Shown in pieces: positions 1-32,685 of a DNA stretch of 32,685 nucleotides. The stretch is from Clostridia bacterium. Its GTDB lineage: Bacteria; Bacillota; Clostridia; UBA1212; UBA1255. A program made the translations under genes and the position numbers. The DNA is taken from assembly GCA_017613535.1 (NCBI GenBank), contig JAGADO010000112.1, forward strand, positions 1-32,685, read 5' to 3'. The notes below the pieces were generated by a model that did no database searches, was not told where the DNA came from, and saw only the letters and a program-made list of their open reading frames with translations. Numbering within the stretch: position 1 is the first letter of the stretch; each line of letters opens with the position of its first letter.

Positions 1-1058
1 AGATGGACGCAGCCGGGGCCGATCGATTCGGAAAGGCCGTAGTTCGTATCATATTCGTGGTTCGGGAAATGTTCTTTCCAGCGGCGGATAAGAGATGGCG
101 GAACTGGCTGGGCACCGATGTGCATGAGCCTCCACGCGCTAAGGTCGTACTCGCCCAGGTCGATATCTCCCCTGTCGATCGCGTCAAGTATATCCTGCGC
201 CCACGGCACCAGCAGCCACACGATCGAAGCATGTTCGAGCGCCGCTGTCCTGATGATCCACTCCGGCGTCACACCGCGCAGAAGCACGGCGCGGCTGCAC
301 GATAACAATGATCCGAACCAGTGCATCTTTGCACCCGTATGATAAAGCGGCGGGATGCAGATGAATACGTCGTCCTTAGTCTGGCCGTGATGCGCCTGCT
401 CAGTGCGGCAGGAATTGATCAAAGAGCGATGCTTATGAAGGATCGCTTTCGGGAAACCTGTCGTTCCCGATGAGAAATAGATCGCGGCAAAATCGTCTTC
501 CGTCAGAGTAGCCGAGATCTTCGGTCTCGCGCTGGATGCATAATCGAGCATTTCAAGCAGATCGGTGGCAAATTCCGGTATCGTGTCGTGAAGTCCGGAA
601 GCGCAGTACAGCAGTCTGACTCCTCCGATCGACGGCAATATTTCTTCTATTCTGGTTATGAACTCCTGGCCGAAGATCAGATACGCGGAATCGGAAAGAT
701 CGAGACAGTATCGGATCTCTTCGGCGTCGTAGCGGTAGTTCATCGGAACAGCGAGCGCTCCCGTCTTCAGCACGCCGAAATAGATCGGCAGCCATTCAAG
801 GCAGTTCATCAGCAGTATCGCGACTTTATCGCCTTTCTTCACTCCCTGCGAGAGCAGATAGTTAGCGACACGGTTCGCCTTGGAATCGAATTCGCCCCAA
901 GTAAGCTCTTTGCGCAGCCTCGAATCCGTACCGCCTTCGTTAAGTCTGAACTCTTTCCAGTCTTCCTTTCTGGAGCGCAGGTTCGGGTTGAACTCTACAA
1001 GAGCGACTTCCCCTCCGGCGTTCTTCGCGTTCTGTTCCAATAGATCGATTATAGTCAT
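1..1058 (-). CDS. Acyl-CoA ligase / AMP-binding enzyme, 3' end cut by window edge
   Basis: This is the N-terminal 352 residues of a class I adenylate-forming enzyme, which would activate a carboxylic acid as an acyl-adenylate and pass it to CoA. I translated it directly from the minus strand. The ATP-binding P-loop YFSSGTTGFPKA lies at about residues 194-205, and the substrate-domain motif YGLSES appears just before the left edge. The start ATG (1056-1058) has an AGAGG ribosome site about 13 nt upstream, and no signal peptide is present, so the enzyme is cytosolic. It has its own strong promoter immediately after the stop of the upstream phosphoesterase gene. The acyl substrate cannot be read from this part; a medium- or long-chain fatty acid or an aromatic acid is possible. 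The C-terminal domain with the catalytic lysine lies outside the window. Confidence 0.9.
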   Translation of the reverse strand, partial: MTIIDLLEQNAKNAGGEVALVEFNPNLRSRKEDWKEFRLNEGGTDSRLRKELTWGEFDSKANRVANYLLSQGVKKGDKVAILLMNCLEWLPIYFGVLKTGALAVPMNYRYDAEEIRYCLDLSDSAYLIFGQEFITRIEEILPSIGGVRLLYCASGLHDTIPEFATDLLEMLDYASSARPKISATLTEDDFAAIYFSSGTTGFPKAILHKHRSLINSCRTEQAHHGQTKDDVFICIPPLYHTGAKMHWFGSLLSCSRAVLLRGVTPEWIIRTAALEHASIVWLLVPWAQDILDAIDRGDIDLGEYDLSAWRLMHIGAQPVPPSLIRRWKEHFPNHEYDTNYGLSESIGPGCVH

Positions 1059-1093
1059 CTTAAAGTCAAACCTCTTTTAATAAACTGGACAAG

Positions 1094-1122
1094 ATAATAG
1101 CATTTTGCCCCGGCGTTGTCAA
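1094..1122 (-). promoter_or_regulatory. SigA-type promoter for the acyl-CoA ligase
   Basis: On the minus strand TTGACA (1117-1122) and TATTAT (1094-1099) are separated by exactly 17 bp. The -35 box directly abuts the TGA stop of the upstream gene. Predicted transcription starts near 1087, giving a leader of roughly 30 nt. Confidence 0.75.
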
Positions 1123-2580
1123 TCAATCCAGGATCACGATCCTGCCTTCCACAGCCGCGTCGAGCCCCTGGTGCGTCGTAAAATACTCTTCGACGATATT
1201 GTTCACCGATGTGGCAACGACGCGCGGTCTCATGCGTTCTTTGATCGGTCCGATCGGCACATTGAAGAATTCTTCGAAGTTATTGTAGTGATAGTTCTGA
1301 AGAGCTATCAGCAGTTCGTCACCGTCCTCGATCTCTTTTCCGTTGAAAGACAGTTCTTCGAGCTTATGCGTGCTCTTGCGGTATACGATCTTTACGCCTT
1401 TCGAGTACTGGTAAAATTCGGTGTGGCCTTCCCACGCATCGTCGCGCATCACGTACTGGATCATGCGGCGGAATTCGTTTCCCGTCACTTTAAGCATGAA
1501 CAGCTGGTCGTCGAATGGCGTGTTTTCGATCATATCCTGATATTCGACCGTCGGTCCCATCGCTTTCTTGCGGATCGCACCGGAGCCCATGATCATTATG
1601 TCGAAACTCGATTCGTCCTGCAGAAGGTCGGAGTACAGATTACCCATCTCCGTCTCCTGAATACGCGACGGATGCGTAAGTTCGCGTGCGAAGTGGGTCA
1701 CGACGCGTCGATACTTAACGTCGGTGATCGATTTGAAGTCATTGACGACCTCCCCGATAAGAGGATCAGCAGGTGCGGTGTTTTCATTGACCGGCTGAAG
1801 ACGCCATTTCCAGTCCGCTATGCGCTTCTGCTCGTCGTCGTACGTGATATCGAATCTGCCTATCTGAGCGGAACCCGTGCCGGCCTGAACGATTGGAATA
1901 CCGTTGACGACCTCCGCCTCATCCATAAACGTGTGAGAGTGGCCGCCGATGATCATGTCTACGCCCCAGTCGGGATTGAGGAGCGCGGCAAGTTCGCGGT
2001 CTTTTTCAATTCCTATGTGGGTGAGGAGGATGAAGATATCCGTGTCCTTCGTTCTGTAGTTATCGGCAATTATACCGACTTCTTTTGCGGCTTCTGCAAC
2101 GTTCAGATACGTTCCGATGACTTTCTCGCTCTTGGTGGACGCGATGACTTCTTCGGTGAGCAGTCCCAGCACCATGATGCGCATCCCGCCTGCCTCGAGG
2201 TTGATATAAGGCTTGAAAAGGCGCGTATTGTTAAGAGTGATGTACAGATCGGCGTTAACTATCGGGAATCTTGCACATTTTTCGAGGAAAAGCAGGTGCG
2301 CTACGCCGTAGTCAACTTCATGGTTTCCGATCGTCGACGCGTCGGGCGCGAGCATGTTCATCAGCTCGATCGTGGACAATCCGCGGAATTCGGAGTCGAT
2401 GACGGAGCCGCGAAACATATCGCCGGCGTTCAGGTAGATGACGTTCTCCTCTTCCCCGCGCACTTTTTTCACGTACCCGGACAATCTCGCCAGGCCGCCT
2501 TTTTCGATGTTATCGCTCCCGACAGACGGCAGAAAATCGCCGTGGATGTCGTTAGAATGCAATATCGTCAATTTCTTCAT
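1123..2580 (-). CDS. Bifunctional metallophosphatase / 5'-nucleotidase family protein, no signal peptide
   Basis: This 485-residue UshA/YunD-type phosphoesterase likely removes phosphate from nucleotides or related phosphoesters at a two-metal centre. The N-terminal metallophosphatase domain (residues 1 to about 270) shows the ligands D11 and H13 in NDIHG, D54 in AGD, GNHE at 85-88 and GGHSH near 215. The C-terminal 5'-nucleotidase substrate domain follows, with a GSGAIR motif and a TPFDDQL segment. It starts directly with MKKLTILHSND and has no export signal, whereas many UshA relatives are secreted, so a cytosolic role like that of Bacillus YunD is more likely. A GGAGG site sits 9 nt before the ATG. 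It is the last gene of the run that starts with the PAP2 phosphatase, 32 nt after the small hypothetical gene. The exact substrate is unknown. Confidence 0.9.
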   Translation of the reverse strand: MKKLTILHSNDIHGDFLPSVGSDNIEKGGLARLSGYVKKVRGEEENVIYLNAGDMFRGSVIDSEFRGLSTIELMNMLAPDASTIGNHEVDYGVAHLLFLEKCARFPIVNADLYITLNNTRLFKPYINLEAGGMRIMVLGLLTEEVIASTKSEKVIGTYLNVAEAAKEVGIIADNYRTKDTDIFILLTHIGIEKDRELAALLNPDWGVDMIIGGHSHTFMDEAEVVNGIPIVQAGTGSAQIGRFDITYDDEQKRIADWKWRLQPVNENTAPADPLIGEVVNDFKSITDVKYRRVVTHFARELTHPSRIQETEMGNLYSDLLQDESSFDIMIMGSGAIRKKAMGPTVEYQDMIENTPFDDQLFMLKVTGNEFRRMIQYVMRDDAWEGHTEFYQYSKGVKIVYRKSTHKLEELSFNGKEIEDGDELLIALQNYHYNNFEEFFNVPIGPIKERMRPRVVATSVNNIVEEYFTTHQGLDAAVEGRIVILD

Positions 2581-2612
2581 AATACTGACCTCCGTTTATA
2601 TGCCGAACCGTT

Positions 2613-2951
2613 TCAGCCAAGCCATGCGTCGGTTAAAGGACGGTCCCAGAATATTTTGCCTCCGATCGAAGCGGCAGCCTCATCGGCAGCGGCCTCAAAC
2701 TCCTTCATATAAGCAGCTTCGCGCTTCTTGCTGCGCCTTCCCTTGCCCGAGAACAGGATCTTCTCGGCATACGCATCGTACGAGACGGCGAAATCTTCTT
2801 CGTCCCTGTGAGGGAAAAAGCTTACGGCCGCGGCATACGTGATCTCTCCGCCTCCGGAGCGTGCCGAAAGAGTCACTACAACGCCTTTGCGCGTAACTCC
2901 GTTAAAAACGCATTTTGCAGCATAATAACGCTTATAAACATCGATATCCAT
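2613..2951 (-). CDS. Hypothetical protein, 112 aa
   Basis: I do not recognise a family. The 112-residue product starts MDIDVYKRYYAAKC and has no membrane segment or signal peptide, so it should be cytosolic. Its first half looks strand-rich, including a Gly-rich turn (ARSGGGE). The middle carries a basic patch (GKGRRSKKRE) followed by an Ala/Glu helix, and the C-terminus is aromatic (IFWDRPLTDAWLG). A GGAGG ribosome site 8 nt upstream supports translation. The gene lies 64 nt after the LUD gene and 32 nt before the phosphoesterase gene, all on one strand, so it is probably co-transcribed with both. Confidence 0.7.
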   Translation of the reverse strand: MDIDVYKRYYAAKCVFNGVTRKGVVVTLSARSGGGEITYAAAVSFFPHRDEEDFAVSYDAYAEKILFSGKGRRSKKREAAYMKEFEAAADEAAASIGGKIFWDRPLTDAWLG

Positions 2952-3015
2952 TATGGTTTCCTCCGTTATTTGTATTTCTTATCATTCTTGCGGATCAGCA
3001 GACCCGCGATCAGGA

Positions 3016-3645
3016 TCAGAATCCGAGATTATCGTTAACAAGGATAACGTGAATGCGGCCTGTATGGCGCGAATAACGCGTGATCAGGAACTGGCAGCAG
3101 ATCGTATCGGGAGATTTGCAATCCATGCACGTGCCTAGTTTCGAGCACGGTGTGCTGAGGCCGAACCGCTGGGCGTTTATGGGCGCCGCGACGTTTCTCG
3201 CGCGCTTCATTGCTGCGTCAACGTCTTTGCAGATTTTGTTCATACCCGCGATGATGATCAGTTTTCTGGGGCCCTGGGCGATGGCGGAGACGCGGTTTGC
3301 GTTGCCGTCAATATTAACCAGTATCCCGTCCTCGGTCATGGCGTTCGTGCCGGAAATAAACACGTCCGCGTCGTACGACAGAAGCATTGCCGCACGCCTG
3401 TCCGCGAATTTATCCCTGTCAATAAATTTGTAATTGCCTTTTTTTACTGCGTCCGTGAGCCCGATCTCAGCCGCGCTCATCGCACCGCCCATACCTACCG
3501 TACTTCCCTCCGGGATCAGTCCAAGTGCGATTTTCAGTGCCTCTTCCCTGTCCGAAGCCCAGTATCCGCTCATGTTCCGCGACTCAAGGCCGGCGATAAC
3601 TTTCTTCGCAAGAAGTTCGTTTCTTAGTGTAATGTTCCTGTCCAT
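3016..3645 (-). CDS. LUD-domain protein (LutC/YkgG-like)
   Basis: This 209-residue protein belongs to the LUD family (formerly DUF162), whose members include the lactate-utilisation protein LutC. The family signature GMGGAMS occurs near residues 51-57, an acidic-hydrophobic core follows, and a C-terminal Cys cluster (CSKLGTCMDCKSPDTICC, near 168-185) is typical of the stand-alone clostridial subgroup. The protein ends in an ILVNDNLGF-type tail often seen in that group. No lutA or lutB partner genes are present here, so a role in lactate oxidation is not supported by context. A GGAGG site lies 7 nt before the ATG. It sits 39 nt after the PAP2 gene in the same run. The Cys cluster might bind metal, which is inference. 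Confidence 0.85.
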   Translation of the reverse strand: MDRNITLRNELLAKKVIAGLESRNMSGYWASDREEALKIALGLIPEGSTVGMGGAMSAAEIGLTDAVKKGNYKFIDRDKFADRRAAMLLSYDADVFISGTNAMTEDGILVNIDGNANRVSAIAQGPRKLIIIAGMNKICKDVDAAMKRARNVAAPINAQRFGLSTPCSKLGTCMDCKSPDTICCQFLITRYSRHTGRIHVILVNDNLGF

Positions 3646-3684
3646 ATTGATTCCTCCCTGCGCGCGAAAGCCCGCCGTGTCAGG

Positions 3685-4356
3685 TCATGCCAAATCCTCA
3701 TCCGCCCGCCGGTCATCGCACCGGTCGAGAAAAGCCGAGAAAAGCGATACAAGAGTCGTGCTTATAAGCAATCCTCCTATAATGTCCGTGAGCCAGTGCG
3801 CTCCGCAGATAAGCCTTCCGAATACCGTGATCAGGATCACCAGCGCGCAGAGCGCCTGAAGGCTTACCCTCAGCCCGGCTTTTTTGATATAGTATTCAAG
3901 CATAAGTGCCACTCCCGACAATACCACGCAGACGAGCACCGTGTGTGAAGACGGAAAAGATGCTTCGGCGGCGCTGTCGCCCGGCATGATTACAGGTCTA
4001 TAGTTAACAACGATGATCTCGAATAGTACGTATACGGCCGCCATAACTATAAAGAGAACGCCGAGCCCGAGTATGCGCCTGTCTACCTTGAGAAGGCTTT
4101 TACGGCGGATCAGCTGGATCAGTCCGATGACGGCGAAAACGAGGCCGGCGGCAATAGAAATATAGCCCGTGATCTGTGTGAGATCGTACCATCCCTGCCT
4201 GAATCCAGTAAGTTTATGGAACCATGAATTAAGTGCAAAAAAGCCCATCGTCATGCCGGTCTCTTCAACTGTACGGACGTCAGCGATCTTAACTAATACT
4301 ATAAGCAGAATAAACAGCGCAAACGCGCCTGCAGCGATGATTATCTTTTTCTTCAT
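3685..4356 (-). CDS. PAP2-family membrane phosphatase
   Basis: This 223-residue integral membrane protein has about five or six hydrophobic segments. It carries PAP2 motifs: NYRP (residues 118-121), PSSH (135-138) and a final R...H...D block in GRLICGAHWLTDIIGG (about 180-195). The family dephosphorylates lipid phosphates such as phosphatidate or undecaprenyl pyrophosphate at the outer face of the membrane. I chose the ATG at 4354-4356, which gives MKKKIIIAAG and has a GGAG site 7 nt upstream; a longer reading frame to 4512 covers the promoter and is not credible. The lysine expected six residues before RP appears to be Glu113. This is the first gene of the minus-strand operon and follows a consensus promoter. 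Confidence 0.88.
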   Translation of the reverse strand: MKKKIIIAAGAFALFILLIVLVKIADVRTVEETGMTMGFFALNSWFHKLTGFRQGWYDLTQITGYISIAAGLVFAVIGLIQLIRRKSLLKVDRRILGLGVLFIVMAAVYVLFEIIVVNYRPVIMPGDSAAEASFPSSHTVLVCVVLSGVALMLEYYIKKAGLRVSLQALCALVILITVFGRLICGAHWLTDIIGGLLISTTLVSLFSAFLDRCDDRRADEDLA

Positions 4357-4431
4357 ATACCGCTCCGGTTGATAAAATGTGCAATACGGCGGCAATGCTT
4401 CCGCATTTTTCCGACAGTTTGCGACACCGGA

Positions 4432-4460
4432 ATTATAGTTTAGATTCGGGGCAATGTCAA
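4432..4460 (-). promoter_or_regulatory. Consensus SigA promoter for the PAP2 operon
   Basis: The minus strand carries a perfect consensus: TTGACA (4455-4460), a 17-bp spacer and TATAAT (4432-4437). The predicted leader before the PAP2 ATG is about 70 nt. The -35 box lies 1 bp from the -35 box of the divergent promoter. Confidence 0.85.
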
Positions 4461-4461
4461 C

Positions 4462-4490
4462 TTGCAAAAGGTGCGGAAAAATGGTAGAAT
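4462..4490 (+). promoter_or_regulatory. SigA-type promoter for the USP / kinase / glycosidase operon
   Basis: TTGCAA (4462-4467) and TAGAAT (4485-4490) have a 17-bp spacer. The predicted start is near 4497, about 50 nt before the USP-like ATG. It is back-to-back with the PAP2 promoter. Confidence 0.7.
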
Positions 4491-4547
4491 ACCATCCGGA
4501 AAATATTGACATACATACCTAAATGCGATTCCGGAGTTAATACAGAT

Positions 4548-4973
4548 ATGTCTGAAATAGATAAAACAAATCAAGAGAAAGGCTCGCTTCTCGTGTGGGT
4601 TACGAACCCTGCGGCTGCGGGCCGTATCGTTGCGCGGGCGAAGCATTTTGCGTCCGAAAAAGGGCTGGAACTGAAAGTTGTGAGCGTGCAGCGGGAGACG
4701 CGCGGGAACTGGGAAGATACCATCCGTGACCTCGAGCGGCTTAAAGAGGCTGCCACGAAGTCTGACGCTGAACTGACGGTGGTTTATTCCGACGACAGGA
4801 TCGAGGCCGCGCTCAAACTTGCGGAAAGCGAAAATCCGCGCGCCATGTTCACGGGCGTGCCGGAGAAAGGCAGCGCCAGTGCTTTCGCCGACGCTCTTTA
4901 TGTGCGATTCCCTTCCGTCACGCTGTACTGCGTTGACACTAAAGGAGAGGTTAATGAATATGATAAAATCTGA
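4548..4973 (+). CDS. Universal-stress-protein-like (USP / KdpD-type) domain protein
   Basis: This 141-residue cytosolic protein resembles a single USP-type alpha/beta domain of the kind also found in the KdpD sensor kinase. It opens with a hydrophobic strand followed by a small-residue loop (LLVWVTNPAAAGRIVARA), has a central strand before TVVYSDD, and ends with a strand near the C-terminus. The usual USP ATP-binding signature (GxxGx9GS) is not clear, so nucleotide binding is uncertain. I chose the ATG at 4548, with GGAG 11 nt upstream; the earlier in-frame ATG at 4506 lies too close to the promoter. Its 3' end overlaps the next gene by 20 bp, which indicates translational coupling. Function is unknown beyond the fold. 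Confidence 0.65.
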   Translation: MSEIDKTNQEKGSLLVWVTNPAAAGRIVARAKHFASEKGLELKVVSVQRETRGNWEDTIRDLERLKEAATKSDAELTVVYSDDRIEAALKLAESENPRAMFTGVPEKGSASAFADALYVRFPSVTLYCVDTKGEVNEYDKI

Positions 4974-5754
4974 CGGGTTTAAAGAAGAAACAGCTCCAGC
5001 CGAAGTGTCATCAGAATGTTCCGGGAAGAAGACGCTTACAGTCGCTATCGAAGGCATCGACGGCAGCGGTAAAAGCGTGCAGTTTGCACTTCTTCGGAGC
5101 AGGCTGGAAGCAGCCGGGTTCCGCGTCGGGGTGCTCGATTTTCCCTGCTACGACTCATTTTTCGGCAGGCAGATAGGCGAATTCCTTTCCGGCAGCGGAA
5201 ACGTGTCCGCCGCGGATGTTGATGTCCGGTCAATGTCCCTCTGGTATGCGATGGACCGTGTCGGAGCGTACGAACACTTTGACGCCGGCGAATACGATAT
5301 CGTGCTGCTTAACCGGTCGACTATGGCAAACGCGGCATACCAGGGGTCGCGCGTGCAGCTTGACGCCGTCAAACGCGGAGAAGATCCGCAGGCTGCCCTC
5401 GAGGAGTTCATCGGCTGGCTGTTCAAACTCGAGTTCGAGATACTGAATATACCCAGACCGGACATCTTCTTCGTATTCGACGTCCCCGTTAACATTTCCA
5501 GAAAGAACGTCGCTAAAAAGGGTAAGCGCGACTACGTAGGCGGAAATAAGGCCGACGTTTATGAGAAGGACGACCTGCTCCTCAAAACGGTGCGAAAAGG
5601 CTACCACACCTGCGCCGAAATGTTTGACGGGGTTCACATCATAAACTGCACCGACGGTAAAGGAGCCATGCGGCCGAGAGAAGAAATATCCGACGAACTC
5701 GCCTCGATCCTTGCCCCTGCACTAAAAGAGCTCTCCGGGAAAACCGGTAATTGA
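4954..5754 (+). CDS. Thymidylate-kinase-like P-loop kinase
   Basis: This 266-residue protein has a dTMP-kinase fold and would phosphorylate dTMP or a related nucleoside monophosphate. The P-loop EGIDGSGKS lies at residues 33-41, followed by the substrate-strand motif FPCYDS and a helix FGRQIGEFL, as in thymidylate kinases. A C-terminal ADVYEKDD segment with Lys/Arg-rich lid residues (KKGKR) also matches. The usual DR(Y/H/F) motif reads NRS, so substrate preference may differ from canonical Tmk. A 20-residue N-terminal extension precedes the fold. The start ATG at 4954 is preceded by AAAGGAGAGG. A usual Tmk is about 210 residues, so this one is long. It is co-transcribed with the USP-like gene upstream and the lipoprotein 18 nt downstream; no functional link among them is obvious. 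Confidence 0.8.
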   Translation: MNMIKSDGFKEETAPAEVSSECSGKKTLTVAIEGIDGSGKSVQFALLRSRLEAAGFRVGVLDFPCYDSFFGRQIGEFLSGSGNVSAADVDVRSMSLWYAMDRVGAYEHFDAGEYDIVLLNRSTMANAAYQGSRVQLDAVKRGEDPQAALEEFIGWLFKLEFEILNIPRPDIFFVFDVPVNISRKNVAKKGKRDYVGGNKADVYEKDDLLLKTVRKGYHTCAEMFDGVHIINCTDGKGAMRPREEISDELASILAPALKELSGKTGN

Positions 5755-5772
5755 CACAGAAAGGATATCGCT

Positions 5773-7827
5773 ATGAAGAGATCATTTCGCGCTCATATTT
5801 TAAGATTCGCAGCACTTCTGCTGGCAGCGCCTATGCTCCTTGCCGCGTCATGCAGCGTCGGTCAGGGCGGAGGAGCGACTCCCGAACCTACAGAGCTTCC
5901 CACGATCGAGCCGGAAAAGCCTACGGCGCCTCCGCTCAGTGAAGAGGAAGCTTACGACGTGGAGTTCAGCCTGCCGGTCACTACTCAGGCTGAAGGTGCG
6001 GTAAAGCCGCAGACGTACGCCGCTTTAGACGGGCTCGGAAGAACTCTTTCATTCAACGGCGATACGTACTCTTCCACCCTGCTTTCCGGCACAGTCGGCA
6101 GCAGAAAAGAAGGCCGCTACGTCGGTATCTTTTATTCCGACTGGCACGCGGAGCTCAGCACTTCAAACTCTGTCAGAAACGTAACGCAGATACTTGCGGA
6201 TTTCTCTGACGAGGAGAAAGAGGCTATAAAGCACGATTTCAAAAACAAAGTGTGGAAAAATGTCACCGGGTATCATTTCTGGGATGAGCCCATATTCAAT
6301 TACTATTCCACCGCGGACAAATACGTTCTGAGAAAACATGCGGAACTGCTTGCCGATGCCGGTGTCGACTGCATCATTTTCGACAATACAAACGGTACGT
6401 ATACGTGGAAGTCTTCGTATACGGCGATCCTTGAAACATTTAACCAGGCGAGGGCCGAGGGCGTGAAAACTCCGCAGATCGTGTTTATGCTCCCCTTCGG
6501 AGCTACCGCGGATGCCGCGACTCAGATGCGCGAGCTTTACAACGATCTGTATTCGCAAGGTAAATACCAGGATCTGTGGTTTTACTGGAAGGGCAAGCCG
6601 CTGATGATGGGTTATCCCGATTCGCTCGGTAACAGCGGTAAAGATAAGGAGATAAAGGATTTCTTCACGTGGCGCAAAAACGACGGTTCGTACTTTGTTG
6701 AAGACCGCGACGCTTCCCACTGGGGATGGCTATCAACATACCCGCAGACCGCATACCGCAACAGCGACGGCACAGTCGAGCAGATCACCGTAGGCGTTGC
6801 CCAGAACGCGGATTACGAGAGACAGGTATTGACCGCGATGAGCGGGTACCACGTGATGGGCAGAAGCTATGCCAAGGGCGATTATTCGTACACATACACT
6901 AAAGAGAACGGTGAGACGGTCGTTGCAAGCAGTTCGACCGAGAACGCGAAATTCTACGGTATAAACTTCCAGCAGCAGTGGGATTACGCTATCAGCCTTG
7001 ACCCCGAATTCATTTTCGTGACGGGCTGGAACGAATGGGTCGCGATGCGTATGGAAAAGTGGGCAGGAGATAAAACATTAACAAACTGCGTCGTTGACCA
7101 GTACGATACTGAATACAGCCGCGACTGCGAGCCCAGCGCCGGAATAATGAAGGATTATTTCTATTACCAGCTTTGTGAAAACATCCGCCGATTCAAAGGC
7201 GTTGATCCCGAGCCGGAAGTCAGCCGCAAGGCCACGATCGATATAGGTGGAAAGATCTCGCAGTGGAACGGCATTCCTGCTTATAACACGTACGTTAACA
7301 GCACCTGGGAGCGCAGCAAGAAGAACGGCTCGAGAGGCTACGGCGGTAAGACTTATAAGAACGATACCGCAAGGAACGACGTTGTTACTGCGAAAGTGGC
7401 GTACGATGACCGCTATATTTACTTCTACGCCGATGCCGCGAACGAGCTGACCGCCTATACCGATGAAGGCTGGATGAGGCTCTTTATCGACACGGATCAG
7501 ACGGGTTCGAAAGCGAACTGGGAAGGTTTTGAGTTCGTTATCAACAGGGTGAATCCTTCGGACGAGACGCATTGCACGCTGGAGCGTTCGAAAGGCGGCT
7601 GGGACTGGGAAACGGTCGGTACAGTTGAATATTACGTGCGCAAGAACGTGATACAGATACGCGTGCCCAGGACAATGCTCGATATGCCCGAGATCGGTGA
7701 TCCTCCCGTGTTCTCGTTCAAGTGGTGCGATAATAATCTGATCGGCGATAATGAGGGCAATATCATGAATCTGTATACTGACGGAGAGGCTGCTCCCGGC
7801 GGCAGATTTACATTCGTCGTAAAATGA
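5773..7827 (+). CDS. Lipoprotein with GH71/GH99-like glycosidase domain and C-terminal carbohydrate-binding-like domain
   Basis: This 684-residue surface lipoprotein probably acts on an extracellular or cell-wall polysaccharide. Residues 1-27 form a signal peptide ending LAASC, so C27 is the likely lipidated residue, although Leu is at -4 and not -3. A short Pro/Thr/Glu linker follows. A (beta/alpha)8-type domain spans about 110-475, with GIFYSDWHAEL near 118, a GYHFWDEP motif, CIIFDNTNGTYTW and FVTGWNEWVAMR near 415-426. The WNEW segment resembles the acidic active-site region of GH71/GH99/WbsX-like proteins. Residues about 480-684 form a beta-rich domain of the CBM9/DOMON type (IYFYADAANELT, RLFIDTDQTG). 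An AAGGA site precedes the ATG. The family placement is from motif memory and the substrate is unknown. Confidence 0.75.
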   Translation: MKRSFRAHILRFAALLLAAPMLLAASCSVGQGGGATPEPTELPTIEPEKPTAPPLSEEEAYDVEFSLPVTTQAEGAVKPQTYAALDGLGRTLSFNGDTYSSTLLSGTVGSRKEGRYVGIFYSDWHAELSTSNSVRNVTQILADFSDEEKEAIKHDFKNKVWKNVTGYHFWDEPIFNYYSTADKYVLRKHAELLADAGVDCIIFDNTNGTYTWKSSYTAILETFNQARAEGVKTPQIVFMLPFGATADAATQMRELYNDLYSQGKYQDLWFYWKGKPLMMGYPDSLGNSGKDKEIKDFFTWRKNDGSYFVEDRDASHWGWLSTYPQTAYRNSDGTVEQITVGVAQNADYERQVLTAMSGYHVMGRSYAKGDYSYTYTKENGETVVASSSTENAKFYGINFQQQWDYAISLDPEFIFVTGWNEWVAMRMEKWAGDKTLTNCVVDQYDTEYSRDCEPSAGIMKDYFYYQLCENIRRFKGVDPEPEVSRKATIDIGGKISQWNGIPAYNTYVNSTWERSKKNGSRGYGGKTYKNDTARNDVVTAKVAYDDRYIYFYADAANELTAYTDEGWMRLFIDTDQTGSKANWEGFEFVINRVNPSDETHCTLERSKGGWDWETVGTVEYYVRKNVIQIRVPRTMLDMPEIGDPPVFSFKWCDNNLIGDNEGNIMNLYTDGEAAPGGRFTFVVK

Positions 7828-7834
7828 ACCGGCG

Positions 7835-8914
7835 TTATTTCTCTTCGATATAACCGGTAAAGGTGAAATTCCTTATCTGAACGTCGATGTCGAAGCTGCC
7901 GATAGTTTCCCAGCCGATATTGACGCCTGAAATATAAAGATCATCAAGGGACGTGGCAGAGCGAAACGTCCCTTTTTCCAGCCCTCGCCTGAACATGTCC
8001 TCCAGGTGAGGTCTTATGTCGACTTCGACGTGGATCCATTCGTCCGAAACGATCGGCTTCCCTTCCGCGTCCAGCAGCGAATGCGGGCTGTTCTTATATG
8101 TGTCGGTGCTCGCAATGCTGTAAATCATCTGATTCGAGCCTGCAGTATCGATAGCCCAGTAAATGCCCGTCTCTCCCCTGTTGTCGAAAAGAGGCACACC
8201 GAACCACACGAAATCATTGCCCGTCTTGCTCTTAACGTAGTAATACGAAAGGAACTGCGCTGCATTGACGCCGTCAACATACACGAATTTATAGTCGGTC
8301 ATACGTATATCGAGAGAAACGACCATTTTATCGGCAGAGCACGAATAATAAGGCAGCTTTTCGGCATCAGCTTCCTTTGAAGGCGAAATGTTTAGCGGAG
8401 ACTGTTCCAGAAGGAGGTGCGGCCACTTATCGGTCGTCCCGGGAGCCCCGTCATAATACGGTATCGTGTTCAGGCGAAGTGAGATCGATCTGTCGGACGG
8501 TTCGAACGTTACAGTTTTTATGATACCGTCGGTGACAATATTCTGCGCCGATTCTGCCCGGTTTCTGTACAGGCACGGTCCGGAATTCCACTGGGCGATC
8601 ATCCAGCTCGGCCTTGTTCCCGTCCCTTCCGGATTAGCGGGGTCAATATAAACTTTCCCGCGCTTTACGGTGTCCTGTCCCATAATGATGAAACCGTCTC
8701 TGTAATCGGGATCGTCAAACAGCTGCATGCTCGTATACCTCTTTTCGGGCGTCGGTTCCGCCGTAGGGATAACTTCCGTCTTTTCTTCAGCGGGCCTTTC
8801 TCCGGCAGGTTTTACGCACCCTCCGGCGCACAGGCACAAAAAAACAGCAAGAACGCAGCAAAGCGTTCTTAACAGATAACTGCCTTTGATTTTATTTATG
8901 GCGGATAATGACAT
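7835..8914 (-). CDS. Predicted lipoprotein, unknown beta-rich domain
   Basis: This 359-residue exported protein has a signal peptide ending LCAGGC, with C33 as the predicted lipidated residue, then a Pro/Thr/Glu linker (TAEPTPEKR) and a single domain of about 290 residues. The domain is rich in aromatic residues and alternating hydrophobics, as in jelly-roll or concanavalin-like folds, but I see no catalytic signature and do not recognise a family. I chose the ATG at 8912-8914 because GGAG lies 9 nt upstream; the ATG six codons earlier has no good site and overlaps the upstream stop. It follows the CotH gene by 17 nt and is the last gene of the run. It converges on the GH71/99-like lipoprotein with only 7 bp between the stops. 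Confidence 0.75.
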   Translation of the reverse strand: MSLSAINKIKGSYLLRTLCCVLAVFLCLCAGGCVKPAGERPAEEKTEVIPTAEPTPEKRYTSMQLFDDPDYRDGFIIMGQDTVKRGKVYIDPANPEGTGTRPSWMIAQWNSGPCLYRNRAESAQNIVTDGIIKTVTFEPSDRSISLRLNTIPYYDGAPGTTDKWPHLLLEQSPLNISPSKEADAEKLPYYSCSADKMVVSLDIRMTDYKFVYVDGVNAAQFLSYYYVKSKTGNDFVWFGVPLFDNRGETGIYWAIDTAGSNQMIYSIASTDTYKNSPHSLLDAEGKPIVSDEWIHVEVDIRPHLEDMFRRGLEKGTFRSATSLDDLYISGVNIGWETIGSFDIDVQIRNFTFTGYIEEK

Positions 8915-8931
8915 AGCGGGCCACTCCTGCA

Positions 8932-10566
8932 TTACTTTTCGGTTTTAGACCTTTTCTGCTGTACACTAAGAATAACAAGATAAACAGACAGCGAAACGGT
9001 TATAAGTCCCGCGGTCAATCCGACGAAAAGGAGCAGGTATCCGAGCCAGGAATCAAGCGCGCCGCCCCCGTCATTATTGGCCTTGTTTCCGCGGTCGTCA
9101 ATGTTCCCGCCGGGTGTTGCCGCCGGATCCGGAGCGGCCGTCTGAGACGTAACCGGAGGCTTCGTGCGCGGAGGCGTGGCAGTCGGAGCAGCAGTGATCA
9201 CTACAGGCTCTGCGGTAACTTCCGAATCGTTCCACTGAGAGTTGAGCCATTCGACCCTTTTAACGATGAAGTTTTTAAGAAGATCCACCGACTCGTCGTA
9301 CGAATCCGAAGGCACGAACACTCCGCTGTTTTCCCATACAGATTCATTCAGATCGTACGCACTTCTCATATACTCCCTTTGAGTTTCAAGAAATGCGATA
9401 ATATATTCGAACGTGCCGGAATAATACAGTTCTTTCCAGCGCGCTCTGACCATATTGTTAAACGTCGTACTCTTCAGCACGTATACCATCCAGTTTGGCC
9501 TGCCCCAGTAATCTTCCAGAAACATAAACCCGGTCGGGTCAACGTTTTTCCCGTCATTTCTGTCGATCCCGCCCATAGCCAGGTCGTAGTCCCACACCGG
9601 TCCCATATGGAGTTTTCCATCGTAGTCGTTGTACAGGTAAATGCTAGAATTGAACAGCGTGTCGTCGTTCTTCATGATCTCGTTGAAAATATACCATTCA
9701 ACGAGCGAATCCATATCCATATATTGCGAAAAATCAGCAAAACCGCTATAACTGCTTATGCTGCTCTCAAACTTATCAATCTTCTCCTTAGCATTTGCCA
9801 GCGCCCGGTTGAAAGACACTTTTTTATCCGGCTCGTTTCTGAGATCCTCCTTCGTGGGATCCTTCGGGACAAATGTATTTCCGAGTTCCGACCGGAAATT
9901 ATCCGGCTCTCCGCCGCCGTAGTTATTGTCAAGCTCGAGGATCATATCTCCGTTCAGCCGGTCAATGTTCAGCCGTTCTTTTCCGATCTCGACCTTTTCA
10001 GTTATCAGATACACTCCGTTGTACCTGCCGTCAATAAATACATGCGCAGGCCTGCACTCCGGTGTAAAAGCAAAATTGAACTGTCCGGCGAGCGTGAGAG
10101 CGATCATGTTCCTCATCAGCGTCTGATCGGTGATGTTTGCGAGCAGCACCCAATCGCGCGACGCACCGAGCCCGAACCAGTCCGTCTTACTATCGCATTT
10201 AATTGCGTAAGGCCTCTTAGGCTGCCACCATGTGTAATTCCCGCGACCTTTTATCTGAGCGGATTCGTCCGTAAGTATCTTACCGTCCCAGCGGAGCGTA
10301 TAAGTTATATGCTTCCATTCGGAGCGGTGGATATCGTCTTCCGGGTAACCGTCGAGATCGATCTCGAGAACCGCAAAACCGTCCTTCGAAAGCGCCTCGG
10401 GGTCCTGCTTTTTTTTGCGGCTGCTCGCATATACATCAGGCCCGGATACGGACGATATAATAAAAAAGCAAAGCAAAAGCAATAACGCCGGCAGGACCCT
10501 TGCCCGCCTGCCGGCGCAGATGCGATTCACATATTGATTATCAGAATGAGCGCGATCCATCAGCAT
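8932..10566 (-). CDS. Membrane-anchored CotH-family kinase
   Basis: This 544-residue protein has the CotH kinase fold, known in Bacillus from the spore-coat protein kinase CotH. An N-terminal signal or anchor segment lies at about 23-47. The kinase domain (about 62-430) shows KGRGNYTWWQPKRPYAIK (106-123), the WVLLANITD strand (139-147), GRYNGVYLITEKV (180-192) and GPVWDYDLAMGG (322-333), whose D326 and D328 are candidate metal-binding residues. A Thr/Pro-rich stalk (about 455-500) is followed by a C-terminal membrane helix (about 507-532) and a Lys/Arg tail. The predicted topology puts the kinase outside the membrane or in a forespore-facing space. It lies 15 nt after the aquaporin gene. The start has only a weak AGGG site; an ATG two codons later is equally possible. 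Confidence 0.88.
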   Translation of the reverse strand: MLMDRAHSDNQYVNRICAGRRARVLPALLLLLCFFIISSVSGPDVYASSRKKKQDPEALSKDGFAVLEIDLDGYPEDDIHRSEWKHITYTLRWDGKILTDESAQIKGRGNYTWWQPKRPYAIKCDSKTDWFGLGASRDWVLLANITDQTLMRNMIALTLAGQFNFAFTPECRPAHVFIDGRYNGVYLITEKVEIGKERLNIDRLNGDMILELDNNYGGGEPDNFRSELGNTFVPKDPTKEDLRNEPDKKVSFNRALANAKEKIDKFESSISSYSGFADFSQYMDMDSLVEWYIFNEIMKNDDTLFNSSIYLYNDYDGKLHMGPVWDYDLAMGGIDRNDGKNVDPTGFMFLEDYWGRPNWMVYVLKSTTFNNMVRARWKELYYSGTFEYIIAFLETQREYMRSAYDLNESVWENSGVFVPSDSYDESVDLLKNFIVKRVEWLNSQWNDSEVTAEPVVITAAPTATPPRTKPPVTSQTAAPDPAATPGGNIDDRGNKANNDGGGALDSWLGYLLLFVGLTAGLITVSLSVYLVILSVQQKRSKTEK

Positions 10567-10581
10567 GCGGGTGCCCTGCGA

Positions 10582-11289
10582 TCATTTATCGGATCCCGCA
10601 GTCTTATCTGCCTTGCCCTTTAATAGTTTATATGCAAGTGCAGCGAGTGCTCCTCCGGCAAGCGGTGCCACAAGGAATACCCAGACCTGTGAAAGCGCTG
10701 TTCCTCCGGCGAAGATAGCAGGGCCGAGAGAACGGGCCGGGTTTACGGAAGTGCCGGTAAACGGAAGGCCTACAATGTGTATCAGAACAAGTGACAGACC
10801 GATGATCAGTCCGGCAATGGACGAACGCTCGGGTTTATCCGTCACGAACAATATAAGCAGTACGAACGCAAACGTAAGTATGCACTCAATAAGGAGTGCC
10901 TGGAGAAGGCTGGAATTAAGCGCGCTCGCAGCGCCGTAACCGTTAGTTCCGAGACCGGTCTCTTTACCGAAGAAAACGAGCAGCAGAGCTCCGCCCGCGA
11001 TACCGCCGGCAAACTGCGCAAGTATATAAGCGAAGAATTCTGCGACTTTCATTCTGCCTGCGATCAGCATTCCGAGCGAAACAGCAGGATTAACGTGAGT
11101 GCCTGAAACATCTCCGAAAGCGTATGCCAGCAGCATCAGCCCAAGTCCGAACGCCATCGCTATAAAGACAAACTTTCCGCCGTCGGTAAAAGCCGAAACA
11201 GAACTGATAGCCACAGCCGATCCGCATCCGAACAGCACGAGGAGCAGCGTTCCTATAAACTCAGCGATAAGTTTTTTGAAAAGTGTCAT
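10582..11289 (-). CDS. Aquaporin-type MIP channel
   Basis: This 235-residue MIP-family channel has six hydrophobic helices. It carries both NPA half-helix motifs, GTHVNPAVSLG (about 63-73) and GTSVNPARSLGPAIF (about 179-193). The residue after the second NPAR is Ser and not the Asp typical of glycerol facilitators, so a water-selective AqpZ-like pore is more likely than GlpF. I chose the ATG at 11287-11289 because GGAGG lies 8 nt upstream; the longer frame to 11310 would start within the barstar stop region. It lies 20 nt after the barstar gene and 15 nt before the CotH gene, all on one strand with no terminator visible, so the genes are probably co-transcribed. Why a water channel sits with these genes is not clear. 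Confidence 0.92.
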   Translation of the reverse strand: MTLFKKLIAEFIGTLLLVLFGCGSAVAISSVSAFTDGGKFVFIAMAFGLGLMLLAYAFGDVSGTHVNPAVSLGMLIAGRMKVAEFFAYILAQFAGGIAGGALLLVFFGKETGLGTNGYGAASALNSSLLQALLIECILTFAFVLLILFVTDKPERSSIAGLIIGLSLVLIHIVGLPFTGTSVNPARSLGPAIFAGGTALSQVWVFLVAPLAGGALAALAYKLLKGKADKTAGSDK

Positions 11290-11309
11290 TTTCAAGATCC
11301 TCCATATCA

Positions 11310-11594
11310 TTAATTATTATGCTTATATGCAAAAATAAGATTTCTGTTTTCCATCATTATATCGTTAAGGACCTTTTCGATCCCTCCCGCGCATGTTTTC
11401 TGCCTTGCGGAAAAGCCGCGCCAGTACAGGAACGTTACTCTGGTCGGTATGTTCCACGTGCTGAGGACATCGTGAAGGGCGTCAAGATTAAACCCGGCCT
11501 CCCCTTCAAACCCGATTGCCTTGTAGATCATTCCGATAGCCTTCTTCTTATCTCTGGCTCTCCTTAAATCGATCTTAACTTCTTTAAGCGGCAT
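11310..11594 (-). CDS. Barstar-family ribonuclease inhibitor
   Basis: This 94-residue cytosolic protein matches barstar (about 90 residues) in length and core motif. GFNLDALHDVLSTW at about 34-47 corresponds to barstar YGENLDALWDCLTGW. D38 and D42 match barstar Asp35 and Asp39, which insert into the barnase active site; barstar Trp38 is replaced by His41. A Glu at about 73 in GGIEKVL may correspond to barstar Glu76. It would bind and block the barnase-type ribonuclease encoded just upstream, protecting the producing cell. I chose the ATG at 11592-11594, preceded by GGTGG; the longer frame to 11645 runs back over the ribonuclease stop codon. An extended -10 promoter element lies between the two genes. 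Confidence 0.9.
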   Translation of the reverse strand: MPLKEVKIDLRRARDKKKAIGMIYKAIGFEGEAGFNLDALHDVLSTWNIPTRVTFLYWRGFSARQKTCAGGIEKVLNDIMMENRNLIFAYKHNN

Positions 11595-11627
11595 ATTATC
11601 CACCCCCGGTAATGGCAAACGGCCGGC

Positions 11628-11636
11628 ATTATACCA
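11628..11636 (-). promoter_or_regulatory. Extended -10 promoter element for the barstar gene
   Basis: On the minus strand TGG plus TATAAT (11628-11636) forms a TGnTATAAT extended -10 element in the 47-bp gap after the ribonuclease stop. No good -35 is present, which extended -10 promoters tolerate. Transcription would start near 11621, giving a 28-nt leader and barstar mRNA without the toxin. Confidence 0.55.
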
Positions 11637-11641
11637 TGCGG

Positions 11642-12268
11642 TCACGGTTTGCCGTACAGAAGTTCAAAACTTTCATAATGGTCTTCCGTATAATAGATCA
11701 GGCCGTCGTTGGAGAAAACGATACGCTTAACTCCCCTCGCCTTGCCATTCGTATCAATGTCGCACTCATAATAAGTGCGTCCGCTCTTTTTAGGCAGAAG
11801 ACCTTCATAGTTTCCGAAACGGTCGCCGCCGATCACTTTTCCGTTTTTAAGAGGGTCGCTTCCGTTACCGGACCATCCGTCCTTCTCGGCCTGCTCCTTC
11901 GTAACGAAGTTGGAAGGCAGCTTTCCGTATGTATGTATATAAAGGGCAACATCTTCTTTCGAATAGTATGTGCCGTTCTGATCGATTTTATTATCCGTCG
12001 GTTTCGGAGTCACCGTCGGCTTCGAAGTCGTCCCCGGTTTTTCAGTCGCATTCGCGCCCGAAGTTCCGGTCACGTTCACGGTCGGAGACTCTTCAATAAC
12101 GGTCAATCCGCCGTCCGTTTTCTCCGAAACAGACGCAGGATCATTCGTGCCGTTCTGATTACCGATAAATTTTGTGGCAATAAAGTAAATGGCAATAACA
12201 GCAATGATCGCTATTACCGCATACAGTATCTGTTTTTTATTCAGACTTTTTTTAGAAGATCCGCCCAT
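11642..12268 (-). CDS. Membrane-tethered barnase-type ribonuclease
   Basis: This 208-residue protein has three parts: a basic N-terminus with an uncleaved-looking transmembrane helix (about 13-33), a Thr/Pro/Asn-rich linker (about 38-98), and a barnase-type ribonuclease domain (about 100-206). The domain aligns with barnase along its length: YIHTYGKLPSNFVTKEQA, GKVIGGDRFGNYEG, KKSGRTYYECDID and SNDGLIYYTEDHYESF. Catalytic and phosphate-binding residues are kept: K124 (barnase K27), E168 (E73), R178 (R83), R182 (R87) and H197 (H102); guanine-site E155 (E60) is also kept. Barnase Arg59 is replaced by Tyr154. Positive-inside topology places the enzyme outside the membrane. The start has only a weak GGGCGG site. 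A terminator separates it from the gene upstream. Confidence 0.9.
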   Translation of the reverse strand: MGGSSKKSLNKKQILYAVIAIIAVIAIYFIATKFIGNQNGTNDPASVSEKTDGGLTVIEESPTVNVTGTSGANATEKPGTTSKPTVTPKPTDNKIDQNGTYYSKEDVALYIHTYGKLPSNFVTKEQAEKDGWSGNGSDPLKNGKVIGGDRFGNYEGLLPKKSGRTYYECDIDTNGKARGVKRIVFSNDGLIYYTEDHYESFELLYGKP

Positions 12269-12290
12269 ATGATCTGACCGCCCGTATCAC

Positions 12291-12328
12291 TTAAAAAGAG
12301 AGCACCTGCGGCTTTTAACAGCCGCAGG
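12291..12328 (-). terminator. Intrinsic terminator after the stalked surface protein gene
   Basis: CCTGCGGCT (12305-12313) pairs perfectly with AGCCGCAGG (12320-12328) around a 6-nt loop. In minus-strand transcripts the stem is followed by a short U-rich stretch (TGCTCTCTTTTT). It should end the surface-protein transcript before the ribonuclease gene. Confidence 0.7.
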
Positions 12329-12354
12329 ATGCAACATACTGATCTTTATGTGTA

Positions 12355-13914
12355 TTATTTCTTCTTTTTCTTACCGACGATGATTCCGACAACTGCGGCG
12401 CACACGACAACGGCTGCGACAATGATGACCGGAACGATCCATTTGTTCCCGCCGGATTTATTCTGGTTTTCGGAAGGATCCGTTTTTACAGGTTCGTCTG
12501 TCTTCGCGGGCTCGTCAGTCTTAGCCGGAGCATCCGTAGCGGCAGGCTTATCTGTGGGAGCATCGGTAACGACGACTTCGGTAGGAACTTCTGTCGGAGC
12601 CTTTGTAGGCGTCGGATCCGGCTTGGGAAGAGCATCAAGGCCCTTCTCGGCGACCTGAGCCGCAAACGCATCGGCAGCTTCCTTATTTGCAAAGAACGCT
12701 ACATAGTAAAGCTCGACAGTCGTATCTTCCTTACAGGTCGTAAACATATCATAGCGGCAGTTAGCCACTTCGCCTTCCCAGTTCTTTGCCTTGGTGAAGT
12801 CGATATTTACGCACTGAAGATCATCAGTAGCGGCATAGTTGTAAAGAATATTCTGAGCTTCGCTGTATCCGCCGTGATCAGACGTCTGGTAATACATCGA
12901 TCCGCCCTTAGCGCCTTCATTCGTATTTACCCTGACACCGATCTGGATGATCTTATTCTCGTCAGCAGATATCGGATCCAGTTCTTCGAGAGCGATCAGG
13001 TTTCCGAATGCGAATTCGATGAACGGATCTCCTCCTGCGTTAACATCGATGCACCAGCATTTTTTATCGCTGTCAAAGTAGACATCTCCGATCATATTTC
13101 TGGTAGTGGTCGGGAAGAAATCTTCAAAGATAAGATCATCGGTGTCGAAAACGATCAGGCCGTGAGGCGTGGTATCGACAGTCGAAGGATCAGCGGTCGG
13201 CTCGGGAGTCTTCTCGACGGAGCGATCCGGTCCCGCATAGTTATTAGCATCTTCTTCAGTCTCGAAGAATGCCACCCATGCGATATAAATAGTGTCGCCC
13301 TCTTCGCAAAGTCCGCTTCTTCCACCCCTGTACATACCGTCGAACCTGAACGAATTAACGGTACCTTCCCAGAACGTCTCCCCCTCTTCCATTTCGGGAA
13401 CCAGGTTCGCCGTAGCGCCTTCTTCGGCAGAAACTCCTTCGGGACCGTTGATCAGGTTAACATATTTCTGGTTCTGCTCGGGCATATTAAATACGAACTT
13501 CTTGAATTCGGTCATATTGGGTTCGATGTCGAAATGGAATACGGTGCTTCCGCTCACGCCGTGAATCGACGTTCCGAAGTGTCCTTCATACTCGGTCGCA
13601 TCGGTCGTATTTTTAAGGCAGAACGCAACGTAAGGATAATCGTCGCCGTCCATATCTCCGTCGGCAATGCAGTTCATATAGAAATACGGGTCGCCGAGGT
13701 CGTCAAGGTTCTCCGCGGTCATTTTTAGTGCATGATCTTCCCACTCGACAGAACAGCAGTAAATACCGGTTGCGGTATATATGTCGTCAAAATCGCTCTC
13801 GTAGTAGAAATCGTATACGTATCCGGGTTCCGCAGCAGATACATAAAATGTCGGGAACAGGGACATCACGAGAGCAAGCACAAGTATGACAGACAGACAT
13901 TTCAGCTTCTTCAT
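12355..13914 (-). CDS. Stalked surface protein with two tandem ectodomain repeats
   Basis: This 519-residue protein has a signal peptide (1-28, ending VSAAEP), two related beta-rich domains (about 32-228 and 252-420), a Thr/Pro/Glu/Asp stalk with TEVPTE and TDEPAKTDEP repeats (about 432-485), a C-terminal membrane helix (about 490-513) and a GKKKKK tail. The duplication is visible at the domain ends: FWEGTVNSFRFD...IAWVAFFETEEDANNY (181-226) against NWEGEVANCRYD...LYYVAFFANKEAADAF (378-417). I do not recognise the domain; a carbohydrate-binding or adhesion role is only a guess from its beta content and location. The ATG follows AAAGGAGCG. It has its own promoter, a structured leader of about 110 nt and a terminator, so it is probably monocistronic. 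Confidence 0.82.
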   Translation of the reverse strand: MKKLKCLSVILVLALVMSLFPTFYVSAAEPGYVYDFYYESDFDDIYTATGIYCCSVEWEDHALKMTAENLDDLGDPYFYMNCIADGDMDGDDYPYVAFCLKNTTDATEYEGHFGTSIHGVSGSTVFHFDIEPNMTEFKKFVFNMPEQNQKYVNLINGPEGVSAEEGATANLVPEMEEGETFWEGTVNSFRFDGMYRGGRSGLCEEGDTIYIAWVAFFETEEDANNYAGPDRSVEKTPEPTADPSTVDTTPHGLIVFDTDDLIFEDFFPTTTRNMIGDVYFDSDKKCWCIDVNAGGDPFIEFAFGNLIALEELDPISADENKIIQIGVRVNTNEGAKGGSMYYQTSDHGGYSEAQNILYNYAATDDLQCVNIDFTKAKNWEGEVANCRYDMFTTCKEDTTVELYYVAFFANKEAADAFAAQVAEKGLDALPKPDPTPTKAPTEVPTEVVVTDAPTDKPAATDAPAKTDEPAKTDEPVKTDPSENQNKSGGNKWIVPVIIVAAVVVCAAVVGIIVGKKKKK

Positions 13915-13957
13915 TGTTAAATGCGCTCCTTTATAATGGTTTTACCAGGTCAGTTAC

Positions 13958-14015
13958 GCGGCGCCGGCAATGCCCGGAAGCGATAGTTTCAGGCCGCTCC
14001 GGGAAGGTGCGCCGC
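13958..14015 (-). promoter_or_regulatory. Predicted structured 5' leader of the stalked surface protein mRNA
   Basis: In the minus-strand leader, GCGGCGC (14009-14015) pairs with GCGCCGC (13958-13964). Inside it CCCGGA pairs with TCCGGG, extendable by GCG/CGC. The result is a GC-rich two-part hairpin starting about 12 nt after the predicted transcription start. No U-tract follows, so it is not a terminator. It could stabilise the mRNA or be a cis-regulator; the role is unknown. Confidence 0.4.
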
Positions 14016-14033
14016 ACTGGTTTTGATGCAGTA

Positions 14034-14062
14034 ATTCTACAAGAAAGGACCGTACTTGTCAA
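14034..14062 (-). promoter_or_regulatory. SigA-type promoter for the stalked surface protein
   Basis: On the minus strand TTGACA (14057-14062), a 17-bp spacer and TAGAAT (14034-14039) are present. Transcription should start near 14027. The -35 is 5 bp from the divergent -35 box, and together they form an inverted repeat. Confidence 0.8.
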
Positions 14063-14067
14063 GCACG

Positions 14068-14096
14068 TTGACAACGCCGCGGGTATATTGTAAAAT
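14068..14096 (+). promoter_or_regulatory. SigA-type promoter for the phosphodiester glycosidase-family gene
   Basis: TTGACA (14068-14073), a 17-bp spacer and TAAAAT (14091-14096) lie about 50 bp before the ATG. The promoter is back-to-back with the promoter of the minus-strand surface protein. Confidence 0.8.
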
Positions 14097-14145
14097 CTGC
14101 GCAGAAACTGGTTGTAGCCGCTTTTCGGAAAGGAGCAATCTTATA

Positions 14146-15729
14146 ATGAAAAAAATCAGGTCATTCAGACTGCCTGCCATTGCCCTCGCCCTGGTTATGC
14201 TTTTCTGCCTCGTTCAGAAACCCGTGACCGTGCGCGGAATGGAAGGACTTAAGGACAAAGATTGGGTCACGGAGTATTCGGAGCACGAGATCTATCCCGG
14301 CGTTATGGCTTACGATTTCGTTTCGACAGAATCGTCGAAGTATAAACTTAATCATATCCACATTGTCGAATTCGATCCGGCACAGAGCGACCTCTACGTC
14401 GAAGTTACGAACGAGTCGCAATATTCCAACACTCTCAAGACCGTCCAAAAGACGATGGAAGAGTTCAACGCGAATAACCCGGGAAAAACCGCTCTCGCAG
14501 GCGTAAACGGAGATATGTGGATGGTTTCGTACGCACATGCACGCATACTCGGACGCGAAGATCTGCTGTCAGGCAGTTATAAATCATACGCGGGCGATCC
14601 TGTCGTAACACAGTCTCTCACGATCCCCAGAGGATTCAACGTATATAAGGGCGAGATCATCAGCTCACCTCACGACAGCACGGAAACTCCGTACGAGGGT
14701 GAATTCCAGGCGTTCGGCGTAAGCGCGGACGGCGTTGCCCAGCTCGGACAGCCGAAAGTTACGGTCAATGTCACGAACAATACCACCGGTAAGACCGAGA
14801 AGATGAACGGTATCAACCGCCTTCCATCCAACAAGGCCGTGATGATGTACACGGACAAAGGCCCGGTTTCGAACTATTCTCTCGAGGATGCTTTCGAGAT
14901 CATTATCGATTTCGATGAGGACTATGTGATCAGGCACGGCACAAACATCACCGGTACGGTCGTGGGAATCTGCGGCCCGGGCGACGAGAACATGCCCATG
15001 AAGGAAAACCGCATCATAATTACCGCCCGCGGCGAAAAGAAGATCGCAAAGTTCTCGGATTACAGCGTAGGCGATAAGATCACGATCGAAGTAACCGTTA
15101 AAGACACGTTTAAGAACGACGAGTTCTGGCAGAACGTTTACACGGCTGTCGGAGGACATATGGTATTTGCCCGTGACGGAAAAGCATCCGGCCTCTCCGG
15201 AGAAGGCGGCTACCCCACCACGATAATTGCCACAAACAAAGCCGGAAAGATGCTGTTCATCCAGGCTGACGGAAGACAGACCGGATTCAGCGTCGGTATC
15301 CCGTTTACTGTATACGGAGACCTCGCAAAAGAACTTGACCTGGAAGACGCGTTCATCGTTGACGGCGGCGGAAGTTCGACCATGGTGCAGCTCGCTGCCG
15401 AAGGTTATAAGCTCGTTAACAGGCCCAGCGATAAGAAATCGGACGGAACATACGGAAGTCCCAGGACGGTCGTAAATTCAGTAATCGTTGCGTCCGGTCC
15501 CGACCGCAACGCTCCCCCGGCCACCGAAGTGCCTACCGAAGAGCCCGCTGCACCCGCTACGGAAGAAGCAGTACCCGCTACGGATGATCCGGGAAAAGAT
15601 AAAGATGACAGCAAAAAATCCGGTCTCGGAACGGGGGCAATAATCGGTATAATCGCAGGCTGCGTCGCTCTGGCCGCGGTCATAGCCTTCGTGATCATCA
15701 AAGCCGTTTCTTCGAAAAAAAAGAAATGA
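14146..15729 (+). CDS. Stalked phosphodiester-glycosidase-family (NAGPA-like) surface protein
   Basis: This 527-residue exported protein has a signal peptide (about 1-31) and a domain of the phosphodiester glycosidase family, named for the mammalian uncovering enzyme that removes GlcNAc from a phosphodiester and found in bacterial exopolysaccharide proteins. Family features are GVNGDMWMV near 119-127 and the hallmark FIVDGGGSSTMVQL around residue 406, followed by a SPRTVVNSVIV C-terminal strand. A Thr/Pro/Glu stalk (about 460-485), a membrane helix (about 498-520) and a SSKKKK tail follow. The ATG at 14146 has an AAAGGAGC site; the longer frame to 14056 runs across the promoter. It may trim phosphodiester-linked sugars on wall polymers, which is inference. 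No terminator is visible before the tRNA promoter. Confidence 0.88.
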   Translation: MKKIRSFRLPAIALALVMLFCLVQKPVTVRGMEGLKDKDWVTEYSEHEIYPGVMAYDFVSTESSKYKLNHIHIVEFDPAQSDLYVEVTNESQYSNTLKTVQKTMEEFNANNPGKTALAGVNGDMWMVSYAHARILGREDLLSGSYKSYAGDPVVTQSLTIPRGFNVYKGEIISSPHDSTETPYEGEFQAFGVSADGVAQLGQPKVTVNVTNNTTGKTEKMNGINRLPSNKAVMMYTDKGPVSNYSLEDAFEIIIDFDEDYVIRHGTNITGTVVGICGPGDENMPMKENRIIITARGEKKIAKFSDYSVGDKITIEVTVKDTFKNDEFWQNVYTAVGGHMVFARDGKASGLSGEGGYPTTIIATNKAGKMLFIQADGRQTGFSVGIPFTVYGDLAKELDLEDAFIVDGGGSSTMVQLAAEGYKLVNRPSDKKSDGTYGSPRTVVNSVIVASGPDRNAPPATEVPTEEPAAPATEEAVPATDDPGKDKDDSKKSGLGTGAIIGIIAGCVALAAVIAFVIIKAVSSKKKK

Positions 15730-15747
15730 TAACGCGATAAAAACGCC

Positions 15748-15777
15748 TTGACAACTCCCCTTCCGTTAGTGTATACT
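15748..15777 (+). promoter_or_regulatory. Promoter for tRNA-Trp
   Basis: TTGACA (15748-15753) and TATACT (15772-15777) have an 18-bp spacer. Transcription would start about 6 bp before the mature tRNA 5' end, as is common for tRNA genes. Confidence 0.75.
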
Positions 15778-15790
15778 CCACCTCGCGCGA

Positions 15791-15863
15791 AGGGGAGTAG
15801 TTCAATTGGTAGAGCAGCGGTCTCCAAAACCGCCCGTTGCGTGTTCGAGTCGCGTCTCCCCTG
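15791..15863 (+). tRNA. tRNA-Trp (anticodon CCA)
   Basis: The 73-nt cloverleaf was folded by eye. The acceptor stem AGGGGAG (15791-15797) pairs with CTCCCCT (15856-15862), and the discriminator is G15863. The D arm is GTTC/GAGC. The anticodon stem GCGGT/ACCGC encloses loop CTCCAAA with anticodon CCA, and the T arm contains TTCGAGT. The CCA end is not encoded: the acceptor is followed by CTTAAG. Confidence 0.95.
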
Positions 15864-15868
15864 CTTAA

Positions 15869-15903
15869 GCCGTGCGCCTGTGCGCACGGCCTTTTTGTTT
15901 TAC
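15869..15903 (+). terminator. Intrinsic terminator after tRNA-Trp
   Basis: GCCGTGCGC (15869-15877) pairs perfectly with GCGCACGGC (15882-15890) around a CTGT loop and is followed by CTTTTTGTTTT. It begins 5 nt after the tRNA. Confidence 0.9.
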
Positions 15904-15924
15904 AGCACGGGGTGTGATTTACCG

Positions 15925-16299
15925 ATGACAGAATATCGTAACAGAAACGAATCGACGCACGTGCGCCAGGGCAGGCGATGTTCAGCTGCCCGGCGGTTTA
16001 TTACCGTATGTGCTCTCCTGCTTTGCGCATTGACCGTCTTCACCGCTATATCTTACTGTAAAACGGTGTTTGACGTCAGAACCGTTTCGGCTACTAAAGC
16101 AGAAACATCGGGAAAGACCGGCGGCGAAGACGCACAGGCCGCGACTGCCGGACCTGATGCCACTGACGCGAAACAGAGCGGAAGTAATAACTCCGGTAAG
16201 TATTTTGTTAATAAAACGCATATAATCATATCATGTCTCGTGGCTTTCGCGCTTGCGGTACTCATCGCAGTGCTGCAGGCGAAAAAACGGTTCAAATAA
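15925..16299 (+). CDS. Hypothetical small membrane protein, 124 aa
   Basis: I do not recognise a family. The predicted 124-residue protein has a basic N-terminus (RQGRRCSAARR), a first membrane helix (about 28-48), a central Ala/Thr/Gly/Asp-rich loop (about 58-95) and a second membrane helix (about 98-118) with a KKRFK end. The loop composition resembles the stalks of the neighbouring surface proteins. The start ATG at 15925 is only weakly supported by GGGGTG 11 nt upstream; the open frame continues back through the tRNA and is not real there. Only about 22 bp separate it from the tRNA terminator, so its promoter is unclear. It precedes the M18 aminopeptidase gene by 40 bp and may be co-transcribed with it. 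Confidence 0.55.
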   Translation: MTEYRNRNESTHVRQGRRCSAARRFITVCALLLCALTVFTAISYCKTVFDVRTVSATKAETSGKTGGEDAQAATAGPDATDAKQSGSNNSGKYFVNKTHIIISCLVAFALAVLIAVLQAKKRFK

Positions 16300-16339
16300 A
16301 GATCAGATAACGATATCTTCTGTAAGGGGCGGATAAAGA

Positions 16340-17662
16340 ATGAAAAAGAACAGTATACCCGAAGACGCAAAAAAACTGCTGAAGTTTATTGACGCTTCTC
16401 CGACACCGTACCACGGCACGGAGATCCTTTCGAAGATGCTGGAAGAAGCAGGCGCGATAAAGCTTTCCGAGAATGATATCTGGGACAGACCGGAGCCGGG
16501 AAAGACATATTATCTCACGCGGAACGGTTCGTGCATTGCTGCGTTCAGGCTCGGAAAAACCGCACCCGAAAAAGCCGGCTGGCACATCAGCCTTGCTCAC
16601 CTCGACTACCCCTGCCTGAAAGTCAGGCCTAACCCGAGCGGTATCGCAAACACGTACGAACGTGTCAATGCAGAGACATACGGCGGGCTTATTCAGCACA
16701 GCTGGTTCGACAGGCCTCTCGGTCTGGCAGGCCGCGTTTATGTCCGTTCTGACGACACGGAGGGTTTTACCGGGGTCAATATCAATATCGACCGTCCGCT
16801 GCTCGTTATCCCCGAACTTGCGATCCACATGAATCACGGCGTGAATGACAACGCCCATTTCAACCCTCAGACTGAGATGCTCCCCGTTTTTTCTCAAAGT
16901 TTTGAAAACAAAGCGGAATTTACGGAATTCATTGCCGCAGCAGTTAACAAAGCTCCCAAAGACATCCTGAGCTACGACCTGACGGTGTACGATTGCCAGA
17001 AAGCATGTACTTTGGGAGAACACGACGAATTCATCTCGGCCCCTCACCTTGACGACGGCGAAATGGTATTCTGCGCATTTACCGGATTCATCGACGCTGC
17101 AAAAAAAGCCGGTCAGGCCGGAAACAGCCTGCCCGAATACAATTCTCTCGTGATCGCATTCGACCACGAAGAAGTCGGTTCCGTATCTGACCGCGGCGCA
17201 CGTTCGAACCTGCTCGGCACAGTTTTAAAACGCATCCAGCATGCAGCGGGAGACGGAGAAGAGGCGCTCGAGCGTGCGCTCATCAATTCAGTGATCTGTT
17301 CTGCAGATATGGCTCACGCGAGCCACCCGTCGTACCCTGCCACGTTCGATCCGGATCATAAAGTGTTCATAAATAAGGGACCTGTGCTCAAACACAGCTT
17401 TTCACAGACGTATATCGAATCGCCTAAAGCAGCGGCTATCTTCAGAAAATTCTGCGGTGATAATAGGATCCCGTTCCAGGAATTCGTAAACCGCAATGAT
17501 CTTCGCGGCGGTTCGACCGTCGGCCCTGCCAGCGCGGCCTCTATAGGATCGGTCGGTTTTGATATCGGAAACGCGATCTTTTCGATGCATTCGATACGCG
17601 AATTCGGAGGAACGGCAGATGTAAAATACGCTGCCGACTTCTTCAGGGCATTCCACAAATAA
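16340..17662 (+). CDS. M18-family aminopeptidase
   Basis: This 440-residue cytosolic metallopeptidase matches the M18 (aspartyl aminopeptidase / ApeB-like) family in length and motifs. It has the first metal-ligand motif AHLDYPCLKVRP (near residue 90), SAPHLDDGE (near 232), the DHEEVGS metal/catalytic motif (near 275), DMAHASHPSYP with NKGPVLKHSFSQ (about 316-355), and the C-terminal GFDIGNAIFSMHSIREFGG block. The family removes N-terminal, often acidic, residues from peptides using two metal ions, in a dodecameric shell in characterised members. AAGGGGCGG lies before the ATG. The usual HTDSP motif reads HLDYP, but both metal-binding positions remain. It converges on the amidase gene with 2 bp between stops and no terminator. 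Confidence 0.92.
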   Translation: MKKNSIPEDAKKLLKFIDASPTPYHGTEILSKMLEEAGAIKLSENDIWDRPEPGKTYYLTRNGSCIAAFRLGKTAPEKAGWHISLAHLDYPCLKVRPNPSGIANTYERVNAETYGGLIQHSWFDRPLGLAGRVYVRSDDTEGFTGVNINIDRPLLVIPELAIHMNHGVNDNAHFNPQTEMLPVFSQSFENKAEFTEFIAAAVNKAPKDILSYDLTVYDCQKACTLGEHDEFISAPHLDDGEMVFCAFTGFIDAAKKAGQAGNSLPEYNSLVIAFDHEEVGSVSDRGARSNLLGTVLKRIQHAAGDGEEALERALINSVICSADMAHASHPSYPATFDPDHKVFINKGPVLKHSFSQTYIESPKAAAIFRKFCGDNRIPFQEFVNRNDLRGGSTVGPASAASIGSVGFDIGNAIFSMHSIREFGGTADVKYAADFFRAFHK

Positions 17663-17664
17663 GG

Positions 17665-19341
17665 TCAGCCGCGCTTTTTCTTTCTGGCCAGTTTGATCAC
17701 CAGTACGATCGTTACGATAACGGCGACGACAAGCAGTGCGACAAGGATCTCAAGCATCCCGAACGATACTGATGCGTTGCCGTTTACTTCTTTTTCCGTC
17801 AATGTCGCTTCGGGCGTTGAGGCCGCGGTCAATTCCGGCGTTGCGGGCACTTCCGTTGCCTCTTCTGTCGGAGCTTCGGTGGGCTCCAGAGTAGGTTCGG
17901 GCGTAGGCGTTTCTGCCTCAGCCTGGTCGACAGTAATGCTGAAATCTTCAGGCGCACTTACCAGATAACCGTCACAGTAACCCTGCTCGTAACGAACGGA
18001 GCATATGTATTGCCCCGGTTCATTAAACGTAAACTCAAAGCTGCACGTTCCGTCTTCCCCGAACTCGGTCACGATCTCACCGTAATCGACAGAACTGTTC
18101 CCTTTCGCGTATCTCGCCTTAACAGTCCCGCGCGGCACGATGCCGTCTATCTGATCTTTAAGCCGGACGCTAACGCGCATTTTATAAAGATTATCCGCCG
18201 GAGAAAATTCAAGCTTCCCTGCCTCGGCAACGACCGACGTCGAAAGAGCCACAGCCTTAACGTTGGTATTGCCCGCCGAACGCGGAGTAGTTGTCACACC
18301 CTCGAACCTCGTGACCGTGACGCGGAAATCACCCGAACCGATAACGATCAGATTATTGCCCTCTACGCGGGCGATATACGGGTTTGAAGCCAGGTACTCG
18401 TAATTTCCTTCCCCCGACCCTCCGGACGCCGTTAAAGGCACTACATCGCCCAAATTCAGCGTTTTAGGGATCGAACCGAGAGAAACACCGCTCGTCTGGG
18501 CAGTCTGCTCGGGCTGGGCGAGCTTATTACCCGTGATCTTAAGTCCGTACTGCGCCGCGATCGCATCCGCGACAGCCGCGCCGATCTCTTTTATCTTTGT
18601 ATCGTTGTTAAGAATAGCCAGGTCCGTATCGCTCGTGATGAACGCGGTCTCGAGGATAAGCGACGGTATGCCGTATCTGACGCCCATCCTGATAACTTCA
18701 TAGTAGTCACCCGCGCTTCCGTCGGGATAATCGAGGTATTGCGCATCTTCAAGCACGCGCGTCATAAAGCCGTTGTTTTTAAGGCCCAGGTCTGAAAGAC
18801 GTGAAAGTATCTTATCGGTAAGGTTTACTGCAGCGCGCTTCATTTCCGGACGGTAGTTACCGCACGGAATGATGGTCGATGCGCCCCTTGCAGACTTATA
18901 GCTTGATGAATTGATATGGAACGAAAGAAATACGTCTGCTCCGACGTTATTTGCAAAAGCCGCTCTTGCGTAAGTCGAGATGTGATTATTTGCGACGCGC
19001 GTTCTGTAAACGATAACTCCGTCATACTGGATGAGCCGTTCGTAGCAGGCGTTCATGAGCTTATCGTTAAAAGCCCGCTCGGAATATTCGACGCCGTCAA
19101 CAGTACGGGTGGCACCGGGGTCATTTCCGCCGTGTCCCGCGTCAAGCATAACAGTGAATGGCTTGTTTTCGCTCTCTGAAGGCTCGGCCTGCTCCTCACC
19201 CGCGGCTCTCACTGCAATAGCCCCCGAAAAAAGGCTTGCCAGCATGACCGCCGCCATCAGGCATGAGCACACAGCCGTAAAAATGCGACGTTCCTTATTC
19301 GCGCGCCTTGAAGCGCCTACGCGTTTTTTATCTTTAGTCAT
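17665..19341 (-). CDS. Stalked N-acetylmuramoyl-L-alanine amidase (Amidase_3)
   Basis: This 558-residue exported zinc amidase cleaves the bond between N-acetylmuramic acid and L-alanine in peptidoglycan. After a signal segment (about 20-47) the Amidase_3 domain spans about 62-256, with zinc ligands H70 (DAGHGG), E88 (YSERAFN) and H142 (SFHINSS) and catalytic E231 (LILETAFIT). A Big-type beta domain (about 285-360) and a second beta-sandwich-like region (about 365-475) follow. A Pro/Thr/Glu stalk (TPEPTLEPTEAPTEEATEVP), a C-terminal membrane helix (about 528-550) and an ARKKKRG tail complete it. Most amidases of this family are soluble or bind the wall non-covalently, so a membrane stalk is unusual. 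An AGAGG site is 10 nt before the ATG. It is the last gene of the thyA-folA run. Confidence 0.93.
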   Translation of the reverse strand: MTKDKKRVGASRRANKERRIFTAVCSCLMAAVMLASLFSGAIAVRAAGEEQAEPSESENKPFTVMLDAGHGGNDPGATRTVDGVEYSERAFNDKLMNACYERLIQYDGVIVYRTRVANNHISTYARAAFANNVGADVFLSFHINSSSYKSARGASTIIPCGNYRPEMKRAAVNLTDKILSRLSDLGLKNNGFMTRVLEDAQYLDYPDGSAGDYYEVIRMGVRYGIPSLILETAFITSDTDLAILNNDTKIKEIGAAVADAIAAQYGLKITGNKLAQPEQTAQTSGVSLGSIPKTLNLGDVVPLTASGGSGEGNYEYLASNPYIARVEGNNLIVIGSGDFRVTVTRFEGVTTTPRSAGNTNVKAVALSTSVVAEAGKLEFSPADNLYKMRVSVRLKDQIDGIVPRGTVKARYAKGNSSVDYGEIVTEFGEDGTCSFEFTFNEPGQYICSVRYEQGYCDGYLVSAPEDFSITVDQAEAETPTPEPTLEPTEAPTEEATEVPATPELTAASTPEATLTEKEVNGNASVSFGMLEILVALLVVAVIVTIVLVIKLARKKKRG

Positions 19342-19396
19342 CCTCTTTTGATCCTCTTTCGTGTATTCGTGCGCCGGAACCGTTCCGTGCGCTTTA

Positions 19397-19936
19397 TCAT
19401 TTATTTTCGGATGAATATACCGTAAATGAATAGTTCACCTTTTCAGGCACCGTGCCGTCCGAAAGCTCGCCCAGCGTATCCGACGGTTCGCTCTCCCTGC
19501 GGCCGCCCTCGAAAATCAGGTGCCAGCCAGGATCCTTATCCAGATCAGGGAAAAACGCGTCCTTCTTAAAATCAGCATCGATCTTCGTAACGAACGCGTA
19601 GCGGCAATACGGCAGCATCTGCCTGTAGATACTCATGCCGCCGATGACCCAGACGTTGTCCGAGCCGTACTCTTCCGCAGCCTTCACCGCTTCATCGATG
19701 CTGTGGGCAACGACAGCGCCTTCCGGAGCGTATTCCGGATCGGGGTTAAGCACGATATTGACCCTGCCCTTCAGAACCTTTCCGCCCGGGAAAGTCGCAA
19801 GCGTATTCGAACCGAGCACGACTGCCCTTTCGCGCGTCAGAACGGCAAAGTTTCTCAGATCCGCCTTTATCCTCGCCAGCAGATCGCCTTTATATCCGAT
19901 TCCCCAGTTTTTATCTACCGCTACAACAAGATTCAT
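19397..19936 (-). CDS. folA: Dihydrofolate reductase
   Basis: This 179-residue enzyme reduces dihydrofolate to tetrahydrofolate with NADPH, regenerating the cofactor used up by the adjacent thymidylate synthase. VVAVDKNWGIG opens the fold, the substrate-binding acid is D26 in KADLRNF, and KGRVNIVL and VIGGMSIYRQMLP match cofactor-binding regions. It departs from E. coli DHFR at several places: the LPW segment reads LLARI, so Trp22 is Ala, and the GR(H/K)T cofactor motif reads GSNT. The ATG at 19934-19936 has AGGTGG 9 nt upstream and is preferred over a GTG four codons earlier. It lies 15 nt after thyA and is surely co-transcribed with it. The C-terminal region has a Glu/Ser-rich insert before the final strand. 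Confidence 0.88.
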   Translation of the reverse strand: MNLVVAVDKNWGIGYKGDLLARIKADLRNFAVLTRERAVVLGSNTLATFPGGKVLKGRVNIVLNPDPEYAPEGAVVAHSIDEAVKAAEEYGSDNVWVIGGMSIYRQMLPYCRYAFVTKIDADFKKDAFFPDLDKDPGWHLIFEGGRRESEPSDTLGELSDGTVPEKVNYSFTVYSSENK

Positions 19937-19951
19937 ATTAAGAACCACCTG

Positions 19952-20782
19952 TCAGACCGCTACCGGTATCTTTCCGATCTTCTCTCCGTGCTGATAGTTC
20001 TCGACCGTAAAGCTGTCCGGCGTGAACTTGTAGAAATCTGTGATCTCCGGGTCAAGTTTTACGTCGGGTGCCGGGTACGGTGTTCTCTTAATGATCTCTT
20101 CAACGATCGGAATGTGTCTGTCATAAATATGAGCGTCGGCAATAACATGCACGAATTCACCCGGCTTCAGTCCGCTGACCTGTGCGAACATAAGCACAAG
20201 AGCGGCGTACTGGGCAACGTTCCATGCGTTGGCAGCAAGCATATCCTGAGAGCGCTGGTTAAGTATCGCGCACAGTTTATCGTCAACAACGTTGAAAGTC
20301 ATGCTGTAAGCGCACGGATACAGCGCCATCTCGTGCAGATCTGCGAAATTGTAAATATTCGTCATTATCCTGCGCGAGCACGGATTATTCTTCAGGTCGT
20401 AGAGCACTCTGTCGACCATGTCGAACATACCCTCTTTATACTGGTGCTTAACGCTCATCTGATAACCGTACGCCTTACCGATAGAACCGTTCTCATCAGC
20501 CCAGCTGTCCCAGATCCTGCTGCCCAGATCATGAATATTATTAGACTTCTTCTGCCAGATCCAGAGGATCTCATCGACGGCCTTTTTAAAGCTTATCGGG
20601 CGGATCGTCAGCAGCGGAAACTCTTTGGAAAGATCGTAGCGGTTAACGACGCCGAACTTCTTAATAGTATAAGCGTTAGTACCGTCTTCCCACTTCGGAC
20701 GCACTCTGGGATCCTTCACCCACGTACCGTTCTCAAGAATGTCTTTACAAGTGTTAATAAAAGCAATATCAGCGCTGCTCAT
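19952..20782 (-). CDS. thyA: Thymidylate synthase
   Basis: This 276-residue ThyA methylates dUMP to dTMP using methylenetetrahydrofolate, producing dihydrofolate. The catalytic cysteine is C157 in ALYPCAYSMTF. The phosphate-binding block NQRSQDMLAANAWNVAQYAALV resembles the Bacillus ThyA subgroup rather than the E. coli type. The CSRRIMTNIYN segment (135-145) supplies the arginines that bind dUMP phosphate from the other subunit. HVIADAHIYDRHI near 214-226 is the usual nucleotide-recognition region. Its length is normal. A GGAGGG site lies about 8 nt before the ATG. The gene precedes folA, the classic pairing that links dTMP synthesis to folate recycling; with the Tmk-like kinase the window covers two dTTP steps. 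Confidence 0.96.
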   Translation of the reverse strand: MSSADIAFINTCKDILENGTWVKDPRVRPKWEDGTNAYTIKKFGVVNRYDLSKEFPLLTIRPISFKKAVDEILWIWQKKSNNIHDLGSRIWDSWADENGSIGKAYGYQMSVKHQYKEGMFDMVDRVLYDLKNNPCSRRIMTNIYNFADLHEMALYPCAYSMTFNVVDDKLCAILNQRSQDMLAANAWNVAQYAALVLMFAQVSGLKPGEFVHVIADAHIYDRHIPIVEEIIKRTPYPAPDVKLDPEITDFYKFTPDSFTVENYQHGEKIGKIPVAV

Positions 20783-20828
20783 AATATGTCCCTCCGTAAA
20801 ATTATCTGTCCCGCCGGCACGTTCATTA

Positions 20829-21812
20829 TCATCCGAGCGACTCTCTTATCTTCCTTATCGCGCCTCGTTCAAAAACGACTTCTCCGTACTCTTCGAGTAT
20901 GGGCAATACGATCGATGAAGGCACGCATACTCCCCTGTATTCCGCAGCCAGGCTGTCGAGCGCGGTCAATCTGTACGCGTTCTTCTTTCCTGCTGTCATC
21001 AGCAGATAAAACACGCCCGCATACTCGAAAAGCTTCGAACGGCTGTTATCCAGACCGGAATTCCCTTTCAAGAACCTGTAAAGGTCATCGTACGAAGGAA
21101 ATGCGACGATCCCCTCTCCGCCGTTCTCCTCATAATTCTCGCCGAACTGGATCTTCCTCCTGGCCTCGAAAACAGCAGAGACGCTATCCCTCGGAGCATC
21201 GCCGCGTTCATTATCCGCGTCATCCTGCTCATCGCTTTCATCATCCGTAAGCCTGCGCAGCCCGGCCAGAAAATCGTTCTTAAAATCGCTTCCGGACTCG
21301 CCTTTTTCCTGCGCCTCTTTAAGCGCGGAAGCCTGCATAAACAGGAACCCGTCTATCATCATCCTGCGCATAAGCTCCGCAGCAAGATCGAATCCTCCGC
21401 CTCCCGGAGCACCGGCCTCATTCCCCGAAGCAGCCTCCAGAGGCTTTCCTCCTACCCTGCTGAAAACGGGCGAATAAGAAAGATTCTGCTCCTTATTCCC
21501 CTTCTTCTGATCCGGATTACCGGAAACAGAAACTCCGCGGTCCTCGCCTCCGACCGCGGGAACATCTTCCGAATCGATGCTCTCGAGGACGAACCTGATC
21601 TTGGAATCGTTATCCGTGACAAATGAATCAACTTTTACGGCATTTATAGTTAGACCAAGCTCGATCTCGGCGTACGAGACCATATCGTCAACGAGTTTTT
21701 TATAAGCAGGCGCGTCGACGTTTAATTTGAATATATTGAGAGAGCGCTTTTCCATCTCAGGTACGCTCAGTTCGACCTGTATCGATCTGTCTGTCAGTCT
21801 TTCGATCTTCAT
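20829..21812 (-). CDS. mecA: MecA-type ClpC adaptor protein
   Basis: This 327-residue protein has the two-domain layout of MecA, the adaptor that loads substrates onto ClpC for degradation by ClpP. The N-terminal substrate-binding domain (about 1-80) starts MKIERLTDRSIQVELSV, close to the MecA opening. The C-terminal ClpC-binding domain (about 235-327) shows FPSYDDLYRFLKG, SKLFEYAGVFYLLM, a conserved AAEYRG segment and ILEEYGEVVFERGAIRKI. The linker (about 80-235) is much longer than in Bacillus MecA (total about 220) and is charged and Gly/Asp/Glu-rich, suggesting disorder. It has its own promoter and ends 46 nt before thyA. Its targets in this organism cannot be inferred. Confidence 0.85.
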   Translation of the reverse strand: MKIERLTDRSIQVELSVPEMEKRSLNIFKLNVDAPAYKKLVDDMVSYAEIELGLTINAVKVDSFVTDNDSKIRFVLESIDSEDVPAVGGEDRGVSVSGNPDQKKGNKEQNLSYSPVFSRVGGKPLEAASGNEAGAPGGGGFDLAAELMRRMMIDGFLFMQASALKEAQEKGESGSDFKNDFLAGLRRLTDDESDEQDDADNERGDAPRDSVSAVFEARRKIQFGENYEENGGEGIVAFPSYDDLYRFLKGNSGLDNSRSKLFEYAGVFYLLMTAGKKNAYRLTALDSLAAEYRGVCVPSSIVLPILEEYGEVVFERGAIRKIRESLG

Positions 21813-21848
21813 TCTGCACTCTCCCTCCTTCTGCTTTTCAGCTGTACG

Positions 21849-21877
21849 ATTCTACCATATCGCAAAGCTTATGGCAA
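21849..21877 (-). promoter_or_regulatory. Promoter for mecA (and probably thyA-folA-amidase)
   Basis: On the minus strand TTGCCA (21872-21877), a 17-bp spacer ending TGG and TAGAAT (21849-21854) are present, so an extended -10 supports a weak -35. The predicted leader is about 30 nt. Phased T-tracts lie directly upstream. Confidence 0.7.
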
Positions 21878-21880
21878 CGG

Positions 21881-21940
21881 CTTTGCACGTTTTTCACGCT
21901 TTTCCGGACATTTCCGGATATTTCCCGTTATTTCCCGGAC
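21881..21940. repeat. Six phased 10-bp degenerate repeats upstream of the mecA promoter
   Basis: Six consecutive 10-bp units can be lined up on the plus strand. Four of them (21901-21940) begin with TTTCC and continue as GGACA, GGATA, CGTTA and CGGAC; the two nearer the promoter (21881-21900) keep a T-tract at the same place but diverge. The 10-bp period matches one DNA helical turn, so the T-tracts (A-tracts on the transcribed side) lie on one face of the helix just beyond the -35 box. This could bend DNA, act as an UP element or provide a tandem protein-binding array. Confidence 0.7.
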
Positions 21941-21952
21941 GCCCTTCCGGTG

Positions 21953-22870
21953 TCAGGAACGCTTCGCAAATGAAGCGATTATTTTCCACAGATCCTGTCT
22001 GTCGAAAACATATTCGGTATTGCAGAAATGGCACACCGTTTTCGCGGCCCCGTCCTCGACCATTATCTGGCGAAGATCCCTGTAGCCGATGCTTCTCAGC
22101 CCGTTCTCCATGCGCTCGCGTGAACAGTTGCATTTAAATCCGGCATATGAGCGCGACTCGACTTTAAAATCAAGGCCTCTCAGAACATCCTCGCAGATAT
22201 TTTCAGGAGAAGCGCCGCCATTCAGCAAAGTGGTAACAGAAGGCATTGACGAAACGCGAGCCGTGATCTCGTCAGCCAGCCTGTCGTCCGCGCCGGGCAA
22301 CAGCTGTATCATATATCCGCCCGCAGCGTCAACGCCGTACCCCGGAATGTCGTTGTCAGCAGGCCCGACCAGCACTCCCGCGGCTACAGCCGTAGGTATC
22401 TGTTCCGATACGGCGAAATAGTAGGCAACATCTTCCGCGATCTCGCCGGAAATAAGGTTCGTTGTGCCGCTGTACGGCTCACCGAGCCCCAGATCCTTTA
22501 TGACGGTCAGAACGCCGCCTCCCACCGCGCCTCCGACATCAAGCTTGCCCAGGGAATTCAGCGGCAGATCCACGCGTGGGTTCGAGCAATATCCGCGAAC
22601 GTTGCCGTTTTTATCCGAAACAGCCAGGATGACGCCCGCAGGCCCGTCTCCCCTTACGGATAAAGTGAGCGAATCCGATTCGTTTTTCAGCCCTGACGAC
22701 ATCAGCATCGCACACGTGAGCACTCTTCCAAGCGCTGCTGTCATCACCGGAGAAGTATTATGTATCCTGAGCGCCTCGGAAACAGCATTCCCGGAGTCAA
22801 CGGCGATTATCCTCGCCATGCCGTCCGCGCACGTTCCGGTTATGAGATTGAATTTAAGACTCGTGCTCAT
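21953..22870 (-). CDS. hslO: Hsp33 redox-regulated chaperone
   Basis: This 305-residue cytosolic holdase is activated by oxidative unfolding when its zinc centre is oxidised. The N-terminal domain (about 5-180) shows NTSPVMTAALGRVLT and the Gly-rich VRGDGPAGVILAVSD segment. The C-terminal redox switch has CNC near residues 249-251 and CHFC near 282-285, the four zinc-binding cysteines of the family. Length is normal. It starts 15 nt after the methyltransferase gene with a GAAGGG site. No clear terminator is present before the mecA promoter, so read-through into mecA is possible; both products serve protein quality control. Confidence 0.96.
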   Translation of the reverse strand: MSTSLKFNLITGTCADGMARIIAVDSGNAVSEALRIHNTSPVMTAALGRVLTCAMLMSSGLKNESDSLTLSVRGDGPAGVILAVSDKNGNVRGYCSNPRVDLPLNSLGKLDVGGAVGGGVLTVIKDLGLGEPYSGTTNLISGEIAEDVAYYFAVSEQIPTAVAAGVLVGPADNDIPGYGVDAAGGYMIQLLPGADDRLADEITARVSSMPSVTTLLNGGASPENICEDVLRGLDFKVESRSYAGFKCNCSRERMENGLRSIGYRDLRQIMVEDGAAKTVCHFCNTEYVFDRQDLWKIIASFAKRS

Positions 22871-22885
22871 GCAGCGCCCTTCCCC

Positions 22886-23674
22886 TTATTTTTCCAAAAC
22901 AAAATGCTTTCCCTTTTCGCATATGAAATAAAGCCTGTCTCTGCCCGTCCTGCCGCCCGGAGCGCCCTTTTCGCCGCCGGACACGCACTTGACCGAAACA
23001 AACCCTGCATCGTCAAGCAATCTTCTTATCGTATCCTCGCTCCATACCTTCTCCCTGACGACATCATCGGAACGCTCATAAAGCCCTTTCCCCTCGTCGG
23101 TCAGTCTGAAGCACGAAATATTATAAGTGCATATTCCGGTCTTGCGGCTGTACCTGCCGCTCCAGAAACAGCTCTCATCCTCGAGATCAGCAAAATAATC
23201 CATTGACGCACCGCCCTGGCAGAAATGCGCCTCGGTCAGCACGTCGAAAATAAGCAGGCCGCCCGGATCGAGGAAATTATGCGCACGCGTGAAAAACGAC
23301 GCCAGACGCTTCTCGGTAAGCAGATGATTGACCGAATCGGTCAAAGAAACGATCGCAGTAACCGACCCGAACAGATCCATTTTGCACATATCCTGGCAGA
23401 TCCAAAGCACATTTCCGGCATCCGGTCTGCTTCGGGCAATATCGAGCATCTCTTCTGAAATATCGAGGCCGATGCAGTCATACGCGCCGGTCATAAGGCA
23501 GACGAAACTGCCCGTACCCGCGCCGGCGTCAAGCAAAATAGGCGTCTCCCCCCTTTTGGCGTAGGCCTTAAAGGCAGATGACTTCCTGACAGCGCGGTCA
23601 ACGAACCTTGCCAGCGCACCGTAATTGATGTCGTCCGTCAGCGTATTGTAGAAAACCGAAAGTCCTTCGTACAT
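22886..23674 (-). CDS. Class I SAM-dependent methyltransferase
   Basis: This 262-residue cytosolic protein has a Rossmann-type methyltransferase fold. Motif I DAGAGTGSF (49-57) binds S-adenosylmethionine, the acidic residue at the end of strand 2 is D75 in CIGLDIS, and motif IV-like SLTDSVNHLL and LLIFDVLTE follow. The N-terminal region LSVFYNTLTDDINY matches a common Firmicutes subgroup of small-molecule or unknown methyltransferases often encoded near hslO or ribosome-maintenance genes. The substrate is unknown. It lies 15 nt after the S41 peptidase gene and 15 nt before hslO, so it is within the operon. Confidence 0.88.
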   Translation of the reverse strand: MYEGLSVFYNTLTDDINYGALARFVDRAVRKSSAFKAYAKRGETPILLDAGAGTGSFVCLMTGAYDCIGLDISEEMLDIARSRPDAGNVLWICQDMCKMDLFGSVTAIVSLTDSVNHLLTEKRLASFFTRAHNFLDPGGLLIFDVLTEAHFCQGGASMDYFADLEDESCFWSGRYSRKTGICTYNISCFRLTDEGKGLYERSDDVVREKVWSEDTIRRLLDDAGFVSVKCVSGGEKGAPGGRTGRDRLYFICEKGKHFVLEK

Positions 23675-23689
23675 ATACCGTTATTATGA

Positions 23690-24985
23690 TCATGCCCCGA
23701 GTGCCGCCCTGACAAGCTCGAGCGCCTTGTCCAGCTGAGCATCCTCGCCCGCCGGTATCTTATCCGGCGTCATATTCTCATACCCTTCGGCAAGAGAAAC
23801 TTCCGTATCTGGCGTGATGCCGACACCGTGGATGCACTCGCCTGAAGGAGTGAAATACGTTGCCACCGTAAGCACGACGCCGCTGCCGTCTTCCGAATAC
23901 GAGCGCGAAATCTGCCCGATGGCTTTACCGAACGTTTTCTTTCCAACTATCGTACCTTTTTTGAAATCGCGGAACGCACCGGCGACAAGCTCGGAAGCGC
24001 TCGCGGTATTTGCATTGACGAGCAGGACGATCGGCACGTCGATCTCATTCGCATCGGACATAGCCTCCGACGCACGCGTACCGTTCTTGTCCTCGGAATA
24101 AGCGATCAGACCCTCTCCGAGTATCGCATCAGCCACCATATCGGCCTGACGTTCGTACCCGCCCGGGTTTCCGCGAAGGTCAAGCACCAGCGCCTTCATC
24201 CCTGCGGTTTTAGCCACGGAAAGCATCTGATTGAACTCATCGCCCGTATCGCTGTCAAACTGGCTTATCCTGATATAGTAAACTCCGTCCTCGAAACCGA
24301 CTCCGTACACGGACTGCCGGTTAATGACAGCCGTCTTCATCTCCACTTCGCGCGTGATGCCGTCGAGATCAACAACAGTAAGTTTAACGATAACGCCTTC
24401 CTGCCCGAGCATGCTGCTCACCTGCGAAGACGAGGTCGAATCGATCTTCACGCCGTTGATGTGCGTGATCAGCTCTCCAACCGTGATACCCGCCTCTTTA
24501 GCAGGCGTCCCTTCAAACACATCCGAAACTACCATGCCGTCATCGGTAAACGTTGTCGAGATACCGATACCGGAATAAGTGCCGGTGATATATTCGTTAT
24601 AGCTATCGTAATCGCCGGGCTGAATATAGTACGAATACCTGTCGCCCAGAGCATCGACCAGACCGTCGATCGCACCTTCCACAAGCTCGTCGCTCGAATA
24701 CTCAAGCGCGAATTCGGAACCGATAAAATCTATGATATCCTGAAGCTTTGCGACTTTATAAGGATCCGTATCGGACGAGAAAACGACCTTATACGCCTTC
24801 TCTTTTTCAAGCCTGTTGGCATATATCCTGCGCGAGATCGAAAGGCATACGATCGCCGTGACCGTGATCAGCAGAAGCACAACGAGTAGCATAACGACTC
24901 CGCTTACCCTGACTTCCTTCGTTTCTGTCTCCCTGTTCCCGCTCTGTTCACTGAGCGTACGGTTCCTGATGCTGTATAATTTCAT
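23690..24985 (-). CDS. S41-family C-terminal processing peptidase (CtpA/CtpB-like)
   Basis: This 431-residue serine protease is held in the membrane by one N-terminal helix (about 29-50) with the catalytic part outside. A PDZ domain (about 130-205) contains GIGISTTFTDDGMVVSDVF and AGITVGELITHINGV and gates substrate entry. The S41 catalytic core carries the nucleophile in NANTASASE and the general-base lysine in GKKTFGKAIGQ. An N-terminal helical region (KVVFSSDTDPYKVAKL...) is typical of dimerising Ctp proteins. Its start overlaps the ftsX stop by 4 bp (ATGA), so translation is coupled. In characterised bacteria such peptidases trim exported proteins, including wall hydrolases; the target here is unknown. 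Confidence 0.93.
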   Translation of the reverse strand: MKLYSIRNRTLSEQSGNRETETKEVRVSGVVMLLVVLLLITVTAIVCLSISRRIYANRLEKEKAYKVVFSSDTDPYKVAKLQDIIDFIGSEFALEYSSDELVEGAIDGLVDALGDRYSYYIQPGDYDSYNEYITGTYSGIGISTTFTDDGMVVSDVFEGTPAKEAGITVGELITHINGVKIDSTSSSQVSSMLGQEGVIVKLTVVDLDGITREVEMKTAVINRQSVYGVGFEDGVYYIRISQFDSDTGDEFNQMLSVAKTAGMKALVLDLRGNPGGYERQADMVADAILGEGLIAYSEDKNGTRASEAMSDANEIDVPIVLLVNANTASASELVAGAFRDFKKGTIVGKKTFGKAIGQISRSYSEDGSGVVLTVATYFTPSGECIHGVGITPDTEVSLAEGYENMTPDKIPAGEDAQLDKALELVRAALGA

Positions 24986-25905
24986 TTATCATCATCTCTT
25001 TCGGTATTGATGTATTTCCTGATCGCAAACATACTGGCGACCAGCCCGATCGCAAGCCCCGCGAGGATGAATCCCCAGAGGAGCCCATGCGAATACTCTG
25101 AAAACGGCTTAAGCCTGATAATAGTACTGATAACGTTGTCGCCCCGCTCGATCACCTTTGCCACGTAGTTATAAGTTCCGCGAACGGCGAAGAATGAGAT
25201 CGCAGCGCTCAGAAGGCCGATCGTTACACCTTCCGCGATGAACGGTCCGCGCATGAAAGCGTACGAAGCACCGAGATCGCGCATGATGCGAAGTTCTTTC
25301 TTTCTGGCAACGACGGTCAATCTTATCGTATTGACAGTGAGCAGCACCGACAGGAAGCCGAGCACGATCAGCGCGACGATCGAACCGGTGCGGACAACGT
25401 TGCTTATCCCCCTGAAATACTTATATATCGAATCATTGTCCTGCACTTCCTCAACGCCCGACACCCTGCGCATATCGTTCGAAAAACCTTCGAGCGACGC
25501 GGCATTTTTCAGCGTGATATCGAACGAAACATACAGGAACTCGCTGTCCTCGCTCTCGTACTGGAAAATATCCTCGTAACCCTTCAGCGTCTCCTTGATC
25601 TTCTCAAGGTTATCCGCCTTGGTATTCATATGAGCCCTGCTGATGCGCTCATCGGAAAGGATGACCCTGTAAATGCTGAGGGCATCGTCATCACTGAGCT
25701 CGCTGCGGCAGATCACTTCTACCTCCGGATGTTCGGCCTGCTCGCTTAGGATGCTGCTGATGCTGTTCGAAGTGAGAAGAAGCGTTCCCATAATGTACAT
25801 TCCCGTGAACAGAACGAAAACGGAAGCCAGCAGCATGTGCCAGTTTTTAAGGAGGTTTTCAAGGCTCAGCTTGATGATATAAAAGAAAGCACGAAGCTTA
25901 TTCAT
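24982..25905 (-). CDS. ftsX: Cell-division ABC-type permease FtsX
   Basis: This 307-residue membrane protein pairs with FtsE to send conformational signals to peptidoglycan hydrolases outside the cell. It has one N-terminal helix (about 20-42), an extracellular domain (about 45-180) and three C-terminal helices: FxxX segments around 190-215 (GSIVALIVLGFLSVLLTV), about 240-265 and about 278-297. It starts at ATG 25903-25905, with GGAGG 9 nt upstream; this overlaps the end of ftsE by 8 bp. A longer frame to 26028 is just the ftsE coding region read in another frame. The S41 peptidase follows directly, and no M23/EnvC-type hydrolase activator is encoded next to it. Confidence 0.94.
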   Translation of the reverse strand: MNKLRAFFYIIKLSLENLLKNWHMLLASVFVLFTGMYIMGTLLLTSNSISSILSEQAEHPEVEVICRSELSDDDALSIYRVILSDERISRAHMNTKADNLEKIKETLKGYEDIFQYESEDSEFLYVSFDITLKNAASLEGFSNDMRRVSGVEEVQDNDSIYKYFRGISNVVRTGSIVALIVLGFLSVLLTVNTIRLTVVARKKELRIMRDLGASYAFMRGPFIAEGVTIGLLSAAISFFAVRGTYNYVAKVIERGDNVISTIIRLKPFSEYSHGLLWGFILAGLAIGLVASMFAIRKYINTERDDDK

Positions 25906-26764
25906 CAGAGTCGCCTCCTTCCGCATTGACCGCGTTATCCTCGGTAAACAGGCTGCCGTATTCCTCGTCCTCCGCCTCTTCGGCGAAATCGTTGAACGCG
26001 GCGGAAACATTGACCTGATCGGAAGCACCGGTGCGGCGCTTCTTTCCGTCAGCGTCCCCGGACGACATCTCTTCGTCCCTCACACCGTGGTCAAGGTACA
26101 GGATGCGTCTCCCCATCCTCCTGGCCATATTCTGCGCGTGGGTGGCGACAATTACCGTCGTTCCTCTGGAGTTTATCAGTTCGAGCAGATACATGATCTG
26201 TTCGGCGTTCGCGGGATCAAGGTTTCCTGTGGGCTCGTCCGCGATCAATATCCTCGGCGAGTTTACGATCGCTCTCGCAAGCGCCACCCTCTGCTGCTCT
26301 CCTCCCGAAAGATTCCTCGGATACTCATCCGCCTTCTTAGAAAGGCCCATAAGCGAAAGCGCCGCTTCCACCTTCTCGTTTATCTCCCTGCGCGACTTAC
26401 CCATGATCTCCATAGCAAAAGCCACGTTCCCGAAAACGGTCTTATTCTCCAGCAATCTGAAATCCTGGAAAACCACTCCGATCTGACGGCGGTAGCGCTG
26501 CACGGAACCGCGCTTAATAAGCGCCAGGTCGCGGCTGTTCACGCTGATCTTACCGCTCGTAGGATCCTCTTCCTTCATAAGCAGCTTTATAAGCGTAGAC
26601 TTACCCGCGCCGCTCGCGCCCATCAGGAAAACAAATTCATCTTTATAGACACGCAGGCTGAGGTTACTGATGGCGGCAACGCCGTTTCCGTATACCTTGC
26701 TCACATCTTTGAACAGAATCATAGTCTGCCGGCGGTCAACAGCTCTTTGCGGTTGTTGTTCCAT
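25898..26764 (-). CDS. ftsE: Cell-division ABC-type ATPase FtsE with extended acidic C-terminus
   Basis: This 288-residue ATPase drives FtsX. It shows Walker A GASGAGKST (about 49-57), signature LSGGEQQR (about 153-160), Walker B ILIADEPTGNLD and the H-loop VATHA. Usual FtsE proteins have about 220-230 residues. This one has 14 extra residues before MILFKDVSKVY and about 55 extra acidic residues after the ATPase (AEEAEDEEYGSLFTEDN and similar). The ATG at 26764 is supported by GGAGGAG 8 nt upstream, while the internal ATG at the usual start has no site, so the N-terminal extension is probably real. It follows the PucR-type regulator gene by 14 nt. Confidence 0.95.
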   Translation of the reverse strand: MEQQPQRAVDRRQTMILFKDVSKVYGNGVAAISNLSLRVYKDEFVFLMGASGAGKSTLIKLLMKEEDPTSGKISVNSRDLALIKRGSVQRYRRQIGVVFQDFRLLENKTVFGNVAFAMEIMGKSRREINEKVEAALSLMGLSKKADEYPRNLSGGEQQRVALARAIVNSPRILIADEPTGNLDPANAEQIMYLLELINSRGTTVIVATHAQNMARRMGRRILYLDHGVRDEEMSSGDADGKKRRTGASDQVNVSAAFNDFAEEAEDEEYGSLFTEDNAVNAEGGDSDE

Positions 26765-26778
26765 TTACAAACTCCTCC

Positions 26779-27891
26779 TCAATCGACCGGCGAATCTGCC
26801 GGATCGCCCTGTCCCATGTACCGTATTATCAGAAGCGCCAATCTGACACGCACGCCGTCCCTGAACGACGTACAGTCGAGACCGGTAAGCTTCCCGAACT
26901 TCTCGATGCGGTTATTCACCGTATTTCTGTGCACATCCATGCGCTTGGCCGTGACCGAACTGTTCTGGTTGCACTGGAGAAATACGCTCACAGTATTTAA
27001 AAGCTCCTGCATCGACCTGTCAGTCCACTGCTGTCCTCCTAGGACCGCCCTTAAATATTCGAGCCTGTCCTCTTCGGATATGGAACTGACGAGCCTTTCG
27101 AGCCCCAGATTTTCGTATATCAGACATCTGTCGCGGATGCCGAATTTCTCTCCCAGTTTAAGCGTCGAGAGAGTCTGACGCGCCATTTCTCCGAGGCGGT
27201 CAAGCGAAGTAAAGCCCGAACTGACCGCGACTTTCACGTCTACCATCGTTTCCGCGCTTGCGGTGTCAACGAACTGAAGAGCATAGTCCGCGGCCGAAGT
27301 CACATCTTCTCCGCCGTTCCTGCGGATCCTTAAGAGCGCTCCGACGTACGCGTTCCCGCCTCTGCGGAATATTCCTGTCAGGAAGCCCTGATCTTCCGGG
27401 AAAAGTTCGGAGGCAACTTCTTCTACCTGCGATATCTGGTCCGTAGTCGCGCCTTCTTTAGTGCTATCCGCACCGGTGCCGCAGCACGCCGTAAGCAGCC
27501 TGTATTCATGACCGTCGCCCGCCTCGCTCATTACGAGTTCTAGTTTCTTTCCGGCGCCGCCCGTTCTGTCCTCAAGCGCGTCCGTGAAAAGTCCGGACAC
27601 CGAAAGTCCCCTTCCTGCCTCTCCGAAAAGCCCGTTTCTGACCAGTTTAAGAGCGCAGAGCGTAAGATCATCGGCTCTCTTATCATTCTCAGGAAGGGCA
27701 AACAAAATGAAATCTCCCGCACCGTTTCCTTCGGCATCGACAGCGATGTACGCGCTCCCGGAAATAACATCTCCGGCGCCGAGGCCCATATCCTCAGGGC
27801 AATAAATGACCTTGCCGTTCCTGTCCGCGATACCCGCGCGGAACCCGGCCGCTTCAGTCAGCTTTTTGAATTCGGAAACGATCTTATCCAT
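26779..27891 (-). CDS. PucR/CdaR-type transcriptional regulator
   Basis: This 370-residue cytosolic regulator has three regions. The N-terminal part (about 1-100) looks like a small sensor domain (FRAGIADRNGKVIYCPEDMG). The middle (about 165-285) resembles the degenerate GGDEF-like domain of PucR/CdaR proteins, with VAVSSGFTSLDRLGEMARQ and LIYENLGLERLV. The C-terminal PucR-type helix-turn-helix (about 300-355) contains SVTAKRMDVHRNTVNNRIEKFGKLTGLD. Relatives control sugar-acid or purine catabolism as activators. Here it sits between a GH20 hexosaminidase gene (11 nt before) and ftsE (14 nt after), so an amino-sugar or wall-derived ligand is possible, which is inference. A GGGGA site precedes the ATG. 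Confidence 0.85.
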   Translation of the reverse strand: MDKIVSEFKKLTEAAGFRAGIADRNGKVIYCPEDMGLGAGDVISGSAYIAVDAEGNGAGDFILFALPENDKRADDLTLCALKLVRNGLFGEAGRGLSVSGLFTDALEDRTGGAGKKLELVMSEAGDGHEYRLLTACCGTGADSTKEGATTDQISQVEEVASELFPEDQGFLTGIFRRGGNAYVGALLRIRRNGGEDVTSAADYALQFVDTASAETMVDVKVAVSSGFTSLDRLGEMARQTLSTLKLGEKFGIRDRCLIYENLGLERLVSSISEEDRLEYLRAVLGGQQWTDRSMQELLNTVSVFLQCNQNSSVTAKRMDVHRNTVNNRIEKFGKLTGLDCTSFRDGVRVRLALLIIRYMGQGDPADSPVD

Positions 27892-27902
27892 TTCTATCCC
27901 CG

Positions 27903-29390
27903 TTACATGTCAGAGACTCTGCCAAGCGCTATCCGCCCGATCCTGCCGGACACGGCAGCCGCATTGTCCCGGATATCATTATACACCAAACCGCTGTCCT
28001 TGTTCCACGTATTTTGTGCAAGGAACGGAACACGCTCAAGCAGAAGACCGAGCTCGACGCGCGCACCCTCGTTTTCATTGCCCGCAAACATCGAGATCAC
28101 ACGGTCGCCCCACGCCAGGAGCTGCCCTCCTATGATCTGGTCCGAAGGCCCGGAAGTGTACGAACTTCCGATGAAAGGAGAACCCGGGTGTACCGGCCGC
28201 CATTTATAGACCGACCAGTCGCAGACCTCTTCGGGTGTCCATTTAACGTCAGGCGCCACGATATACATCGGATTCCACGAACAGTTTATGATCGTGAACC
28301 CGGCTTCAAGCAGATCAGGCGTGATCTGGTAGAAATTTTCCCAGCTCATAACGACAATATCGCGCGGCACGAGGTCATTCATGTTCTTCGGGAACCCTTC
28401 CCAGACTATCGGAATGCGCCCCTTCTCTTTCACCGCCGCGGCCATGCGGACAATGAAATTAACGTACAGCCTGTCGCATATTTCTTCGCCGGGCAGGCTC
28501 GTGTCAATGCCTGTGCTCTTCGCGTATTCCATGCATTCCGGGCAATCAAGCCATTTCCTCAGGTTCGCTTCATCTCCGCCAATATGGATGTGGCGCGAAT
28601 ACGGGAACAGATCGCAGACCTCGGAAAACACCGCGCTCACGGCATCCACAGAATCTTTGTGCTGGCAAATGATCCCCTTCGTCCCGAACAACTCCGGATA
28701 AGCGAGCGCAAAGCCCGAATTATGACCCGGAACATCTATCTCCGGAATGATCTCTATTCCCCTGTCGGAAGCGTACTTATTAAGTCTCCTGATCTCCTCG
28801 AACGAATAGCTCCTGCCGGAAGTTGACAGATTCGGAAAAGCCTTTCCCGGAAGCGTGTAGCTCTGGTCATCCGTAAAATGAAGATGAAGCGCCGAAAGCT
28901 TGTAATACCAGCATGTATCCACATACGAAAGCAGGAACTCAAAAGGATGCCAGTAGCGGGCAAGGTCAACCATCATTCCGCGATAGCTAAGGTCCGGTCC
29001 GTCCGTGATCCTGCACAGAGGCAGGACGATCTCGCTATGCGTGCCGGCAACGTTTTTCATGATCTGGAAAACGGTTGCGAGCGCGTGATTAAATGACGTA
29101 ACGTCCGCCGCGGTTATTTCCGCGCCGGACGTGCCTACCGATATTTCATATCCTCCGCTGTATTTCTGAGCTGCCGATTCCGTCACGCGAATCACACGTA
29201 TCGCTTGTCCCGCTTCTGCTTCCCCTGCACAGATGCTGAAACAAGCACCGGCAGACGAAGCGTACGAGGCAAAAGCTTTTGCCGACGCGATCCATTTTTC
29301 AGGAACGTACATCACGGCTTTGAAGACCGCACTGCCTCCGTACGGATCCTGCTTAAGTTCTTTAGGTACGGGGATAATATTAACACTCAC
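27903..29390 (-). CDS. GH20-family beta-N-acetylhexosaminidase, cytosolic
   Basis: This 495-residue glycosidase would remove terminal GlcNAc or GalNAc by substrate-assisted catalysis. The N-terminal GH20b-like domain (about 1-130) is followed by the catalytic barrel starting YRGMMVDLARYWHP (136-149). The catalytic pair is D273-E274 in HIHIGGDEA, and DDQSYTLPGKAFP and PEIDVPGHNSG are further family motifs. No signal peptide is present, so it probably acts on imported or recycled sugars. It starts at a GTG (29388-29390) that overlaps the ftsK stop as GTGA, with AGAGG 9 nt upstream. Translational coupling to ftsK is likely. Cytosolic recycling of muropeptides is one possible role, although NagZ (GH3) is the usual enzyme. 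Confidence 0.92.
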   Translation of the reverse strand: MSVNIIPVPKELKQDPYGGSAVFKAVMYVPEKWIASAKAFASYASSAGACFSICAGEAEAGQAIRVIRVTESAAQKYSGGYEISVGTSGAEITAADVTSFNHALATVFQIMKNVAGTHSEIVLPLCRITDGPDLSYRGMMVDLARYWHPFEFLLSYVDTCWYYKLSALHLHFTDDQSYTLPGKAFPNLSTSGRSYSFEEIRRLNKYASDRGIEIIPEIDVPGHNSGFALAYPELFGTKGIICQHKDSVDAVSAVFSEVCDLFPYSRHIHIGGDEANLRKWLDCPECMEYAKSTGIDTSLPGEEICDRLYVNFIVRMAAAVKEKGRIPIVWEGFPKNMNDLVPRDIVVMSWENFYQITPDLLEAGFTIINCSWNPMYIVAPDVKWTPEEVCDWSVYKWRPVHPGSPFIGSSYTSGPSDQIIGGQLLAWGDRVISMFAGNENEGARVELGLLLERVPFLAQNTWNKDSGLVYNDIRDNAAAVSGRIGRIALGRVSDM

Positions 29391-32300
29391 GCCTGTTCAC
29401 CTCTCGAATTTGCGATATGCGTTTCCCATTCCTCTTTAGTCATCAGAAGCTGCCTGGGCTTGCTGCCGTCAGCCTCCGAAATAAGGCCCTCCGCCTCGAG
29501 CGTATCGACGATCCTCGATGCGCGCGAATAGCCGAGCCTCAGTTTTCTCTGAAGGAACGACGTTGACAGCTGCTTGTATTCGATAGCGAGCTGTGCAGCG
29601 GCATCGATCATCTCGTAATCGGCATCCTGATCATCATCGCCGCCCTCGGCATTGCCGGCATTGCCGCCCACCTGAGTTTTATCTTTCTGATCGATCGAAG
29701 ACTGCACGTCATCGCGGTAAAGCGCCGTACCGTACGAATTTCTGACATTGTCCGCCAGCGCCTCGATCTCGCTGTCCGAAACGAAAGCGCCCTGCACTCT
29801 GAGCGGTTTAGCCATGCCGATCGGGTGGAACAGCATGTCGCCGCGACCGAGCAGTTTTTCCGCTCCGCCGCCGTCAAGAATCGTGCGCGAGTCGATCTGC
29901 GATGTTACGGCAAACGCTATACGCGAAGGGATGTTCGCTTTGATCAGGCCGGTGATGACGTCAACGGACGGGCGCTGTGTGGCAATGATTATGTGGAGTC
30001 CCGCCGCTCTTGCCTTCTGCGAAAGGCGTATGATCGAGTCCTCAATTTCCTTCGCCGCGACCATCATCAGGTCTGCGAGCTCGTCAATGATTATAAGTAT
30101 CTGCGGCAGTTTCGTTATCGATTTATCGCGCTGCGCGAGCACGTTGAATGCCTTGATATCGCGGACGTTGTGCTGCGAGAACAGCGTGTAGCGGTTCTCC
30201 ATCTCGGAAACAGCCCATGCGAGCGCTCCGGCAGCTTTCTTCGGATTCGTCACGACAGGCACGAGCAGGTGCGGAATGCCGTTGTACACGCCCAGTTCGA
30301 CGATCTTCGGGTCGATCATGATCATACGCACGTCCTCCGGGCCCGCTTTGAAAAGGATGCTGGCAACGATCGTATTTATGCACACGCTCTTTCCGGAACC
30401 GGTCGCACCGGCGATCAGCAGGTGCGGCATTTTAGCGATGTCGGCGACAATGTTTTTGCCCGCTATATCTCTTCCGAGCGCTACGGACAAAGGCGATTGC
30501 GAGTTCCTGAATTCTTCGCTTTCTATAACGTGCCTGAGCGATACGATCTCCACCTGGCTGTTAGGAACTTCGATCCCAACCGCTTCTTTTCCGGGTATCG
30601 GCGCCTCGATGCGCACGCCTGTAGATGCCATATTAAGTGCTATGTCGTCCGACAGTGCCACGATGCGGCTTACTTTCACTCCGGGGTTTGGCTGGAGCTC
30701 GTAACGCGTAACAGCCGGGCCGCGCATCACGCCTATGATCTTTGCGCCAACGCCGAAACTTTCGAGCGTATTGATAAGCTTCTGCGCCTTCGGGTCATCC
30801 TCGGAATTGATGACGCCGACTTTATCGGTGCTGCGTGATCCCGCGAGCAGGTCAACGGGCGGGATCTCATACACTCTCTTGATCTCGGGCAATTTCTCCG
30901 CTTTTTCCTCTTTCTCTTTCGCTTCTTTCGCGGCTTCTTTTGCCGCCTCTTTAGCGCTCTCTTTCGCAGCAGCTGCCGCAGCAGTTGCCGCCGCCGTAGC
31001 AGGAGCCGCCTCCGCGTGGGCTTCATCAGCTTCCGAAACCACCTCAGCCGCCTTGTCCTTCTCCGCGTCAGAAGCAACCTTCGCACCGTTGCCTTCGAGG
31101 ATCTCCTTCGTCAGACTTCTCCTTGACCCGCCAGTGTTTTCGGTGCGGCGCCTGTATTCTTCAAGCGAAGGTTTGATGTGCTGCTCTTTTTTGCGGCCCG
31201 CGAAAAGCGTGCTGACCATGGTGGAATCCGTATTCACCATATCGATCTCTTCGTCATCTGAACCGTCACCGTCAACCGCGCCGAACAGTGTATTTCGCGT
31301 ATCGATATCGCTCGAGATGTGCGACCTTACCGCCTTCTCCTCCGGCTCGGGCCGCGTCTTCACAGGAACTTCCTCCGGGACCTTTTCCTTTTCAGCTGTT
31401 TTATATTTATTTCTGCGGATCACGCTTCTCTGCGACTCGCTCAGGATCTTATCTACTGCGTCTGAAATATCTTCCGAAAACTTCGTGTCACCTTCGATGT
31501 CCGGGCTCACGAACAATGTTTCATCGATGACCGGTACAGTTTCTTCGGCCTTTTCCGCAGCTGTTTCTGATACTGCCGCTGCCGATACCGCTGCTGTCTC
31601 TGCCGCACTGATAATATTATCTTCTGCTTTTCCGATTTTTTCAGCGCTTTCGGCTGCTTCGGCCTCCGCTTTCTCCGCAGCCTGTTCTGCGACGCCGGCA
31701 ATATTCTCCGCCGTTTCTTTTATTTCTTCTTTTGCTTCCGAAACAGTCTCCTGCGCCGAAGCGGTCCGGCTCCCGGCAGCGTCAATTCCGTCAATGATCT
31801 CATCAGCTTCCGCCGCTGTGATCGCCGCCGCTTCCGAAGCACGCGCCGCCTTTGCATTGTTTCTGTCAGCAAATCTCGAATACGTATAATCCGTACCCTT
31901 CATGTAATCCGAAGACGGTGAATTTCTGTTTTTCTTAGAAAATGTGATGATCGGCTCTATCGGATCAGATCCTCTGCCGGAATCCTTCGCTTCAGGAGAT
32001 GCGGCAATGATCGATTTCATGTCTGTGGAGAGTTTTCTGAGCGTCGAGCGCTGTTTTCCCCGCCCCCGGATCGCGATACCGTCGTCAATATCGTTCACTC
32101 CGTCGAAGATCTTTTCTTCTCCGCCATCCTCGCCGTCAGTCTCGCGCTGATGATCATCCCTGCGCACCGCACTTTGCGCGCTCTTATTTTTGCTGATGCT
32201 TTTCCTGGCCTTTTTAAGCCTGACTTTCTCCGAAATGATGTCAATAGCAAATCCGATAGCGAAGTACAGGATCAGCAGCACCAGGAACGATAATATGAAT

Positions 32301-32401
32301 GAAAAATGGAGTACAAATTTCAGGACAAGCGCGAGGGCAATGACAGCCAGCACGGCGATCCCGTGCGCTTTTATAAATCTAACAATCCCATCTTTAAACA
32401 T
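29387..32401 (-). CDS. ftsK: FtsK/SpoIIIE DNA translocase
   Basis: This 1004-residue ATPase pumps DNA through the division or sporulation septum. The N-terminal membrane region has only two hydrophobic helices (about 14-32 and 36-57) and not the usual four. A long charged and Ala/Glu/Lys-rich linker (about 60-545) follows, with a helical AAKEAAKEAKEKEEKAEKL section near its end. The motor (about 545-880) carries Walker A GATGSGKSVCINTI (near 660) and LIIIDELADLMMVAAKE. The C-terminal gamma winged-helix domain (about 930-1000), with LQRKLRLGYSRASRIVDTLE, reads DNA orientation. I chose ATG 32399-32401 (GGAG 11 nt upstream) over a TTG 12 codons earlier. A promoter lies about 90 bp upstream. It is the first gene of the division operon. 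Confidence 0.95.
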   Translation of the reverse strand: MFKDGIVRFIKAHGIAVLAVIALALVLKFVLHFSFILSFLVLLILYFAIGFAIDIISEKVRLKKARKSISKNKSAQSAVRRDDHQRETDGEDGGEEKIFDGVNDIDDGIAIRGRGKQRSTLRKLSTDMKSIIAASPEAKDSGRGSDPIEPIITFSKKNRNSPSSDYMKGTDYTYSRFADRNNAKAARASEAAAITAAEADEIIDGIDAAGSRTASAQETVSEAKEEIKETAENIAGVAEQAAEKAEAEAAESAEKIGKAEDNIISAAETAAVSAAAVSETAAEKAEETVPVIDETLFVSPDIEGDTKFSEDISDAVDKILSESQRSVIRRNKYKTAEKEKVPEEVPVKTRPEPEEKAVRSHISSDIDTRNTLFGAVDGDGSDDEEIDMVNTDSTMVSTLFAGRKKEQHIKPSLEEYRRRTENTGGSRRSLTKEILEGNGAKVASDAEKDKAAEVVSEADEAHAEAAPATAAATAAAAAAKESAKEAAKEAAKEAKEKEEKAEKLPEIKRVYEIPPVDLLAGSRSTDKVGVINSEDDPKAQKLINTLESFGVGAKIIGVMRGPAVTRYELQPNPGVKVSRIVALSDDIALNMASTGVRIEAPIPGKEAVGIEVPNSQVEIVSLRHVIESEEFRNSQSPLSVALGRDIAGKNIVADIAKMPHLLIAGATGSGKSVCINTIVASILFKAGPEDVRMIMIDPKIVELGVYNGIPHLLVPVVTNPKKAAGALAWAVSEMENRYTLFSQHNVRDIKAFNVLAQRDKSITKLPQILIIIDELADLMMVAAKEIEDSIIRLSQKARAAGLHIIIATQRPSVDVITGLIKANIPSRIAFAVTSQIDSRTILDGGGAEKLLGRGDMLFHPIGMAKPLRVQGAFVSDSEIEALADNVRNSYGTALYRDDVQSSIDQKDKTQVGGNAGNAEGGDDDQDADYEMIDAAAQLAIEYKQLSTSFLQRKLRLGYSRASRIVDTLEAEGLISEADGSKPRQLLMTKEEWETHIANSRGEQA

Positions 32402-32488
32402 GCGTAACTTATCTCCGTTTGTCTTTCGTAAATGCAAAACCTGCCCGGCCAGCAGTATATCCCCGCTATGCCAGAATGATCTAAGATA

Positions 32489-32517
32489 ATTATAACAAAA
32501 AAATAAATTAAAGTAAA
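32489..32517 (-). promoter_or_regulatory. Promoter for ftsK and the downstream division operon
   Basis: On the minus strand TTTACT (32512-32517), a 17-bp T-rich spacer and TATAAT (32489-32494) are present. Transcription should start near 32482, giving a leader of about 80 nt. It lies only about 40 bp from the end of the transposase gene. Confidence 0.75.
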
Positions 32518-32524
32518 GGCCGAT

Positions 32525-32685
32525 TTATAAACTAAAAAGCTAAATGTGAATTGCAAGTTTAAATGACGCAGGCTTCTGATAGAATAGAAGCGAATGGTGA
32601 TCGCTCAAATGCAGTGGCATATTCGAGCTTTCTTCTGGGGTAATGATTCATCCAATGCGCAATGCGTTTTACATCTGCTCGGTTC
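32525..32685 (-). mobile_element. Right-hand part of an IS30-family insertion sequence (boundary approximate)
   Basis: The transposase end is followed on the minus strand by an A+T-rich stretch (TTGCAATTCACATTT, near 32541-32555) that is the expected place for a terminal inverted repeat. Only one end is in view, so the repeat, the exact boundary and any target duplication cannot be fixed. Confidence 0.5.
32559..32685 (-). CDS. C-terminal end of IS30-type transposase, 5' part outside window
   Basis: The last 41 codons of a minus-strand reading frame run in from the right edge and stop at TAA 32559-32561. The translation contains NRADVKRIAHWMNHYPRRKL and EYATAFERSP, which resembles the C-terminal end of IS30-family transposases (WMN-YPRK-L-Y-T motif), the DDE recombinases that cut and paste or copy the element. 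It is too short for the ORF list minimum and I recognised it by direct translation. Nothing indicates a frameshift in this piece, but whether the full gene is intact cannot be seen. Confidence 0.75.
   Translation of the reverse strand, partial: NRADVKRIAHWMNHYPRRKLEYATAFERSPFASILSEACVI

Follow-up and report, generated by a model that had tools for sequence, protein, structure and literature searches.

Why would a gut bacterium hold a barnase-type ribonuclease at its membrane, when the Bacillus enzymes of this kind are released from the cell? The question is raised by an open reading frame on the reverse strand of a 32,685-nucleotide stretch of DNA (the window) from a gut (rumen-type) Clostridia bacterium, which opens with ATG and encodes 208 amino acids at 11642-12268, exactly the coordinates given in an earlier note on this DNA. 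The best explanation, to which we assign a probability of roughly 0.55, is that a surface-held barnase-type RNase scavenges extracellular RNA while its producer is shielded by a cytosolic barstar. The locus comprises the following features, with the basis of each assignment in parentheses.

12305-12328, minus strand: terminator-like hairpin of the upstream gene (sequence).
11642-12268, minus strand: apparently tethered barnase-type ribonuclease, 208 aa (Pfam, PDB-chain matches, AlphaFold model, Foldseek).
12230-12268, minus strand: basic, presumably cytoplasmic N-terminus, residues 1-13, with 5 Lys, positive-inside (sequence).
12173-12229, minus strand: hydrophobic anchor helix, residues 14-32, without a lipobox or an SPase I site after the helix (motif rules, model).
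11975-12172, minus strand: T/P/N/S-rich disordered linker, residues 33-98, about 66 residues (sequence, low pLDDT).
11645-11974, minus strand: barnase catalytic domain, residues 99-208 (PDB chains, alignments, Foldseek).
11310-11594, minus strand: barstar-family inhibitor, 94 aa, with no signal peptide (PF01337, AlphaFold, Foldseek, alignment).
10582-11289, minus strand: MIP/aquaporin-type channel, the gene after the barstar in the probable operon, its start (MTLFKK) judged from relatives (profile match, synteny across 7 genomes).
8932-10566, minus strand: surface protein with a CotH kinase domain, the gene after the channel in the probable operon (profile match, genus synteny).

Domain score, fold and catalytic residues all place the enzyme among the barnase-type RNases (PF00545, N1/T1). 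Residues 106-203 match PF00545 with E=2e-20 (73.5 bits against a curated cut-off of 24), barnase PDB chains are matched at E of about 1e-23, and in the AlphaFold2 model a helix (residues 11-35) and then a segment of low confidence (from 36 to about 95) precede a confident barnase fold, for which Foldseek returns a TMt of 0.91 and an rmsd of 1.3 Å against barnase itself. Barnase residues K27, E73, R83, R87 and H102 correspond to K124, E168, R178, R182 and H197 of the window RNase; none of the five varies in an alignment of 36 sequences, and each is kept in 118-119 of the 119 clade relatives among the matches listed. The complete barnase-type domain and the five catalytic equivalents recognized in the earlier note are thereby confirmed by PF00545, alignment and Foldseek, and the domain is presumably an active nuclease. 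The window genome encodes a single RNase of this type.

The barstar gene was absent from the earlier account. It starts 47 nt past the RNase stop, directly downstream, and its assignment to the Barstar family (PF01337) rests on the domain match (E=2e-10, 41 bits against a curated cut-off of 23.4), on a fold modeled with a pLDDT of 94 whose top structural matches are all barstar (Foldseek TM 0.82), and on the contact residues D35 and D39 of barstar (DxxxD), which correspond to D38 and D42 and are invariant in 35 sequences. No other barstar in the window genome scores above the cut-off. An adjoining cytosolic barstar would make the two proteins an enzyme/inhibitor pair, and judged by its sequence the locus is a two-gene RNase/inhibitor cassette.

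This cassette resembles the pairing of Bacillus barnase, binase and balifase with barstar in fold, in structural-alignment identity (about 43 per cent), in catalytic residues and in the possession of a dedicated barstar; balifase likewise shares one operon with its inhibitor (PMC5021464). The contact surfaces differ from those of the Bacillus pair. The genus barstar is divergent, with E-A in place of barstar Y29-Y30, and a Tyr occupies the position of barnase R59, a key contact, as it does in 101 of the 119 relatives among the matches listed. The RNase/barstar interface may have been rewired at these positions, and because of them tight inhibition is assumed only. The two systems also differ in export, since the Bacillus enzymes bear a cleaved signal peptide and a propeptide and are released, whereas the helix of the window RNase is apparently left uncut and leads into a long linker.

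The N-terminus of the RNase reads MGGSSKKSLNKKQ, and its hydrophobic segment (residues 14-32, 19 residues) is ILYAVIAIIAVIAIYFIAT. Under our own motif rules, by which all cleavage and anchor classes given here were assigned, neither a lipobox nor an SPase I site after the helix was found, and by these rules the protein is predicted to lack a cleavable Sec signal peptide of the Bacillus type. The sole -3/-1 match in the N-terminus, VIA|IY, sits inside the hydrophobic core without a polar c-region, whereas neighboring exported proteins in the window, which served as controls, show clear sites (VSA|AE, VYA|SS, VRA|AG) or lipoboxes. Signal peptidase II is encoded in the window genome, so lipoproteins can be made by the host; the RNase itself is not one. 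Because basic residues precede the helix and few follow it, an N-in/C-out topology is favored. The basic N-terminus, the single hydrophobic helix and the Thr/Pro/Asn linker of about 60 residues described in the earlier note are borne out by the sequence and the AlphaFold model, and its proposal that the helix stays uncleaved agrees with the motif rules and with the contrast to the exported controls.

The sequence and the AlphaFold model, with a helix free of a cleavage motif and positive-inside charge, suggest an arrangement like that of Nuc2 of S. aureus, in which an N-terminal membrane anchor is joined to an extracellular nuclease domain; experiments on Nuc2 show that type II signal anchoring at the surface is compatible with nuclease function (PMC3994088). 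Nuc2 is an analogue and not a family member, as it has an unrelated SNase fold, was assayed on DNA and has no dedicated inhibitor reported there. Two weak profile matches of the window RNase, to PrgI (E 0.06) and to a pilin-like family (E 0.005, below cut-off), were confined to the hydrophobic helix and were rejected as matches of composition. Elsewhere in the window, the exported proteins at 12355-13914, 14056-15729, 15748-16299, 17665-19341 and 8932-10566 terminate in a linker rich in T, P, A and E that is followed by a C-terminal helix and a Lys/Arg tail, a style of membrane tethering that is common among the surface proteins of this genome.

The absence of a cleavage site, the long helix, the positive-inside charge and the anchors of relatives together leave retention of the RNase at the membrane well supported as a prediction. 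It might nevertheless be supposed that the helix serves as a signal peptide with a non-canonical cut site, or that the linker is clipped, and that the domain is released as in Bacillus, where barnase and binase are soluble. A T/P/N-rich linker is open to proteases, whose action could shed a tethered enzyme, and the VIA|IY match does exist. However, that match is buried in the hydrophobic core and no polar c-region accompanies it, the h-segment is 19 residues long, and most relatives have a lipobox, which retains a protein; a soluble enzyme is on these grounds decidedly unlikely.

The anchors of those relatives bear directly on retention. A single-query scan of genome contigs confirmed at least 516 relatives, and an even draw of 392 class genomes contained the RNase domain in 56. 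The clade of the window RNase was counted on 119 sequences drawn from the best 80 of these at least 516 relatives and from the class and order draw; among the matches listed, 84 carry a lipobox, 33 a Cys-less helix and two are cut at contig ends, and the class and order draw alone gives 22 with a lipobox and 18 with a helix. The Cys-less helices of relatives are about 15-22 residues long, and in about 4 of the 33 (L109, L110, L117, L132) the presence of an SPase I site is debatable. The anchors vary too much, and are too short, to be used in homology searches. Lipobox-barnase and barstar pairs such as L063, L119 and L071 share with the window genus the clade, linker, domain, membrane attachment and, usually, the downstream barstar, and differ in that a lipidated Cys is the anchor in place of a Cys-less transmembrane helix. 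On the maximum-likelihood domain tree, which was built without ambiguous rows and has only 108 usable columns and many weak forks, anchor type switched about 14 times, with at least three switches forced by well-supported branches; a looser tree gives 19 switches, four of them forced. Sister sequences illustrate the exchange, with FFGC (L063) against FFGF (L029) and GCFLTGCS (L119) against GYFLFGAT (L111). As the chemistry of the anchor varies and attachment is kept, selection for retention is the simplest reading, and on this comparison of sequences membrane retention of the clade RNases appears to be selected.

Several architectures lie at the edges of this survey. A helix-tethered barnase with no barstar within 3 kb (L014) occurs in a Treponema-binned contig, reflecting either horizontal transfer or misbinning. 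L109 and L110 are fusions in which an alpha/beta hydrolase (Abhydrolase_5 in L110, E=3e-42) stands between an N-terminal helix and a barnase domain, with a barstar gene next. A second clostridial barnase clade (L133-L151, from the class sample, e.g. L150 and L145) carries an N-terminal CxxC...PPxHxxCRC module, which we take to resemble phage MuF head proteins and for which the one module scanned gave no Pfam match. Members of this clade have no anchor and a barstar downstream, with two tandem barstars in L138, L145, L149 and L150.

The inhibitor follows the enzyme whichever anchor is used: among the matches listed, 73 of the 83 lipobox loci and 29 of the 33 helix loci have a barstar as the next gene downstream. 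The cassette is also present in relatives that can be cultured, such as Eubacterium ruminantium (L015). Of the 392 class genomes, 56 hold the RNase, and 55 of these also have a barstar, versus 16 of the 336 RNase-less ones (Fisher p about 3e-51). RNase genomes without an adjacent barstar often hold one elsewhere, as do G370, G234, G265, G168 and G296, and barstar-less loci were for the most part rejected as counter-examples for this reason; G024 and the second RNase of G022 are without a barstar of their own. Such a near-obligatory barstar would be expected of a cytosolic safety lock on an RNase exported by Sec, the arrangement known from Bacillus.

Within the genus the locus is stable. Since the hairpin ends the upstream gene, the RNase probably opens its own transcription unit, in which RNase, barstar, MIP-family channel and CotH-domain protein follow one another closely spaced on one strand. 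The cassette occupies the same syntenic place in all seven available genus genomes. The anchor-linker-barnase architecture, for which the earlier note suggested a search of related genomes, is complete in five further genomes of the genus; in the seventh, the contig ends within the gene. Within-genus dN/dS is about 0.09 (RNase) and 0.17 (barstar), with synonymous sites partly saturated; the fixed syntenic locus and the low ratio of the RNase therefore point to a conserved, single-copy function. The RNase was not found in the other genera of the family, and elsewhere in the order it appears in one genus only, with and without a barstar. Such a distribution would be expected if the RNase had been gained or kept at the base of the genus and then passed on vertically. 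Cargo of a mobile element or phage was rejected (no match to phage records and six partial matches to plasmid records only), as was anti-phage defence, for want of a match to any PADLOC family.

There is reason to consider a contact-range antibacterial toxin, in which the tethered RNase would enter touching neighbors and kill those without a barstar, the producer's barstar serving as immunity protein. An RNase gene followed by its inhibitor has the toxin-then-immunity order, as in polymorphic toxins with Tox-Barnase and Imm-Barstar, including those of MuF type; simple barnase-barstar pairs have been treated as an incipient toxin-immunity form, and there are polymorphic toxins that are anchored at the surface so as to be delivered on contact (PMC3482391). 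The barstar at 11310-11594 lies where an immunity gene would, and the barstars of the 16 RNase-less genomes could be orphan immunity genes. However, upstream of the catalytic domain there is only helix and linker, with no translocation, delivery or pretoxin domain (LXG, WXG, RHS, MuF), and the zinc-knuckle (MuF-like) clostridial barnases form a separate clade. Delivery by a T7SS/LXG route was rejected, as no WXG100 protein was found in the genome (82 per cent complete) and the RNase has no LXG or pretoxin segment. Beyond the barstar no functional neighbor recurs, whether for delivery or secretion (no family is seen in more than 3 of the 81 downstream ORFs), and within the order barstars are confined to RNase-bearing genomes. 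A single fixed genus locus under purifying selection also speaks against a toxin, as does the reach of the linker: about 65 residues stretch to 22 nm or so at most, on the order of wall thickness, so that the domain would lie in the wall zone or at the wall surface. A contact toxin is on these grounds unlikely. The earlier note's inference of tethering outside the cell is thus strengthened by the missing cleavage site and the anchors of relatives, and its suggestion of contact-range attack is weakened by the lack of delivery module or neighbors and by the fixed locus; use of RNA at the surface, its other suggestion, is by analogy the better fit.

The favored scavenging mechanism would run as follows. 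A type II membrane protein (signal-anchored, N-in/C-out) would carry a barnase-type, presumably guanyl-preferring RNase on the outer side of the membrane; a flexible stretch of about 65 residues would hold the domain there, in the zone of the cell wall. Cytosolic barstar would block the enzyme before export and would also guard against RNase that re-enters. Outside, the RNase would cut extracellular RNA near the cell, either to scavenge phosphate and nucleotides or to clear surface RNA, and the tether would keep the breakdown products close to the producer. Scavenging is favored by a fixed locus that evolves under purifying selection, by the finding of neither delivery machinery nor a recurrent partner beside it, and by the response of the Bacillus enzymes to phosphate starvation, which induces balifase with the inhibitor in the same operon (PMC5021464). 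No scavenging genes were found to recur beside the cassette, and the nutrient role therefore rests on analogy. The window also encodes, at 1123-2580 on the minus strand, a 5'-nucleotidase/metallophosphatase-type protein that is probably cytosolic, as it lacks a signal peptide and begins at its catalytic motif.

A location at the membrane face and conservation in single copy would suit an envelope gatekeeper that destroys foreign RNA (the cargo of vesicles or RNA of lysed neighbors) or RNA of the cell's own matrix and plays no part in nutrition. No PADLOC defence family is matched, and we consider a gatekeeper very improbable next to scavenging.

Both parts of this arrangement have precedents, the simple barnase-barstar pair (PMC3482391) and the signal-anchored nuclease (Nuc2, PMC3994088). 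In the open-access literature we found no description of membrane-tethered barnases, by lipobox or helix, or of anchor exchange in Clostridia, which is no proof of novelty. At slightly better than even odds, this clostridial clade consists of barnase-barstar pairs selected for the surface, in which lipid and peptide anchors interchange while tether, active site and barstar are kept, so that the basic state of the enzyme is surface-held and its role, in private scavenging of RNA or as gatekeeper of envelope RNA, is distinct from that of the diffusible Bacillus enzyme. Barnase and barstar are classic model proteins, and the benefit of barnase to its producer is not settled. The RNase of this clade is, with few exceptions, apparently held at the membrane by one or other of two interchangeable anchors, which argues that in these gut bacteria its workplace is the producer's own surface, and the role of barnase becomes testable by comparing released and tethered forms in growth on RNA and in contact inhibition.

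Follow-up and report, generated by a model that had tools for sequence, protein, structure and literature searches.

In UP elements with phased A-tracts, A/T tracts stand at a fixed helical phase to the -35 box, and the 0A boxes of Spo0A are head-to-tail sites about one turn apart. In Bacillus, MecA is part of the ComK circuit and feeds regulators to ClpCP. The mecA gene meant here is that of the ClpC adaptor (PF05389); the methicillin-resistance mecA is a different gene of the same name. The K-boxes of Bacillus ComK form a pair, AAAA-N5-TTTT each, placed at helical spacing (PMC3536758). The late competence regulon of ComX in Streptococcus pneumoniae includes comEA, comEC, radC, dprA, a prepilin peptidase gene and recA (PMC6560143). 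WalR/VicR, an OmpR/PhoB-type regulator, has a site of two hexamers separated by 5 bp (PMC4168254). Here we describe a phased repeat upstream of a clostridial mecA promoter and compare it with these systems.

Structure of the array upstream of mecA

In the window, i.e. the whole 32,685-nt stretch of DNA that was analysed, a phased 10-bp array was located upstream of the mecA promoter at 21881-21940 (minus strand) by scanning and sequence count. Read on this strand, CSGGAAAT is repeated in the four distal units, which run towards the promoter. GGGAAA occurs at 21931-21936 (unit 1, farthest from the promoter, centre 55 bp from the -35 box) and 21921-21926 (unit 2, 45 bp), followed by CGGAAA at 21911-21916 (unit 3, 35 bp) and 21901-21906 (unit 4, 25 bp). 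Two in-phase A-tracts without a CSGG flank, both counted by sequence, lie on the same strand at 21890-21894 (centre 15 bp from -35) and 21882-21884 (6 bp).

The first-pass annotation had described six 10-bp T-tract units in exact register directly before the mecA promoter, four of them starting TTTCC, with 3 bp between array and -35 box. The repeat itself was confirmed, as were the gap (bases 21878-21880) and the four TTTCC starts, which are read on the plus strand at 21901, 21911, 21921 and 21931. Six units were indeed counted. Their tract centres are 21883, 21892, 21902, 21912, 21922 and 21932, which gives one step of 9 bp, the first, and four of 10 bp. Tandem Repeats Finder reported one 9-bp and one 10-bp array at this place. 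When both strands of the whole window were scanned for six TTT tracts in a 10-bp register (±1), only this array was found. Its unit scanner score was 33.7, and no score of 15 or above was obtained from shuffled contigs (about 380 kb, two genomes); the real sample of genome G000 contained eight arrays scoring at least 15, all eight within called ORFs. GGGAAATA was counted twice in the window, both times inside the mecA array, and shuffles averaged 1.0.

Promoter prediction placed the -35 hexamer TTGCCA at 21872-21877 and, after a spacer of 17, the -10 hexamer TAGAAT, preceded by TG, at 21849-21854 (both minus strand). The earlier claim of a weak -35 was not sustained, since the -35 box agrees with the consensus at 5 of 6 positions and TTGCCA-17-TAGAAT as a whole at 10 of 12, in addition to the TG before -10. 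By contrast, the proposed mecA-thyA-folA-amidase run agreed with Pfam. It comprises, all on the minus strand, mecA of the ClpC adaptor family (20829-21812) as the first gene downstream, thyA for thymidylate synthase (PF00303, 19952-20782), folA for dihydrofolate reductase (PF00186, 19397-19948) and, as the last gene, an N-acetylmuramoyl-L-alanine amidase gene (PF01520, 17665-19341). The upstream neighbour hslO (Hsp33, PF01430 by Pfam; 21953-22870, minus strand) ends 12 bp before the array. Genes and promoters were called with simple custom scripts.

Recurrence in the genus and in other relatives

A search for the unit elsewhere in the genome had been proposed, and it was positive: the two-unit pattern gave 15 exact matches in the window's own genome versus 0 for the reversed pattern. 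The two-unit pattern is enriched across all seven genomes of the genus (G000-G006), where TTTCCSGNNNTTTCCSG was matched 16, 48, 13, 5, 6, 15 and 36 times, versus 0, 1, 0, 0, 0, 0 and 2 matches of the reversed control. An element specific to mecA was therefore rejected. These genomes, mostly fragmented and incomplete, include a yak-rumen Clostridia genome (G001), the Ruminococcus-labelled RUG12823 (G004) and Mageeibacillus sp. UBA1255 (G005); the arrays of G006 were for the most part counted by pattern only. Part of the G000 pattern matches fall in coding sequence. Among the one-mismatch matches of the pattern, 20 stretches were read. Several palindromic-element arrays of G001 (L131:5970-6350, L146:16039-16086, L146:19043-19100 and L149:11244-11331) look like REP-like elements with a captured or grown array.

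Outside the genus, TTTCCSGNNNTTTCCSG was present in 16 of 51 other relatives, 14 of which had just 1-4 matches; G023 and G026, which both belong to a single other genus, had 25 and 10. G023, which belongs to another family of the same order, has long arrays of its own with many TTTCCGGGAAAT palindromes (L087:973-1061, L087:2250-2402, L103:1448-1539), located before an oxidoreductase gene (GFO/IDH/MocA) and other genes. Arrays of this genome also precede sugar-metabolism genes. A three-unit scan of wider genome contigs returned at least 109 stretches, mostly from unrelated bacteria, and is a poor guide to distribution; a viral scan returned 24. For these stretches and 29 further loci (L081-L109), the check consisted of the unit scanner and of tblastn with target and neighbour proteins. 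A protein match was obtained at 11 of the 162 loci, and no viral locus was among the 11. No title describing this element turned up in the open-access literature searched.

Genes downstream of the arrays

As identified by Pfam, the genes preceded by arrays or single units in the genus include radC, comEA, comM-dprA, comEC, recA, the prepilin peptidase gene and spoVS; dprA lies directly 3' of comM in G000. Hence several DNA uptake and recombination genes share one site, as would be expected of the operator of a competence regulon. In a unit-chain scan, 62 dense arrays (the density-filtered subset of 101) were obtained, 15 in called ORFs and 47 intergenic; the comM array of G001 was counted among the 15 owing to a spurious 61-aa ORF. 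Fifteen of the 47 intergenic arrays were upstream of radC, comEA, comM, recA, the type IV prepilin peptidase gene or mecA, four preceded a DUF3846 gene and two spoVS. The other 26 stood before other genes, e.g. those of a transposase, a glycosidase and proteins without known identity. A transposase-like gene at L073:1505-2329 (contig C164 of G000) lies downstream of an 11-unit array. No regulator family was recognised in targets L071, L072, L070 and L315. Several intergenic regions before orthologous genes had arrays in three or four species despite diverged array sequence. Because arrays also precede unrelated genes, including the sugar-metabolism genes of G023, competence is not the whole story.

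CGGGAAAT was found upstream of 35 of 51 target genes (nine families), whereas among the 133 control regions only 3 contained it; the Fisher p of 7.7e-22 is overstated since the species are related. The control regions came from contigs picked by number, blind to arrays. At an array score of 15, two of these 133 regions were positive, one of them being mecA of G001 and the other a palindromic element. As several gene families had joined the target set since an array pointed there, a subset of 15 promoters reached via their gene family was used to limit circularity, and CGGGAAAT was present in 13 of them; recA of G000, one of the 15, was also a one-mismatch match of the pattern. The set of 51 includes comM of G001, G003 and G004 and spoVS of G003 and G006, which a smaller set of 46 promoters omits. 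Neither contains comEA of G002, G003, G004 and G006, DUF3846 of G002, G004 and G006, or comM of G006, and comEC of G004 is cut by the contig end; ssb, coiA, comF, cinA and comG are outside the gene set. dprA was found in six and comEC in all seven of the genus genomes. In two genomes, G001 and G005, CGGGAAAT was absent at both comEC and recA; at recA, CCGGAAA or longer A-tracts take its place.

The pilus ATPase genes look Tad-like, and Tad-like pilus genes were rejected as members on account of a different unit upstream. These T2SSE ATPase genes (L336, L337, L340 and L341, from G000, G006, G003 and G001) are preceded by TGTCGAA-type units, which we take to resemble Spo0A boxes and which stand 10, 20, 30 or 40 bp from -35 in four of five genomes. 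The TGTCGAA units make up a further family of phased arrays, which differs from the first in both unit and helical phase; similar units also occur before comEC in G001. A palindrome, CTAC-N5-GTAG, was observed beside arrays in 6 of 10 promoters of G003 and G004 (comEC, recA, radC and DUF3846 promoters; L333, L361, L365, L388, L322 and L301) and in none of 36 promoters of the other five species or 133 controls. It is perhaps the site of a second regulator.

Phase, polarity, flanks and curvature

In the target set, the A-tract centres of the units lie about 5, 15, 25 and 35 bp from the -35 box. The phase-lock to -35 reached R = 0.744 at a period of 10.0 in 46 promoters, and none of 5000 random per-promoter shifts was as high; with 51 promoters and 124 units, R was 0.738 and the null maximum 0.462. 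Thus A/T tracts do stand at a fixed helical phase to -35 (R = 0.74), as in a UP element, and the 10-bp direct repeats are head-to-tail sites one turn apart, as expected of OmpR/PhoB-type or Spo0A-type operators. The nearest unit was oriented one way in 44 promoters and oppositely in 2, while 5 had no unit within 60 bp; 35 of 44 nearest units were at phase 5 or 6. Distal units are sometimes inverted, e.g. at comEA and comM, and the 49 inverted units are less strictly phased (R = 0.42 at period 10.0, 0.49 at 10.5).

The profile of A/T tracts around -35 was periodic in the target set (R = 0.34) and not in 96 control promoters (R = 0.05), when promoters scoring at least 8.5 were kept (45 of 46 targets, 96 of 133 controls). 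In the control promoters, too, an A/T tract is preferred at about 5 bp from -35. The two G positions preceding in-phase A-tracts were conserved at 0.90 and 0.89 in targets (96 tracts), versus 0.38 and 0.38 in controls (50 tracts), and the unit consensus on the promoter strand is TCSGGAAATA. The sequence between the tracts is therefore not indifferent, contrary to what a UP element would lead one to expect; this is judged by conservation only, with mecA of G005 as an exception.

Curvature had been proposed as a check of the array, and a high bend was indeed predicted with a wedge table. The predicted bend of the 60-bp mecA array is 82 degrees, the 99.8th percentile of the 60-bp segments of the window, yet 48 of 1000 dinucleotide shuffles equalled it. 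Over the 60 bp above -35, the mean bend was 67 degrees in targets (n = 36) versus 31 degrees in controls (n = 76), with p = 1.2e-7, which is overstated like all p-values here since related species are not independent. Curvature is therefore above background, as in intrinsically curved DNA. The predicted bend at spoVS is low (27, 13 and 24 degrees in G000, G002 and G005). Since hardly any bend is predicted for several targets, curvature is a companion of the arrays and not a property common to all of them; as the sole conserved property it was rejected.

Conservation and history of the site

The mecA array is present in three of the seven genus species. In G001 it stands before the same mecA promoter, and in G005 it is weak, with phased A-tracts kept and one GG unit remaining; no array was seen within 60 bp of the promoter in G002, G003, G004 and G006. 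None of 14 outgroup mecA loci had an array, and GGGAAATA occurred somewhere in four of these loci. Hence mecA looks like a recent recruit. The first-pass annotation had staked its reading on conservation in relatives, which fails for mecA in four of seven genus species and holds for the element itself. Upstream of radC, GGGAAAT was found in six of seven genus genomes and 0 of 14 outgroups, and a unit precedes recA in five of seven genus genomes and 5 of 14 outgroups (GGGAAATA). For spoVS the corresponding counts are four of six and 13 of 13 (GGGAAATA), and with C or G allowed at the first base the unit is upstream of spoVS in 19 of 19. Dense arrays in outgroup loci were confined to spoVS (4 of 13), with 0 of 14 each for recA and radC.

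On average, the best -35 fit at spoVS lies 5 bp and the best -10 fit 28 bp past the tract centre; each fit is clear in 10 of 19 cases. As the unit upstream of spoVS has been kept across genus and outgroups, this helically placed site is old. We infer that the genus multiplied the old spoVS site and extended its use to genes of DNA uptake and recombination, with mecA last. It should be further pointed out that 9 of 13 outgroup spoVS loci (L398-L407, L412-L414) have a second GGGAAATA-type copy 100-105 bp upstream of the first, a spacing of about ten helical turns seen in several families of the order. In four outgroups (G018:C22, G019:C37, G020:C6 and G021:C235) radC and mecA are divergent neighbours, and GGGAAATA was not found within 300 bp upstream of their radC matches.

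Discussion

The array is probably a multi-copy operator for a candidate sequence-specific activator, with one protomer per 10-bp unit. Each unit (TCSGGAAATA) would bind one protomer, so that successive units present their proteins on one face of the helix. The nearest unit, fixed in orientation and in the clearest cases directly upstream of -35 with its centre 5-6 bp away, would place a protein able to touch RNA polymerase, and the further units would serve cooperative binding and DNA bending. We infer activation rather than repression, and a role in competence may be suggested for the targets, which were identified by homology. In the clade of the window species the array also stands before mecA, and the thyA, folA and amidase genes that follow are thus probably under its control too. 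If MecA feeds regulators to ClpCP here too, a mecA gene controlled by the array would close a negative feedback loop. Counterpoints to the operator are that the two promoter-nearest tracts at mecA have no CSGG, that 26 of the 47 dense intergenic arrays precede other genes, that mecA has the array in just three of seven genus species and in no outgroup locus, that radC lacks the unit in all 14 outgroups, that CGGGAAAT is absent at comEC and recA of G001 and G005, that the Tad-like ATPase genes carry another unit, and that arrays of G023 precede sugar-metabolism genes.

A dedicated regulator would be superfluous if the phased A/T tracts worked as an extended UP element, either because the alpha C-terminal domains of RNA polymerase contact them, or because they curve the DNA back to the enzyme, or both. 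The tract centres at 5, 15, 25 ... bp from -35 are positions at which the alpha C-terminal domain would bind, and several other observations also suit such a passive element: the bend of 82 degrees and the stronger bending of target promoters than of controls, the phased A-tracts that G005 mecA retained when its GG was mostly lost, the distal units in either orientation (comEA, comM), and the tract about 5 bp from -35 that controls prefer too. However, it accounts neither for a GG flank conserved at about 90% in targets and 38% in controls nor for the fixed polarity of the proximal unit (44 of 46), and the coherent gene set, the little-bent spoVS targets (G000, G002, G005) and the 48 of 1000 dinucleotide shuffles that reach the bend of the mecA array speak against it as well. 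We consider this passive element unlikely. Phase-lock, polarity and GG conservation speak for sites of a sequence-specific activator, spaced one to a turn, rather than for a passive bend, although the predicted curvature is high as well. Of the two functions offered by the first-pass annotation, bend or UP element on the one hand and tandem regulator site on the other, the latter is thus better supported by recurrence, GG and polarity, and the former keeps the support of phase and curvature.

Other accounts do without a promoter function. A REP-like dispersed repeat family, which a transposase would have scattered and intergenic regions would tolerate, would lie near promoters by coincidence. 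Several G001 arrays do sit within palindromic elements, with flanking GGGGGACAGAGACCGGTT-type repeats in some cases, and one array precedes a gene with its best match, at 76.7 bits where the cut-off is 80, in the REP-associated tyrosine transposase family; the array-rich G023 from another family of the order and the orientation of arrays at comM and recA, which varies between species, fit such spreading too. Nevertheless, a REP-like repeat predicts positions independent of promoters, yet the target set is strongly phase-locked to -35, on which ground it was rejected as the sole account. Identical genes are targeted in several species while the unit sequences diverge, and the single units before spoVS are conserved across the order, making this origin very improbable. 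A hairpin in the transcript, acting as attenuator or as terminator after hslO, is hardly credible at all: the CCGG repeats are able to pair and a fold of -22.9 kcal/mol is predicted for 21876-21955 as minus-strand RNA, but the z-score is only -1.61, with 13 of 200 shuffles equal or better, and the array lies upstream of the promoter. Terminator prediction found none in the array, and Rfam gave no family at gathering score, its one chance-level match (E 0.7) lying outside the array. The RNA element was rejected on the negative Rfam result and the ordinary fold.

As to the protein that would bind the operator, ComK was rejected, its family (PF06338) having no match in any of the seven genus genomes, themselves incomplete, at E <= 1; in the control for this search it was above the cut-off in one named genome and detected in Bacillus subtilis. 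A speculative candidate, and on balance quite an unlikely one, is the Alba-type SpoVS, which would control its own gene through GGGAAATA across the order. An altered SpoVS of the genus would act on the expanded arrays, polymerising turn by turn and switching on the DNA uptake and recombination regulon, with mecA added later as a brake. Consistent with this proposal, the site lies before its own gene in all 19 genomes in which spoVS was found, SpoVS is related to a solved SpoVS-like structure, and its Pfam scores are 76-87 bits in the genus versus 111-130 bits in 10 of 13 outgroups, three outgroups being equally low.

If the operator reading is right, a candidate competence regulon has been obtained from sequence alone in uncultured Clostridia in which no ComK was found, its operator is given to the base, and the search for its regulator is reduced to a simple pull-down. 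Moreover, spoVS, a gene of unestablished role, would be tied to recombination genes via an order-wide site, and the arrays would offer a natural series of one to eleven units for measuring the effects of site number and helical phase.

Compared with the known systems, the arrays resemble UP elements in having A/T tracts phased to -35, and differ from them in their conserved G+C flanks, their polarised proximal unit and their concentration at one gene set. With OmpR/PhoB-type sites they share a head-to-tail arrangement about one turn apart near -35; the WalR site has two half-sites with an 11-bp period, whereas the arrays of the target set number as many as 11 units and have a period of 10.0 and another sequence. 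The ComX regulon has comEA, comEC, radC, dprA, a prepilin peptidase gene and recA in common with the array targets, but ComX is an alternative sigma factor with its own promoter, while the arrays are a repeated site upstream of sigma-70-type hexamers. Like the K-boxes of ComK, the arrays set A/T tracts on one helix face before DNA uptake and recombination genes. In the sequences read they are unlike K-boxes in their unit, which is CSGGAAAT in mostly direct repeats at 10 bp and not AAAA-N5-TTTT, and, in contrast to the ComK system, they occur in seven genus genomes without a match to the ComK family.
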